64,000 nucleotides of DNA, from NCBI RefSeq assembly GCF_000204645.1, contig NC_015422.1, positions 2,497,001-2,561,000 of the forward strand, read 5' to 3'. This document shows, in pieces, positions 1 through 64,000 of the stretch. The notes under the pieces were generated by a model, which was not told the origin of the DNA, made no database searches, and worked only from the letters and a program-made list of their open reading frames with translations. This stretch comes from Alicycliphilus denitrificans K601. Lineage in GTDB: Bacteria > Pseudomonadota > Gammaproteobacteria > Burkholderiales > Burkholderiaceae_C. Position numbers and translations under genes: made by a program. Within the stretch, counting starts at the first letter, position 1, and each line of letters opens with the position of its first letter.

Positions 1-660
<660 letters not shown>

Positions 661-713
661 GCGCGGCACCGGGTGTGTGACCGGGCGGGGGGAAATGCGA
701 CTGTGCAGTCTAG

Positions 714-748
714 TTACCCGACAAAATTGATAGGGTTTGTGCTATACT
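714..748 (+). promoter_or_regulatory. Probable isc operon promoter and IscR-type operator
   Basis: A good -10 element (TATACT, 743-748) lies about 165 bp upstream of iscR. A weak -35 (CCGACA, 718-723) is 19 bp before it. The interval 715-737 has an imperfect palindrome, ACCC-GAC then GATAGGGT, of the kind bound by the cluster-loaded form of IscR. The family is known to repress its own operon, so an overlap of operator and promoter is expected; the exact operator limits are inference. Confidence 0.45.
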
Positions 749-796
749 CCCACCAACTACTCAACTAATAGAGCCTAGCGAAGACAAGGGCCTCGG

Positions 797-837
797 GGCA
801 GCGGTTACGGGCTGCCAGCTCCGTGGAAAGGGCGGAG
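797..837 (+). other. Two consecutive stem-loops in the isc leader
   Basis: In the leader between the promoter and iscR, GGCAGC (797-802) pairs with GCTGCC (811-816), and CTCCG (819-823) pairs with CGGAG (833-837). Neither is followed by a U-run, so they are not terminators. The leader is about 160 nt, long for a simple 5' untranslated region. Function is unknown. Confidence 0.35.
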
Positions 838-910
838 ACGGTGCCAGGGCGTGGATCAAGCCATGTCCGGGCGTTTTGATAACGATCAAGCCTAGACAAA
901 GGAGCTTGCG

Positions 911-1447
911 ATGCGTCTCACTACCAAAGGCCGTTTTGCGGTCACCGCCATGATCGACCTGGCCCTGCGCCAGAACAATGGCCCCGTCACCCTGGCGGCC
1001 ATCAGCCAGCGCCAGCAGATTTCGCTGTCCTACCTGGAGCAGCTGTTCGGCAAGCTGCGTCGTCACGAACTGGTGGAGTCCACGCGTGGCCCCGGCGGCG
1101 GCTACACGCTGGCCCGCAAGGCGGGCGATATTACCGTAGCCGACATCATCGTCTCCGTGGACGAGCCCATCGACGCCACGCAATGCGGCGGCAAGGAGAA
1201 CTGCCTGGGCGAGGCGGGCCGCTGCATGACGCACGACCTCTGGGCCACGCTGAACCAGCGTATGGTGGAGTTCCTCGATTCCGTGACGCTGCAGAAACTG
1301 GTGGACGACCAGCTCGCCAAGGGCGTGCAGATCGAGGACAAGCCCGTCACGCGCCGCGCCATCTCGACCACGCCGGTGGTCAAGCCCATCCGCGTGAATG
1401 CGCCCAACTCGGTGTTCGCCCTGGGCAACGCCTTCGCCAAGTCCTGA
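911..1447 (+). CDS. iscR: Fe-S cluster regulator IscR
   Basis: Rrf2-family winged-helix repressor of 178 residues that senses cluster supply and controls the isc operon. The DNA-binding domain is at the N-terminus (MRLTTKGRFAV). The cluster ligands are Cys92, Cys98 and Cys105 with His108, one residue wider than the Cys92/98/104-His107 spacing of the E. coli protein. The start is supported by AAAGGAG seven bases upstream. It is the first gene of the isc cluster, 75 bp ahead of iscS. Confidence 0.96.
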   Translation: MRLTTKGRFAVTAMIDLALRQNNGPVTLAAISQRQQISLSYLEQLFGKLRRHELVESTRGPGGGYTLARKAGDITVADIIVSVDEPIDATQCGGKENCLGEAGRCMTHDLWATLNQRMVEFLDSVTLQKLVDDQLAKGVQIEDKPVTRRAISTTPVVKPIRVNAPNSVFALGNAFAKS

Positions 1448-1522
1448 GCCTTGCAGGCCGATGCCGCACCATTCGTTTGATTCCAGACTTTCGCCAGCCA
1501 GCGCCTTCCATTCGAGCCAGCC

Positions 1523-2743
1523 ATGGACATGACTCCGCATTTCCCCATTTACCTTGACTACGGCGCCACGACTCCCGTGGACGGCCGGGTCGTCGACGCG
1601 ATGATTCCCTGGCTGCGCGAGCACTTCGGCAATCCGGCGTCGCGCAGCCATGCCTGGGGCTGGGAGGCGGAAGAGGCCGTGGAGAAGGCCCGCGGCCATG
1701 TGGCCGATCTCATCGGCGCCGACCCGCGCGAGATCGTCTGGACCAGCGGCGCGACCGAGTCGAACAACCTCGCCATCAAGGGCGCGGCCCATTTCTACAA
1801 GGGCAAGGGCAAGCACCTCATCACCGTCAAGACCGAGCACAAGGCCGTGCTGGACGTGATGCGCGAGCTTGAACGCCAGGGCTTCGAGGTCACCTACCTC
1901 GACGTGCAGGAGAACGGCCTGCTCGACATCGAGAAGTTCAAGGCCGCGCTGCGCCCCGACACCATCCTCGCCAGCGTCATGTTCGTGAACAACGAGATCG
2001 GCGTGGTCCAGGACATCCCGGCCATCGGCGCCCTGTGCCGCGAGAAGGGCGTGATTTTCCATGTGGACGCCGCCCAGGCCACCGGCAAGGTCGAGATCGA
2101 CCTGGGCCGGCTGCCCGTGGACCTGATGAGTCTGGCATCGCACAAGACCTACGGCCCCAAGGGCATAGGCGCGCTGTACGTGCGCCGCAAGCCGCGCGTG
2201 CGCATCGAGGCGCAGATGCACGGCGGCGGCCACGAGCGCGGCATGCGCTCGGGCACGCTGCCCACGCACCAGATCGTGGGCATGGGCGAGGCCTTCCGCC
2301 TCGCCAGGCTGGAGATGGTGCAGGACCTGGCCAAGGTGCGCGCGCTGCACGAGCGCCTGCTCAATGGCCTGAAGGACATCGAGCAGGTGTTCATCAACGG
2401 CGACCTGCGGCAGCGCGTGCCCCACAACCTGAACATAAGCTTCAACTACGTGGAGGGTGAATCGCTGATCATGGGCATCAAGGGCCTGGCGGTGTCGAGC
2501 GGTTCGGCCTGCACCTCGGCCAGCCTGGAGCCCAGCTACGTGCTGCGCGCGCTGGGGCGCAGCGACGAGCTGGCGCACAGCAGCCTGCGCATGACCATCG
2601 GCCGCTTCACGACCGAGGAAGAAATCGACTACGCGATCAGCACCATCCGCCACAACGTGGCCAAGCTGCGCGAACTGAGCCCCCTGTGGGAGATGTACCA
2701 GGATGGCGTCGACCTGAGCACCATCCAGTGGGCGGCCCACTGA
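1523..2743 (+). CDS. iscS: Cysteine desulfurase IscS
   Basis: PLP enzyme of 406 residues that takes sulfur from cysteine and hands it as persulfide to IscU and other acceptors. The PLP lysine is Lys208 in SHKTYGPKG, and the catalytic cysteine is Cys330 in [10 protein letters not shown] on the mobile loop. Length matches the group II (IscS/Nfs1) enzymes. It sits between iscR and iscU in the standard order, with 22 bp to iscU. Confidence 0.97.
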
Positions 2744-2765
2744 CAGACTAGGAGGAACACACACC

Positions 2766-3167
2766 ATGGCTTATTCCGACAAAGTGATCGACCATTACGA
2801 AAACCCCCGCAACGTCGGTTCGTTCGACAAGGGCGACGACACCGTGGGCACCGGCATGGTGGGCGCGCCCGCCTGCGGCGACGTGATGAAGCTGCAGATC
2901 AAGGTGAACCCCGAGACCGGCGTGATCGAGGACGCGCGCTTCAAGACTTACGGCTGCGGCTCGGCCATCGCGTCGTCGTCGCTGGTGACCGAATGGGTCA
3001 AGGGCAAGACGCTGGACGAGGCGGCTGCGCTCAAGAACAGCCAGATCGCCGAGGAACTGGCGCTGCCGCCCGTGAAGATCCACTGCTCCATCCTGGCCGA
3101 GGACGCGATCAAGGCGGCCGTGAACGACTACAAGGCCAAGCACGAAGCGGCCGTGGAAGCCGCCTGA
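2766..3167 (+). CDS. iscU: Fe-S cluster assembly scaffold IscU
   Basis: Scaffold of 133 residues on which the 2Fe-2S cluster is built. Ligands are all present: Cys37, Asp39, Cys64, His106 and Cys107. The LPPVK motif (residues 100-104) that HscA recognises is intact. A strong ribosome site (AGGAGG) precedes the ATG. iscA starts 8 bp downstream. Confidence 0.97.
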
Positions 3168-3174
3168 TACGACC

Positions 3175-3498
3175 ATGGCCATCACGTTGACCGAAGCCGC
3201 TGCCCGGCATGTGACCCGCTACCTTGCCCGCAGGGGCAAAGGGCTTGGCGTGCGTCTTGGCGTCAAGACCACGGGCTGCTCGGGCCTGGCCTACAAGCTC
3301 GAATACGTGGACGAGCAGGCTCCAGAGGACATCGTTTTCGAAAACCATGGCGTCAAGGTGCTGATCGACCCCAAGAGCCTGGCCTATATCGACGGGACGG
3401 AGCTCGACTTCGTGCGCGAGGGCCTCAACGAGGGTTTTCGCTTCATCAACCCCAACGAGCGCGATCGCTGCGGCTGCGGAGAGAGCTTCCGCGTGTGA
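3175..3498 (+). CDS. iscA: Iron-sulfur cluster assembly protein IscA
   Basis: A-type carrier of 107 residues that passes clusters from IscU to target proteins. The three conserved cysteines are Cys35 (TTGCSG), Cys99 and Cys101 (RCGCGE). It follows iscU by 8 bp and is the last gene before the terminator at 3521-3555. Confidence 0.96.
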
Positions 3499-3520
3499 CC
3501 GTGCCGTGAGTCAGCGCCGC

Positions 3521-3555
3521 AACCGCCATCGCCCGCTGCGCTGGCGGTTTTTTTT
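3521..3555 (+). terminator. Intrinsic terminator between iscA and hscB
   Basis: AACCGCCA (3521-3528) pairs perfectly with TGGCGGTT (3542-3549) and is followed by an unbroken run of eight T. The T-run touches the ATG of hscB. It probably lowers transcription of hscBA-fdx relative to iscRSUA. Confidence 0.8.
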
Positions 3556-4074
3556 ATGAATCTTCAATCCGACGATTTCGAACTCTTCGGCGTGCCGCGC
3601 AGCTTCGCGCAGGAGCGGGCCACGCTCGATGCCCGCTGGAAGGACCTGCAGCGCGAGGCCCATCCCGACCGCTTCGCCGCGCAGGGGGCGGCCGCGCAGC
3701 GCGTGGCCATGCAGTGGTCGGTGCGCATCAACGAGGCCTACCAGCGCCTGAAGGATCCGCTCAGGCGCGCCGCCTACCTGTGCGAGCTCCACGGCGCGCC
3801 GATACGCGCCGAGGACAACACGGCCATGCCCGCGGCCTTCCTGATGCAGCAGATGCAGTGGCGCGAGGCGCTCGAAGAGGCCGCCAGCATGGCCGAGCTC
3901 GACGCCCTCGATGACGAGACCCAGGCCGCGCGCGGCGCCGCCATCGCGCGCTGCGGCGAGCTGATCGACGCGCGGCAGGACTACGCCGGCGCGGCGCGCG
4001 AGGTCAGAGCCCTCATGTTCATTGCGCGATTTGCGCAGGACATCGATTCGCGGCGCGAGCAACTGGGACAATAG
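3556..4074 (+). CDS. hscB: Co-chaperone HscB (J-domain)
   Basis: J-type co-chaperone of 172 residues that brings IscU to HscA and stimulates its ATPase. The J-domain His-Pro-Asp is at residues 36-38, and the C-terminal helical IscU-binding part is full length. The N-terminus NLQSDDFELFGVP is the usual one for the family, so this ATG is preferred although it follows a T-run directly and has no clear ribosome site. A terminator or attenuator immediately precedes it. Confidence 0.94.
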   Translation: MNLQSDDFELFGVPRSFAQERATLDARWKDLQREAHPDRFAAQGAAAQRVAMQWSVRINEAYQRLKDPLRRAAYLCELHGAPIRAEDNTAMPAAFLMQQMQWREALEEAASMAELDALDDETQAARGAAIARCGELIDARQDYAGAAREVRALMFIARFAQDIDSRREQLGQ

Positions 4075-4110
4075 CGGGTTGCCTCCACACCTTTGCCTTC
4101 GACTCACTCC

Positions 4111-5979
<1,869 letters not shown>

Positions 5980-6014
5980 CGCACCCCATCATCGACACCG
6001 GAACCTAGGCTGCC

Positions 6015-6353
6015 ATGCCCGTCATCAGAATCCTGCCCCACCACGAATACTGCCCCGAGGGGGCCGAGATCACCGCGCCCGCCGGCACCTCGATCTGCGA
6101 GGCGCTGCTGGACAACAACATCAAGATCGAGCATGCCTGCGACATGAGCTGCGCCTGCACCACCTGCCACGTCATCGTGCGCCAGGGCTACGAGTCGCTC
6201 AACGATGCCGAGGAGGAGGAGGAAGACCTGCTCGACCGCGCCTGGGGCCTGGAGCCGCAGTCGCGCCTGTCGTGCCAGGCCATCCTCGCGCAGAGCGACG
6301 TGACGGTGGAGATTCCCAAGTACTCCATCAACCACGCCAAGGAGAACCACTGA
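6015..6353 (+). CDS. fdx: ISC-type 2Fe-2S ferredoxin
   Basis: Ferredoxin of 112 residues that supplies electrons for cluster assembly. Ligands Cys42, Cys48, Cys51 and Cys87 have exactly the ISC-ferredoxin spacing (ACDMSCACTTC, later RLSCQ). It contains the acidic stretch EEEEED around residue 66-71. It ends the isc cluster, and its stop overlaps the next start (TGATG). Confidence 0.96.
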   Translation: MPVIRILPHHEYCPEGAEITAPAGTSICEALLDNNIKIEHACDMSCACTTCHVIVRQGYESLNDAEEEEEDLLDRAWGLEPQSRLSCQAILAQSDVTVEIPKYSINHAKENH

Positions 6354-7081
6354 TGCCGCGGCAGATCGTCCTGGACACGGAAACCACCGGCCTGTCCGCC
6401 GAGAACGGCGACCGCATCATCGAACTGGGCTGCGTGGAGCTGCTGAGCCGCAAGCTCACGGGCAACAACCTGCACCTGTACCTGAACCCCGAGCGCGACA
6501 GCCACGAGGATGCGCTGAAGGTGCACGGCATCAGCAACGAGTTCCTGCGCGACAAGCCCAAGTTCGCCGAGGTGGTGCACGACATCCTGGAATACCTGCG
6601 GGGCGCCGAGCTCATCATCCACAACGCGAGCTTCGACGTCGGCTTCCTGGACAAGGAACTGGAGCTCGCAGGCCTGCCGCCGCTGGCCGCGCACGTGGAC
6701 GGCGTCATCGACACCCTGGCCATGGCCAAGGAGATGTTCCCGGGCAAGCGCAATTCGCTGGACGCGCTGTGCGACCGCCTGGAGGTGGACAACTCGGGCC
6801 GCACGCTGCACGGCGCATTGCTCGACGCCGAACTGCTGGCCGACGTCTACATCAACATGACCCGCGGCCAGGATGCGCTGCTGATCATGGACGAGACGGC
6901 CAATGGCGAGGGCGGCGTGAAGGTGGCGGCCGTCGACCTGAGCCGCCTGGTGCTGCCGGTGCTGCTCGCCAGCGACCAGGAACTGGCCGAGCACGAGGAC
7001 CTGCTCGCGCAGATCGACAAGTCGAGCGCAGGCAAAACAATTTGGCGTACTCGCGCCGAGGCGCAAAAAGCTATGCCATAA
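6353..7081 (+). CDS. dnaQ: DNA polymerase III epsilon subunit (3'-5' exonuclease)
   Basis: Proofreading exonuclease of 242 residues. DEDDh motifs are present: Asp8 and Glu10 in VLDTETTG, Asp in HNASFDVGF, and His and Asp in LHGALLDAEL. The ATG overlaps the stop of fdx, so translation is coupled. Length and motif spacing fit DnaQ rather than a short RNase T or oligoribonuclease. Confidence 0.94.
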   Translation: MPRQIVLDTETTGLSAENGDRIIELGCVELLSRKLTGNNLHLYLNPERDSHEDALKVHGISNEFLRDKPKFAEVVHDILEYLRGAELIIHNASFDVGFLDKELELAGLPPLAAHVDGVIDTLAMAKEMFPGKRNSLDALCDRLEVDNSGRTLHGALLDAELLADVYINMTRGQDALLIMDETANGEGGVKVAAVDLSRLVLPVLLASDQELAEHEDLLAQIDKSSAGKTIWRTRAEAQKAMP

Positions 7082-7107
7082 TTGTTGGCTGTCGCCACAG
7101 CGGCAAC

Positions 7108-7182
7108 GGGTGATTAGCTCAGCGGTAGAGCACTGCCTTCACACGGCAGGGGTCACATGTTCGATCCATGTATCACCCACCA
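7108..7182 (+). tRNA. tRNA-Val (CAC)
   Basis: A complete cloverleaf of 75 nt: acceptor GGGTGAT with ATCACCC, D arm AGCTCAGCGGTAGAGC, anticodon stem CTGCC/GGCAG with loop TTCACAC (anticodon CAC), T arm ACATG-TTCGATC-CATGT, and an encoded CCA end. It is the first of a tandem pair. Confidence 0.96.
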
Positions 7183-7216
7183 GTTTTCAAGCTCCGGCCC
7201 ATCGGGCCGAAGCCTT

Positions 7217-7291
7217 GGGCGATTAGCTCAGCGGTAGAGCACTGCCTTCACACGGCAGGGGTCACATGTTCGATCCATGTATCGCCCACCA
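7217..7291 (+). tRNA. tRNA-Val (CAC), second copy
   Basis: It is the same as the copy at 7108 apart from one acceptor base pair, which is changed on both sides: GGGCGAT with ATCGCCC in place of GGGTGAT with ATCACCC. The pairing is preserved. It is separated from the first copy by 34 bp and has encoded CCA. A terminator follows. Confidence 0.96.
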
Positions 7292-7295
7292 CATC

Positions 7296-7335
7296 AAACC
7301 CCTTGCAAAGCATGCCTTCAAGGGGTTTTCTTTTT
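7296..7335 (+). terminator. Terminator of the tRNA-Val pair
   Basis: AAACCCCTTG (7296-7305) pairs with CAAGGGGTTT (7319-7328) and runs into TTCTTTTT. Confidence 0.85.
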
Positions 7336-7374
7336 CGATCGCCAGCCCGTATAAAGCCTCGAAGGAGATAAGCA

Positions 7375-8487
7375 ATGAGCGATAGGGTGGATTGCGTCGT
7401 CGTCGGCGCGGGAGTGGTGGGACTGGCCGTGGCGCGTGCGCTGGCCCTGGCCGGGCGTGAGGTGATGGTGCTGGAGGCGGCCAACGCCATCGGCACGGAA
7501 ACCAGCTCGCGCAACAGCGAGGTGATACACGCCGGCATCTACTACCCCCAGGGCTCGCTCAAGGCGCGGCTGTGCGTGCAGGGCAAGGCCATGCTGTACG
7601 ACTACTGCGCGCAGCGCGGCCTGCCGCATCGCCGCTGCGGCAAGCTCATCGTGGCCACCTCGCCCCAGCAGCAGGCGCAGCTCGATGGCATCAGGCAGCG
7701 CGCGGCCGCCAATGGCGTGGATGACCTGCAGTGGCTCACGCGCGACGAGGCCAGGGCGCTGGAGCCCGAGCTCGAATGCGTGGCCGCGCTGCTGTCGCCC
7801 AGCACGGGTATCGTTGACAGCCACGCGCTCATGCTGGCGCTGCTCGGCGACTTGGAGAACGCCGGCGGTCTTCTGGCATTGAACTCGCCTCTCGAGCGCG
7901 CCCAGTGTTCGCCAGATGCTATTCATCTAGAAGCAAGGGACGGCACCCGCATCAGTGCGCGCACGGTGGTGAACGCGGCCGGCCTGCATGCGCCGGACCT
8001 GGCGCGCCGCTTCGCGGGGCTCGATCCCGCCCACGTGCCGCGGGCGGCGTATGCCAAGGGCAACTACTTCACGCTGTCGGGCCGCGCGCCGTTCAGTCGA
8101 CTGATCTACCCGGTGCCCGAGGCCGCCGGGCTGGGCGTGCACCTGACGCTGGACCTGGGCGGTCAGGCCAAGTTCGGGCCCGACGTGCAGTGGGTGGACG
8201 GCCCGGACGACCTGGTGGTGGACGCCGGCCGCGCACAGGGCTTCTATGCCGAGGTGCGCAAGTACTGGCCGGGCCTGCGCGATGGGGCGCTGGCTGCGGG
8301 CTATGCGGGCATCCGCCCGAAGATCCACGAGCCGCAGGAGCCCGCAGCCGATTTCGTGATCCAGGGGCCGCGCCAGCATGGCGTGGCCGGGCTGGTCAAC
8401 CTGTTCGGCATCGAGTCGCCGGGGCTGACCAGCGCGCTGGCCATCGGCGCATATGTGTCGGACATGTTCTCTGATCGAAGCGCTTGA
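7375..8487 (+). CDS. FAD-dependent oxidoreductase, L-2-hydroxyglutarate dehydrogenase-like
   Basis: Protein of 370 residues of the D-amino-acid oxidase (DAO) fold. The N-terminal Rossmann motif is [13 protein letters not shown], followed by the [14 protein letters not shown] signature typical of L-2-hydroxyglutarate dehydrogenases (LhgO/L2HGDH). Near the C-terminus is [14 protein letters not shown] strong ribosome site (GAAGGAG) precedes the ATG. Substrate is inferred from family resemblance only; other 2-hydroxyacids are possible. Confidence 0.88.
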
Positions 8488-8619
8488 TTCCTGTCGAAAA
8501 GCACGCCCTGGCGATGTGCCATTCTTGAAACGGGCTGGCTGGGCTAAGATGAAGCATCCGCCTACATGTTTGCCATGGATGGCGTCTTGCCGTTGTTTCC
8601 TGCTATGAAAGGCTTGTCT

Positions 8620-8928
8620 ATGACCTCCGTATCCGAAACCATCTCCACGACCCAGGGCGAGCTCGAGAAGCTGGTCGGCGACCTGCGCGGCCTGCTGGCC
8701 AACAGGGATCTGGACGGGATTCCTGAGATCAAGCAGCTGCGCCAGCGCCTCGACGATGGCGTCCAGACCGTGCGCGATGCCGCCGTGCGCGCCGCCCAGC
8801 AGGCTGCCGACCAGGCCAAGGACGCCGCCCGTGCGGCAGACCGCTACGCCCACGACGAGCCCTGGCGCGTGGCCAGCGCGGCGCTGGCCGTGGGCGCGCT
8901 GGTGGGCTTTCTGCTGGCGCGCCGCTGA
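8620..8928 (+). CDS. DUF883 (ElaB/YqjD-type) membrane-anchored protein
   Basis: Protein of 102 residues: a charged amphipathic helical part rich in Ala and Gln, then a C-terminal hydrophobic segment ending ALVGFLLARR. ElaB/YqjD proteins are stress-induced inner-membrane proteins, in E. coli associated with ribosomes. The ATG at 8620 is preferred because AAAGG lies about eight bases upstream; an in-frame ATG exists at 8605. It heads a three-gene set like E. coli yqjD-yqjE-yqjK. Confidence 0.82.
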   Translation: MTSVSETISTTQGELEKLVGDLRGLLANRDLDGIPEIKQLRQRLDDGVQTVRDAAVRAAQQAADQAKDAARAADRYAHDEPWRVASAALAVGALVGFLLARR

Positions 8929-8952
8929 GCGCTACCTGCCGGCAGTCGACCG

Positions 8953-9357
8953 ATGGGGCGCATGAACTGGATCTCGCTGCTGAACCTGCAGGGCCTGGCG
9001 GCGCGCTGGCGCACCGCCATTTCCGAGGGTGCGACCGCGGTGGAAGACCGCATGGAGCTTGCGCGCCTGGAGTGGGCCGAGCACAGACGCCGCATGGCGC
9101 TGCTGGCGCTGCTGCTGGTCGTCTTCGGTACGCTGGCCGTGGTGGCTTTGCTGCTCCTGTCGGCGGCTGTGCTGGTGCAATTCTGGGATACGCCCCAGCG
9201 TGCGCTGGTGGCCTGGATTCTGGCGGGCGTGTGGTGCGCGGCCTGCGGCGGCGTGCTGGTGGCCCTGGTGTCGCTGGCGCGCCGCTCCCGCAACGCCTTC
9301 GCGCTCACGCGCCGGGAGCTGGCGCAGGATTGGCACGTGATCAAGGAGCAGCTCTGA
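8953..9357 (+). CDS. YqjE-like membrane protein (phage holin family III type)
   Basis: Protein of 134 residues with two strongly hydrophobic helices (about residues 48-76 and 83-108) between charged ends. The pattern and position after a DUF883 gene match YqjE/PF07332 proteins. An alternative ATG lies three codons in. Function is unknown; despite the family name there is no phage context here. Confidence 0.78.
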   Translation: MGRMNWISLLNLQGLAARWRTAISEGATAVEDRMELARLEWAEHRRRMALLALLLVVFGTLAVVALLLLSAAVLVQFWDTPQRALVAWILAGVWCAACGGVLVALVSLARRSRNAFALTRRELAQDWHVIKEQL

Positions 9358-9358
9358 T

Positions 9359-9658
9359 ATGCCGATGTCTCCACGCCAACCTACGCCCGAGCAGCAACAG
9401 GTGCTCGACCGCATCCTGGCGCAGCGCGAGCGCCTGCGCGCGCGCCGCGACGCCATGCGCCAGGCGCGCGCCGCGGCGGCCCCGCAGGGGCGCGTGAACC
9501 CCGGGGACCCGCTGATCGCGCGGTTCGTCAGCTTTGCCCGCCTGCATCCCCTGGCGGTCGCGGCCGTGCTGGGCGTTGCCGCGCTGGCGGGTCCCGGCCG
9601 CGTGGTGCGCTGGGCGGGCGTGGTGTTGCCCGCCATCCTGCGCATGCGGCGCGGCTGA
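9359..9658 (+). CDS. YqjK-like small protein
   Basis: Protein of 99 residues: Arg/Gln-rich N-terminal helix, then one hydrophobic segment (LAVAAVLGVAAL). Its ATG lies directly after the stop of the YqjE-like gene, which indicates an operon. Assignment rests on gene order and general composition. Confidence 0.65.
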   Translation: MPMSPRQPTPEQQQVLDRILAQRERLRARRDAMRQARAAAAPQGRVNPGDPLIARFVSFARLHPLAVAAVLGVAALAGPGRVVRWAGVVLPAILRMRRG

Positions 9659-9676
9659 CAGCTGCCCATCCATCGC

Positions 9677-9701
9677 CAAGGGCCGCCATGCGCGGCCCTT
9701 G
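9677..9701. terminator. Hairpin between convergent yqjK-like gene and pyrD
   Basis: CAAGGGCCGC (9677-9686) pairs with GCGGCCCTTG (9692-9701), a perfect 10-bp stem with a 5-nt loop. The U-tract is poor on both sides, so termination efficiency is uncertain. It sits between two convergent genes and may serve both. Confidence 0.6.
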
Positions 9702-9710
9702 CCTTTGGCT

Positions 9711-10757
9711 TCAGCGCATGGCCCGGATGGCGCGCGCGGCGCGGCTCACGAGGGCGGGGCCCTCGTAGATCAGGCCGGTGTAGATCTGTACCACGTCGGC
9801 GCCCGCGCGGATCTTGCCGACGGCGTCTTCGGCGCTCATGACGCCGCCCACGCCGACGATGGGGAAGGCCGGGCCCAGCGCGGCGCGCAGCTGGCGGATG
9901 ACGGCGTTGCTGGCTTCGCGCACGGGCGCGCCGCTCAGGCCGCCGGCCTCGCCCGCGTGGGGCAGGCCCTGTACGGCGTCACGGGCGATGGTGGTGTTGG
10001 TGGCGACCACGCCGTCCATGCCGTGGCGCGTGAGCGTGGCGGCGATCACGGCGACCTGCGCCTCGTTCAGGTCGGGGGCGATCTTCACGAAGATGGGCAC
10101 GCGCCGGCCCTGGGCGGCGGCCAGCTTCTCGCGGTGGTCGGCAATCGCGCCCAGCAGCGCGTCCAGCGCCTCGTCGCTCTGCAGTGCGCGCAGGTTCTGG
10201 GTGTTGGGCGAGCTGATGTTCACCGTCACGTAGTCCGCGTGGGGGTACACGCCCTCCAGGCAGGCTAGGTAGTCGCCCGTGGCCTGCTCGATGGGCGTGG
10301 CGGCGTTCTTGCCGATGTTCAGGCCCAGCAGCAGGGGCTTGCCCTGGGCGCGCACCTGCGAGCGGCGCACGTTGGCGATGAAGGCGTCCAGCCCCTCGTT
10401 GTTGAAGCCCAGACGGTTGATGAGCGCGCGCGCCTCGGGCAGGCGGAACATGCGCGGCTTGGGGTTGCCGGGCTGCGCCTTTGGGGTGACCGTGCCCACC
10501 TCGACGAAGCCGAAGCCCATGGCGGCCAGGGCGTCGATGCAGCGCGCGTTCTTGTCCAGCCCCGCGGCCAGGCCCACGCGGTTGGGAAAGGTCAGCCCGG
10601 CCAGCTGCACGGGATCACTCACCGTTTCATTGCACCAGGCCCATTGCAGGGGCGTGCGCTGGCCGCGCGCCAGCATGTCCATGGTCAGTTCGTGGGCGGC
10701 TTCGGCGTCCATGCCGAAGAGAAAAGGGCGGGCGAAGGCGTAGGGAAGTAGGGACAT
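9711..10757 (-). CDS. pyrD: Dihydroorotate dehydrogenase (quinone), class 2
   Basis: Enzyme of 348 residues that oxidises dihydroorotate to orotate in pyrimidine synthesis, coupled to the quinone pool. It has the N-terminal membrane-associating helices of class 2 enzymes and [11 protein letters not shown] holding the catalytic serine. The start MSLLPYAF matches the family; longer frames upstream would run into rpiA. It is divergent from rpiA with only 35 bp between the two starts, so their promoters must overlap each other or the coding ends. Confidence 0.95.
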
Positions 10758-10792
10758 GGGGATAATTGCGGATTCACTCGCGATTTTCCCCC

Positions 10793-11482
10793 ATGACTGC
10801 ACCCACATCCCTCTCCCAAGACGAACTCAAGACCCTGGTCGGCCGGGCCGCGCTGGACTACGTGGTGCCCGGCGAGATCGTGGGCGTGGGCACGGGCTCC
10901 ACGGTCAACAAGTTCATCGATGCGCTGGCGACGGTCAAGGAGCGCATCGGCGGCGCGGTATCGAGCTCGGAGGCCAGCACCGCGCGGCTCAAGGCGCTGG
11001 GCATCCCGGTGCTCGACGCCAACGAGGTGGCCTCGCTGTCGGTCTACATCGACGGCGCCGACGAGATCGACGGCCGCGGCTACATGGTCAAGGGCGGCGG
11101 CGCGGCGCTCACGCGCGAGAAGATCGTGGCGGCGCTGGCGCAGCGCTTCGTCTGCATCGCGGACGAGTCCAAGCTGGTCAGCGTGCTGGGCGCTTTCCCG
11201 CTGCCGGTCGAGGTGATTCCCATGGCCGCGTCGCAGATCGCGCGGCGTTTCGAGTCGCTGGGTGGGCAGGCCACGCTGCGCCTCAGGGACGGCCGGCCGC
11301 TCGTGACCGACAACGGCCAGCACATCCTTGACGTTCGGGGCCTGGCGATCGGCGACCCGCTGGCGTTCGAGAGCGAGGTGAACCAGTGGCCCGGCGTGGT
11401 CACCGTGGGCGTGTTCGCGCGCCAGAAGGCCCATGTGTGCCTGCTGGGCACGGCGCAGGGCGTGCGCACGCTGAAGTTCTAA
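10793..11482 (+). CDS. rpiA: Ribose-5-phosphate isomerase A
   Basis: Enzyme of 229 residues interconverting ribose-5-phosphate and ribulose-5-phosphate. Motifs [17 protein letters not shown] and [12 protein letters not shown] are intact. The start at 10793 (MTAPTS) is chosen because it sits at the usual N-terminus. The stop overlaps the stop of the convergent downstream gene by 4 bp. Confidence 0.95.
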
Positions 11483-12120
11483 AAGACGATGCCCGCCGGG
11501 TTGGCGGGCGTGCGGCCGGTGGGTGGCGTGGCGGGCGCCGCGGGGCGTGCTGCGGGGGCCGCAGGCGCGCTCTCTGCCTCCGGTACCGCAGGCCTGGCCT
11601 GCACGGCGACGAGCGGGGTTGCCGGGGGGCGGCGGTAGCCGGGGGGCAGCTGCGACTGGCGGGGATAGCCGGCCGCGTCCAGGTACTGGCTCCACTCGCT
11701 GTCGGAAAAGCCCTTGAGCTGCTGCCCGCCTATGGTGCCGAACGGCAGGCTGGATTCGCCGCTGAGCCGCCTGAGCGCCTCGATGTCCTCGTTGCTGCCC
11801 ACGGTGCGCTCCGTGAACGGGACGCCGCGGCTGACGAGCAGGTTGCGCGCACTGTCGCAGGGCGCGCAGTCGCTGCCGGTGTACAGCGTCACGGGAAAGC
11901 GCGCGGCGATCTGGCGCAGCTGGTAGGGCAGGGCTTCGCTGCCGCCGCTGCCTTGCGCTCCGGCGCCGACCGGCGCAGCTTCGGCGCCGGCGGCGGGCGG
12001 TCGGTCGGAGAACGTGACCCTGCCATCCGGCCCCACGATGCGGTAGACCTGCTGGGCCTGCGCGGCCAGGGCCAGCAGCGTGCAGGCCGCCGCCGCGGCG
12101 GCATGGCGGATGAAGGTCAT
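11479..12120 (-). CDS. Exported DUF4124 / glutaredoxin-like protein
   Basis: Protein of 213 residues. A signal peptide ends near LAALAAQAQ, followed by a DUF4124 segment ([19 protein letters not shown]), a glutaredoxin-like domain with a CxxC ([10 protein letters not shown]), and a Pro/Ala-rich tail. Such proteins are periplasmic and of unknown substrate. ATG at 12120 is preferred over 12135 because GAGGAG lies seven bases upstream. Confidence 0.8.
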
Positions 12121-12148
12121 GCAGGTGCTCCTCATGTCTTGCCTGATT

Positions 12149-12199
12149 TAAAAATCATAGCTGCTGGCGCTTGGTATACAAGGTTTTCAGGTAGAAATT
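12149..12199. repeat. Palindromic repeat, copy 1
   Basis: Contains CATAGCTGCTGGCGCTTG and a degenerate GG-tail, the plus orientation of the repeat family described in the findings. It lies in the gap between prlC and the DUF4124 gene and faces copy 2 in inverted orientation. Confidence 0.7.
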
Positions 12200-12211
12200 A
12201 GCCTGAATCCA

Positions 12212-12244
12212 TTGGCTGGCAAGCGCTGGCAGCTCATTTTTTCA
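12212..12244. repeat. Palindromic repeat, copy 2 (opposite orientation)
   Basis: Contains GGCAAGCGCTGGCAGCTCAT. It ends over the stop codon of prlC. With copy 1 it could form a long hairpin. Confidence 0.65.
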
Positions 12245-14275
12245 TGATGCCATGCCCTGGTGGCGCAGCAGCGCGTCCAGCGTGGGCTCGCGGCCACGGA
12301 AGGCCTTGAAGGACTCCATCGCGGGGCGGCTGCCGCCGGCCTCCAGGATGCTCTGGCGGTAGCGCCGGCCGGTCCCGATGTCGGGCATGCCGTCCTCGCC
12401 GGCGGTTTCCTCGAAGGCGGCGTAGGCGTCGGCCGAGAGCACCTCGGCCCACTTGTAGCTGTAGTAGCCGGCCGCGTAGCCGCCCGCGAAGATGTGGCTG
12501 AAGCTGTGGGGCGTGCGGCTGAAGGCCGGGGGCCTGAGCACCGCGACCTCGTCGCGCACGCTCTCGAGCAGGGGCAGCGGGTCGTCCTTCGGGTCGTGCC
12601 CGGTGTGCAGCAGCATGTCGAACAGCGCGAACTCGATCTGGCGCAGCGTCTGCATGCCGGCCTGGAAGTTCTTGGCCGCGATCATCTTGTCGTAGAGCGC
12701 GCGCGGCAGGGGCTCGCCCGTCTCCACGTGGGCGGTCATGTGCCTGAGCACCTCCCACTCCCAGCAGAAGTTCTCCATGAACTGGCTGGGCAGCTCCACG
12801 GCATCCCATTCCACGCCGCTGATGCCCGAGACGTCGCGTTCGTTCACCTGCGTGAGCATGTGGTGCAGGCCGTGGCCGAACTCGTGGAACAGGGTGATCA
12901 CGTCGTCGTGCGTGAGCAGCGGCGGGCGGCCCTGCACGCCCTCGGCGAAGTTGCACACGAGGTGCGCCACGGGGGTCTGCAGCTGGCCCGTGTCGGGGCG
13001 CAGCCAGCGCGCGCGGGCGTCGTCCATCCAGGCGCCGCCGCGCTTGGCGTTGCGGGCGGGCTGGTCCAGGTAGAACTGGCCGACGAGCTGGCCGCCGCGC
13101 TCGATGCGGTAGAACTCCACGGCGGGGTTCCACACGGGGGCCTGGTCGGGGCGAATGGCGACCTCGAACAGCGTCTCGACGATCTTGAACAGCCCGGCCA
13201 ACACCTTGGGCGCCGGGAAGTACTGCTTGACCTCTTGTTCGCTGAAGGCATAGCGCGCCTCCTTGAGCTTTTCGGAGACGTAGGGCCAGTCCCAGGGCTG
13301 CGGGTCGGGCAGGTTCAGCTGTTCGGCGGCGAAGGCGCGCAAGTCGGCCACGTCCTTCTCCGCGAAGGGGCGCGCGCGGCGCGCGAGGTCGCGCAGGAAG
13401 TGCGTGACCTGCTCCGGCGTGTGGGCCATCTTGGGCACCAGCGATACCTGGCCGAAGTTGTCGTAGCCCAGCAGCCGCGCCTCTTCCTGGCGCAGCGCCA
13501 GGATCTCGGCCATGACGGCGCTGTTGTCGAAGCGCACGGCGTCGCCCGCGGCCTGGTCGGAGGCGCGCGTGACGTAGGCGTGGTAGAGCGTCTCGCGCAG
13601 CGCGCTGCTCCTGGCGAACTGCATCACCGGCAGGTAGCAGGGCATCTTCAGCGTGAGCTTGTAGCCCTCCTTGCCCTCTCCTTCAGCCGCGGCGCGCGCG
13701 GCCTGGACGACGTCGGCGGGCACGCCTTCGAGCTCATCGGCGCTCGCGTAGTAGGCGAAGGCGTCGGTGGCGTCGAGCACGTTCTCGCTGAATTTCTGCT
13801 GCAGCTCGGCCTGGCGTTCCTGGATGGCCGCGAAGCGCTGCTTGGCCGCGCCCTGCAGCTCGGCGCCCGAGAGGCGGAAGTTGCGCATGGCGTTGCCGAG
13901 GGCCTGGCGCTGCTCGGCGTTGAGCGTGGCAGGGTCGATGGCCTTGTACTTGGCGTACAGGCGCTCGTCGGCGCCCAGGCGGGTCCAGAACTCGGTGACC
14001 CGGGGCAGGGCGGCGTTGTAGGCGGCGCGCAGCTCGGGTGTGTCGGCCACGCTGCTCAGGTGGCTCACGGCGCCGAAGGAGCGGCCCAGTTCCTCGGTGG
14101 CCACGTCGAGCACGCGGGCTATCGAGTCCCAGCGCGCCGGGAAGTCCGGCTGGGTGACGGTTTCCAGCGCGGCGTTGGCGCGTTCGAGCAGCCGGTCCAC
14201 GGCCGGAGCCACGTCGGCCGGCGTGATGCGATCGAACGGGATGTGGCCGGAGAAGTCGAGGAGGGGGTTGTTCAT
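12242..14275 (-). CDS. prlC: Oligopeptidase A (M3 family zinc metallopeptidase)
   Basis: Cytoplasmic peptidase of 677 residues that degrades short peptides, including cleaved signal peptides. The zinc site is TLFHEFGHGLHH (HExxH), with the downstream ligand region containing ERDVSGISGVEWD. Length equals the family norm. The stop codon falls in repeat copy 2. Upstream, folD is on the same strand 37 bp away, so co-transcription folD-prlC is likely. Confidence 0.95.
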   Translation of the reverse strand: MNNPLLDFSGHIPFDRITPADVAPAVDRLLERANAALETVTQPDFPARWDSIARVLDVATEELGRSFGAVSHLSSVADTPELRAAYNAALPRVTEFWTRLGADERLYAKYKAIDPATLNAEQRQALGNAMRNFRLSGAELQGAAKQRFAAIQERQAELQQKFSENVLDATDAFAYYASADELEGVPADVVQAARAAAEGEGKEGYKLTLKMPCYLPVMQFARSSALRETLYHAYVTRASDQAAGDAVRFDNSAVMAEILALRQEEARLLGYDNFGQVSLVPKMAHTPEQVTHFLRDLARRARPFAEKDVADLRAFAAEQLNLPDPQPWDWPYVSEKLKEARYAFSEQEVKQYFPAPKVLAGLFKIVETLFEVAIRPDQAPVWNPAVEFYRIERGGQLVGQFYLDQPARNAKRGGAWMDDARARWLRPDTGQLQTPVAHLVCNFAEGVQGRPPLLTHDDVITLFHEFGHGLHHMLTQVNERDVSGISGVEWDAVELPSQFMENFCWEWEVLRHMTAHVETGEPLPRALYDKMIAAKNFQAGMQTLRQIEFALFDMLLHTGHDPKDDPLPLLESVRDEVAVLRPPAFSRTPHSFSHIFAGGYAAGYYSYKWAEVLSADAYAAFEETAGEDGMPDIGTGRRYRQSILEAGGSRPAMESFKAFRGREPTLDALLRHQGMAS

Positions 14276-14312
14276 GCGGGTTTAGATGGCGTCGCCGTAC
14301 AGGGGTTCAAGC

Positions 14313-15161
14313 TCAGAGGCGCTCCGCCGCTTCGAGCGTGTTGACCAGCAGCATGGTGATGGTCATGGGGCCGACGCCGCCGGGCACGGGGGTGATGTAG
14401 CCAGCCACTTCCTTCACGCCGTCGAAATCCACGTCGCCACAGAGCTTGCCCTCGTCGTTGCGGTTCATGCCCACGTCGATGACCACGGCGCCGGGCTTGA
14501 CCATGTCGGCCGTGAGCACGCCCCGCTTGCCCACGGCGGCGACCACGATGTCGGCCTGGCGTGTCATGGCGGCGAGATCCGCCGTGCCGCTGTGGCAGAT
14601 GGTGACCGTGGCGTTGGCCGCCAGCAGCATCATGGCCATGGGCTTGCCGACGATGTTGCTGCGGCCGATGACGACCGCGTGCTTGCCGCGCAGGTCCTTC
14701 ATGCCGATGGATTCGAGCATCTTCATGCAGCCATAGGGCGTGCAGGCCTTGAAGCCGACCTCGCCCACCATGAGCGCGCCGGCGCTCGCGACGTGGAAGC
14801 CGTCCACGTCCTTCAGGGGCGAGATGGCCTCGATGACCTTGTGGTCGTCTATGTGCTTGGGCAATGGCAACTGCACCAGGATGCCGTGGATGGCCGGGTC
14901 GTTGTTCAGCGCCTCGACGCGCGCCAACAGCTCGGCCTCGGTCATGCTGGCGTCGTACTTCTCCAGCACCGAGTGGAAGCCCACGTCCTCGCAGGCCTTG
15001 ACCTTGTTGCGCACGTAGACCTGGCTGGCCGGGTTGTCGCCCACCAGCACGACGGCCAGGCCCGGGGTGATGCCGCGCGCCTTCAGTGCTTGGGTGCGCT
15101 GGGCGACTTGCGCGCGCAGCTGGCGCGAGAGGGCGTTGCCGTCAATCAGTTGGGCAGTCAT
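14313..15161 (-). CDS. folD: Methylenetetrahydrofolate dehydrogenase / cyclohydrolase
   Basis: Bifunctional one-carbon enzyme of 282 residues making 10-formyl-THF. Motifs [14 protein letters not shown] with the catalytic lysine, the signature GCMKMLES (usual PCTPxG region: CTPYGCMK), [11 protein letters not shown] and the C-terminal [11 protein letters not shown] are all present. Confidence 0.96.
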
Positions 15162-15185
15162 GTCTGGATTTTCGAGAGATACAAA

Positions 15186-15242
15186 TGAAAAAGCTGCCTA
15201 GCGCTTGACAGGTATGCGCCGGCAGCTGCGGAAATGATAGCG
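15186..15242. repeat. Palindromic repeat, copy 3
   Basis: Core AGCTGCCTAGCGCTTGACA, then CGCCGGCAGCTGC. It fills the gap between folD and the response-regulator gene and ends one base before the regulator's stop codon. Confidence 0.65.
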
Positions 15243-15243
15243 T

Positions 15244-15870
15244 TCAGGCCTTGGCTGCTTGCTGCCCCAGGGCGATCTTGAGCAGGTCCGCCACGGTGTT
15301 GGCGTTGAGCTTTTCCATGATGTTGGCGCGGTGCGCCTCAACGGTCTTGATGCTGATCCCCAGGTCGTCGGCGATCTGCTTGTTCAGGCGGCCGGCGACG
15401 ATGCGCTCGAGCACCTGGGCCTCGCGGCCGGTGAGCTTGGACAGCAGCGCGTCTCGGCTGGCGGCCTGCTGGTGGCCGGCGAAAGCCTCGCGGGCGCGGT
15501 CCAGCATGCGCTCGACCAGGCCGAGCAGTTCTTCCTCGTCGAAGGGTTTCTGGATGAAGTCGAGCGCGCCCTTCTTCATGGTGTTGACGGCCATGGGCAC
15601 GTCGCCATGGCCGGTAATGAACACGATGGGCAGGGGCGACTTGCGCTCCACCAGCCGGTCCTGCAGCTCCAGGCCGGTCATGCCGCCCATGCGGATATCC
15701 ACGATCAGGCAGGCCACCTCGCGCGGGTCGTAGCGGGTGAGAAAGGACTCGGCCGAATCAAAGCAGCGTACGCGGTAGTCCTTGCCTTCGAGCAGCCACT
15801 GAAGTGAATCGCGGACGGCTTCGTCGTCATCGACGACATAGACGGTGCCTTTTTTCGGAATCAAGCTCAT
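15244..15870 (-). CDS. FixJ/NarL-type response regulator
   Basis: Protein of 208 residues: receiver domain (VYVVDDDEAVRDSL; phosphoacceptor Asp in LIVDIRMGGMTG; switch region VFITGHGD; KPFDEEELL) and a LuxR-type helix-turn-helix (LTGREAQVLERIVAGRLNKQI, ISIKTVEAHRANIM). Its ATG overlaps the stop of the kinase gene (ATGA), so the pair is translationally coupled. Probable partner of that kinase; target genes are unknown. Confidence 0.92.
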   Translation of the reverse strand: MSLIPKKGTVYVVDDDEAVRDSLQWLLEGKDYRVRCFDSAESFLTRYDPREVACLIVDIRMGGMTGLELQDRLVERKSPLPIVFITGHGDVPMAVNTMKKGALDFIQKPFDEEELLGLVERMLDRAREAFAGHQQAASRDALLSKLTGREAQVLERIVAGRLNKQIADDLGISIKTVEAHRANIMEKLNANTVADLLKIALGQQAAKA

Positions 15871-18419
15871 GCAATAGTCCCAGGGGTTGACGTTGCTGCG
15901 GAATTGATAGTGGTCTCGGCCGTGTTGGCGAGCGGCAGCCAGAAAGAGAACCGGCAACCGGTGACCTCGTCGGCATTGTAGAGGTTCTCGGCGTGCATGC
16001 GTCCGTGGTGCGATTCGACGATGCTGCGGCACAGGTTCAGGCCGATGCCCATGCCCTCGCTCTTGGTGGAGAAGAAGGCCTCGAACAGATGGGCCAGTAC
16101 CTCGGGCGCCAAACCCCTGCCGGTGTCCTGCACCGAGAACTCGATCACGTCGCAGCCGTCCACCTGGCGCGGCACCACGCGCAGCTCCACGCTGCGCAGC
16201 GCCGGCGGGCGCTGGGCCTGGGCGATAGATTCGGCGCCGTTCTTCATCAGGTTGATCAGCACTTGCTCGATCAGAATGGTGTCGGCCATGACTTGGGGCA
16301 GGCGGGCCGCCACGTAATGCGTCAGGCGCACGTTGTGGCGGCGCAGTTCGATGCTGGCCAGCTCCAGCGCCTCGCTGACCATCTCGTGCACGTCGGCCAG
16401 CGTGCGGTTGGGCTCGCTCTTCTTCACGAAGGCGCGGATGCGCTGGATGATCTGGCCCGCGCGCTGGGCCTGGTGGGCGGTCTTCTTCAGCGCGGCGAGC
16501 AGGGCCTCTTCGCTGAGCTGGCCGCCCTGGATGCGCGAGACCATGCCGCTGCAGTAGTTGCTGATGGCGGTGAGCGGCTGGTTGAGCTCGTGCGCCACGC
16601 TCGAGGCCATCTCGCCCATGGTAATGAGGCGGCTCACCGACTCGGCGCGCTCGGCCTGGCGCGCGGCCAGTTCCTCGGCCTGGCGGCGCGGCGTGATGTC
16701 GGTGGCGATCACCATTTGCGCCAGGCGCCCGTCCACCCAGTTCAGGTAGCGCGAGCGCACCTCCAGCCACTTGCCCAGGTCGGGCCGGTAGATCTCGGCG
16801 TTCTCCGAGTGGGCATGGGCCAGGGGATCGGAGGCCAGCAGGCCCATGAGGCTGTCGTCCTCGTGCCCGTCCACGCCGCCGCCGTGCGCGGGCAGCACGC
16901 CCGCCTGCGCGACCATCTCCAGGTGGCCGCTGGTCTGCGAGCCGAACCACTGGCGGTACAGGCGGTTGGCGAACAGCAGCTCCTGGCTGCCCAGCGGTGC
17001 GACGGACACCGAGGCGTCCAGCGCCTCGAGCACGATGGTGAAGCGCTCGTGCGAGGCCGTGAGCTGCTCGCGCACGCGGTTGGGCTCGGTGATGTCGGTC
17101 ATCGACGTCATCCAGCCCGTCTGCTGGCCGCGGGCGTCGATCAGCGGCGAGACGTACAGGCGCGCGTCGAACAGCGTGCCGCTCTTGCGCCGCACGCGCA
17201 CCTGGAACCCCCCGGGCACGGTCTTGCCCGAGAGTTCCTCGCGCAGGTTGGCGTGCAGCTTCTCGTACTCGGCCTCGGGCCAGTAGCTGTAGGGCGGGGT
17301 CTGGCCGATCAGCTCTTCCTGGGTCCACCCTGTCATCTGGCAGAAGGCGGCGTTCACGTAGGTGATGCGGCCCTCCAGGTCCAGCGCGCGCATGCCGGTG
17401 AGGATGGAGTTTTCCATGGCGCGGCGGAAATTGGTCTCCGCCACCAGCGCCTGCTGGGCCTGCATGCGCCGGCGCGTATGGCGCCAGGTGGCGATCAGCA
17501 TCCACGTGGTCATGGCGCTCAGCGTGCCTACGAGCCAGAACAGGCCGCTGCCCACCATGCCCAGCGAGGTGCGGTAGGCCTGGGCGCGCAGCACCAGACC
17601 GTTGCCCACGGGGGAGACCGGGATCTCGTACTCGTTGGCCCTGGTGGTCCAGGGCAGCAGGGCGTTGTGCCGGGGCGCCAGCGGCGTGCCGGCCAGTGTG
17701 CGCCCCTGGCCGTCGATGAGCGTGACGGCGTAGCGCGCCAGCACCTCCGTGGGGGTGGCGTAGCGCAGCAGGCTGTCGATCGAGTATTCCGCCAGCACCA
17801 CGCCGCCGAACTTGCCCTGCGGCGACAGCGGCACCTGCAACTGCAGCAGGGGCGCGGCGTCGTCGCTGCCAGCCTCGGGCTGGGAGTACACCGGCTGCTG
17901 CATGTCGCGCGCGAGCCTGAAGAGGTCTGCCGCCTCGCCCGTCTTGAGCACTTCGCCGCTCACGCGCAGCTGGTTGCTCGTCACCGTGGGGGCGGCGTGG
18001 CTCGCGCGGATGCGCCGGCGTTCGTCGATCCAGGTGATGGCCTGCAGCTCGGGGTACTGGCTGATGAGCGCCTCGGCGCGGCCCACGAAGTCGCTGCGCG
18101 TGAGGTCCCCGTTGGAGAGGTCGCGCGCGATGCGCATGACCTGCTCCTGGCGTTCGAGCAGGCGCAGGCGCACGCGCTGCTGGGCATATTCCACGTCGCG
18201 TTTGAGGGCCTCTTTCTCGCGCTCGATCTCTTCCGTGCGCAAATACCAGAAGGACACCGCGATGGCGGCCATGAACATCAGCACGGACGCCAGCGGCGCC
18301 AGCGCGGCGAAACGGTCCTGGCGCCCGGGCGAGAGGCTGCGCCACCAGGAACGCCACCAGCGGGCCGGCGCTTTCACGGCGGCGGCGGCGGGGGGGGCAG
18401 ATGTTTCGGCGGGGTCCAT
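15867..18419 (-). CDS. Membrane PAS-domain sensor histidine kinase (FixL/DctB-like layout)
   Basis: About 850 residues. Order: first membrane helix (near APLASVLMFMAAIAVSF), periplasmic sensor region, second helix (LFWLVGTLSAMTTWML), two PAS domains, HisKA with phosphoacceptor His at about residue 610 (SSVAHELNQPLT), and HATPase with GRGLAPEVL and GMGIGLNLC. The start is uncertain: ATG at 18419 is used; in-frame ATG at 18473 and TTG at 18506 are alternatives and none has a strong ribosome site. It is divergent from the aceE operon. The ligand is unknown. Confidence 0.88.
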   Translation of the reverse strand: MDPAETSAPPAAAAVKAPARWWRSWWRSLSPGRQDRFAALAPLASVLMFMAAIAVSFWYLRTEEIEREKEALKRDVEYAQQRVRLRLLERQEQVMRIARDLSNGDLTRSDFVGRAEALISQYPELQAITWIDERRRIRASHAAPTVTSNQLRVSGEVLKTGEAADLFRLARDMQQPVYSQPEAGSDDAAPLLQLQVPLSPQGKFGGVVLAEYSIDSLLRYATPTEVLARYAVTLIDGQGRTLAGTPLAPRHNALLPWTTRANEYEIPVSPVGNGLVLRAQAYRTSLGMVGSGLFWLVGTLSAMTTWMLIATWRHTRRRMQAQQALVAETNFRRAMENSILTGMRALDLEGRITYVNAAFCQMTGWTQEELIGQTPPYSYWPEAEYEKLHANLREELSGKTVPGGFQVRVRRKSGTLFDARLYVSPLIDARGQQTGWMTSMTDITEPNRVREQLTASHERFTIVLEALDASVSVAPLGSQELLFANRLYRQWFGSQTSGHLEMVAQAGVLPAHGGGVDGHEDDSLMGLLASDPLAHAHSENAEIYRPDLGKWLEVRSRYLNWVDGRLAQMVIATDITPRRQAEELAARQAERAESVSRLITMGEMASSVAHELNQPLTAISNYCSGMVSRIQGGQLSEEALLAALKKTAHQAQRAGQIIQRIRAFVKKSEPNRTLADVHEMVSEALELASIELRRHNVRLTHYVAARLPQVMADTILIEQVLINLMKNGAESIAQAQRPPALRSVELRVVPRQVDGCDVIEFSVQDTGRGLAPEVLAHLFEAFFSTKSEGMGIGLNLCRSIVESHHGRMHAENLYNADEVTGCRFSFWLPLANTAETTINSAATSTPGTIA

Positions 18420-18615
18420 GGGAGTCGAGTTTAGAGCGAGCCCCGTATTTTCGCGGGCTGGGCCGGGTGCCATTTCATCTGAAGAAATAATGTGCGTTCG
18501 CAGCAATATTTCATATTAAGAAATCAACGAGCACCATTTGAAATTTTAAAAAACTGTGCGAAACTTCGGGCACTATCCCTCCCATCACCACCGATTTGAC
18601 AAGGAGACACCGGCT

Positions 18616-21312
18616 ATGTCCGACCCAACCAAAGGCCTAGGCGCAAGCGACATCGACCAACAAGAAACACGCGAGTGGCTGGAAGCGCTCTCTGCGGTGA
18701 TCGAGAAAGAGGGGCCGGAGCGCGCCCACTTCCTGCTGGAGCAGCTGCTCGAACAGGCGCGCCAGAGCAGCATCGACCTGCCGTTTTCGGCCAACACGGG
18801 CTACGTGAACACTATCGAGCCGGACCAGGAGGCGCGTTGCCCCGGCAACATCGCCATCGAGAAGCGCCTGCGCGCCTACATGCGCTGGAACGCCATGGCC
18901 ATGGTGGTGCGCGCCAACCGTCTGCACCCGCACGACGGTGGCGACCTGGGGGGGCACATCGGATCGTTCGCATCGCTCGCTTCCATGTGGGGCGCGGGCT
19001 TCAACCATTTCTGGCACGCCGAGAGCGAGGGTCACGGCGGCGACTGCATCTACTTCCAGGGCCACAGCGCGCCGGGCATCTACGCGCGCGCCTACCTGGA
19101 GGGACGCATCACCGAGGAGCAGCTGGAGAACTTCCGCCAGGAAGTCGGCGGCAAGGGCCTGTCGAGCTACCCCCACCCCAAGCTCATGCCGGGCTTCTGG
19201 CAGTTCCCCACCGTGAGCATGGGCCTGGGCCCGATGATGGCGATCTACCAGGCGCGCTTCCTCAAGTACCTGCACGCGCGCGGCATCGCCAAGACGGACA
19301 ACCGCAAGGTCTGGGTGTTCCTGGGCGACGGCGAGATGGACGAGCCCGAGAGCAAGGGCGCGATCAGCCTGGCCGCGCGCGAGAACCTGGACAACCTGAT
19401 CTTCGTCATCAACTGCAACCTGCAGCGCCTGGACGGCCCGGTGCGCGGCAACGGCAAGATCATCCAGGAGCTCGAGGGCGACTTCCGCGGCGCGGGCTGG
19501 CACGTGATCAAGCTGCTGTGGGGCAAGGGCTGGGACGAGCTGCTGGCGCGCGACAAGAGCGGCAAGCTCAAGCAGGTGATGATGGAGACGCTCGACGGCG
19601 ACTACCAGACCTACCGCGCCATGGACGGCGCCTACATCCGCAAGCATTTCTTCGGCAAGTACCCTGAGACGCTCAAGCTCGTAGAGCACCTGTCCGACGA
19701 CGAGATCTGGGAGCTGCGCCGCGGCGGGCATGAGCCCGAGAAGGTGTACGCCGCCTTCCACGCCGCCAACGCGCACCAGGGCCAGCCCACGGTGCTGCTG
19801 GTCAAGACCGTGAAGGGCTATGGCATGGGCAAGGCCGGCGAGGCCAAGAACACGGTGCACCAGACCAAGAAGCTGGACGACGAGGACATCCGCTACATCC
19901 GCGACCGCTTCAACATCCCGATCCCCGACAGCGAGCTCGACAAGCTGCCCTACTACAAGCCGGCCGACGACACGCCGGAGATGAAGTACCTGCACGAGCG
20001 CCGCCAGGCCCTGGGCGGCTACCTGCCGCACCGCCGCACCCATGCGGACGAGAGCTTCACGGTGCCCGCGCTCGACACCTTCAAGGCCATCCTGGAGCCC
20101 ACGGCCGAGGGCCGCGAGATCAGCACCACGCAGGCCTACGTGCGCTTCCTCACGCAGCTCTTGCGCGACAAGGCGCTGGGGCCACGCGTCGTGCCCATCC
20201 TGGTGGACGAGGCGCGCACCTTCGGCATGGAAGGGCTGTTCCGCCAGATTGGCATCTACAACCCCCTGGGTCAGCGCTACACCCCGGTGGACCGCGACCA
20301 GGTGATGTACTACAAGGAAGACGTTGCCGGCCAGATCCTGCAGGAAGGCATCAACGAGGCGGGCGGCATGTGCTCGTGGATCGCGGCGGCCACGTCGTAC
20401 TCGACGAACAACCGCATCATGATCCCGTTCTTCGTGTACTACTCGATGTTCGGCTTCCAGCGCTTCGGCGACTTCGCCTGGGCCGCGGGCGACATGCAGG
20501 CGCGCGGCTTCATCCTGGGCGGCACCAGCGGGCGCACCACGCTCAACGGCGAGGGCCTGCAGCACGAGGACGGGCACAGCCACATCCTGTCGTCCACCAT
20601 TCCCAACTGCGTGAGCTACGACCCGACCTTCGCGCACGAGGTGGGGGTGATCATGCAGCATGGCCTCAAGCGCATGGTGGAGAAGCAGGAGAACGTCTTC
20701 TACTACATCACGCTGCTCAACGAGAACTATCCCATGCCGGGCCTCGCCGCCGGCACCGAGGAGCAGATCCTCAAGGGCATGTACCTGTGCAAGGCCGGCG
20801 CGCAGGGCGAGCTGCGCGTGCAGCTGCTGGGCTCGGGCTCCATCCTGCGCGAGTCGCTGGAGGCGCAGAAGCTCCTGGCCACCGACTGGGGCGTGCAGGC
20901 CGACGTGTGGAGCTGCACGAGCTTCACCGAACTCGCCCGCGAGGGCCAGGACACGGCGCGCTGGAACCTGCTGCACCCGCTGGAGGCTCCGCGCCCGTCC
21001 TTCGTGTCCCAGCAGCTCGCGGACCACGGCGGCCCGGTCGTCGCATCGACCGACTACATGAAGGCCTTCGCCGAGCAGATCCGCGCCTTCATCCCGGCCG
21101 GCCGCTCCTACACCGTGCTGGGCACGGACGGCTTCGGCCGCTCGGACTTCCGCTATCGCCTGCGCGAGCATTTCGAGGTCAACCGCCACTACATCGCCGT
21201 GGCCGCGCTGAAGTCGCTGGCCGACGAGGGCCGGCTGCCCGCCGCCAAGGTGGCCGAGGCCATTGCCAAGTACGGCATCGACGCCGACAAGATCAACCCG
21301 CTGCACGCTTGA
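18616..21312 (+). CDS. aceE: Pyruvate dehydrogenase E1 component, homodimeric
   Basis: Thiamin-diphosphate enzyme of 898 residues that decarboxylates pyruvate and acetylates E2. The ThDP motif is GDGEMDEPESKGAIS with the NCNLQRLDGPVRGN region downstream. The start MSDPTKGLG follows AAGGAGACACC. It is the first gene of aceE-aceF-lpdA with 18 bp to aceF. Confidence 0.97.
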   Translation: MSDPTKGLGASDIDQQETREWLEALSAVIEKEGPERAHFLLEQLLEQARQSSIDLPFSANTGYVNTIEPDQEARCPGNIAIEKRLRAYMRWNAMAMVVRANRLHPHDGGDLGGHIGSFASLASMWGAGFNHFWHAESEGHGGDCIYFQGHSAPGIYARAYLEGRITEEQLENFRQEVGGKGLSSYPHPKLMPGFWQFPTVSMGLGPMMAIYQARFLKYLHARGIAKTDNRKVWVFLGDGEMDEPESKGAISLAARENLDNLIFVINCNLQRLDGPVRGNGKIIQELEGDFRGAGWHVIKLLWGKGWDELLARDKSGKLKQVMMETLDGDYQTYRAMDGAYIRKHFFGKYPETLKLVEHLSDDEIWELRRGGHEPEKVYAAFHAANAHQGQPTVLLVKTVKGYGMGKAGEAKNTVHQTKKLDDEDIRYIRDRFNIPIPDSELDKLPYYKPADDTPEMKYLHERRQALGGYLPHRRTHADESFTVPALDTFKAILEPTAEGREISTTQAYVRFLTQLLRDKALGPRVVPILVDEARTFGMEGLFRQIGIYNPLGQRYTPVDRDQVMYYKEDVAGQILQEGINEAGGMCSWIAAATSYSTNNRIMIPFFVYYSMFGFQRFGDFAWAAGDMQARGFILGGTSGRTTLNGEGLQHEDGHSHILSSTIPNCVSYDPTFAHEVGVIMQHGLKRMVEKQENVFYYITLLNENYPMPGLAAGTEEQILKGMYLCKAGAQGELRVQLLGSGSILRESLEAQKLLATDWGVQADVWSCTSFTELAREGQDTARWNLLHPLEAPRPSFVSQQLADHGGPVVASTDYMKAFAEQIRAFIPAGRSYTVLGTDGFGRSDFRYRLREHFEVNRHYIAVAALKSLADEGRLPAAKVAEAIAKYGIDADKINPLHA

Positions 21313-21330
21313 GGACCGAGGGAGAGAACC

Positions 21331-22980
21331 ATGGCATTGATTCAGATCCAGGTACCCGACATCGGGGACTTTGACGAGGTGGGCGTGATCGAGCTGCTGG
21401 TCAAGCCCGGCGATCAGGTCGCGGCCGAGCAGTCGCTGATCACCGTCGAGTCCGACAAGGCTTCGATGGAGATCCCGTCCAGCCACGCGGGCGTCGTGAA
21501 GGCGCTCACAGTGAAGCTGGGCGACAAGGTCAAGCAGGGCAGCGTGATCGCCGAGCTGGAAACGGCCGACGCGGCGGCTTCTGAGCCAAAACCGGCTCCG
21601 GCGCCCGCCAGCCAAGCGCTGGCAGCTGCGGAATCCATAGCGCCCGCGGCGGCGCCCGCAGCGCCCGCGGCAGGCGGCCGCATCGAGGTGCGCGTGCCCG
21701 ACATCGGCGACTTCAAGGATGTGGCCGTGATCGAGCTGCTGGTCAAGCCCGGCGACAACATCCGCGTCGAGCAGTCGCTGTTCACCGTCGAATCCGACAA
21801 GGCCTCGATGGAGATCCCGTCGCCCGCGGCCGGCGTGCTCAAGGAGCTCAAGGTCCAGCTGGGCGACAAGGTCAACATCGGGGACTTGGTGGCGGTGCTC
21901 GAAGGCGCCGCCCCGGCAGCGCCCGCCGCGCCGGCGCCTGCCCCCGCCCCCGCGGCGGCACCGGCCGCGCCCGTGGCTGCCGCGGCTGCAGCACCGGCGT
22001 CCGCGCAGTCCGCGCCCGCGCACGACCCCACGGCGACGCCATCGGGCCGGCTGCCGCACGCCAGCCCCTCGGTGCGCAAGTTCGCCCGCGAACTGGGCGT
22101 GCCGCTGGCCGAGCTCAAGGGCACGGGCCCCAAGGGCCGCATCACGGCAGAGGACGTGCAGTCCTTCACCCGCGCCGTCATGAGCGGCGCCGTGCAGACC
22201 CAGGCCCAGGCCGCCAAGGCCCCGGCCGGCGGCGGCAGCGGGGTGGGCATGGACCTGCTGCCCTGGCCCAAGGTGGACTTCAGCAAGTTCGGCGTGATCG
22301 AGCGCAAGGATCTTTCGCGCATCAAGAAGATCAGCGGCGCCAACCTGCACCGCAACTGGGTGATGATCCCGCACGTCACCAACAACGACGAGGCCGACAT
22401 CACCGAGCTCGAAGCCTTCCGCGTCTCCACCAACAAGGAGAACGAGAAGAGCGGCGTCAAGGTCACCATGCTGGCGTTCGTCATCAAGGCCGTCGTCGCC
22501 GCGCTCAAGAAATTCCCCGAGTTCAACACCAGCCTGGACGGCGACACCCTGGTCTACAAGAGCTACTACCACATCGGCTTCGCGGCCGACACGCCCAACG
22601 GCCTGGTGGTTCCCGTGCTCAAGGACGCCGACAAGAAGGGCATCCTGCAAATCAGCCAGGAGATGAGCGAACTGGCCAAGAAGGCGCGCGACGGCAAGCT
22701 GGGCGCGGCCGACATGCAGGGCGGATGCATGTCCATCTCGTCGCTCGGCGGCATCGGCGGCACGCACTTCACGCCCATCATCAACGCGCCCGAGGTGGCG
22801 ATCCTGGGCCTGTCCAAGGGCCAGATGAAGCCCGTGTGGGACGGCAAGCAGTTCGTGCCGCGCCTCACGCTGCCGCTGTCGCTGTCGTACGACCACCGCG
22901 TGATCGACGGCGCTGCGGCCGCGCGCTTCAACGCCTACCTCGGCCAAGTGCTGGCGGACTACCGCCGCATCCTGCTGTGA
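21331..22980 (+). CDS. aceF: Pyruvate dehydrogenase E2, dihydrolipoyl acetyltransferase
   Basis: Core enzyme of 549 residues. Two lipoyl domains each have the modified lysine in [11 protein letters not shown] (near residues 43 and 163). An E3/E1-binding domain follows ([15 protein letters not shown]), then the catalytic domain with [12 protein letters not shown]. Linkers are Ala/Pro-rich. The linker after the first lipoyl domain (residues about 84-104) is encoded by a copy of the window's palindromic repeat, in frame. Confidence 0.97.
21580..21642 (+). repeat. Palindromic repeat, copy 4, in frame inside aceF
   Basis: Shares ACCGGCTCCGGCGCC and CAAGCGCTGGCAGCT with the copy in lpdA. It is translated as [19 protein letters not shown] in the interdomain linker. 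Confidence 0.75.
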
Positions 22981-22993
22981 AGGAGACATCGTC

Positions 22994-24823
22994 ATGGCAG
23001 TGATTGACATCAAGGTGCCGGACATCGGCGACTTTGCCGAGGTCGGCGTGATCGAAGTGCTGGTGCAGGTGGGCGACACCATCAAGGCCGAGCAAAGCCT
23101 GGTCACGGTGGAGAGCGACAAGGCCTCCATGGAAATCCCCAGCAGCCATGCCGGGGTGGTCAAGGAGCTCAAGGTCAAGCTGGGCGACAAGGTGGCCGAG
23201 GGCTCGGTGCTGCTGACGCTGGAGGTGGCCGAGGGCGCGGCCGCGCCCGCGGCTGCACCTGTACAGGAAAAACCGGCTCCAGCGCCGGCCAGCCAAGCGC
23301 CGGCAGCTCCTGTCGCGATAGCAAGCAGCTTCGGCGGAACGGCGGACGTGGAGTGCGACGTGCTCGTCCTGGGCGGCGGCCCCGGCGGCTACTCCGCCGC
23401 GTTCCGCGCGGCCGACCTGGGCCTGAAGGTCGTGATCGTGGAACGCTACGCCACGCTGGGCGGCGTGTGCCTCAACGTGGGCTGCATCCCGTCCAAGGCG
23501 CTGCTGCACGTCGCGGCCGTGATGGACGAGGTGAGCCACCTGAAGAGCGCTGGCATCGACTTCGGCGCGCCGCAGGTCAACGTGGACAGCTTGCGCGGCC
23601 ACAAGGAAAAAGTCATTGGCAAGTTGACCGGCGGCCTGGCCGCCATGGCCAAGATGCGCAAGGTGACCGTGGTGCGCGGCTACGGCAGCTTCGTCGGCGC
23701 GAACCATGTGGAGGTGGAAGAAACTACCGGCGGTGGTCAGGACAAGACCGGCGGCAAGAAGGTCGTGGCCTTCCAGCGCGCCATCATCGCCGCGGGCTCG
23801 CAAGCCGTGCGCCTGCCCTTCATGCCCGACGACCCGCGCGTGGTCGATTCCACCGGCGCGCTCGCGCTGGCGGGCGTGCCGAAGCGAATGCTCATCCTCG
23901 GCGGCGGCATCATCGGCCTGGAGATGGGCACGGTGTACTCCACGCTGGGCGCGCGTCTGGACGTGGTGGAGATGCTGGATGGCCTGATGCAGGGCGCCGA
24001 CCGCGACCTCGTCAAGGTCTGGCAGAAGATGAATGCCCACCGCTTCGACAACATCATGTTGAAGACGAAGACCGTGGGCGCCGAGGCCACGCCCGAGGGC
24101 ATCAAGGTCACGTTCGCCCCGGCCGAGGAGGGCGGTACCGCCCCCGAGCCGCAGACCTACGACCTCGTGTTGCAGGCCGTGGGCCGCACGCCCAACGGCA
24201 GGAAGATAGGCGCCGAGAAGGCCGGCGTGGCGGTGACGGACCGCGGCTTCATCAACGTGGACATCCAGATGCGCACCAACGTGCCGCACATCTTCGCCAT
24301 CGGCGACATCGTGGGCCAGCCCATGCTGGCGCACAAGGCGGTGCACGAGGCGCATGTGGCGGCGGAGGTCATCGCCGGCGAGCTGCAGGGCGACAAGGCG
24401 CTGGCATCCGCCGCGTTCAACGCCCGCGTGATCCCGAGCGTGGCCTACACCGACCCCGAGGTCGCCTGGGTGGGCCTGACCGAAGACCAGGCCAAGGCCC
24501 AGGGCATCAAGGTGAAGAAGGGCCTGTTCCCCTGGACGGCTTCGGGCCGCGCGATTGCCAACGGCCGCGACGAGGGCTACACCAAGCTGCTGTTCGACGA
24601 CAGCCCCGAGGCGCATGGCCACGGCCGCATCCTTGGCGGCGGCATCGTCGGCACGCATGCGGGCGACATGATCGGCGAGATCGCCCTGGCGATCGAGATG
24701 GGCGCGGACGCCGTGGACATCGGCAAGACCATCCACCCGCACCCCACGCTGGGTGAGAGCATGGGCATGGCCGCCGAGATCGCCCACGGCAGCTGCACGG
24801 ACGTGCCGCCGCAGCGCAAGTAA
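22994..24823 (+). CDS. lpdA: Dihydrolipoamide dehydrogenase (E3) with N-terminal lipoyl domain
   Basis: FAD flavoprotein of 609 residues that reoxidises E2 lipoamide. Residues 1-80 form an extra lipoyl domain ([11 protein letters not shown]). A Pro/Ala linker follows, then FAD motif [12 protein letters not shown], redox disulfide [16 protein letters not shown] motif [13 protein letters not shown] and C-terminal HPHPTLGES with the catalytic His-Glu. Lipoyl-E3 fusions are known in several beta- and gammaproteobacteria. Linker residues about 91-110 come from an in-frame repeat copy. Confidence 0.97.
23264..23322 (+). repeat. Palindromic repeat, copy 5, in frame inside lpdA
   Basis: ACCGGCTCCAGCGCCGGCC then CAAGCGCCGGCAGCT, translated as [20 protein letters not shown]. 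Same orientation and frame as the aceF copy. Confidence 0.75.
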
Positions 24824-24843
24824 CGCTACTTTTCTCGTAGCTG

Positions 24844-24880
24844 GCCGCGCAGGCTCCGCAAGGGCTGCGCGGCTTTTTTA
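24844..24880 (+). terminator. Terminator of the aceEF-lpdA operon
   Basis: GCCGCGCAG (24844-24852) pairs with CTGCGCGGC (24865-24873), followed by six T. A second, weaker version of the same sequence occurs at 26058-26093. Confidence 0.88.
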
Positions 24881-24974
24881 TTCCATTCCTGCCTACAGGT
24901 TTAAACTGCCGTTGATTTCAGCAGTTTGCGTGCGATTCATTGTCTAAACATTGAAAACCAAGGAGGCAGGCTCG

Positions 24975-25256
24975 ATGAAATCAAACCTTGCACTGATTCT
25001 GCTGGCGGGCCTGCCCGCCTTGTGCAATGCGCAGCAGGTGCCCGCGATACCGGGAGGGCTTCCCAGAGACCCTGGCCCTAGCGCACAAAGACCCGATATT
25101 CCCAGAAATCCCGGGTCGGACCAAGAGGCACTCATGCAGCAGAGGTTGCTGATAAACAGCCAGACAGACGCCATCAAGGAACTGGCGCAGCAATTGAAGC
25201 TGCTCGAGCAGAGAGTCAAGAAACTGGAAGACAAGGGGGCATCAAATGGCCATTGA
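24975..25256 (+). CDS. Unknown exported protein with C-terminal coiled coil
   Basis: Protein of 93 residues that I do not recognise. A signal peptide (residues 1-19, cleavage after LCNA) is followed by a Pro/Gly/Asp-rich stretch and a heptad-like helix (IKELAQQLKLLEQRVKKLED). The cysteine before the cleavage site is not in a proper lipobox. AAGGAGG precedes the ATG at the right distance. It overlaps the next gene by 11 bp. Base composition is clearly lower in GC than the neighbours, suggesting acquisition. Confidence 0.7.
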   Translation: MKSNLALILLAGLPALCNAQQVPAIPGGLPRDPGPSAQRPDIPRNPGSDQEALMQQRLLINSQTDAIKELAQQLKLLEQRVKKLEDKGASNGH

Positions 25257-25620
25257 AGACGCGCTAGCCGCAATGGACAAGGCCCAGAACGCCTTCAACC
25301 AGACCGTTGCATCGGCATCTGGATCGTCAGTCCAGCCTTGGTCCGAGTCCTTGGTGAAATACCTTTCGATATCGGTGCTGGGTTTTATGATGATCTCGCT
25401 GATTCTTTGCACCACCTTGCTGTGGAGGCGAAATGCGGAGGCGTCGGAAATCCTGAGGATATTCGGAATCCTGAGTATCGTAGGGCTTTCGGCCTTGCTA
25501 TTGATAACCGGCTTCAGCAACGAACAGCTCACGCCAATAGTGGGTCTTTTTGGCGCCATTGCAGGTTATCTATTGGGAAAGGATGCCAAGCCGAGTGGGT
25601 CGGGAAGCACCAAGGTCTGA
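25246..25620 (+). CDS. Unknown small membrane protein
   Basis: Protein of 124 residues with two or three hydrophobic segments (YLSISVLGFMMISLILCTTLLW, split here; ILSIVGLSALLLITGF; IVGLFGAIAGYLLG) and an N-terminal amphipathic helix. It overlaps the preceding secreted-protein gene, so the two are made together. The last segment resembles those of small phage-like or secretion-related membrane proteins, but no family can be named. Confidence 0.68.
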   Translation: MAIEDALAAMDKAQNAFNQTVASASGSSVQPWSESLVKYLSISVLGFMMISLILCTTLLWRRNAEASEILRIFGILSIVGLSALLLITGFSNEQLTPIVGLFGAIAGYLLGKDAKPSGSGSTKV

Positions 25621-25654
25621 ATTCATCGCTGCGGCCCCGCCTCAAAGGACGGCA

Positions 25655-25991
25655 ATGGTGAATGTCGATGAGTTCTTTGCCCGTTATGAGGAAGGGGCGG
25701 ATTCCTTTGATCCAGACCTTATGTCCTCGCTATATACGGCCGAGTTCATGGCCGGCGACCCTAACGGCGTATCTGCATGTGGAGGCAACGCCCCTCGACG
25801 ACAAATACACCATGGCCAAAGTCCATCGGCATATGACATTCGAGAAGCAGGCTGGCCATCCACTCGACTTCAAGTTCTTCATAACGTATTTCCTCTATGA
25901 CCCGGGGGACGGGCCAAAGGCGGCATTCTGGATCTCGCATGACGACGAGCAGCGAGTCATGCGGGAAGCAGGGCTTGTTCCAAGTGACTAA
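25655..25991 (+). pseudogene. Broken gene for a small NTF2/SnoaL-like protein
   Basis: The first part reads MVNVDEFFARYEEGADSFDP in one frame to about 25775. From about 25770 the other frame continues with VEATPLDDKYTMAKVH and FITYFLYDPGDGP to AGLVPSD. Together they look like the start and end of one protein of a type I recall as NTF2-like, with roughly 30 middle codons and the frame lost. The family name is a recollection, not a match I could test. Confidence 0.5.
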
Positions 25992-26057
25992 CTCCCTACC
26001 CATTTCAGGCAGGCGGAGCGGGTCTACAATCTTGGCGGCGCTGTCAAATCAATAGCA

Positions 26058-26093
26058 CCCCACGCAGTTTCAGAAAGGGCTGTGCGGCTTTTT
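26058..26093 (+). terminator. Second copy of the lpdA terminator sequence (degenerate)
   Basis: CACGCAG..AAAGGGCTGTGCGGCTTTTT resembles GCGCAG..AAGGGCTGCGCGGCTTTTTT at 24848-24879. The stem has a mismatch, but the T-run is intact. It lies just before the Bug gene. Confidence 0.5.
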
Positions 26094-26120
26094 ATCTAAA
26101 AAACACAAGGAGATGGACCC

Positions 26121-27089
26121 ATGTTCAAGAAGATCGCCGTGGCGATGACCGCCGCTCTGGCTTTTTCGGGCGCCGCGTTCGCGGCATGGCCCGAGCGGCC
26201 CGTCACGCTCGTCGTGCCGTTCCCTCCGGGGCAGGCCACGGACATCTTCGCCCGCGCGCTGGCGGAAAGGCTGGGGCCCCGGCTGGGGCAGGCCATCGTG
26301 GTGGAGAACAAGGCGGGCGCGGGCAGCAACATCGGCTCCGAGCAGGTGGTGCGCGCCAAGCCGGACGGCTACACGCTGCTGGTGGCCGGCAGCGCCATGG
26401 CGGTGAACCAGACGCTCTACCGCAAGGTGAACTTCGATCCGCGCAAGGACCTGCAGGGCATCACGCTCGTCGCCAAGGTGCCGCTGGTGTTCCTGGCACA
26501 TCCGGGCAGCGGCATCAAATCCATGCGCGACCTTGTGGCCAGGGCCCGCGCCGAACCCGGCAAGCTGAGCTACGCGAGCGCCGGCATCGGCGGCACGCAG
26601 CACCTGAGCGCCGAGATGGTTAAGGCCCGCGCGAAGATCGAGATCGAACACATTCCCTACAAAGGCAGCGGCCCGGCGCAGGCCGATTTCATCGGCGGGC
26701 AGGTGCCACTGATGGTGGATTCGGTCACGGCGGGGCTCGCCAACATCCAGGCGGGCAAGGCCGTGCCGCTGGGCGTCACCTCCAGCACGCGCTCGTCCCA
26801 GCTGCCTGACGTGCCCACCATCGCCGAATCGGGCTTGCCCGAGTTCAAGGGCTTCGAGGCCGTCGGCTGGCTGGGCCTGATGGCGCCCAAGGGCACGCCG
26901 CAGGCCATCATCGACACCCTCAACCGCGAGGCGGTGGGCATTCTGCGCAGCGCGGAGATGCAGAAGTTCATCCGTGACCGCGGCTCCGAGCCCACGCCCA
27001 CCACGCCGCAGGAGATGGACCAGTTCGTCGCCAGCGAGATCGCGGAGTGGGGCAAGGCGGTGAAGCAGTCCGGGGCTTCGGTGGACTGA
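26121..27089 (+). CDS. Tripartite tricarboxylate transporter substrate-binding protein (Bug family)
   Basis: Periplasmic receptor of 322 residues. Signal peptide ends at AFAAW; then the family's [19 protein letters not shown] and later [12 protein letters not shown] and [11 protein letters not shown]. Bug receptors bind small carboxylates for TctAB-type carriers, but no carrier genes are nearby, as is common for this expanded family. CAAGGAGA lies before the ATG. Confidence 0.93.
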
Positions 27090-27132
27090 GCGCGAATCTT
27101 CTGGGACATGGCGGGTCGTGGCGCATTTCTGT

Positions 27133-27152
27133 AATTGCGCCATAATCGCGCC
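27133..27152. promoter_or_regulatory. Candidate operator/-10 region of the fic gene
   Basis: AATTGCGCCATAATCGCGCC contains a -10-like CATAAT (27141-27146) 9 bp before the ATG of the Fic gene, which would make the transcript leaderless or nearly so. An almost identical sequence lies in inverted orientation at 27248-27268 inside the gene. This suggests an autoregulatory operator pair. Confidence 0.45.
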
Positions 27153-27155
27153 ATC

Positions 27156-28586
27156 ATGAGTCCTCCCGCTGATACCGCCAATCCGCCTGCTTCGCCGCAT
27201 CTCCTGCTGCGGGCATTGCGCGGCGCGGGTCCGCAGGGTGCCTCCGTGGCGCAATTATTGGCGCAATTACCCGGCGTACCGCGCCGCACGGCCCAGCGCT
27301 GGCTGGCGCAATGCGTGGAGGCGGGGCAGGCCCGCGCCATCGGGGCGGGGCGGGGGCGGCGCTACGTGGCCGTGCGCGCCATGCCGCCGCCCGCCGCCGT
27401 GCACCAGGTGCGCGAGAGTGCCGAGTCTTCCTGGAGCACCGACGACCTGCCCAGCGGCCTCGCGCTCTCGCCCGAGGGGCGCGAGGTCTGGGCCTACGTG
27501 AGCCAGCCGCTCACGGCCCGCGCGCCCGTGGGCTACCAGCGCGACTGGATCGACGGCTACGTGCCCGGGCGCATCTTCTACCTGCCCGAGCCCGTGCGGC
27601 GCCAGCTGCACGCCATGGGGCGCACGCCCGACGAGCAGGCCCCTGCGGGCACGTACAGCCGCGCGGTCCTCGACCGGCTGCTGATCGACCTGTCCTGGGC
27701 GTCGAGCCACCTGGAGGGCAACACCTATTCGCGCCTGGACACGCGCGAGCTGATCCGCCATGGCACTGCGGCCGAGGGCAAGGCGCGCATCGAGACGCAG
27801 ATGATCCTGAACCACAAGGCCGCGATCGAGCTGCTGGTGGACGCATCGGCCCAGCCCGGCCCGCCGTTCAGCCGCTACCTGCTGATGAACCTGCACGCCA
27901 CCCTGGCCGAGAACCTGCTGCCCAACCCGGCCGACGAGGGCAGGGTGCGCCAGCATGCGGTAGACATCGGCCAGAGCGTGTTCCGCCCGCTCGACGCGCC
28001 GCAGGTGCTCGACGAACTGGTCGACGTGCTCATCGCCAAGGCCAACGCCATCGCCGACCCGTTCGAGCAGGCGTTCTTCATGATGGTGCACCTGCCGTAC
28101 CTGCAGCCCTTCGCCGACATCAACAAGCGCACCTCGCGCCTGGCGGCCAATCTGCCGCTGTTCCGCGCCAACCTGTGCCCGCTGACCTTCGTGGACGTGC
28201 CGCCCGAGCTCTACGCGCGCGCCATGCTGGGCGTGTGCGAGATGGGCCGGGTGGAGCTGCTGCGCGACCTGCTCGTCTGGGCCTACGAGCGCAGCACGCA
28301 GGAATACGTCGCCATCCGCCAGACCCTGGCCGAGCCCGACCCGCTGCGCCTGGCGTGGCGCCAGCTCATCAAGGACACGGTGCACGCCGTCGTCACCCGG
28401 CCCGGCGCCGACGCCGTGGGGTTGGTGAAGCAGGCCGTGGCCGCCCACGTGCCCGGGCCCGAGCGCGCCGCTGTGCAGGCCCTCATCCTCGACGAGCTGC
28501 GCCGCCTGCACGAAGGCGTGCTGGCCCGCTACCGCCTGCGGCCCGGGCAGTGGCGGGATTGGATCGCGGCGCAGGGATGCTATTGA
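27156..28586 (+). CDS. Fic-domain protein with N-terminal helix-turn-helix and atypical motif
   Basis: Protein of 476 residues. A winged-helix-like N-terminus (about 10-70; VPRRTAQRWLAQC) precedes a Fic core. An inhibitory-helix motif SSHLEGN (S-x-x-x-E-G-N) is present. The Fic motif reads LQPFADINKRTSR (from about residue 316): Gln stands where the catalytic His of HPFx(D/E)GN(G/K)R is expected. Fic enzymes transfer AMP or other groups to target hydroxyls; loss of His makes normal catalysis doubtful. The stop lies within repeat copy 6. Confidence 0.88.
   Translation: MSPPADTANPPASPHLLLRALRGAGPQGASVAQLLAQLPGVPRRTAQRWLAQCVEAGQARAIGAGRGRRYVAVRAMPPPAAVHQVRESAESSWSTDDLPSGLALSPEGREVWAYVSQPLTARAPVGYQRDWIDGYVPGRIFYLPEPVRRQLHAMGRTPDEQAPAGTYSRAVLDRLLIDLSWASSHLEGNTYSRLDTRELIRHGTAAEGKARIETQMILNHKAAIELLVDASAQPGPPFSRYLLMNLHATLAENLLPNPADEGRVRQHAVDIGQSVFRPLDAPQVLDELVDVLIAKANAIADPFEQAFFMMVHLPYLQPFADINKRTSRLAANLPLFRANLCPLTFVDVPPELYARAMLGVCEMGRVELLRDLLVWAYERSTQEYVAIRQTLAEPDPLRLAWRQLIKDTVHAVVTRPGADAVGLVKQAVAAHVPGPERAAVQALILDELRRLHEGVLARYRLRPGQWRDWIAAQGCY
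27248..27268. repeat. Inverted partner of the fic upstream operator
   Basis: GGCGCAATTATTGGCGCAAT is nearly the reverse complement of 27133-27152 (one base inserted and one changed). Confidence 0.5.
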
Positions 28587-28636
28587 TTTGGTAGCTTCAA
28601 GCGCTTTTTTTATGGGTGCTGGAGGCATTTTCATAT
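28580..28636. repeat. Palindromic repeat, copy 6
   Basis: TTGGTAGCTTCAAGCGCTT, then GTGCTGGAGGCATTTTCAT. It spans the stop of the Fic gene and the gap to lysR. Confidence 0.6.
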
Positions 28637-28644
28637 AAAAGACG

Positions 28645-29274
28645 ATGAAACGCACCCGCCTGCCATCCACCGCCACGCTCGCGGCCTTCGAGTGCGCCGC
28701 GCGGCACCTGAACTTCCGCCGCGCGGCCGACGAGCTGCACCTGACGCAGGGCGCCGTGAGCCAGCAGGTGCGCCTGCTGGAGGCGCAGCTTGGCGTGGCC
28801 CTGTTCGCACGCGTGCGCCAGCGCGTGCTGCTGACCAGCGCGGGCGAGCGCTACCTGCGCGAGGTGCGCCGCATCCTGCGCGAGCTGGGCGAGGTGACGC
28901 ACCAGGCCATGGCCAGCGGCGACAAGGAACTGCTCAACCTCGCCGCCGTGCCCACCTTCGCGGTGAAGTGGCTGGTGCCGCGCCTGCCCGGGTTCTTCGC
29001 GGCGCACGGGCATGTCAGCCTGAACCTCGTGTCGCGCAGCGCGCCGTTCAACTTCGACGCGGAGCCGTTCGACGCCGCCATCCACTACGGTGAGCCTTCG
29101 TGGCCCGGCGCCGTGTGCACGCCTCTGTTCGAGGAGGACATGCGCCCCGTGTGCAGCGCGCACTACCGGCGCCTGCTGGACCTGCGCACGCCCGCCGACC
29201 TTGCGCGCGCCACGCTCCTGCAGCAGTTCACCCGCCCCTCCGCGTGGCAGGACTGGTTCGCCCACGTGCAGGCC
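28645..29274 (+). pseudogene. LysR-family regulator, 3' end lost
   Basis: 210 codons of a GcvA-like LysR protein. The helix-turn-helix is intact (FRRAADELHLTQGAVSQQV), followed by most of the effector domain (LAAVPTFAVKWLVPRL). The frame runs into GGGG at 29275, the end of a Tn3-type element, just after WQDWFAHVQA. About 80-90 residues are missing and are not found on the far side of the mobile elements. The gene probably once regulated the downstream MmgE/PrpD and Bug genes. Confidence 0.9.
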
Positions 29275-29540
29275 GGGGTGATCTCGGTTTCGTTGCAAAA
29301 TCGGAATCCTGAGTCAAAAAACTCCTTAGCGACAACAACTTAGCAGCGTTTTATAGTGTCTTCTGCATTGGGGAGGACGCTGATGTCGAGCTACCGGTAC
29401 AGATTCGTCGGCTACGAGAAACTTCCTTCGGGCCTGAACGCTGATGACGTGCAACTGCACTGCCGCCTACCTGACCGGCTGGTCAAGGAGATTCGTGATA
29501 GCAACTATGACAAGCGCTATCACTTGGGGCTGGCCGTCCT
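29275..29540 (+). mobile_element. Left-end remnant of a Tn3-family transposon
   Basis: It begins with GGGGTGATCTCGGTTTCG, the GGGG start usual for Tn3-family inverted repeats, at the exact point where lysR stops. A transposase start follows at 29383. The element is cut off at 29540 by the IS3-family element, and its other end is absent. Confidence 0.6.
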
Positions 29541-29562
29541 TGAAGTCCCCTCGAATTTCTGA
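29383..29562 (+). pseudogene. Tn3-family transposase, N-terminal fragment
   Basis: A ribosome site GGGGAGGA precedes the ATG. The 53 native codons read like a DUF4158 start (YRYRFVGYEKLPSG, LPDRLVKEIRDSN, YHLGLAVL). The last seven codons lie in the IS3 end. Family assignment is by resemblance to the general DUF4158 pattern. Confidence 0.55.
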
Positions 29563-29567
29563 GCCAA

Positions 29568-29990
29568 TCAGAAGTAGAGGTTGGGGAACAGTTTGACACG
29601 GTATTCGACCGGTGGGATTCGGCCGAGGGCTTCGTGGGGTCGATGGTGGTTGTATCGGTGCAGCCAGTCGGCCGTCATGTCACGCACCTCCTGCAGGCTG
29701 TCGAAGACGTAGCAATCGAGCACCTCGGTACGGTAGGTCTTGTTGAATCGTTCGACATAGGCGTTCTGCGTGGGCTTTCCGGGCTGGATGTGATTGAGAG
29801 CAATGCCCTTGCTCTGCGCCCATTGCGCTAAAGCATGGGCGATGAACTCCGGGCCGTTGTCCAAGCGAATCGACAGCGGTGCACCGCGTACTTCCACCAG
29901 TTCGTTCAAGGCCCGGATGACGCGAGCAGCCGGCAGGCTGGTGTCGACCTCGATGCGCAAGCCTTCGCGGTTGAACTCGTCGATGACGTT
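29568..29990 (-). pseudogene. IS3-family transposase OrfB, C-terminal part
   Basis: Continues from the N-terminal part at 32485-32874 across the inner element. It contains DDE residues Asp in SIRLDNGPEF and Glu in AYVERFNKTYR, and ends VKLFPNLYF. Joining the parts at the 8-bp duplication (29991-29998 equals 32485-32492) gives an uninterrupted frame RRFRTF-NVIDEF. Confidence 0.9.
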
Positions 29991-30069
29991 GAAGGTCCGT
30001 ATGCGGCTGGCGAACCCATCTTGAATGAGGTGGTAAGGCTGAGCAAGATCGTGTGCACGCAACATTGGC

Positions 30070-30505
30070 GTGGACACGATGCTCAAAGACCCTCAGACCC
30101 CGCGCTATGCGCAGCGGCGCACGCACCGCACCTACACCCCGCAATTCAAGGCCGAGCTGGTGGCTGCCTGCCGACAGCCAGGCGCATCGGTCGCGGCGGT
30201 GGCCCTGCAACATGGCATGAACGCCAACGTGCTACACCGCTGGCTCAAGGAATGGGCGCAGGGATTTCACCGTCTTGAAGCTGGCGTCAGCACTGCAGTC
30301 GTTGCTTCCCACCCCGGCCTTTATCCCCATCGACCTGAGCGCAGTACCGCCGGCGTCTGCTGGTGAGCTGCCATCCGCGTCCTTGCCAACGCCAGCGGAC
30401 GGCATCCGCATCGAATGCCAGCGCCCCGGCATGTCCGTGACCGTGCACTGGCCCTTGTCTGGCGCCGCCGAGTGCGCCCAGATGCTGCGGGAGTTGTTGC
30501 GGTGA
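30070..30505 (+). pseudogene. tnpA: IS66 accessory protein TnpA, frameshifted
   Basis: N-terminal part (RTYTPQFKAELVAACRQPG, HGMNANVLHRWLKEW) is a helix-turn-helix typical of IS66 TnpA. After about 30265 the matching sequence continues in another frame (LPTPAFIPIDL, then VTVHWPLSGAAECAQMLRELLR) to a stop at 30505 overlapping the tnpB GTG. A one-base change or a sequence error is needed to join them. Confidence 0.8.
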
Positions 30506-30835
30506 TCCGTATCGATGAGGCCTGGCTGGCCACCACCCCGCTGGACATGCGCGCGGGCACGGACACGGCCCTGGCGCGGGTGATCGCCACCTTCGGCGCG
30601 GCCCACCCGCACCATGCCTACGTCTTCGCCAACCAGAGAGCCAATCGCCTGAAGGTCCTGGTACATGACGGTGTGGGGCTGTGGCTGGCCGCGCGCCGGC
30701 TGCACCAGGGCAAGTTTGTCTGGGCACCTGCGGGCAGTCCGAACGTGGCGTTGGAACACGCCCAGCTCAACGCCCTGGTGCCTGGGCCTGCCCTGGCAGC
30801 GTGTGGGCTCGCAAGGTGCCATCAGCGTGGTCTGA
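30502..30835 (+). pseudogene. tnpB: IS66 Orf2-type protein TnpB, frameshifted
   Basis: Starts with GTG in the GTGA overlap. It shows IRIDEAWLATTPLDMRAGTD and KVLVHDGVGLWLAARRL, the IS66 Orf2 pattern. At about 30781, CTGGTGCCTGGG carries one extra C; removing it restores the normal ending LGLPWQRVG..ISVV. The 334-bp length is not divisible by three. Confidence 0.82.
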
Positions 30836-30917
30836 ATCGTCGGCGCAAGGGCGTGGCCGTGGCAATCGGGAGATGCGTCAATGGCTGGACCCAGGGTGAG
30901 CGGGCACACTGCCAGCC

Positions 30918-32432
30918 ATGGTGATCGACGAGCAAGCCCTGAGCGAACTGGACGCAGAGCAACTGCGCGAAGTGACCCAGCGCCTGCTGGCCGAACTGCG
31001 TCACCAGCGCGCGCTCAACGAGAAGCTCACCTATGAGTGCGCGCTGCTCAAGCGGCTGAAGTTCGCCGCCCAATCCGAGCGGCACAGCGCCGATCAGAAG
31101 AGCCTGCTGGAAGACGAGATCGATGCCGACCTGGCGGCGGTCGCTGTCGAGATTGAGCAACTCCAGCCGCCTGCGGCTGCGCCCGAAGCCAAGCAACAGC
31201 CCAAACGCCAGCCGCTGCCGGCCCACCTGCCGCGCCGCGAAATCCGCCACGAGCCTGAGTCGACCACCTGCGCCTGTGGCTGCCGGATGCAGCGCATCGG
31301 CGAAGACGTGGCCGAGAAGCTGGACTACGTGCCCGGCGTGTTTACCGTGGAGCGCTACATCCGTGGCAAGTGGGCGTGCACCCAGTGCGAAACTATCACC
31401 CAGGCGCCGGTCGAGGCCCATGTGATCGATAAAGGCATCCCGACTGCCGGCCTGCTGGCCCAAGTGCTGGTGGCCAAGTACCAGGATCACCAGCCCTTGT
31501 ACCGGCAGGAGAACATCTTTGGTCGCGCCGGCCTGGCGATTCCAAGATCCACCCTGGCGCAGTGGGTAGGCACCTGCGGTGCGCGGCTGCAACCGCTGGT
31601 CGATGCCCTGAAGGCCGAGGTGCTCGGCCACCGGGTGTTGCACGGTGATGAGACCCCGGTGGCCATGCTCAAGCCGGGCAGCGGTAAAACGCACCGGGCC
31701 TACCTGTGGGCCTATGCCCCGGGAGCGTTTGAAGCCACGCGGGCCGTGGTCTATGACTTCTGCGAGTCCCGCGCCGGAGAACACGCCCGCGCCTTTCTGG
31801 GGGACTGGCGCGGCAGCCTGATCTGTGACGACTATGCCGGCTACAAGGCCAGCTTTAGCCAGGGCGTGACCGAAGCCGGTTGCCTGGCACACGCCCGGCG
31901 CAAGTTCTTCGACCTGCACGCAGCGGGCAAGAGCCAGATCGCCGAATTGGCCCTGATGCAGTTCGCCCGGGTCTATGAGATCGAACGGCAAGTTCAGCCC
32001 CTGGCGGCACCAGAGCGGTTGCAGGTGCGCCAGCAGCACAGTCGGCCCATTCTGGACGCGTTGCACCAGTGGATGGTGCTGCAACGCCAGCAGGTGGCGG
32101 GCAACTCGGCGACGGCCAAGGCGCTGGACTACAGCCTCAAGCGCTGGGCAGCGCTCACGCGCTTCGTCGATGACCCGCAGCTGCCGCCGGACAACAATTG
32201 GATCGAAAACCAGATCAGGCCTGTGGCCCTGGGGCGCTCGAACTGGTTGTTCGCCGGCAGCTTGCGCGCGGGCCAGCGGGCGGCCGCCGTGATGAGCCTG
32301 ATCCAGTCAGCGCGCATGAACGGGCACGACCCATATGCCTATCTCAAGGATGTGCTGACCCGGCTGCCCACGCACAAGGCCAGCCGGATTGAAGAACTGC
32401 TGCCGCATCGCTGGCAACCCATCGATATCTGA
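30918..32432 (+). CDS. tnpC: IS66 transposase TnpC
   Basis: DDE transposase of 504 residues, apparently intact. An N-terminal coiled coil and Zn-finger region (CACGCR..CTQC) are followed by catalytic Asp in LHGDETPV, Asp in ICDDYAGYK and Glu in NNWIENQIRP. A C-terminal IS66 domain ends the protein. It inserts within the IS3-family OrfB. Confidence 0.95.
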   Translation: MVIDEQALSELDAEQLREVTQRLLAELRHQRALNEKLTYECALLKRLKFAAQSERHSADQKSLLEDEIDADLAAVAVEIEQLQPPAAAPEAKQQPKRQPLPAHLPRREIRHEPESTTCACGCRMQRIGEDVAEKLDYVPGVFTVERYIRGKWACTQCETITQAPVEAHVIDKGIPTAGLLAQVLVAKYQDHQPLYRQENIFGRAGLAIPRSTLAQWVGTCGARLQPLVDALKAEVLGHRVLHGDETPVAMLKPGSGKTHRAYLWAYAPGAFEATRAVVYDFCESRAGEHARAFLGDWRGSLICDDYAGYKASFSQGVTEAGCLAHARRKFFDLHAAGKSQIAELALMQFARVYEIERQVQPLAAPERLQVRQQHSRPILDALHQWMVLQRQQVAGNSATAKALDYSLKRWAALTRFVDDPQLPPDNNWIENQIRPVALGRSNWLFAGSLRAGQRAAAVMSLIQSARMNGHDPYAYLKDVLTRLPTHKASRIEELLPHRWQPIDI

Positions 32433-32484
32433 TCATCAGCCATGGCCGCCAGCGGCGGTCAACATGGGTTTGCCGTGCGCTTAC

Positions 32485-32874
32485 GAAGGTCCTAAACCGC
32501 CTGCCGGACCACAGCGCATCGGCCATGAAGTCGCAGCTCCAGCCCTGGTTGGGTTGGCCAGCGGCCTGTAGTGGCTGTTTGATGCGCGCGGGCAGCCGCT
32601 TCTTGCCGCGCCGTGGCAGGTTCAGCCGCAGTTCGCAGTACACACGCCAGAGCACCGTCTTGCCCCAGGGCTTGCCTTGGTGACGGGCACTGTCGTACAG
32701 CAGGCCAAAGCCGTGACGCGGGTTGAGCGCCATGTGCGTCTGGATGAAGGCGATGACCCCGGAGTCGTCGCGCGCAACGGCTCGGTAGCGCAGGGTGGAG
32801 CGGGCGATGCCGCTGGCCTGGCAGGCACGTCGCTCGCTCATGCCGTGCTCGTCCACGAGGGTTTGAACGACCAT
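32485..32874 (-). pseudogene. IS3-family transposase OrfB, N-terminal part
   Basis: Contains the HTH_21 segment (MSERRACQASGIARSTLRY), RHGFGLLYDSARHQG and the first catalytic Asp in WSCDFMADAL. It is interrupted after RRFRTF by the IS66 element. It is in the -1 frame relative to OrfA, as in other IS3 elements; the natural fusion point is near 32900. Confidence 0.9.
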
Positions 32875-32891
32875 CTTGCGACGCTCCGGGG

Positions 32892-33158
32892 TCAGAGCTT
32901 TCGATCAACGACATCCTTGAGCGCGTGGTGCATCAGCGCCAGGTCGGCGTACATACGCTTGAGCTTGGCGTTCTCGTCCTGCAGTTGGCGAAGCTGCGCC
33001 AGGTGAGAGACCGTCATGCCCGAGAACTGACTCTTCCACTTGTAGTACGTCGGCTCGCTGATGCCGTGCTTTCTGCACGTCTCACCGACCTTGGCACCCA
33101 TCTCGACTTCTTTGAGGATGCCCACTATCTGGGCTTCGCTGAATCTGGATTTTTTCAC
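32892..33158 (-). CDS. IS3-family OrfA (helix-turn-helix protein)
   Basis: Protein of 88 residues: KKSRFSEAQIVGILKEVEMG, GISEPTYYKWKSQFSGM and a leucine-zipper-like tail (LRQLQDENAKLKRMYADL). It is typical of IS407-like members. It is intact, but its partner OrfB is split. Confidence 0.93.
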   Translation of the reverse strand: MKKSRFSEAQIVGILKEVEMGAKVGETCRKHGISEPTYYKWKSQFSGMTVSHLAQLRQLQDENAKLKRMYADLALMHHALKDVVDRKL

Positions 33159-33221
33159 GTAGAGACTCCTGCCGGGGGAATTCTCTACTTCCGGGTGGTT
33201 CAGGTTTTCGAGGGGACTTCA

Positions 33222-33440
33222 CTGCGGGACGGGCGGGAAGTCCTGCGCCGGCGCCAGGCCAAGCCCTGCGGCCACCCCAGCATGCCGCTGTCGCCCGCGC
33301 AGCACGAGGCCAAGTTCATGGCCTGCGCCGCGCCGGTGCTCGGCACCGCGAAGGCGCGGCGCCTGCTGCAGGCGCTTCACTCACCCCAACCCTGCTCGGC
33401 GCGCGAACTGGCGCGAGCACTTGCCCTTCCCTGCGCTTGA
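33222..33440 (+). pseudogene. MmgE/PrpD family protein, C-terminal remnant
   Basis: The 72 codons read LRDGREV, then GHPSMPLSPAQHEAKFMACA and APVLGTAKARRLL, the usual C-terminus of MmgE/PrpD proteins (2-methylcitrate dehydratase-like). It is not the missing end of lysR. About 380 residues are gone. Its stop overlaps a TTG just before the Bug gene, so the two were once an operon. Confidence 0.75.
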
Positions 33441-33457
33441 AGAAAGGAACCGCTGCC

Positions 33458-34447
33458 ATGTTTTCCGCCATGCCTTCCATTTCCCGCCGCCGGCTCCTGC
33501 TCGCCGCCGCGGCGGCGCCCCTGGCTGCCCATGCCGGCCTTGCGCAGGCGCAGGGCAAGGAGACGACCATCATCGTCGGCTACCCGCCCGGCGGCTCGCT
33601 GGACGCCATGGCCCGCGTGCTCGCGCAGCGCCTGGGCGCGCTGCGCGGCCAGCCCGTCATCGTGGACAACAAGCCGGGCTTCTCGGGCAACATCGGCGCG
33701 CAGTTCGTGGCCAAGTCCAGGCCCGACGGCAGCACGCTGCTGATGACGGCGCTGACCACCTACGCCATCAACCAGAAGCTGATGGGCCCCAGCATGGGCT
33801 ACGACCTGCTCAAGGACTTCCAGCACGTGGCCATCGTGGGCTATCTGCCCAACGTGCTCATCGTGCCGACCGTCCTGGGCGTGAACACCCTGCAGGACTT
33901 CATCAAGGCGGCCAAGGCCAGGCCGGGCGGCCTCTCCATCGCCACCACCGGCAACGGTTCGCTGGAGCACATCGCCGGCGAGATGTTCAAGCGCGCCACC
34001 GGCACCGACATGCTGGCCGTGCCCTACAAGGGCTCCACGCCCGGCGTGACGGACCTGATCGGCGGGCAGATCCAGGCTATGTTCGTCAACACCACCACGG
34101 CCATCAACAACCTCAAGACCGGCCGCATCAAGGCGCTGGCCATCGCCGGCCCCAGCCGCGTGGCGGCGCTGCCCGGCGTGCCCACGCTGGCCGAGCAGGG
34201 CGTGAAGATGAGCAACGACGTGGTGTCCATCTTCGGCATCGCCGCGCCGGCGGCCACGCCCGCGCCAATGGTCGAAAAGCTCAACGCCGACCTGAACGCC
34301 GTGCTGCGCGAGCCGGAGGTGAACGCCCGGTTCTCGGGCCTGGGCGTGGAAGTGGTCACCGAAAGCGCCGACCATGCGCGCGAGCGCATCGCCAGGGAAG
34401 TGGCCACCTGGGACAAGGTGATCCGCGAGACGGGCATCGCTCTCTGA
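33458..34447 (+). CDS. Tripartite tricarboxylate transporter substrate-binding protein (Bug family), Tat-type signal
   Basis: Periplasmic receptor of 329 residues. A twin-arginine-like signal (SRRRLLLAAAAAP) precedes TTIIVGYPPGGSLDAMAR, VDNKPGFSGNIGAQ and PTLAEQG. The ATG at 33458 follows AAAGGAA; a TTG at 33437 is possible. It has probably lost its native promoter because the upstream gene is truncated by the deletion. Confidence 0.92.
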   Translation: MFSAMPSISRRRLLLAAAAAPLAAHAGLAQAQGKETTIIVGYPPGGSLDAMARVLAQRLGALRGQPVIVDNKPGFSGNIGAQFVAKSRPDGSTLLMTALTTYAINQKLMGPSMGYDLLKDFQHVAIVGYLPNVLIVPTVLGVNTLQDFIKAAKARPGGLSIATTGNGSLEHIAGEMFKRATGTDMLAVPYKGSTPGVTDLIGGQIQAMFVNTTTAINNLKTGRIKALAIAGPSRVAALPGVPTLAEQGVKMSNDVVSIFGIAAPAATPAPMVEKLNADLNAVLREPEVNARFSGLGVEVVTESADHARERIAREVATWDKVIRETGIAL

Positions 34448-34450
34448 TCC

Positions 34451-34501
34451 TGATTCGATAGCTGCAGGCACTTGCCGGCAAAGCGTCGGAGGCCATTTTC
34501 A
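34451..34501. repeat. Palindromic repeat, copy 7
   Basis: GATAGCTGCAGGCACTTGCC, then AAGCGTCGGAGGCCATTTTC. Lies between the Bug and methyltransferase genes. Confidence 0.7.
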
Positions 34502-34564
34502 TGCGGGATCGTCCGGCGGCCTGGCGCATGCCAGAATCGGGCCGCATTCAACTTCCCGCCTCCC

Positions 34565-35506
34565 ATGCAAGCCCTGCTCGACGCCATTGCCGCCATGCCC
34601 CCGCCGGGCGATGCGCGGCGCATCTTCCACGGCCGGGGCGGGCTCCACCCGGGCTGCGAGCAGTGGACGCTCGACGCCTACCCGCCCGTCTTCGTGCTCA
34701 CCAGCTTCGCGCCGGTGGACGAAGGGCAGCTGGCTGCGGTCGGCGATGCGCTGCGGGCGCGCTGGGCGCAGCTGGCGCCGGGCGAGCTGCTTCACTGGGT
34801 GTTCCAGCATCGGGGCGAGGCGCTGCGCCTGCAGGGGCGCAGCGATACGCGGCTGATGGCGGGCGGCGTGCCCGACCCGCACGTCGTCACCGAGGGCGGG
34901 CTGCGCTTTCGCGTGCACGTGCTGAGTGGGCAGAACCACGGGCTGTTCCTCGATATGGCCGAGGGGCGCCGCTGGGTGCGCGAATGGGCCACTGACTTCA
35001 AGGCGCGCGAAGGGCGGGGCGCGCGCGTGCTCAACCTGTTCGCCTACACCTGCGCCTTTTCGGTCGCCGCGCTGGCGGGCGGCGCGGCCCAGGTGGTGAA
35101 CGTGGACATGGGGCGCGGTGCGATCGCCACGGGGCAGCAGAACCACCGGCTCAACGGCCTGGACGGCGCGAGCTTCCTGGCGCACGACATCTTCGCGTCG
35201 TGGGGCAGGATCGCGCGCGGCGGGCCTTACGACCTGGTGATCGCCGACCCGCCCAGCTACCAGAAGGGCAGCTTCGTCGCCGCCAAGGACTATGCGCGCG
35301 TGGTGCGCCGCCTGCCCGGCCTGCTGGCGCCCGGCGGCCATGCGCTGCTGTGCCTGAACGCGCCCGAGCTGGGCGAGGGTTTCGTGCGCGGCCTGGTGGA
35401 CGACCTGGCGCCGCCGCTGGCTTTCGCGGGGCGCGTGCCGAACCCGGCCGCGTTCGCCGACGTGGACGGGGGGCGCGCGCTGAAGGTGCTGGTGTTCAGG
35501 GCCTGA
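34565..35506 (+). CDS. Class I SAM-dependent methyltransferase (RlmI/RlmK-like fold)
   Basis: Protein of 313 residues. The SAM-binding motif is VLNLFAYTCAFSVAAL, with VNVDMGRGAI after it and the catalytic-type motif IADPPSYQKGSF. These resemble 23S rRNA methyltransferases of the RlmI and RlmL C-terminal type, but there is no PUA domain. The start MQALLDAI is used. The target RNA is not known. Confidence 0.85.
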   Translation: MQALLDAIAAMPPPGDARRIFHGRGGLHPGCEQWTLDAYPPVFVLTSFAPVDEGQLAAVGDALRARWAQLAPGELLHWVFQHRGEALRLQGRSDTRLMAGGVPDPHVVTEGGLRFRVHVLSGQNHGLFLDMAEGRRWVREWATDFKAREGRGARVLNLFAYTCAFSVAALAGGAAQVVNVDMGRGAIATGQQNHRLNGLDGASFLAHDIFASWGRIARGGPYDLVIADPPSYQKGSFVAAKDYARVVRRLPGLLAPGGHALLCLNAPELGEGFVRGLVDDLAPPLAFAGRVPNPAAFADVDGGRALKVLVFRA

Positions 35507-35511
35507 ACACG

Positions 35512-36141
35512 CTCTCGGGCGGATGCGGCGGGATCGTCCGGGTCGCCCGCTCGTGGCCCGGTGCAGGCCGGCGCCCACGGCCATGCCGCCCATGCCCGCG
35601 CCGCCGCCTTCTTCCCCGCCGCCCTGGCCGGAGCCGGGGCGCAGCGGGCCTTGCGGGGGAATCTCGGTGCCGGTGCGATGGGCTCCAGGTCCGGCGCCTC
35701 GCGGATGAATTGGCGCAGCGACACGACGAGCGCTGCCGTCTCCATGCTGCGGCCCGCCGCCAGGCCGCGCGCGGCGGTGGCGGCCAGCGCCACCTGCTCG
35801 GGCGTGCCCAGAAGGATCACGTCGGACAGAGCGGCCTTCACCGCGTCGCGCGTGCGGCGCTGGCGCCCGGAGCTGGCGGCGGCCTCTTCGGGCCCGGCCT
35901 GCCGCAGCTCGCGCAGGTGCGTGGGGCGCACGTGCAGCGACCCGGTGAACGAGCCGCCCAGCGTCTTGTAGGCCGCGATCAGCGTCTTCAGGCGCTCGTT
36001 GATCTGCCGGTTCTCGCGCTCGCGGCGCTTTTGCATGGTCTGCATGAACAGCTGCCGGATGCCCACCATCAGCAGCGTGGCCAGCAGCAGCCCGAGCAGG
36101 GTGGCGGCGCGCCATGGGCCGGCCGGGCCACAATCGGGCAT
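35512..36141 (-). CDS. Unknown membrane-anchored protein (C-terminus uncertain)
   Basis: From ATG 36141: a membrane helix (ATLLGLLLATLLMVGI), then RRERENRQINERLKTLIAAY, KTLGGSFTGSLHVRPTHL, RTRDAVKAALSDVILLG and VVSLRQFIREAPDLEPI. I recall this as a conserved unnamed family. After about residue 160 the frame turns low-complexity and runs on without a stop into the convergent methyltransferase gene (to 35290), while an alternative frame gives a Gly-rich tail. A frameshift near the end is possible, so the end given is approximate. It is divergent from the dehydrogenase gene with 24 bp between starts. Confidence 0.55.
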
Positions 36142-36165
36142 TCCCTGTCCTCGAGAGAGCAACAC

Positions 36166-37050
36166 ATGAACACTCCCCGCATCGGCCTGGTCGGCGTGGG
36201 CCTGATGGGCCACGGCATCGCACTGAACATCGCGCGCAAGGGCCATGCCCTGACGGTGCTGGAGCACCCCGGCAACCAGCCGCTGGACGAGCTGCGCGCC
36301 CTGGGCGTGGCCAGCGCCGCAACGGTGCAGGACCTTGCGCGGCAGGTGCAGGTGCTGATCCTGTGCGTGACCGGCTCGCCGCAGGTCGAGGCAGTGCTGC
36401 TGGGAGAGCAGGGCGCGCTGGCCACGCTGCAGCCGGGCACGGTGGTGATCGACTGCTCCACGGCCATTCCCGCGTCCACCGAATCGGTGGCCAGGGCCGT
36501 GACGGCGGCTGGGGGGCGCTTCCTGGATGCGCCCATGACGCGCACGCCCCGGGAGGCCGCCGAGGGCCGCCTGAACCTGCTCGTGGGCGGCGACGCTCAG
36601 CTGCTGCAGGAATGCCTGCCCCTGCTGCAGTGCTTTGCCGAGAACATCACCCACACTGGCGCCGTGGGCAGCGGCCACCGCATGAAGCTGCTGCACAACT
36701 ACGTGTCGCTGGGCAGCGTGGCGCTGATCGCCGAGGCCGCCGCCTGCGCGCTGGCCGCGCAGGTCTCGCCGCAGGTGTTCGTGGACGTGCTCGCCAAGGG
36801 CGGCGGCGGCGGCGTGGCGCTGGAGCGCCTGCGGCCCTACCTGCTGCAGCAGGACCCGTCCGGGCTGCGCTTCTTCATGTCCAACGCGCTCAAGGACATG
36901 GGCTACTACACCACCATGGCGCAGGACGGCGCCGCCGCGCATGGCATCGCCCAGGCCGTGCACGACACCTTCGCCAGCGCCGTGGCCGAGGGCGGGCCGC
37001 AGCGGCTGGTGCCCGAGCTGGTTGCGATTCTGGGTAAAAACACGCTCTAG
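36166..37050 (+). CDS. NAD(P)-dependent beta-hydroxyacid dehydrogenase
   Basis: Protein of 294 residues of the 3-hydroxyisobutyrate dehydrogenase family. N-terminal Rossmann motif IGLVGVGLMGHGIA, substrate motif LDAPMTRTPREAAEG, and catalytic lysine region GHRMKLLHNYV. Substrate could be tartronate semialdehyde, 3-hydroxyisobutyrate or a similar hydroxyacid. A ribosome site (GAGAG) is weak. Confidence 0.9.
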   Translation: MNTPRIGLVGVGLMGHGIALNIARKGHALTVLEHPGNQPLDELRALGVASAATVQDLARQVQVLILCVTGSPQVEAVLLGEQGALATLQPGTVVIDCSTAIPASTESVARAVTAAGGRFLDAPMTRTPREAAEGRLNLLVGGDAQLLQECLPLLQCFAENITHTGAVGSGHRMKLLHNYVSLGSVALIAEAAACALAAQVSPQVFVDVLAKGGGGGVALERLRPYLLQQDPSGLRFFMSNALKDMGYYTTMAQDGAAAHGIAQAVHDTFASAVAEGGPQRLVPELVAILGKNTL

Positions 37051-37070
37051 CGCTTATCCAGAAAGCGCTG
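37049..37070. repeat. Partial palindromic repeat, copy 8
   Basis: AGCGCTTATCCAGAAAGCGCT forms a perfect 7-bp inverted repeat right after the dehydrogenase stop. It resembles the core of the repeat family. Confidence 0.4.
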
Positions 37071-37339
37071 GTGCTGGATCAGGCCCGAGCGCAGCACCTC
37101 GGGCTGGTGTAGGGCAGGCCCAGGGTCGCGTCGGCGCGCAGCGCATCCGGCGGGAGCAGGGCGGCCGTCGACAGCGAGGCCATCGGCGGCGCGGTCGTGG
37201 CCTTGGCGGGGGCGGGCTCCCAGCGCGCCCGCGCGGGCCGTCACGAGCAGGCGTGCCGTGCCCGTCCAGGCGGGCGGATGGCGCGGCGTGCTGCGCCCGG
37301 CCGGGGCCGTCTGCGCAACTGGCTGGCGGCGGCGCAGGC
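37067..37339. other. Gap with no recognisable gene
   Basis: Between the dehydrogenase and the broken PQ-loop gene. Frames on the minus strand are open but of low complexity and I recognise nothing. It may be degenerate coding sequence. Confidence 0.4.
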
Positions 37340-37650
37340 GCCAGCGGTGCGCGGCCACGATGGCGGTGACGCTGCAGCAGCCCAGCAGGCTGATCGTCGT
37401 GATCGCGACGAAGAACGCGTCGTGCAGCACCAGCGTGCCGTAGGCCAGGCCGCTGAAGTGCGAAACCGCCCAGGAGCCCCAGGTCAGCAGCGAGATCGCT
37501 CGCGCGCCGTCGGTGCAGCGCCAGGCGGCCGGCCACGATCTGCGGCACGTAGGTGACGATGCGCGTGGAATTTATCGCCAAGTAGCTCCAGGCGATGGCC
37601 GCCAGCAGCGGCTCATTGGCAAGGCTGACCGGATCGACCATCGTCATGGC
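37340..37650 (-). pseudogene. PQ-loop (SemiSWEET-like) membrane protein, frameshifted
   Basis: One frame gives MVDPVSLANEPLLAAIAWSY and RIVTYVPQIVA; the second gives RCTDGARAISLLTWGSWAVS, then LVLHDAFFVAITTISLLGC. PQ and the downstream pattern fit a small PQ-loop transporter. The frames meet at GTGGCCGGCCGCCTGG (minus strand, about 37530-37545); removing one GGCC gives a continuous IVAAWRCTDGA. A 4-bp duplication is the simplest cause. Confidence 0.65.
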
Positions 37651-37740
37651 CGCGCTCCCGGTACGGGCGCCGCCGGGCGGAGGGGGCGCACGGTGCTGCT
37701 CCTGCACCGCCACCATAGGCCGCCGGCGTTGCTCGCGTCT

Positions 37741-38243
<503 letters not shown>

Positions 38244-38247
<4 letters not shown>

Positions 38248-38495
38248 GGTTTGCGGCGCAGCAGGTCGTAGAGCACCAGCAGCACGATCGCGCCGACGAC
38301 GGAGGCGATCCAGCCGGCGGTCTCGCCCTGCTGGTACCAGTGCATGGCGACGCCCACGTAGGTGGCGACGAAGGAGCCGGCGATGCCCAGCAGTATGGTC
38401 GTGAGCCAGCCGAGCTTGTCGTCGCCAGGCTTGATGGCGCGGGCCAGCAGGCCGACGACCAGTCCGATCAGCACGATGCCGAGAAAACTCATCAT
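38244..38495 (-). CDS. GlsB/YeaQ/YmgE family membrane protein
   Basis: Protein of about 83 residues with three hydrophobic helices and the conserved GLLARAIKPGDDKLG loop and LLGIAGSFVATYVG. Members are stress-related and poorly understood. ATG at 38495 or 38492 fits the family start. Coupled to the EVE gene downstream. Confidence 0.88.
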
Positions 38496-38623
38496 GGTGG
38501 TAGAGGCTTTCGCAGGAGGAATGGGCAAACCCTGGCAGGGGCGGCGGAAGGCCCCACTCTAGGCCCGGCCGCGGCGCCTGCATGTCGGACAAGCGGACGT
38601 CTGGATGGAGTCCTCCAATGCAA

Positions 38624-38647
38624 ACCGGCCGCGAAAGGGCGGCCGGT
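38624..38647. terminator. Hairpin downstream of the NlpC/P60 gene
   Basis: ACCGGCC-GC (38624-38632) pairs with GC-GGCCGGT (38639-38647) around a GAAAGG loop. No good U-tract, so a rho-independent role is uncertain. Confidence 0.45.
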
Positions 38648-38670
38648 GGCTGGGGGATGCTTGCCGCCCG

Positions 38671-39225
38671 TCAGCGCGGCACCGAGGCCGTGATGGCGGC
38701 AGCCGTGTCGACATCGTCCTGCGTGACCCGGCGGGCGCCATTGAAGCGGCGCTGCCAGTAGGACGCCCCCATGTCCTCCACGCGCACCTTGGCGCCCGAG
38801 CGCGGGGCATGGATGAACTTGCCGTCGCCCACGTAGATGCCGACGTGGCTGAAGGCCCGGCGCATGGTGTTGAAGAACACCAGGTCGCCCGGCTGCAGGT
38901 CCTTCTTATCGATGACCTCGGTGGCCGCGGCCTGCTCGTTGGCGCGGCGCGGCAGCACCATGCCCTTAGCCTGCTCGAAGATGGTGCGCACGAAGCCGCT
39001 GCAGTCGAACCCCGTTTCCGCGCTGCTGCCGCCACGGCGGTAGGGCACGCCGATGAAGCCCATGGCGGTGGAGATCAGGTCGGATGTGCGGTCGGCGACG
39101 CTGTGGCGCATTTCCTGCAGCTGCACGATCAGGCCGCGTTCGGCCAGCATGCGTTCCATTTCGTCTGCGGGAGCTGCGTAAGCATTCGCACAAAACAGTA
39201 ACAAAAAGAAGAACCGGCGGAACAT
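38671..39225 (-). CDS. Exported NlpC/P60 peptidoglycan hydrolase
   Basis: Protein of 184 residues with signal peptide (FFFLLLFCANAYAAP). Catalytic Cys in GFDCSGFVRTIF, His in FSHVGIYVGDG and third residue His in FIHAPRSG. These are gamma-D-glutamyl-diamino-acid endopeptidases cutting stem peptides. Start at 39225 (MFRRF) places the signal peptide properly. Confidence 0.93.
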   Translation of the reverse strand: MFRRFFFLLLFCANAYAAPADEMERMLAERGLIVQLQEMRHSVADRTSDLISTAMGFIGVPYRRGGSSAETGFDCSGFVRTIFEQAKGMVLPRRANEQAAATEVIDKKDLQPGDLVFFNTMRRAFSHVGIYVGDGKFIHAPRSGAKVRVEDMGASYWQRRFNGARRVTQDDVDTAAAITASVPR

Positions 39226-39538
39226 GGAGCGCGAGGGTACCACGGGAATGGCCGGCGGCACCCCCCCGGAATGTCGCAAATCGTTGATTTGTTTGAATTT
39301 CAATGAAATGCGTCACGCCATAGGCATTGCCTACGGGCGCTGCCGGATCGTGGTGAAACGGCCGCAGGTGGCGTGGAAGGCGTTTCCTGGCGATGGAGTG
39401 CCTTCTCCTTTTGGTAGCCTATATCGGTGTTTAATTGCTGTTTTTACGATTTCACGGCAATAAATGAAATGTGCTGGAGTGTCGTGCGCATGGTTGTTTT
39501 CCATGCGTCTTGCGCCCCCGCCGCGGAACTGCTTCCCA
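39226..39538. other. Intergenic region, AT-richer, likely holding divergent promoters
   Basis: 313 bp between the NlpC/P60 gene and the permease gene. The stretch 39280-39310 and 39410-39470 are much lower in GC than the surroundings. No convincing -35/-10 pair, small gene or repeat was found. Confidence 0.5.
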
Positions 39539-40963
39539 ATGAACCACGAGCCCCCACCATCAGGCCAGGACCAGCACGGCCACGATGGCCTGCAGCGCAG
39601 TCTCACCCATCGCCACATCCAGCTCATCGCCATTGGCGGCGCCATAGGCACGGGCCTGTTCATGGGCTCGGGCAAGACGATCAGCCTGGCGGGGCCGTCC
39701 ATCGTGTTCGTGTACGCGATCATCGGCACGATGCTGTTCTTCGTGATGCGCGCGATGGGGGAACTGCTGCTGTCCAACCTGCGCTACAAGTCGTTCATCG
39801 ACTTCGCGTCCGACCTGCTGGGGCCCTGGGCCGGCTTCTTCACGGGGTGGACCTACTGGTTCTGCTGGATCGTCACCGGCATCGCCGACGTGATCGCCAT
39901 CTCGTCCTATGCCCAGTTCTGGCTACCCGGCCTGCCGCAATGGGCGCCGGCCCTGATGTGCGTGGGCCTGCTGCTGGGCCTGAACCTGCTGACGGTGAAG
40001 CTGTTCGGCGAGATCGAGTTCTGGTTCGCCATGATCAAGATCGTGGCCATCGTCGCGCTGGTGGGCACGGGCCTGGCCATGGTGGCCGGCGGCTTCGTCT
40101 CGCCCGCAGGGCGCGCCGCCAGCCTGGCCAACCTGTGGAACGACGGCGGCATGTTCCCGCACGGGGCCATGGGCTTCTTCGCGGGCTTCCAGATCGCGGT
40201 CTTCGCCTTTGTGGGCATAGAGCTGGTGGGCACCACGGCGGCCGAGGCCGAGGACCCCGAGCGCACGCTGCCGCGCGCGATCAACTCGATCCCGGTGCGC
40301 ATCATCGTGTTCTACGTCTGCGCGCTGATCGCGATCATGGCCGTGACGCCCTGGCGCGACGTGGTGCCGGGCAAGAGCCCCTTCGTCGAGCTGTTCGTGC
40401 TGGCAGGCCTGCCCGCCGCGGCCGGGGTGGTCAACTTCGTGGTGCTGACGTCGGCCGCGTCGTCGGCCAACGGCGGCGTGTTCTCCACCAGCCGCATGCT
40501 CTACGGGCTGGCGCTCAAGGGCGACGCGCCGCGGGCATTCCACCGGCTGTCGCGCGCCGGCGTGCCTGCGCGCGGCCTGCTGTTCTCCTGCTCGTGCCTG
40601 CTCGCCGGCGCGTTCCTGATGTGGGTCGTTCCCGACCTGGTGCAGGCCTTCACGCTGGTGACCACGGTGTCGGCTATCTTGTTCATGTTCGTGTGGTCGC
40701 TGATCCTGCTGTCCTACATCGCCTACCGGCGCCGGCGCCCGGGGCTGCACGTGGCCTCCAGGTACCGGATGCCGGGCGGCGTGGCCATGTGCTGGGCCTG
40801 CCTGGCGTTCTTCGCCGCCATCCTGGTCCTGCTGTGCCTGGAGTCGGATACGCGCCAGGCGCTCGCCGTCACGCCGCTGTGGTTCGTGCTGCTGGGTCTG
40901 GCGTACCGGGCCATGCTGCGCCGGCAGGGTGGGGCGGCGGGTACGGTCCCGGCGCAAACCTGA
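39539..40963 (+). CDS. Amino acid permease, CycA-like (D-Ser/D-Ala/Gly type)
   Basis: Transporter of 474 residues, APC superfamily, AAT family, 12 membrane helices. Signature RHIQLIAIGGAIGTGLFMGSGKTI at the first helix (split here: RHIQLIAIGG / AIGTGLFMGSG), GELLLSNLRYKSF, and VGIELVGTTAAEAEDPERTLP. The motifs fit CycA more than AroP or LysP. ATG at 39539 gives the standard N-terminus; an ATG at 39464 lies upstream. Confidence 0.9.
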   Translation: MNHEPPPSGQDQHGHDGLQRSLTHRHIQLIAIGGAIGTGLFMGSGKTISLAGPSIVFVYAIIGTMLFFVMRAMGELLLSNLRYKSFIDFASDLLGPWAGFFTGWTYWFCWIVTGIADVIAISSYAQFWLPGLPQWAPALMCVGLLLGLNLLTVKLFGEIEFWFAMIKIVAIVALVGTGLAMVAGGFVSPAGRAASLANLWNDGGMFPHGAMGFFAGFQIAVFAFVGIELVGTTAAEAEDPERTLPRAINSIPVRIIVFYVCALIAIMAVTPWRDVVPGKSPFVELFVLAGLPAAAGVVNFVVLTSAASSANGGVFSTSRMLYGLALKGDAPRAFHRLSRAGVPARGLLFSCSCLLAGAFLMWVVPDLVQAFTLVTTVSAILFMFVWSLILLSYIAYRRRRPGLHVASRYRMPGGVAMCWACLAFFAAILVLLCLESDTRQALAVTPLWFVLLGLAYRAMLRRQGGAAGTVPAQT

Positions 40964-41063
40964 TGCCCTTCTTCGCCTTGACCGGAGGCTCCGCGCCCGC
41001 CCGGCCCGCGAACGGGCCGGTGGCACACTCTGACGCCTTCAACTCCTGCACACCCCGCAATCC

Positions 41064-42482
41064 ATGATGCCTGCCCCCGTCGCCTCTGCCTCGCGTCCGG
41101 CCCTGCTGTGGCTGGTGGCATTGGGCTTTTTCATGCAGACGCTGGACGCCACCATCGTCAACACGGCCCTGCCGGCCATGGCGCGCGACCTGAACGAGAG
41201 CCCGCTGCAGATGCACTCGGTGATCGTGGCGTATTCGCTGGCCATGGCGGTCCTGATTCCCGCCTCGGGCTGGCTGGCGGACCGCTTCGGCACGCGGCGC
41301 GTGTTCATGTCGGCCATCGCGCTGTTCGTGGCGGGCTCGGTGCTGTGCGCGCTGGCGCCCACGCTGGCCATGCTGTCGCTCGCGCGCGTGGTGCAGGGCC
41401 TGGGCGGCGCGTTGCTGCTGCCCGTGGGAAGGCTGGCGGTGCTGCGCGCCTTCCCGCGCGAGGAGTTCATCAGCGCCATGAGCTTGGTGGCCATTCCCGG
41501 CCTGGTGGGGCCGCTGATCGGGCCCACGCTGGGCGGCTGGATCGTGGAGTACGCCTCGTGGCACTGGATCTTCTGGGTCAACGTGCCCGTAGGCCTGGTG
41601 GGCCTGGTGGCCGCTCGGCGCTTCATGGCGGGCGGGGAGGCGCAGTCCAGCCGGGAGTTCGACGCCGTGGGCTACGGCCTGCTGGCTTTCGGCATGGCAG
41701 CCGTTTCGCTGGCGGTGGAGGGGATGGCCGGCGGCGGCGTGCGCGGCGCGTCGGCGCTGGTGATGATGGTCTTCGGCCTGGCCAGCCTGGCTGCCTATTG
41801 GCTGCATGCGCTGCGCAGCCCGAACCCGCTGTTCGTGCCCGGACTGTTTGAGGTGCGCACGCTGCGCGTGGGCCTGCTGGGCAATTTGTTCTCGCGCCTG
41901 GGCAGCTCCTGCATGCCCTTCATGATTCCGCTGGTGCTGCAGGTCAGCCTGGGCTACACCCCCATGCAGGCCGGCATGATGATGCTGCCCACGGTGCTGG
42001 GCAGCATGGCCGCCAAGCCCCTGGTCACCCACATCGTGCGGCGCTGGGGCTACCGCGAGGTGCTGGTGACCAACACCTGCGCGCTAGCGCTGCTGATCGC
42101 CAGCTTCTCCCTGCTGTCGCCCAGCCCGCCGTTCGCGCTGCTGCTCGTGCAGCTGGCCTTGTTCGGCGCGGTGAATTCCATGCAGTTCTCTGCCATGAAC
42201 ACGGTCACGCTCAAGGATCTGGAAGGGCAGGACGCGAGCAGCGGCAACAGCCTGCTGTCCATGGTGCAGATGCTGGCACTGGGCATGGGCGTGGCGGCGG
42301 CGGGCGCGGTGCTGGCGAGCTTCGAGGGCTACTTCGGCCAGGCCCAGCATGCGCTCAACGCCTTCCGCGCCACCTTCGCCTGCATGGGGCTGCTGACGCT
42401 CGCGGCCACGGCGCTGTTCCTGCAGCTGCCGGCCCACGAACCGCCGCGCGCGCATCCCCCGGTGCCGGAGGAGCAGGTCTGA
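41064..42482 (+). CDS. MFS transporter, DHA2 (14-helix, MdtD/EmrB-like)
   Basis: Drug:proton antiporter family protein of 472 residues. Motifs LDATIVNTALPAMARDL in helix 1, GWLADRFGTRRVF (motif A) and GPTLGGWIVEYASWHWIFWVN (motif C region) mark DHA2 carriers. It is most like MdtD. No regulator or membrane-fusion gene is adjacent. Confidence 0.9.
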   Translation: MMPAPVASASRPALLWLVALGFFMQTLDATIVNTALPAMARDLNESPLQMHSVIVAYSLAMAVLIPASGWLADRFGTRRVFMSAIALFVAGSVLCALAPTLAMLSLARVVQGLGGALLLPVGRLAVLRAFPREEFISAMSLVAIPGLVGPLIGPTLGGWIVEYASWHWIFWVNVPVGLVGLVAARRFMAGGEAQSSREFDAVGYGLLAFGMAAVSLAVEGMAGGGVRGASALVMMVFGLASLAAYWLHALRSPNPLFVPGLFEVRTLRVGLLGNLFSRLGSSCMPFMIPLVLQVSLGYTPMQAGMMMLPTVLGSMAAKPLVTHIVRRWGYREVLVTNTCALALLIASFSLLSPSPPFALLLVQLALFGAVNSMQFSAMNTVTLKDLEGQDASSGNSLLSMVQMLALGMGVAAAGAVLASFEGYFGQAQHALNAFRATFACMGLLTLAATALFLQLPAHEPPRAHPPVPEEQV

Positions 42483-42678
42483 CATTGCCTTGTAAAACCT
42501 TGATTTTGGTCACGAGTCAAACCGTGCTTTCCCGGATGTTGCTTTGCTGCCGCGGGGCATGGGCCGCGCCGGGATTTTGCGCGCCGTGGAACCTCGCCAG
42601 CAAAAATCGCCGACAAATGCCGCTATGCTGCCCGGCGCATGCGCGGCCCGCGTGCTGCCACCATTGTCTGCCTTGACC

Positions 42679-45600
42679 ATGTCCTTCTTCACCGCTGTGC
42701 GCTTTTCGCCCCGGCTCTGGCTACCGGGCATGGCAGTGGCACTCGCAGGCTGCGTAGCGAGCTATGCGCTGTGGCGGCAGCAGCAGACGTCCATGGACGC
42801 CATCGCGCACCTGCGCTTCGAGCAGGAGACGCGCCTGTTCGCCGGTGCGCTGCAGCGGCGCATGGAGTCGCATACCGATCTGCTGCAGGGCATGCGCGGC
42901 CTGCTCACCGTGGACCCGCAGCTGCGGCGCGCCGAGTTCGAGCGCGTGGCCAGCGAACTGGCGCTGGAGCGCAGCCACCCCGGCGTGAAGAACATCAACT
43001 TCACCCGCTACGTGCCCGGGGCGCAGCGCACCGCCTTCGAGGCGCAGGCCCGCGGCGACGCCCACATGGACGGCAGCCTGCCCAGGGACTTCGCCATTCA
43101 CCCCGAGCAGGAGCGGCCGGAATATTTCGTCGTCGATTTCCTCTGGCCACGGGAGGGCAATGCCGACGTCCAGGGACTGGAAATCCATTCGCAGCCAGAC
43201 AACCTGGAGGCCATGATGCGCACGCGCGCCGGTGGCGAACTGGTGGCGTCGGCGCCCTTCGACCTGCACCAGGAGACCGAGCGCCGAACCGGCATCATCA
43301 TCCGCATCCCGGTGTTTGCCCATGGCACGCCGCCGGGCCAGCGCGAGGCCGCGCGTTTCCTGGGCGCCGTGGGCGTGAGCATTCGCATAGACGATGTCAT
43401 TCAGATGCTGCGCGCCGAAGGCTACCTCAAGGGGCTGACGCTGGTCATGTCCGACATCGGCCCGTCTGGCGCGGAGACGGGCTCCGCCGCCCTGCTGTTC
43501 GACTCCACGTCCAAGCCCGCCCAAGCCGCCGACATGGAGCGCGTGCAGGAAGTGCAGGTGGGCGGGCGGCGCTGGCGCTTGCAGTTCCAATCGGCAGGCA
43601 CCTTCCTGTCGGCCCAGGAGGCGCGCCTGCCCGGGCTGCTGGGCCTGGGCGGCATGCTGATCACGGCGCTGCTCACGGCCATGGTCAGCATGCTGGTGCT
43701 GCGCCGTGTCCGGGCCCTCGGCGACGTGCAGCAGGCGGGCGTGGCGCTGCGCGAGAGCGAGGAGCGTTTTCGCGCCGTGTTCAGCCAGGCCGCCGTGGGC
43801 ATGGCGCAGGTCGACCTGCACAGCGACCGCATGGTGCGCGTGAACCGCAAGCTCTGCGACCTGCTGGGCTACACCGAGGCAGAGCTGCAGCAGCTGCGCT
43901 TCCAGGACATCAGCGACCCGCGCGACCTGGACGCGGACCTGGCCTTCATGGAGCGTATGCGCTCGGGCAAGATCAGTGAATTCCGCATGGAAAAGCGCTA
44001 CTGCCGCAAGGACGGGGAGATCGTGTGGGCGGAGCTCATGGTCTCGCGCCTGTGCCTGGAGGGCAGGCCCGAAAGCCACCTGGCCGTGGTGCAGGACATC
44101 GGCGAGCGCAAGCAGATGGAGCAGGCCCTGAGCGACAGCGAGCAGCACTTGCTCGGCATCCTGAACCACATGCCCGTGGGGGTGAACCTGGTGCGGGGCA
44201 GGGCCATCGCGTTCCGCAACGACCGCCACGTGCAGATCTGCGGCTATGGCGAGCAGGAGGCGCCCGATGTGGACAGCTGGTGGCGCCTGGTCATGCCCGA
44301 CGCCGCCGAGCGCCACCAGGCGCGCGAGGCATGGAAGGCCGCCTGCATGGCGGCGCGGCATGCCGCGGACGGCGCCATCCGCCCGGTGGAGTGCCACATC
44401 ACCTCCAAGGCGGGGCTGCTGCGCACCGTGGAGATATCGGGCGTGATGCTCGAAGACAGCCACATCGTGACCATGGTGGACCAGAGCCAGCGCAGGCAGG
44501 CCGAGGAAGAGGTGCGCTACCTGGCCTACAACGACCCGCTCACCGGCCTGCCCAACCGGCGCCTGCTGCTCGACCGCCTGCAGCAGGCCCTGGCGATGAG
44601 CGCGCGCCACCAGCTGTGCGGCGCGGTGCTGATGCTGGACCTGGACAACTTCAAGCACATCAACGAGACCCAGGGCCACGACATGGGCGACCGCCTACTG
44701 CACGCCGTGGCCCTGCGGCTGCGCGCCTGCATACCCGAGGACGACACGCTGGCGCGCCATGGCGGCGACGAGTTCGTCGTCGTGCTCAAGGATCTGGGGG
44801 CCAGCCCGCAGGAGGCCGCGACCCGCGCCGAGGCCATGGGCCTGCAGATCCTGGACGCCATGCGCGAGCCCTTCGCGCTCGGCGGCGGCGAGCCGCGCCA
44901 CACCACGCTGAGCGTGGGTATCGTCATCTTCCAGGGCCTGCACGAGTCCGCTGACGAACTGCTCAAGCGCAGCGACATGGCCATGTACGAGGCCAAGGCC
45001 GCAGGCCGCGACGCCCTGCGCTTCTTCGACCCGCAGGTGCAGGCCCAGATGACGGCGCGCGTGGCGCTGGAGGCGGACATGCGCTCCGGCCTGGAGGCCG
45101 GCGAGTTCGAGCTCTTCTACCAGCCCAAGATGGTCCACGGGCGCATCACGGGCGCCGAGGCCCTGCTGCGCTGGAAGCATCCGGTCAAGGGCTACATCCC
45201 GCCGTCGGAATTCATACCCCTGGCCGAGCAGTCCGGGCTCATTCTGCGCATGGGGCAATGGGTGCTGCGCACGGCCTGCGAGCGGCTGGCCCTGTGGAGC
45301 AGCCATCCGGTGCTGGGCCAGCTGTCGGTGGCCGTCAACGTGAGCCCGCGCCAGTTCCACGAGGCGGGCTTCGTGCCCGAGGTGCTGGAGGCGCTGGCCG
45401 GCACCGGTGCCGACGCGCGCCGGCTGCGGCTGGAGCTGACCGAGGGCCTGCTGCTGCAGGACGTGGAGGACACCGTCGCCAAGATGGTGCAACTGCGCGG
45501 CTACGGCGTGGGCTTCTCGCTGGACGACTTCGGCACGGGCTATTCCTCGCTGGCCTATTTGAAGCGCCTGCCGCTGCATGAACTCAAGATCGACCAGAGC

Positions 45601-45843
45601 TTCGTGCGCGACGTGCTCACCGATCCCAACGACGCCGCCATCGCGCGCACCATCGTCGCGCTGGGCACCAGCCTGGGCCTGCAGGTCGTGGCCGAGGGCG
45701 TAGAGACCGAGGCCCAGCGCGTCTTCCTGGAGCGCAGCGGCTGCCACGCCTGGCAGGGCTATCTGCTGAGCCGGCCTCTGCCCGGGCTGGCCTTCGAGGA
45801 CCTGGTGCTCGAACATGCCGCCAGCGCCGGCGCCACGGCCTGA
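42679..45843 (+). CDS. Membrane CHASE-PAS-GGDEF-EAL protein (cyclic di-GMP turnover)
   Basis: Protein of 1054 residues. A membrane helix ([17 protein letters not shown]), a periplasmic CHASE domain (to about 300), a second helix ([17 protein letters not shown]), two PAS domains, GGDEF (residues 695-699, intact HGGDEFVVV) and EAL (Glu827 in [11 protein letters not shown], later [11 protein letters not shown]). Both catalytic signatures look complete, so it may make or break c-di-GMP; no clear RxxD inhibition site precedes GGDEF. Start at 42679 (MSFFTAV) places the first helix near the N-terminus; the upstream frame is open. Confidence 0.9.
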
Positions 45844-45857
45844 ATACCCCCTGGCAC

Positions 45858-46187
45858 ATGCAGGCGCTCGCGACCCTCGGCCTTTTCCTTGCCACGGCCC
45901 TGGCGGAAATCGTCGGCTGCTACCTGCCCTGGCTGTGGCTGCGCCAGGGGCGCAGCGCCTGGCTGCTGCTGCCGGCCGCCGCCAGCCTGGCGCTGTTCGC
46001 CTGGCTGCTCACGCTGCACCCGGCGGCGGCGGGCCGCGTGTACGCGGCCTACGGCGGCGTCTACGTGGCCGTGGCGCTGCTCTGGCTGTGGGCCGTGGAC
46101 GGCATACGCCCCGGACCCTGGGACTGGCTGGGCGTGGCCGTCACGCTGTGCGGCATGGCCATCATCGCGTTCGCGCCGCGCAGCTGA
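45858..46187 (+). CDS. YnfA/UPF0060 family membrane protein
   Basis: Protein of 109 residues with four membrane helices; [19 protein letters not shown] and [19 protein letters not shown] are the family signatures. Function unknown, sometimes compared with small drug/cation transporters. It starts 14 bp after the EAL gene. Confidence 0.94.
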
Positions 46188-46200
46188 GCGACGCGCTCTT

Positions 46201-46254
46201 CAATCCATAGCTGTTCCCGCTTGCTGGACGGGTGCTGGAGGCATTTCTTTTATG
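46201..46254. repeat. Palindromic repeat, copy 9
   Basis: CCATAGCTGTTCCCGCTTGC, then GGGTGCTGGAGGCATTTC. Between ynfA-like gene and the PEP-CTERM gene's terminator. Confidence 0.65.
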
Positions 46255-46269
46255 AATGCACGGCGGACT

Positions 46270-46305
46270 GCCCAAAAACGAAGAAGCGCTTGGCGGGCGC
46301 TTCTT
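46270..46305 (-). terminator. Terminator of the PEP-CTERM gene
   Basis: AAGAAGCGC (46281-46289) pairs with GCGCTTCTT (46297-46305). Read on the minus strand it is followed by CGTTTTTGGG. Confidence 0.75.
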
Positions 46306-46341
46306 GCAGGAGGGGGCAGGGCGAGCGAATCGCCCGCTGTT

Positions 46342-47001
46342 TCAGGCCTTGCGGCGGCGTGCCAGCCCGGCGCCGAGCAGGCCCAGGCCCACCAGCGCGA
46401 GCGAGGCGGGCTCGGGAACCTGCGAACCGCAGCCGGCCGTGCCCACGATGCAGCCCGCGAATTCAAGCGACCCGCCGCCGCTGCCGACGCTTTGGAACTT
46501 CACGCTGTAGGGGCTCGTGAACTCGAGCCCGTTCGTGAGGAAGTTCCCCGAGGTGCCCAGCGTCAGGGTGAAGGATTCGGTCATCCCCTCGCCAACGCCC
46601 TGGTTGCCACCACCGGAGCAGTTGTTCCCATCCCAGAGGCAAAGGTCCACGGAATTGAAGGATGGGAAGTTGACGTTCCGCGAAGCCCCCCAGCCTCCGT
46701 TGGACACGGCGGATATCAACGTGGGGCTCACGATATCGATCCCGAACGACGTCAGCCGGTTATTCCCCGGGCCGGTGGAGTCGTTCGAGATCTGCACCCC
46801 GAAGACCGCTTGCGTGGCGGTCAGCGAGTTGAGCGTGAACTGCACCGTCGCGGACAGCGTGGCGCCCTGGTAGGTCGCCGAATACAGGATGGAGCTGACA
46901 TCCCCTGCATCGTCGAAAAGCATGACCGAAGCATTGGCGCTGCCGACTCCCGCCAAGCCACAGCACAGCGCGATGGCTTGCAGAGTTTTCTTGAGTTTCA
47001 T
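46342..47001 (-). CDS. PEP-CTERM sorting-domain exported protein
   Basis: Protein of 219 residues. Signal peptide ends near GVGSANAS. The C-terminus is the PEP-CTERM anchor: VPEPASLALVGLGLLGAGLA then RRRKA. The body is Ser/Thr/Gly/Asn-rich and has four cysteines. Such proteins are processed by exosortase and usually go with exopolysaccharide; no exosortase gene is in the window. A ribosome site GGAGG precedes the ATG. A sigma-54-type promoter lies upstream. Confidence 0.93.
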   Translation of the reverse strand: MKLKKTLQAIALCCGLAGVGSANASVMLFDDAGDVSSILYSATYQGATLSATVQFTLNSLTATQAVFGVQISNDSTGPGNNRLTSFGIDIVSPTLISAVSNGGWGASRNVNFPSFNSVDLCLWDGNNCSGGGNQGVGEGMTESFTLTLGTSGNFLTNGLEFTSPYSVKFQSVGSGGGSLEFAGCIVGTAGCGSQVPEPASLALVGLGLLGAGLARRRKA

Positions 47002-47041
47002 GGTGGGGCCCTCCGAGATTCATGTATGTATATGCAGTTAT

Positions 47042-47058
47042 AAGCATGATCCATGCCA
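47042..47058 (-). promoter_or_regulatory. Sigma-54-type (-24/-12) promoter of the PEP-CTERM gene
   Basis: On the minus strand TGGCATGGATCATGCTT has GG and GC 10 nt apart, close to the consensus TGGCAC-N5-TTGC. It starts about 40 bp upstream of the gene. Exosortase-associated regulator PrsR, known from PEP-CTERM systems, is a sigma-54 activator. Confidence 0.65.
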
Positions 47059-47269
47059 AAATAAAAAACCGTATTCGATTCAATGGCTTGGCCCGGGTGG
47101 CAAGCGTGATGGCCGCCGTGGTGTAAAGAAAACCGACAGTCATGGGCAGGATCGCCGCGGGGAACGGCCGGGCAGGCATGCGCATGCGGCGCAGCGGCGC
47201 CATCGGCTCAGTTAACATCCACCCTTTGAACCGCCGGGTACGCCAGCGGCGCGGTGTTACAGGTAATTC

Positions 47270-50200
47270 GTGCGTCTCAACTCGATCAAACTCGCCGGCT
47301 TCAAGTCGTTCGCCGAGCCCACCAACTTCCAGCTCCCGGGCCAGCTGGTGGGCGTGGTGGGCCCCAACGGCTGCGGCAAGTCCAACATCATGGACGCCGT
47401 GCGCTGGGTGCTGGGCGAGTCCAAGGCCAGCGAGCTGCGCGGCGAGTCCATGCAGGACGTGATCTTCAACGGCACCACGAGCCGCAAGCCCGCCAGTCGC
47501 GCCAGCGTGGAGCTGATCTTCGACAACGCCGACCACCGCGCCGGCGGCCAGTGGAACCAGTTCACCGAGATCGCCGTCAAGCGCGTGCTCACGCGCGACG
47601 GCACGAGCAGCTACTACATCAACAACCAGCCCGTGCGCCGGCGCGACGTGCAGGACGTGTTCCTCGGCACGGGCCTGGGCCCGCGCGCCTACGCCATCAT
47701 CGGCCAGGGCACGATCAGCCGCATCATCGAGAGCCGCCCCGAGGAGCTGCGCCTGTTCCTGGAGGAAGCCGCGGGCGTTTCCAAGTACAAGGAGCGTCGG
47801 CGCGAGACCGAGAACCGCCTGGCCGACACGCGCGAGAACCTCACGCGCGTGGAGGACATACTGCGCGAGCTCAACGCCAACCTCGAGAAGCTGGAGAAGC
47901 AGGCCGAGGTGGCGGCCAAATACAACGCCCTGCAGCAGGACGTGACGCTCAAGCAGCATCAGCTGTGGTACCTGAAGCGCGCCGACGCCGAGGCCGAGCA
48001 GGCCCGCGTGCGCACCGAGGGCCTGCAGGCCGTGAACGACCTGGAATCGCGCATGGCCGACCTGCGCAGCGTGGAGGCGGACCTGGAGGCCATACGCCAG
48101 GCGCACTACGAAGCCGGCGATCAGGTCAACCAGGCCCAGGGCAAGCTGTACGAGGCCACGGCCGAGGTCGGCAAGCTGGAGGCCGAGATCCGCTACGTGG
48201 TCGAGGGCCGCCAGCGCGTGGAGCAGCGCCTGGTGCAGCTGGCCGCGCAGATCCAGGACTGGTCCGCGCGCAAGGAGGAGGCCGAGGCCGAGCTGGAGAC
48301 TCTCGAAGGCGCGGGCATGGACGCCGAGGAGCAGGCCGAGCTGCTTGCCGCCCAGGTGGAGGAGCAGGCCGCCCAGATCCCTGAGCTGGAGGACGCCCTG
48401 CGCCAGAGCCAGCAGCGCAGCGAGGAGCAGCGCGCCGCCGTGGTGCAGATCCAGCAGCAGATCCAGGTGCTGGCCGCCGAGCAGCGCAGCCTGGATGAGC
48501 AAAGCCGCCAGCTCGACGCGCGCTTCGAGCGCCTGCGCGCCGACAGGAGCGCCCTGGCCGCGCCCGACGAGGCGCGCCTGGCCCAGATGCGCCAGCAACT
48601 GGACGAGGCGCAGGAAGCGGCCGAGATGGCCGAGGCGCGCCTGGCCGAGCTGCAGGACAGCGTGCCCCAGCTCGACGAGGAGCGCCGCGCGCGCCAGCAG
48701 GCCGTGAACCAGGAGACTGCGCGCCAGGCCGACCTGTCGGCGCGCCTGGAGGCGCTCAAGGCGCTGCAGGACAAAGTGAAGGTTTCGGCCAAGCTCCAGC
48801 CCTGGCTCGCCAGGCATGGGCTGGACGGGCTGCAGGGCCTGTGGAGCCGCATCCACATCGAGCCCGGCTGGGAGAACGCGCTGGAGGCCGCGCTGCGCGA
48901 GCGCCTGTCCGCGCTGCCCGTGGGCCGGCTGGACATGGTGCGCGGCTTCCTCGGCGCGGGCGGGCAGGACGCGCCGCCCGCGCGCCTGGCCTTCTACAGC
49001 GCGCCGGCCGCTCCCGCGCCCGACGCGAGCACGCGCCAGCCGCGCCTGTCCGACCTGCTGCGCGTGCACGACGCGGGCCTGCGCGCCGTGCTCGTGGACT
49101 GGCTGCAGGGCTGCTACACCGCGCCGTCGCTTGACGAGGCGCTGGCCCAGCGCGCGCAGCTGCAGCCGGGCGAGGCCTTCTACGTGGCCAGCGGCCACGC
49201 CGTGGGCGCACACAGCCTGAGCTTCTACGCGCAGGACTCGGAGCAGTCGGGGTTGCTCGCGCGCGCGCAGGAGATCGAGCACCTGGAGAAAGAGCTGCGC
49301 GCCCAGGCCCTGATCGCCGAGGAGGCGCGTACGGCCCTGGTGCGCGCCGAGGCCGCGTACGCCGACGCCTCGCAGCGCCTCGTCGCCGCGCGCCGCGAGG
49401 CCACCGAGGCTCAGGGCCGCGCGCACGAGCTGCAGGTGGAGACGCTGCGCCTGACCCAACTGGCCGAGCAGACCCGCGCGCGCAGCGAGCAGATCGGCGC
49501 CGACCTGGCCGAGGTCGAGGCGCAGCTCGCCGACCTGCAGGAGCGCCGTGCGGCATCCGAGGCGCGCTTCGAGGAGCTGGACATGCAGCTCGCCGACAGC
49601 CAGGAGCGCCACGCCCAGCTGGGCGACCGCGTGATCGAGGCCGAGCGGCGCCTGGCCGAGTGCCGCGAGCAGCAGCGCCAGCTGGAGCGGCGCGTGCAGG
49701 AGGCCCAGTTCTCCCACCGCAGCCTGCAGGCGCGCCGCGCCGAGCTCGCGCGCACCGTGGACACGGCGGCCACGCAGGCCCGCACGCTGCACGACGAGCG
49801 CCAGCGCGCGCAGGACGAGCTCGCCCGCCTGTCCGACGCCGCCGCGCAGGGCGGGCTGCAGCAGGCGCTGGAGCTGAAGATGGAGCGCGAGAAGCAGCTC
49901 GCGGCGCAGCGCAGCCAGTACGACGAGCTCACGGCCCGGCTGCGCGCCAGCGACGAGCGGCGCATGCAGCACGAACGCCAGCTCGATCCGCTGCGCGCGC
50001 GCATCACGGAATTCCAGCTCAAGGAGCAGGCCGCGCGCCTGGGGCTGGAGCAGTACAGCCAGCTGCTGCAAGACGCACAGGCCGACCTCGCGGCGGTGGC
50101 CCGCTCGATCGAGGAGGGCGGCGTGCGCGCCGCGGGCCTCTCGGGCGAGATCGACCGCCTGCACCGCGAGATCGCCGCCCTGGGCGCCGTGAACCTGGCC

Positions 50201-50794
50201 GCGCTCGACGAGCTGACCCTCGCGCGCGAGCGCAAGACCTTCCTCGACGCGCAGACCGAGGACCTGCAGCTCGCCATGACCACGCTGGAGGACGCTATCC
50301 GCAAGATCGACGGCGAGACACGCACCCTGCTGTCGGGCACCTTCGAGACCGTCAACGGCCATTTCGGGCGCATGTTCCCCGAGCTGTTCGGCGGCGGCCA
50401 GGCGCGCCTGATCATGACGGGCGACGAGATCCTCGACTCCGGCGTGCAGGTCATGGCCCAGCCGCCGGGCAAGAAGAACCAGACCATCCACCTGCTGTCG
50501 GGCGGCGAGAAGGCGCTCACGGCCATCGCCCTCGTGTTCGCCATCTTCCAGCTCAACCCCGCGCCGTTCTGCCTGCTCGATGAGGTGGACGCGCCGCTGG
50601 ACGACGCCAACACCGAGCGCTACGCCAAGCTGGTCACCAGCATGTCCAAGGGCACCCAGTTCCTGTTCATCAGCCACAACAAGATCGCCATGGAAATGGC
50701 CGAGCAACTGATCGGCGTGACCATGCAGGAGCAGGGCGTCTCGCGCATCGTGGCGGTGGACATGGAGTCCGCCCTGTCGATGGCAGAGGCTTGA
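47270..50794 (+). CDS. smc: Chromosome partition protein SMC
   Basis: ATPase of 1174 residues that compacts and segregates the chromosome. Walker A is GPNGCGKSNIMD (31-42), followed by long coiled coils, a hinge (about 500-620), the signature LSGGEKAL and Walker B FCLLDEVDAPLDD near the C-terminus. GTG is the start; no upstream ATG suits the family N-terminus MRLNSIKLAGFKSF. It is followed at 10 bp by zipA. Confidence 0.97.
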   Translation: MRLNSIKLAGFKSFAEPTNFQLPGQLVGVVGPNGCGKSNIMDAVRWVLGESKASELRGESMQDVIFNGTTSRKPASRASVELIFDNADHRAGGQWNQFTEIAVKRVLTRDGTSSYYINNQPVRRRDVQDVFLGTGLGPRAYAIIGQGTISRIIESRPEELRLFLEEAAGVSKYKERRRETENRLADTRENLTRVEDILRELNANLEKLEKQAEVAAKYNALQQDVTLKQHQLWYLKRADAEAEQARVRTEGLQAVNDLESRMADLRSVEADLEAIRQAHYEAGDQVNQAQGKLYEATAEVGKLEAEIRYVVEGRQRVEQRLVQLAAQIQDWSARKEEAEAELETLEGAGMDAEEQAELLAAQVEEQAAQIPELEDALRQSQQRSEEQRAAVVQIQQQIQVLAAEQRSLDEQSRQLDARFERLRADRSALAAPDEARLAQMRQQLDEAQEAAEMAEARLAELQDSVPQLDEERRARQQAVNQETARQADLSARLEALKALQDKVKVSAKLQPWLARHGLDGLQGLWSRIHIEPGWENALEAALRERLSALPVGRLDMVRGFLGAGGQDAPPARLAFYSAPAAPAPDASTRQPRLSDLLRVHDAGLRAVLVDWLQGCYTAPSLDEALAQRAQLQPGEAFYVASGHAVGAHSLSFYAQDSEQSGLLARAQEIEHLEKELRAQALIAEEARTALVRAEAAYADASQRLVAARREATEAQGRAHELQVETLRLTQLAEQTRARSEQIGADLAEVEAQLADLQERRAASEARFEELDMQLADSQERHAQLGDRVIEAERRLAECREQQRQLERRVQEAQFSHRSLQARRAELARTVDTAATQARTLHDERQRAQDELARLSDAAAQGGLQQALELKMEREKQLAAQRSQYDELTARLRASDERRMQHERQLDPLRARITEFQLKEQAARLGLEQYSQLLQDAQADLAAVARSIEEGGVRAAGLSGEIDRLHREIAALGAVNLAALDELTLARERKTFLDAQTEDLQLAMTTLEDAIRKIDGETRTLLSGTFETVNGHFGRMFPELFGGGQARLIMTGDEILDSGVQVMAQPPGKKNQTIHLLSGGEKALTAIALVFAIFQLNPAPFCLLDEVDAPLDDANTERYAKLVTSMSKGTQFLFISHNKIAMEMAEQLIGVTMQEQGVSRIVAVDMESALSMAEA

Positions 50795-50804
50795 AAATCC
50801 CATC

Positions 50805-54064
<3,260 letters not shown>

Positions 54065-54067
54065 GGC

Positions 54068-55003
54068 ATGGCACTGGCGCGCCGCGCACCCCGCCTCGGC
54101 TTGGCGCTGGGCAGCGGCTCGGCGCGCGGCTGGGCGCACATCGGCGTGCTGCAGGTGCTGCAGGAGGAGGGCATCCGGCCCGACGTGGTGTGCGGCTCCT
54201 CCATCGGCGCGCTCGTGGGCGCGGCCTACGCGGCGGGCGAGCTGGAGCGCTTCGGCGAATGGGTGCTGGGCCTGGGCATGCGCGACGTGTTCGGCTTCAT
54301 GGACTTCAACCTCGCGGGCGGCATGCTCAAGGGCGAGAAGCTCATCGCCTTCTGGCGCCGCAACTTCGCCGACTTCACCATCGAGGACTCTCCGCTGCCC
54401 TTCGGCGCCGTGGCCACCGACCTGCACTCGGGCGCCGAGGTCTGGCTGCGCGAGGGCTCGATCGCCGACGCGGTGCGCGCCTCCATCGCGCTGCCGGGCC
54501 TGTTCACGCCCGTGGTGCGCGAAGGCGGCCGGCTGCTGGTCGATGGCGGCCTCGTCAATCCCGTGCCTGCGTCGCTCGCGCGCGCCATGGGGGCCGACAT
54601 CGTCATCGGCGTGGACCTGAACGCCGACATACTGCACCGCCACATGCACCCGCTGGCCGTGGTGCGCGCACCCGATGCCGATGCGCCGGAGGACGGCGTG
54701 GCGCCGCCCGAACCCGAGCCGGCGCGCAACGGCGACTGGATGCGCCGCCTGAAGTTCTGGGCAGACGGCAAGGCGCCCGCGCCCAGGCAGCCCTCCATGC
54801 TGGACGTGATGATGACCAGCGTGAACATCATGCAGATGCGCATCACGCGCAGCCGCATGGCGGGTGATCCGCCCGAGGTGGTGGTCGCGCCGCGCCTGGC
54901 CCACCTGGGCCAGCTGGACTTCCACCGCGCCAAAGAGGCCATCGAAGAGGGCCGCCGCGCCGCCCATGCCAGCCTGCCGCAGCTGCGGCAGTTCATGGGC
55001 TGA
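54068..55003 (+). CDS. Patatin-like phospholipase, RssA-type
   Basis: Protein of 311 residues. The oxyanion motif LGSGSARGWAHIG, nucleophile motif GSSIG (GxSxG) and DGG catalytic Asp (LLVDGGLVNPVP) are intact. No signal peptide, so cytoplasmic. Starts 3 bp after ligA and may be co-transcribed. Substrate unknown. Confidence 0.9.
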   Translation: MALARRAPRLGLALGSGSARGWAHIGVLQVLQEEGIRPDVVCGSSIGALVGAAYAAGELERFGEWVLGLGMRDVFGFMDFNLAGGMLKGEKLIAFWRRNFADFTIEDSPLPFGAVATDLHSGAEVWLREGSIADAVRASIALPGLFTPVVREGGRLLVDGGLVNPVPASLARAMGADIVIGVDLNADILHRHMHPLAVVRAPDADAPEDGVAPPEPEPARNGDWMRRLKFWADGKAPAPRQPSMLDVMMTSVNIMQMRITRSRMAGDPPEVVVAPRLAHLGQLDFHRAKEAIEEGRRAAHASLPQLRQFMG

Positions 55004-55126
55004 AGCCTGGAAAAACCGGTAAGCCATTGATTTCAAATGATTGGCGGTATAAAGCAGGCCTTTCCTCCGCCCGGCCCCTGGCGCCGCCCATGGCCCATGC
55101 CGTCCGGCCTCAAGGGATGAAAGCTT

Positions 55127-55180
55127 CCAATTCCATAGCTGCCAGCGCTTGCTGCACAAGCGCTGAAGGCCATTTTTATT
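55127..55180. repeat. Palindromic repeat, copy 11 (well preserved)
   Basis: CCATAGCTGCCAGCGCTTGC, then CAAGCGCTGAAGGCCATTTT. A near-ideal copy that ends about 10 bp before the start of the PBP1A gene. Confidence 0.8.
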
Positions 55181-55190
55181 GTAAAAATTC

Positions 55191-57674
55191 ATGACGTTTC
55201 CCGCCTCCCTGCGCGCGCGCTGGGCCCTGCTGTGGCCGCGCCTGGCACGCCTGGCGCGCCGGCCCGAGCGCTGGGCATCCGCGCATGGCCTGCTGTGGCT
55301 GCTGGCCGCGCTGGCGCTGGCCGTCTTCCTGTACGTGCTGGCGCTGATCCCGTTCACGCCCGCCATCAGCGACATCCGCAAGGCCAAGAGCGACCAGCCC
55401 GCGCAGCTGCTGTCCGCCGACGGGCGCCTGCTGGCCGAATACCGCTGGGTGAACCGCGAGTGGGTGCCGCTCGACACGATCGCCAGGCCGGTGGTCGATG
55501 CCCTGATCGCCACCGAGGACCACCGCTTCTACGACCACTTCGGCCTGGACTGGCGGCGCACGGCGTCGGCGCTGGTGCGCACGCTGGGCGGCGACAAGCA
55601 GGGCGGCTCCACCATCACCCAGCAGCTCGCGCGCAACCTCTACCCCGAGGACATCGGCCGCGCGCCCACGCTCACGCGCAAGATCAAGGAGGCGATCACC
55701 GCGCTCAAGATCGAGTGGCTGTACTCCAAGGACGAGATCCTGGAGACCTACCTGAACACCGTGCCCTTCCTCTACAACGCCTACGGCATCGAGATGGCGG
55801 CGCGCACCTACTTCAACAAATCCGCCGACAAGCTCACGGTGCTGGAGAGCGCCACGCTCATCGGCATGCTCAAGGGCACGGCCTACTACAACCCCGTGCT
55901 CAACCCCGAGCGCGCCCAGGCCCGGCGCAACACGGTGCTCGCGCAGATGAAGAAGCGCGGCAAGCTCTCCGCGGCAGAGTACGACAAGCTGGTCAAGCGC
56001 CCGCTGCGCATCCGCTTCGAGCGCCAGAACGAGGTGGCGGGCCTGGCGCCGCATTTGGCGCAGCAGCTGCGGCGCCAGCTCATCGACTGGGCGGACCGCA
56101 ATGGCTACAGCCTGTATTCCGACGGGCTGGTGATCCACACCATCATCGACGGCCGCCTGCAGGAGATCGCCAACCAGGCCGTGCAGCGCCAGGGCCGGCA
56201 GCTGCAGGGCGTGGCCGACGCCGCCTGGGCGCCGCGCAGCGCATGGGGCGCCAAGAGCCCCCTGGTGCAGCAGCTGGTGCGCGAATCGCCCCAGTACGAA
56301 AAGGCCGTGGCCGCCGGCACCGCGCCCGAGGAGGCGGCCAAGCGCCTGCTCGACGACGCCGGCTTCCTGCGCAGCCTGCGCCAGGCCAAGACCCGCGTGC
56401 AGGCCGGCTTCATGGCGCTGGACCCCAGGAACGGCGCGGTGCTGGCCTGGGTGGGCAGCCGCGACTACGGCGTGGACCCGTTCGACCACGTGCAGGCCGC
56501 TAGGCGCCAGCCCGGCTCCACCTTCAAGCCCTTCGTCTATGGCGCGGCCTTCGCCAAGGGCATGCTGCCCACGGACGAGCTCATGGACACGACCGTGGAA
56601 ATCCCCCTCGGCGGCAAGCGGGTCTGGCGCCCCACGGACGGCCGCACGCCGCCCAGCGAGGAACCCATGCAGCTGCGCGACGGCCTCGCGTACTCCAAGA
56701 ACACCATCACCGCCCAGCTCATGCAGCAGGTGGGGCCCGAGCGCGTGGCGCAGCTCGCGCGCGCCATGGGCGTGCGCGAATCCAAGCTGGAGGCCGTGCC
56801 CGCGCTGGCGCTGGGCACGAGCTCGGTCACCCTCAAGGAAATGGTGGCCGCCTACGGCACCATCGCCAATGGCGGGCGCTACATGGCGCCCCAGGTGATC
56901 ACGCGCATCGAGGACAAGAACGGCAGGCTGCTCGAAGCGTTCAAGCCCGCATCGCCCGAACGTGCCCTGGGCCTCGCCGCCGCGCAGGAACTGCGCGACG
57001 CCATGCGCGGCGTGGTGGACAAGGGCACGGGCGTGGCGATACGCAGCCGCTACGGCATCACGGCCGACGTGGCCGGCAAGACCGGCACCACGCAGGACAA
57101 CACCGACGGCTGGTTCATCCTCATGCACCCGCAGCTCGTGGCCGGCGCTTGGGCCGGCTTCAACGACGGGCGCATCACCCTGCGCAGCGACTATTGGGGG
57201 CAGGGCGCGCACAGTGCGCTGCCCATCGTGGGCGACGTGTTCCGCCAGGCCCTGCGCGCCAAGATCATCGACGCGCGCGAGCGCTTCATCGACGAGGAGG
57301 AAAGCTCCTGGATCGCCACGGCCACGGGCACGCTGCGCAACTGGGTCTACGACCTGTTCGGCCGGCCCACGGGCGAGCAGGCTGGCCCGGCAGGGGCGCC
57401 GCCCGCGCCGCAGCCCGACCTGCCGCGCGCACCTGCGCCCGCGGCCAGCGCCCCGCCGCAGGAGGAGCGCCCCGAGATCATCGAAGCGCCGCTCATTCCG
57501 CTGCAGGAAGTCGCTCCGCGCGCCAACGCGCCGGCCGAACCGCCCGTATGGGTGGAGCAGCCCGCGCCCGAGGCGCCGCAGCCGGCCGCCCCCTCGGCAG
57601 CGCCCGGCGTGGTTATCGTGCCGGTGGTGCCGCGGCCGCAGGGCGCGGCGCCGCTCCTCGCCGAAACACGCTGA
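55191..57674 (+). CDS. mrcA: Penicillin-binding protein 1A (bifunctional)
   Basis: Class A PBP of 827 residues. Membrane helix near residues 28-55, GT51 domain (ATEDHRFYDHFGLD, then GGSTITQQLARNLY) and transpeptidase domain with GSTFKPF (Ser nucleophile), YSKNT and GKTGTTQDN. A long Pro/Ala-rich C-terminal tail follows. There is no clear ribosome site; the repeat lies in its leader. Confidence 0.93.
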   Translation: MTFPASLRARWALLWPRLARLARRPERWASAHGLLWLLAALALAVFLYVLALIPFTPAISDIRKAKSDQPAQLLSADGRLLAEYRWVNREWVPLDTIARPVVDALIATEDHRFYDHFGLDWRRTASALVRTLGGDKQGGSTITQQLARNLYPEDIGRAPTLTRKIKEAITALKIEWLYSKDEILETYLNTVPFLYNAYGIEMAARTYFNKSADKLTVLESATLIGMLKGTAYYNPVLNPERAQARRNTVLAQMKKRGKLSAAEYDKLVKRPLRIRFERQNEVAGLAPHLAQQLRRQLIDWADRNGYSLYSDGLVIHTIIDGRLQEIANQAVQRQGRQLQGVADAAWAPRSAWGAKSPLVQQLVRESPQYEKAVAAGTAPEEAAKRLLDDAGFLRSLRQAKTRVQAGFMALDPRNGAVLAWVGSRDYGVDPFDHVQAARRQPGSTFKPFVYGAAFAKGMLPTDELMDTTVEIPLGGKRVWRPTDGRTPPSEEPMQLRDGLAYSKNTITAQLMQQVGPERVAQLARAMGVRESKLEAVPALALGTSSVTLKEMVAAYGTIANGGRYMAPQVITRIEDKNGRLLEAFKPASPERALGLAAAQELRDAMRGVVDKGTGVAIRSRYGITADVAGKTGTTQDNTDGWFILMHPQLVAGAWAGFNDGRITLRSDYWGQGAHSALPIVGDVFRQALRAKIIDARERFIDEEESSWIATATGTLRNWVYDLFGRPTGEQAGPAGAPPAPQPDLPRAPAPAASAPPQEERPEIIEAPLIPLQEVAPRANAPAEPPVWVEQPAPEAPQPAAPSAAPGVVIVPVVPRPQGAAPLLAETR

Positions 57675-57684
57675 GCCTTTGCCC

Positions 57685-58881
57685 ATGCAGCCACCACGGC
57701 AAGCCCCGCGCGCACGCATCCCCGCCGCCGTGTGGGCGCTGGGCCTGGTCAGCATGCTGATGGACATCTCCTCCGAGATGATCCACAGCCTGTTGCCCAT
57801 GTTCATGGTGGGCACGCTTGGCATGTCTGCCCTCGCGGTCGGCCTCGTCGAGGGCCTGGCAGAGGCCACGGCGCTGATGGTCAAGGTGTTCTCGGGCGCG
57901 CTCAGCGACTATTTCGGACGACGCAAGAGCCTGGCGCTGCTGGGCTACGCCCTGGGCGCCTTCACCAAGCCGCTGTTCGCCATGGCCTCGGGCGCGGGCC
58001 TGATCCTGGCCGCGCGCCTGATCGACCGCGTAGGCAAGGGCGTGCGCGGCGCGCCGCGCGACGCGCTGGTGGCCGACATCACGCCGCCCGAGATCCGCGG
58101 CGCGGCCTTTGGCCTGCGCCAGTCGCTGGACACGGTGGGCGCCTTCGTCGGCCCGCTGCTGGCCGCCGGCCTGATGCTGCTGTGGGCGGACGACTTCCGC
58201 GCCGTGTTCTGGGTGGCGGTGGTGCCGGGCCTGCTGGCGGTGGCCGTGCTGGCGCTGGGCGTGCGCGAGCCCGAACGGCACGAGGGCGCGCGCCGCACCA
58301 ACCCGATACGGCGCGAGAACATGCGCCGTCTGGGGCCCGCCTATTGGTGGGTGGTGGCCGTGGGGGCCCTGTTCACGCTGGCGCGGTTCAGCGAGGCCTT
58401 TCTGGTGCTGCGTGCGCAGCAGGCCGGCATTGCCATGGCGCTGGTGCCGCTGGTGATGGCGGCCATGAACCTGGTCTACGCGGCCGCGGCCTATCCGTTC
58501 GGCTGGCTGTCGGACCGCGTCGGCCACACGCGCCTGCTGGCCTGGGGCCTGGTCGTACTGATCGCGGCGGACGCGCTTCTGGCCACGGCCCAGCATTGGA
58601 GCATGGTGATCGTGGGCGTGGCGGTGTGGGGCATCCACATGGGCATGACGCAGGGCCTGCTGGCCACCATGGTGGCGAACGCGGCGCCGGCGGACCTGCG
58701 CGGCACGGCCTATGGCGTGTTCAACCTGGCCAGCGGCCTGGCCATGCTGGCGGCCAGCGTGATCGCCGGACTGCTGTGGGAGACGGTGGGGCCGGCTGCG
58801 ACCTTCTGGGCCGGCGGCGCGTTCGCGGCGCTGTGCCTGGCCGGGCTGGGCCGCCGGCGCGGCAGCGGCGCTCTCAGGTGA
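57685..58881 (+). CDS. MFS transporter (12 helix)
   Basis: Protein of 398 residues. Motif A-type GALSDYFGRRKS and RLIDRVGKGVRGAPRDALV are seen; the second is typical of a family of uncharacterised MFS carriers. Stop overlaps that of the convergent Nudix gene by 8 bp. Substrate unknown. Confidence 0.88.
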   Translation: MQPPRQAPRARIPAAVWALGLVSMLMDISSEMIHSLLPMFMVGTLGMSALAVGLVEGLAEATALMVKVFSGALSDYFGRRKSLALLGYALGAFTKPLFAMASGAGLILAARLIDRVGKGVRGAPRDALVADITPPEIRGAAFGLRQSLDTVGAFVGPLLAAGLMLLWADDFRAVFWVAVVPGLLAVAVLALGVREPERHEGARRTNPIRRENMRRLGPAYWWVVAVGALFTLARFSEAFLVLRAQQAGIAMALVPLVMAAMNLVYAAAAYPFGWLSDRVGHTRLLAWGLVVLIAADALLATAQHWSMVIVGVAVWGIHMGMTQGLLATMVANAAPADLRGTAYGVFNLASGLAMLAASVIAGLLWETVGPAATFWAGGAFAALCLAGLGRRRGSGALR

Positions 58882-59422
58882 TGTCCACGCAGTGCACGCC
58901 GAAGCGCCCCGCGCGGCGGTCGGCGAAGAAGCGCTCCAGCGTCTTCTTGACCGTGCGGAACGAGATCTCGTCCCAGGGGATCTCGTCCTCGGTGAACAGG
59001 CGCGCCTCGATGGTCTCGTGGCCGGGGTCGAATCGGTCGCTCAACAGCGTGGCCAGGTAGAAGATGTGGACCTGGCCCACCTGCGGCACGTTCAGCAGCG
59101 AGAACAGCGGGCCCAGCTCGATCTGGGCGCCGGCCTCCTCGTCGGTCTCGCGCGCTGCGCCTTGCTCCGTGGTCTCGTCGAGCTCCATGAAGCCGGCGGG
59201 CAGCGTCCACTTGCCCCAGCGCGGCTCGATGTTGCGCTTGCACAGCAGCACGCGCTCGCCCAGCACCGGCACCGTGCCCACCACCATCAGCGGGTTCTCG
59301 TAGTGGATGGTGCCGCAGACCGGGCAGACGGCGCGCTCGCGCGTGTCGCCGTCGCCGGGCAGGCGGTAGGCCACGGCCGCGCCGCATTCGCGGCAGTGCT
59401 TGATGGGGCGGCGGAAAATCAT
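58874..59422 (-). CDS. Nudix hydrolase with zinc ribbon
   Basis: Protein of 182 residues. Zn-ribbon cysteines CRECG..CPVCG come first (NudC-like), then the Nudix box GFMELDETTEQGAARETDEE. The protein is shorter than NudC. Likely to cleave a nucleoside diphosphate derivative. Start at 59422 (MIFRRPIK). Confidence 0.9.
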   Translation of the reverse strand: MIFRRPIKHCRECGAAVAYRLPGDGDTRERAVCPVCGTIHYENPLMVVGTVPVLGERVLLCKRNIEPRWGKWTLPAGFMELDETTEQGAARETDEEAGAQIELGPLFSLLNVPQVGQVHIFYLATLLSDRFDPGHETIEARLFTEDEIPWDEISFRTVKKTLERFFADRRAGRFGVHCVDIT

Positions 59423-59427
59423 TGGAT

Positions 59428-59486
59428 TTCTATGATCAAAATGCCTCCAAGCGCTTGTGTGACAAGCGCCTGCAGCTATTCTTGTT
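59428..59486. repeat. Palindromic repeat, copy 12 (well preserved)
   Basis: CAAAATGCCTCCAAGCGCTT, then GACAAGCGCCTGCAGCTATT. It separates the Nudix and FAA hydrolase genes. Confidence 0.8.
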
Positions 59487-59489
59487 GAA

Positions 59490-60185
59490 TCAGACCAGCG
59501 CCACGCGCAGCCGGCCCAGGCCATCGATGCCGCCCTCCAGCACGTCGCCGCGCACCACGGCGCCCACGCCCTCGGGTGTGCCCGTGAAGATCAGGTCGCC
59601 GGGCTGCAGCTCCCAGGCGGCCGACAGGTGCTCGATGGTCTCGGCAATGTTCCAGATCAGCTGATCGACCGTGCTGCGCTGGCGGTCGGCGCCGTTGACC
59701 TGCAGCCAGATCGCGGCGCGCTCCACGTCGCCTGCCTGCGCGGCGGGCGTGATGGGGCCGATGGGCGCGCCGGCATCGAAGCCCTTGCCGATGCACCAGG
59801 GGCGGCCCTGCTTCTTCATCTCGCCCTGCAGGTCGCGGCGCGTCATGTCCAGGCCCACGGCGTAGCCCCAGATGTGTTGGCGCGCATCGGCCGCCGCGAT
59901 GTTCCTGCCGCCCTTGCCGATGGCCACCACCAGCTCGATCTCGTGGTGCAGGTCCTTGGTGAGCGAGGGGTAGGGCATGCTGCCCGTCTCGCCCGCGCTC
60001 ACGGGCAGCACGGCGTCGGCCGGCTTCATGAAGAAGAAGGGCGGCTCGCGGCCGGTGAAGCCCATCTCCTTGGCATGCTCGGCGTAGTTGCGGCCCACGC
60101 AGTAGATGCGGTGCACGGGAAAGCGATCGGCCGATCCCAGCACGGGAACGCTGGCCTGGACGGGGGCGGGAATCACATAGCTCAT
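59490..60185 (-). CDS. Fumarylacetoacetate hydrolase family protein (fumarylpyruvate hydrolase-like)
   Basis: Protein of 231 residues. Motifs RIYCVGRNYAEHAKEMG, PFFFMKPADAV, HHEIELVVAIGKGG, and FTGTPEGVGAV with metal-binding Glu. Divergent from the maleylacetoacetate isomerase-like gene with 113 bp between them; the two together fit the last steps of gentisate breakdown (maleylpyruvate to fumarylpyruvate to fumarate and pyruvate). The ring-cleaving dioxygenase is not in the window. Confidence 0.9.
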   Translation of the reverse strand: MSYVIPAPVQASVPVLGSADRFPVHRIYCVGRNYAEHAKEMGFTGREPPFFFMKPADAVLPVSAGETGSMPYPSLTKDLHHEIELVVAIGKGGRNIAAADARQHIWGYAVGLDMTRRDLQGEMKKQGRPWCIGKGFDAGAPIGPITPAAQAGDVERAAIWLQVNGADRQRSTVDQLIWNIAETIEHLSAAWELQPGDLIFTGTPEGVGAVVRGDVLEGGIDGLGRLRVALV

Positions 60186-60298
60186 GGTTTTTTGACGCTT
60201 TTTAGGGACGGGTGGAGGACGGATGCAGTGTGCCACGGCGCGGGCCTTCCCATGGGCGGCTGGGCGCATTTCGCCCTGCTGGCTTATGCTGCGGCAGC

Positions 60299-60964
60299 AT
60301 GAAGCTCTACAACTACTTCCGCTCCTCGGCATCGTTTCGCGTGCGCATCGCGCTGGAGCTCAAGGGCCTGCCCTATGACTATGTGCCCGTGCACCTGCAG
60401 AAGGGCGAGCAGCGGGCCCCGGCCTATGCCAGCCGCCTGGGCGACGCGCTGGTGCCGGCGCTGCAGACCGATGACGGGCACCTGCTCGCGCAGTCCATGG
60501 CCATCATCGAATACCTGGACGAAACCCACCCCGAGCCGCCGCTGCTGCCCGGCGGTGCCCTGGCGCGTGCCCACGTGCGGGCGCTGGCGCAGATGGTGGC
60601 CTGCGAGATCCACCCGCTGAACAACCTGCGCGTGCTCAAGTACCTCAAGCACCAGCTGAAGGTGCCGGACGCGGCCAAGGACGACTGGTACCACCACTGG
60701 GTGCGCCAGGGCCTGGAGGCCTTCGAGCGCCAGCTGGCGCTGCTGGACCGGGAGCGCGCCGCCGCGGGCCTGGCGCCCTCGCGCCTGTGCTGGGGCGACG
60801 CGCCCACGCTGGCCGACTGCTGCCTGGTGCCGCAGATCTTCAACGGCCAGCGCTTCGGCGTGGACCTGGGCGGCCTGTCGCGCACCATGGCCGCGTTCGA
60901 GGCCTGCATGCAGCTGCCGGCCTTCCAGCGCGCCCAGCCCAGCGCCTGCCCGGACCATGAGTGA
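60299..60964 (+). CDS. maiA: Maleylacetoacetate/maleylpyruvate isomerase (GST zeta)
   Basis: Protein of 221 residues. N-terminal thioredoxin-fold motif RSSASFRVRIAL (SSxSxRVR) binds glutathione; C-terminal helical domain (LCWGDAPTLADCCLVPQIF). Partner of the divergent FAA hydrolase. Stop overlaps the pgeF start by 8 bp. Confidence 0.92.
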   Translation: MKLYNYFRSSASFRVRIALELKGLPYDYVPVHLQKGEQRAPAYASRLGDALVPALQTDDGHLLAQSMAIIEYLDETHPEPPLLPGGALARAHVRALAQMVACEIHPLNNLRVLKYLKHQLKVPDAAKDDWYHHWVRQGLEAFERQLALLDRERAAAGLAPSRLCWGDAPTLADCCLVPQIFNGQRFGVDLGGLSRTMAAFEACMQLPAFQRAQPSACPDHE

Positions 60965-61805
60965 GCCCGTGGCGCACCCCGTTCCCCACGACTGGCTGCA
61001 GCCCGACTGGCCGGCCCCCGCCCACGTGCGCGCGCTGTGCACCACGCGCAACGGCGGCGTGAGCACGCCGCCGTACGACAGCTTCAACCTGGGCCGCTAC
61101 GTGGGCGACGCCCCCGAGGCCGTGCAGGCCAACTGGGCCGCGCTGCAGGCGGCCCTGGGTGCCGGGGGGCGGCCCGTGCGGCCGGTGTACCTGCGCCAGG
61201 TGCACGGCACGGACGTTCTGCCGCTCGACAAGGACACGCCCGAGGGCGCCGACGCCGACGCCTGCACCACCCGGGCGCGGGGCGTGGCCTGCGTCGTCAT
61301 GGCGGCGGACTGCCTGCCCGTGCTCTTCACCGACCGCGCGGGCACGCGCGTGGCGGCCGCCCATGCGGGCTGGCGCGGCCTGGCCACGGGGGTGCTGGAA
61401 GAGACATTGAAGCAATTTCTGGCTCCAGGCCATGCGAGGCAAGCGCCGGCAGCTATCGAAGATGAAGCGCCGCGATCGCCCGGCGACGTGATCGCCTGGC
61501 TGGGCCCCTGCATAGGCCCGCAGGCCTTCGAGGTCGGCCCCGAGGTGCGCGATGCCTTCTGCGCGCAGGACCCGCAGGCCGCCCGGCATTTCAGGCCCCA
61601 CGGCGGCGCGGGCAAGCTGCTGGCCGACCTGGCGGGACTGGCGCGCCAGCGCCTGCGTGAGCGGGGCGTGACGGCGCTCTACGGCAACGACGGCTCGCCC
61701 GCCTGGTGCACCGTGGGCAACCCTTCACGGTTCTTTTCGCACCGGCGCGACAGCCCCGTGCTCGGCACCAGCGGGCGCATGGCCGCCTGCGTCTGGCTGA
61801 CCTGA
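60957..61805 (+). CDS. pgeF: Peptidoglycan editing factor PgeF / purine nucleosidase (laccase-domain)
   Basis: Protein of 282 residues, longer than the usual 240-260. Ligand motifs RQVHGTDV, MAADCLPVLFTD and AAAHAGWRGL are all intact. Residues about 151-171 (LKQFLAPGHARQAPAAIEDE) come from an in-frame copy of the palindromic repeat between HAGWRGL and WLGPCIGP. Overlaps maiA by 8 bp and the convergent small membrane protein gene by 81 bp. Confidence 0.94.
   Translation: MSEPVAHPVPHDWLQPDWPAPAHVRALCTTRNGGVSTPPYDSFNLGRYVGDAPEAVQANWAALQAALGAGGRPVRPVYLRQVHGTDVLPLDKDTPEGADADACTTRARGVACVVMAADCLPVLFTDRAGTRVAAAHAGWRGLATGVLEETLKQFLAPGHARQAPAAIEDEAPRSPGDVIAWLGPCIGPQAFEVGPEVRDAFCAQDPQAARHFRPHGGAGKLLADLAGLARQRLRERGVTALYGNDGSPAWCTVGNPSRFFSHRRDSPVLGTSGRMAACVWLT
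61407..61469 (+). repeat. Palindromic repeat, copy 13, in frame inside pgeF
   Basis: TTCTGGCTCCAGGCC, then CAAGCGCCGGCAGCTATCGA. Translated as QFLAPGHARQAPAAIED in the same frame as the other genic copies. Confidence 0.75.
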
Positions 61806-62036
61806 CGCGGCCGCCTCGGCCTCGGCCCGCTCGCGCGCCCGGATGGCGCGCTTGCGCGCCGGCGTGCCCAGAATGTAGAGCACGATGGACATGGGCAGCA
61901 GCCCGTAGAGCACGAAGGTGATGATGGCGCCCAGCACCGTGCCCTGCTCGGACAGGCCTTCGGCCAGGGCCATCAGCACCGTCACGTACAACCACCCGAT
62001 AAGCACCAGGTACATGTTCGGATCCCGATAAAACAT
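61725..62036 (-). CDS. Small membrane protein, unknown
   Basis: Protein of 103 residues with two hydrophobic helices (YLVLIGWLYVTVLMALAEG, AIITFVLYGLLPMSIVLYIL) and a charged Ala/Glu-rich tail. Start at 62036 (MFYRDPN). The last 27 codons overlap the 3' end of pgeF on the other strand. Conserved in related genera as I recall, function unknown. Confidence 0.75.
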   Translation of the reverse strand: MFYRDPNMYLVLIGWLYVTVLMALAEGLSEQGTVLGAIITFVLYGLLPMSIVLYILGTPARKRAIRARERAEAEAAASGQPDAGGHAPAGAEHGAVAPVRKEP

Positions 62037-62165
62037 GGATTGTGGCCGGCAGGCGGCCGCGCCGTGAACCAAAAGCCCCGCGGCTGCGCCGTGGATTGCC
62101 GAGCCGATGCCGGCTCGGCAACAATCGAGAGCCTTGCCCGCATCGGGCCTATTCATGGAGGCAGT

Positions 62166-63875
62166 ATGGATGAGACGACAGACTGGACCGAAAGCGCTCG
62201 GCAGTTCCAGCAGATACTCGGCGAGAGCTGGGGCAAGGCGCTGCAGATGCTGCAGCCAGGGGAACTGGGCAAGGCCATGTCCATGCCGCCCTCCGCCCCG
62301 CTGAGCTTCGCGCCCGACAAGCTCGCCGCGCTACAGCAGCAATACATGGAGGATGCGCGCGCGCTGTGGGGCCAGGGCCTGCATGCCCAGGCGTCGAAGA
62401 CCGGCGACCGGCGCTTTGCCGGCGAGAGCTGGGCGAACAACCCGCTGTCGGCCTTCTCCGTGGCAGCCTACCAGCTGCAGGCCCGCGCCCTCATGGGGCT
62501 GGCCGATGCCGTGGAGGCCGACGAGAAGACCCGCGCGCGCATCCGCTTCAGCGTGGAGCAGTGGCTGGCCGCCATGGCGCCCAGCAACTTCCTGGCCCTC
62601 AATGCCGAGGCGCAGAAGAAAGCGCTGGAAACCCACGGCGAGAGCATTGCCAAGGGCGTGGCCAACCTGCTGCACGACATGCGCCAGGGCCACATCTCCA
62701 TGACCGACGAGAGCCGCTTCGAGGTGGGCCGCAACGTGGCCACCACCGAAGGCGCGGTGGTGTTCGAGAACGAGCTGTTCCAGCTCCTCGAATACAAGCC
62801 GCTCACGCCCAAGGTATACGAGCGGCCCTTCCTCATGGTGCCGCCGTGCATCAACAAGTACTACATCCTCGACCTGCAGCCCGAGAACTCGCTGATCCGC
62901 CACGCCGTGGCCCAGGGCCACCGCACCTTCGTGGTGAGCTGGCGCAACCCCGACGCGTCGCTCGCGCACAAGACCTGGGACGACTACATCGAGGACGCCG
63001 TGCTCACCGCCGTCGCCACCGTGCAGAAGATCGCCGGGACCAAGCAGATCAACGCCCTGGGCTTCTGCGTGGGCGGCACCATGCTGGCCAATGCGCTGGC
63101 GGTGCTGGCCGCGCGCGGGCAGGACAGCGTCGCCAGCGCCACCTTCCTCACCACACTCATCGACTTCGGCGACACCGGCATCCTCGACGTGTTCATCGAC
63201 GAGTCCTTCGTGCGCCTGCGCGAGATGCAGATGGGGCAGGGCGGGCTCATGAAGGGGCAGGACCTCGCCTCCACCTTCAGCTTCCTGCGCCCCAACGAGC
63301 TGGTGTGGAACTACGTGGTGGACAACTACCTCAAGGGCCAGACGCCGCCGCCCTTCGACCTGCTGTACTGGAACAGCGACAGCACCAACCTGCCCGGGCC
63401 GTACTACGCCTGGTACCTGCGCAACTTCTACCTGGAGAACAGGCTCATCGAGCCGGGCGCCCTCACCGTGTGCGGCGAGAAGCTGGACCTCTCCAAGGTC
63501 AAGCTGCCCGTGTACATCTACGGCTCGCGCGAAGACCACATCGTGCCCGCCGCCGCGGCCTACGCTTCGACCCAGGTGCTGCCCGGCAAGAAACGCTTCG
63601 TCATGGGCGCCTCGGGCCACATCGCGGGCGTGATCAACCCGCCGGCGAAGAAAAAGCGCAGCCACTGGGTGCGCGAGGACGGCAAGCTGCCCCCCACGCT
63701 GGACGAATGGCTGGCCGGCGCGACCGAGTTGCCCGGCAGCTGGTGGGACGATTGGTGCGCCTGGCTCGCGGGCCACGCGGGCAAGCAGGTCGCCGCGCCC
63801 AAGAGCTACGGCAAGGCGCCGCACTTCAAGGACATAGAGCCGGCGCCGGGGCGCTACGTCAAGCAGAAGGCCTGA
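62166..63875 (+). CDS. phaC: Class I poly(3-hydroxyalkanoate) synthase
   Basis: Polymerase of 569 residues joining 3-hydroxyacyl-CoA into PHA granules. The nucleophile is Cys301 in the lipase-like box GFCVGGT, with downstream catalytic Asp (SREDHIVP) and His (GASGHIAG). Length fits class I. GGAGG precedes the ATG. It is followed at 79 bp by a thiolase gene, the usual phaC-phaA order. Confidence 0.96.
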   Translation: MDETTDWTESARQFQQILGESWGKALQMLQPGELGKAMSMPPSAPLSFAPDKLAALQQQYMEDARALWGQGLHAQASKTGDRRFAGESWANNPLSAFSVAAYQLQARALMGLADAVEADEKTRARIRFSVEQWLAAMAPSNFLALNAEAQKKALETHGESIAKGVANLLHDMRQGHISMTDESRFEVGRNVATTEGAVVFENELFQLLEYKPLTPKVYERPFLMVPPCINKYYILDLQPENSLIRHAVAQGHRTFVVSWRNPDASLAHKTWDDYIEDAVLTAVATVQKIAGTKQINALGFCVGGTMLANALAVLAARGQDSVASATFLTTLIDFGDTGILDVFIDESFVRLREMQMGQGGLMKGQDLASTFSFLRPNELVWNYVVDNYLKGQTPPPFDLLYWNSDSTNLPGPYYAWYLRNFYLENRLIEPGALTVCGEKLDLSKVKLPVYIYGSREDHIVPAAAAYASTQVLPGKKRFVMGASGHIAGVINPPAKKKRSHWVREDGKLPPTLDEWLAGATELPGSWWDDWCAWLAGHAGKQVAAPKSYGKAPHFKDIEPAPGRYVKQKA

Positions 63876-63954
63876 AGGCGGCTCCCCCCACTCCGATAAG
63901 ATTCATTCGCCTGCGGCATGGCGCCGGCAGGCATCACAGCAAAGAGGATTCACC

Positions 63955-64000
63955 ATGGAAGACATCGTCATCGTTTCCGCCGTGCGCACGCCCGTGGGCA
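63955..64000 (+). CDS. phaA: Acetyl-CoA acetyltransferase (beta-ketothiolase), 5' end
   Basis: Only 15 codons are in the window: MEDIVIVSAVRTPVG, the standard thiolase N-terminus. AGAGGA precedes the ATG. Position after phaC suggests PhaA, which condenses two acetyl-CoA. Confidence 0.85.
   Translation, partial: MEDIVIVSAVRTPVG

Follow-up and report, generated by a model that had tools for sequence, protein, structure and literature searches.

A short palindromic repeat in frame within the AceF and LpdA linkers of Alicycliphilus denitrificans K601

The window, i.e. the whole 64-kb stretch of Alicycliphilus denitrificans K601 DNA analysed in this study, carries aceF and lpdA, the genes of the lipoyl domain-bearing E2 and E3 proteins, and further downstream yfiH/pgeF (Table 1). 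The linkers behind lipoyl domains of AceF and LpdA contain near-identical DNA. Both strings quoted in the initial annotation are found exactly and, as described there, the two copies share one orientation and one frame. The in-frame segments (aceF 21586-21642, lpdA 23267-23323) comprise 19 residues each, and the 53-nt segments of the two genes are 83% identical. At the same element positions both have kept the codons ATA and AAA, which account for 5% of Ile and 9% of Lys codons, respectively. That the repeat also occupies many gaps of the window holds true: profile search reveals 15 non-overlapping places, and a stricter profile made from intergenic copies only retains 12 of them at 12 bits or more, while those at 24825, 26040 and 51930 fall out. 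Outside aceF and lpdA the element is confirmed at 10-13 further places of the window. One copy which the initial annotation had not named as genic sits inside yfiH/pgeF.

Table 1. Genes and element copies in the window
Feature	Position	Strand	Basis
aceF, dihydrolipoamide acetyltransferase E2, two lipoyl domains	21331..22980	+	ORF; Pfam Biotin_lipoyl x2, E3_binding, 2-oxoacid_dh
Copy in AceF linker between lipoyl domains 1 and 2	21586..21641	+	26.1 bits, intergenic-only profile
lpdA, dihydrolipoamide dehydrogenase E3, N-terminal lipoyl domain	22994..24823	+	ORF; Pfam Biotin_lipoyl, Pyr_redox_2, Pyr_redox_dim
Copy in LpdA linker between lipoyl and FAD domains	23267..23322	+	17.6-17.7 bits, intergenic-only profile
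Copy within yfiH/pgeF (60957-61805)	61413..61468	+	frame as in PDH linkers
Intergenic copy, -/+ pair with 12193 copy, 5 nt apart	12140..12189	-	profile
Copy at 3' end of minus-strand gene, pair partner of 12140 copy	12193..12247	+	profile
Intergenic copy	15186..15241	+	profile, also stricter profile
Diverged copy directly past lpdA stop codon	24825..24880	-	<12 bits with stricter profile
Diverged intergenic copy	26040..26095	-	<12 bits with stricter profile
Copy overlapping gene 3' end	28579..28634	-	profile, also stricter profile
Copy at gene boundary	34446..34501	-	profile, also stricter profile
Intergenic copy	37034..37087	+	profile, also stricter profile
Intergenic copy	46195..46250	-	profile, also stricter profile
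Diverged copy	51930..51986	+	<12 bits with stricter profile
Intergenic copy, top score of window (52.2 bits)	55123..55178	-	profile, also stricter profile
Copy near 5' end of simple-gene-finder ORF, probably intergenic	59436..59491	+	profile, also stricter profile

The repeat is scattered through intergenic gaps of Acidovorax-like bacteria, and its spread in the present host beyond chance is confirmed. Profile search of the window and of a genome sample gives a palindromic element of 53-56 nt, with a unit of about 53 nt and the arms CAGCGCTTG and CAAGCGCTG. The host has 261 matches to the core pattern. In its 5.07-Mb genome CCAGCCAAGCGCYGGCAGCT with up to three mismatches is matched 83 times, and the reversed pattern never. 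A 1.264-Mb sample of the host (including 12.5 kb of masked N) contains 140 copies of at least 18 bits and 164 of at least 12 bits, and the same sample reversed contains no copy of at least 12 bits. The 140 copies divide into 102 intergenic copies, 13 at gene edges and 25 within called genes; the gene finder called 76% of this sample coding, as compared to 90% given for the genome, so that some copies counted as intergenic may sit in missed genes. The core is asymmetric; conservation of single positions reaches 88-97% in AAGCGC and 96-99% in AGCT. A Rfam scan at the element copies revealed no family reaching the gathering score. The covariance model built from 13 window copies has no base pairs; the element model (R1) is therefore sequence-only. 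Genome counts obtained with R1 are lower bounds, as at most 150 candidates per genome, and 37 in the family survey, were scored.

Concerning their setting, intergenic copies lie between 71 tandem, 33 convergent and 4 divergent gene pairs, their median distance from a 3' end being 10 nt in the tandem and 6 nt in the convergent setting. Element pairs less than 120 nt apart are -/+ in six of six cases. Tandem intergenic copies display only a weak bias in orientation (44 vs 27, p = 0.057). The element is predicted to fold into a hairpin of -25.1 kcal/mol (z -3.9); in the linker copies z is -1.8 (aceF) and -0.6 (lpdA). Of 100 intergenic copies, 38 preserve a stem with seven of eight pairs. A RAYT as mobiliser is not supported, as the sole Y1-type transposase gene has no element copy in its 3.3-kb locus. 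Twenty-two genes lie between two copies, and none of the 12 sequences inspected by eye was transposase-like. The genomes G003 and G006, at about 99% identity, differ in none of the copies that can be compared (22 of 22 and 21 of 21 shared, with 2 and 10 not covered); recent movement is therefore not seen in this pair, which is too close to reveal it.

We scored 304 AceF and LpdA linkers with a profile of 95 intergenic copies. The panel was made of the best 80 of 577 aceF loci, 20 refetched stretches and 10 of 30 lpdA loci, the other 20 belonging to genomes already represented, and nine identical linkers were removed before counting. At a cut-off of 10 bits, fixed after the first scoring, 40 of the 304 linkers matched. 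Among 6080 codon-shuffled controls none did so, among 6080 synonymously recoded ones 5 did, and all 40 linkers outscored each of their own 20 synonymous recodings. The initial annotation had asked whether other families have the same linker residues. The element was absent from all 35 linkers of 19 further families within the order (19 of 24 such genomes), and the likeness exists at the DNA level, not in the peptide alone. Among 94 loci, the segment is missing in scattered relatives, an absence for which the initial annotation had proposed to look. Translated in the linker frame the intergenic consensus reads KWPPALVQQALAAIVLI, and the majority peptide of the linker copies is KPAPAPAAQAQAATESV. 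Judged by these comparisons, the linker segments derive from the element at the DNA level.

Use of the element in linkers is nearly uniform, 39 of the 40 matches having one orientation and frame, which is also that of the yfiH copy. The single reversed match, in the second AceF linker of locus L049, may be chance. Genome-wide, 8 of 18 internal copies are in the linker frame (p = 0.06), and three of these eight are aceF, lpdA and yfiH themselves. Random frame and orientation are thus rejected for linkers only, and not for genes at large. The earlier statement that one frame is free of stops had to be given up, since the linker frame is open in only 68 of 100 intergenic copies (the other five frames in 59, 33, 10, 49 and 48).

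Linkers were further compared with the element load of their own genomes, which were called rich at a pattern count of at least 40 or a model count of at least 100 (the latter for 12 genomes). The element is found in 13 of 25 linkers from element-rich and in 1 of 23 from element-poor genomes (Fisher p = 0.0003). The 25 rich-genome linkers (3021 nt) hold 10 copies of at least 18 bits, i.e. one per 302 nt, or 13 of at least 10 bits (one per 232 nt); at 18 bits the own-genome sample has one copy per 38.6 kb where genes are called, as compared to one per 2.9 kb elsewhere. Exceptions to this dose rule are G001, G006, G009 and G019, which are rich, yet without any linker match of at least 10 bits. 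The window profile alone passes some linkers, e.g. that of lpdA in G019 with 16.0 bits.

The copies in aceF and lpdA might go back to one event, be it duplication of a lipoyl-linker module or gene conversion between linkers. The flanking lipoyl domains are indeed paralogous (73%), and aceF and lpdA copies are more similar within a genome than between genomes (identity 0.75 vs 0.68, 10 genomes). However, among 94 loci the element is present in aceF only at 8, in lpdA only at 7 and in both at 8, and the second AceF linker, which also follows a paralogous lipoyl domain, matches in 3 of 106 cases, one of them reversed. We regard a single event as unlikely, and it would at most account for the pairing, not for the element. 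A quick IQ-TREE of these loci, with SH-aLRT as the sole support measure and restricted to loci in which aceF and lpdA are complete, shows that the element labels do not form clades and require at least 12 (aceF) and at least 14 (lpdA) changes, gains and losses pooled.

Few sites reveal gain or loss of the element; where visible, it concerns a whole unit of about 50 nt. The yfiH/pgeF copy adds, in frame, about 17 residues as compared to outgroups of the same order, three family members without the element having intermediate loop lengths. Between genes, three comparisons at two sites gave length steps of 48, 48 and 55 nt. Median linker lengths in the presence vs absence of the element are 41 vs 39 aa in aceF and 40 vs 40 aa in lpdA; owing to this neutrality no empty site is seen in either gene. 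An element-like segment in mutS was considered as an insertion and proved length-neutral, too. The Pfam and NCBIfam scan covered ten proteins with internal copies, the orthologue comparison yfiH and mutS, which leaves the others as candidate insertions. Some internal copies (UbiD, edge matches) may be start-codon miscalls.

The length neutrality in linkers and mutS would fit a selected binding or uptake site, resembling a DNA uptake sequence, that arose in genes by point mutation, as would the conserved asymmetric core and the stability of copies between close genomes. We hold this to be quite improbable, since such sites would not be expected to be as long as 53 nt, steps of about one unit are seen in yfiH and at two intergenic sites, and two further repeats occupy the same linkers.

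Most probably, the linker segment represents a short palindromic repeat, non-autonomous and tolerated in frame within linkers. Most of its copies lie a short distance behind gene 3' ends, where a hairpin can form in the RNA. Copies landing in genes would mostly be purged and persist in proteins that accept about 18 added residues. The lipoyl linkers of AceF and LpdA, flexible, rich in Ala and Pro and free in length, may be such a tolerant site, for which one frame of the element would be suited. After insertion the palindrome would be lost and the segment drift to plain Ala/Pro, so that the linker could accept a new repeat. Sense copies may avoid an in-operon terminator, because in RNA of the opposite orientation a U-rich stretch would come behind the hairpin. 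We infer, in short, transposition, a purifying filter, avoidance of termination and amelioration.

The element could primarily be a hairpin common behind genes that serves transcription termination or RNA processing, the coding copies being relics of read-through. The 3'-end location, the scarcity between divergent genes and a hairpin with a U-rich side speak for such a role, but it leaves the mid-gene copies in AceF, LpdA, yfiH and mutS unexplained, and T4 follows the minus strand in only 45 of 100 intergenic copies. As an account of the linkers it appears rather unlikely; for the intergenic copies, a terminator role may hold alongside repeat insertion. Mere convergence, i.e. similar codons that happen to resemble the repeat in linkers of 42-48% Ala and 17-19% Pro and an Ala-rich element frame, is ruled out for the set as a whole by the codon controls and the other-family linkers, is at odds with the ATA and AAA codons shared in position, and deserves next to no credence.

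Coding palindromes are known mainly from the intracellular Rickettsia and Wolbachia. They have also been described in some REP-rich genomes (PMC3733652). Rickettsia palindromic elements (RPEs; Ogata, Claverie) are described as interspersed palindromes of about 150 bp inserted in frame in unrelated genes (PMC10969869). The analogy drawn in the initial annotation is apt insofar as the K601 element is likewise an interspersed palindrome that is also translated in frame within genes, and is found in intergenic and coding DNA alike (102 and 25 of 140 copies). In-frame extra residues relative to orthologues, a further RPE-like trait, occur in yfiH; aceF, lpdA and mutS are length-neutral. By description, the basis of this comparison, RPEs differ in length (about 150 bp vs 53-56 nt); moreover, the hosts of the element are free-living Betaproteobacteria, and one kind of linker is used repeatedly. 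GTAG/CGTC REPs (Di Nocera 2013) form 3'-end hairpins and dimers, and some lie within ORFs, among them uvrA and further repair genes (PMC3733652). The element resembles them in its proximity to gene 3' ends and its -/+ paired copies, but a terminal GTAG (model positions 50-53) is present in 16 of 100 intergenic copies (ATAG in 22 of 100), and the element flanks no RAYT, the one Y1_Tnp gene of the host having no copy in its 3.3-kb locus. The main text of PMC3733652 does not mention Acidovorax, Delftia, Variovorax or Comamonas. BRE (Hot 2011), a betaproteobacterial repeat of about 90 bp which includes Comamonadaceae among its hosts, has some copies wholly in coding sequence; it is tabulated with no more than 29 copies per genome and with a single one in Acidovorax sp. 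JS42 (PMC3110155). The K601 element, with 53-56 nt and 261 core matches, differs from it in length and copy number, the two features compared. Enterobacterial RU elements (Delihas), too, are small mobile repeats that carry reading frames and are found inside genes, but measure 103-168 bp and have other hosts (PMC2759123, PMC2229807). PMC2755013 was rejected as precedent, as 'palindromic' there refers to CRISPR. Coding REPs and RPEs are thus already known. In the literature searched (subscription papers and preprints lay outside it), no description of this element, of its use in PDH linkers or of repeats in lipoyl linkers came to light.

Since the family is free-living and offers many comparable species, the path from selfish hairpin to protein may be traced phylogenetically. 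Disordered linkers of low complexity might have a source in such repeats, which also calls for caution in annotation and in trees based on linkers. PDH linkers represent a natural assay, in which different repeats meet one site and one frame. A second repeat, CCCTCACCCCAACCCTCTCCC, is matched 106 times in G003, 100 times in G006 and 71 times in G001, all of which carry it in their lpdA linkers, and once in the host. A third, GTTCGGGCTGAGCCTGTCGAAG, has 143 matches in the L073 genome and is carried by its aceF linker. The correspondence is imperfect: G004 has 44 matches to the second repeat, yet its linkers carry the 53-nt element, and the linkers of G021 read GEGRGEG with only 3 such matches. 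The L041 linker resembles the third repeat, but its genome has only 9 matches vs 2 in a control. L127 and L130 contain the AceF segment PPVGGSEVVPGAS. It is conceivable, though we put it forward tentatively, that the Ala/Pro linkers of PDH are built and renewed from resident palindromic repeats, each entering in a linker-compatible frame, eroding and being replaced. If so, much seemingly featureless linker would go back to eroded repeat DNA, and the linkers would stand permanently open to selfish hairpins. The three different resident repeats in these linkers hint at it. By eye, eroded versions occur beside intact ones (L010/L009, L112/L115), and two aceF linkers (L022, L042) appear to hold two element copies each.

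The repeat DNA that the initial annotation had quoted from the aceF and lpdA linkers is present in the window as described, and in both AceF and LpdA, the E2 and E3 subunits of pyruvate dehydrogenase (PDH), the element lies in the linker after the first lipoyl domain. The lpdA copy scores 17.6 bits, narrowly below the 18-bit threshold of our genome sample, and both copies fold little better than shuffled sequence.

Genes of the window that carry the element or extra residues at an element site
Gene	Window coordinates	Feature
aceF	21331-22980	AceF with two lipoyl domains
lpdA	22994-24823	LpdA with one lipoyl domain
yfiH	60957-61805	about 17 extra residues at the element site

AceF linker 1, AceF linker 2 and the LpdA linker were surveyed in the best 80 of at least 577 aceF loci and in relatives of the host, A. 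denitrificans K601. With a profile of intergenic copies, 18/94, 3/106 and 19/104 of these linkers, respectively, reached at least 10 bits; a profile built from the window only matched 25/97, 3/99 and 28/98. This score was reached by none of 6080 codon-shuffled and by five of 6080 synonymously recoded linkers, and all 40 real matches scored above each of their own 20 recodings. Since shuffled and recoded linkers almost never match and 40/40 beat their own recodings, the linker DNA, and not the peptide alone, derives from the element. The common orientation and reading frame proposed for the two genes extends to 39 of the 40 matches. If use followed the openness of intergenic copies, the linker frame's expected share would be 25% (68 of 267 open frames); the corresponding binomial value of 2e-22 takes no account of common descent and should be read only as a guide. 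The tree calls for at least 12 changes in element presence for aceF and at least 14 for lpdA, gains and losses combined.

The same linker in other families would mean convergence. Among 19 genomes, one for each of 19 other families of the order and taken from 24 such genomes found, none of 35 linkers scored above 2.1 bits, whichever profile was used. Among relatives of the host, the element was found in 13 of 25 linkers of element-rich genomes (at least 40 core-pattern or 100 model matches) vs one of 23 of element-poor ones; four genomes (G001, G006, G009 and G019) are element-rich, yet show no linker match at 10 bits.

The nhmmer profile was built first from the window and then from 95 intergenic copies in a 1.264-Mb genome sample (0.9-1.7 Mb, 4.3-4.7 Mb and the window). 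The consensus of the latter is 53 nt long with inverted arms CAGCGCTTG and CAAGCGCTG, and its RNA fold reaches -25.1 kcal/mol (z -3.9). The sample contains 140 copies of at least 18 bits, the reversed sample having no match of at least 12 bits. Although 76% of the sample falls in called genes, 102 copies are intergenic, 13 lie at gene edges and 25 within called genes. The 108 copies placed between genes are distributed over tandem (71), convergent (33) and divergent (4) gaps, as compared to 66%, 20% and 13.5% expected by intergenic bases (p = 0.001), at a median distance to the gene 3' end of 10 nt (tandem) or 6 nt (convergent). Close copy pairs show -/+ orientation in 6/6 cases. Allowing two mismatches at most, the core pattern CAAGCGCTGGCAGCTAT matches 261 times in the host genome and never in the reversed control. 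A covariance model finds at least one match at E 1e-4 or better in 48 of 150 genomes of the family, and 28 of the 150 have at least 27 matches among the 37 candidates scored per genome. In five genomes chosen as presumably element-poor or distant, the number of model matches was 0 (G012, G038, G046) or 1 (G021, G023).

Across genes in general, uniformity of frame did not hold: 39/40 linker matches are alike, and the 18 well-internal copies of the sample are mixed, with eight in the linker frame (including aceF, lpdA and yfiH), five in one reverse frame and five in others. Compared with same-order outgroups, YfiH is about 17 residues longer in G009, G015 and the seven host-genus genomes, the extra residues following xAxxA(I/T)xxxA, the pattern of the linker frame. 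The site reaches at least 12 bits with one of the two profiles in eight of these nine genomes, the exception being G001; in G008, G011 and G014, which belong to the family, the loop is of intermediate length. A reverse-orientation element-like segment (16.5-35.6 bits in seven genomes; 20.2 bits in G001 with the window profile) occurs in mutS with no length change, which is hard to explain by simple insertion. In the mutS genes of G015 and the host genus (loci L190:4697-7717, L223-L228 and L231) the palindrome is largely retained. Locus L202:2764-8667 encodes a protein of 1968 residues, both halves of which match UvrA, with an element copy at about residue 1023.

Regarding movement, two genomes about 99% identical (G003, G006) have all comparable copies in common (22/22 and 21/21). 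When orthologous gaps were compared with those of four relatives (89 site-by-relative comparisons), the element was on both sides in eight, on one side in five and on neither in 76. One-sided gaps differed in length by 48, 48 and 55 nt (three comparisons, two sites), by 289 nt (one) and by 3 nt (one); in the last, the relative holds what looks like a decayed copy. At the gene boundary in window 2744-2766 (L308-L310, L317-L319) the gap is 48 nt longer in G004 and G005 and holds the element, which the host is without; its AGGAG end immediately precedes the start codon that follows, as would a ribosome-binding site supplied by the repeat.

These observations are consistent with a short, non-autonomous palindromic repeat, which would be inserted as a whole unit, purged from most genes and retained in linkers where one frame suits. 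Linkers with the element contain more Lys, Glu and Gln than those without.

Other resident repeats occupy the same linkers. In G003, G001 and G006 the lpdA linker reads SPSPAGAGEGRGEGG...SPQPSPASGRGG; the repeat behind it, CCCTCACCCCAACCCTCTCCC, matches 106, 71 and 100 times in these genomes, respectively, 44 times in G004, three times in G021, once in the host and never in G012. Because G004 linkers hold the first element despite those 44 matches, and G021 linkers hold GEGRGEG though the genome has only three, the match between a linker and its genome's own repeat amounts to a tendency. At locus L073 the aceF linker reads VRAEPVEA...STSSGRT, from a repeat with 143 matches in its genome (control 0). 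With the element, CCCTCACCCCAACCCTCTCCC and the L073 repeat, three distinct resident repeats are thus translated in PDH linkers, the strongest sign that the PDH linker serves as a landing site, as opposed to this one motif having a PDH function. AceF linker 1 of L127 and L130, from two genera, has a common segment, PPVGGSEVVPGAS...ARAADTAGAG.

The likeness to Rickettsia palindromic elements drawn by the initial annotation holds: in-frame palindromes are documented in Rickettsia (PMC10969869), as are REPs within ORFs (PMC3733652). BRE of Betaproteobacteria (PMC3110155) differ from the element in size and copy number. Searches of the open-licence literature found no published account of the element and none of repeats within the linkers of lipoyl domains.

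The genome's only Y1_Tnp gene (L001) is flanked by 26-nt inverted repeats TTAATTGGGGTC...; this is a separate unit of its own and contains no element. Two 39-nt segments separated by 3.6 kb (window 29541-29579 and 33183-33221) form an inverted repeat with 82% complementarity and might delimit a mobile unit. Tandem tRNA genes at window 7108-7182 and 7217-7291 are 97% identical. The aceF-lpdA pair of L058, titled Akkermansia muciniphila MAG, groups within Limnohabitans, and the record is probably a misassigned bin.
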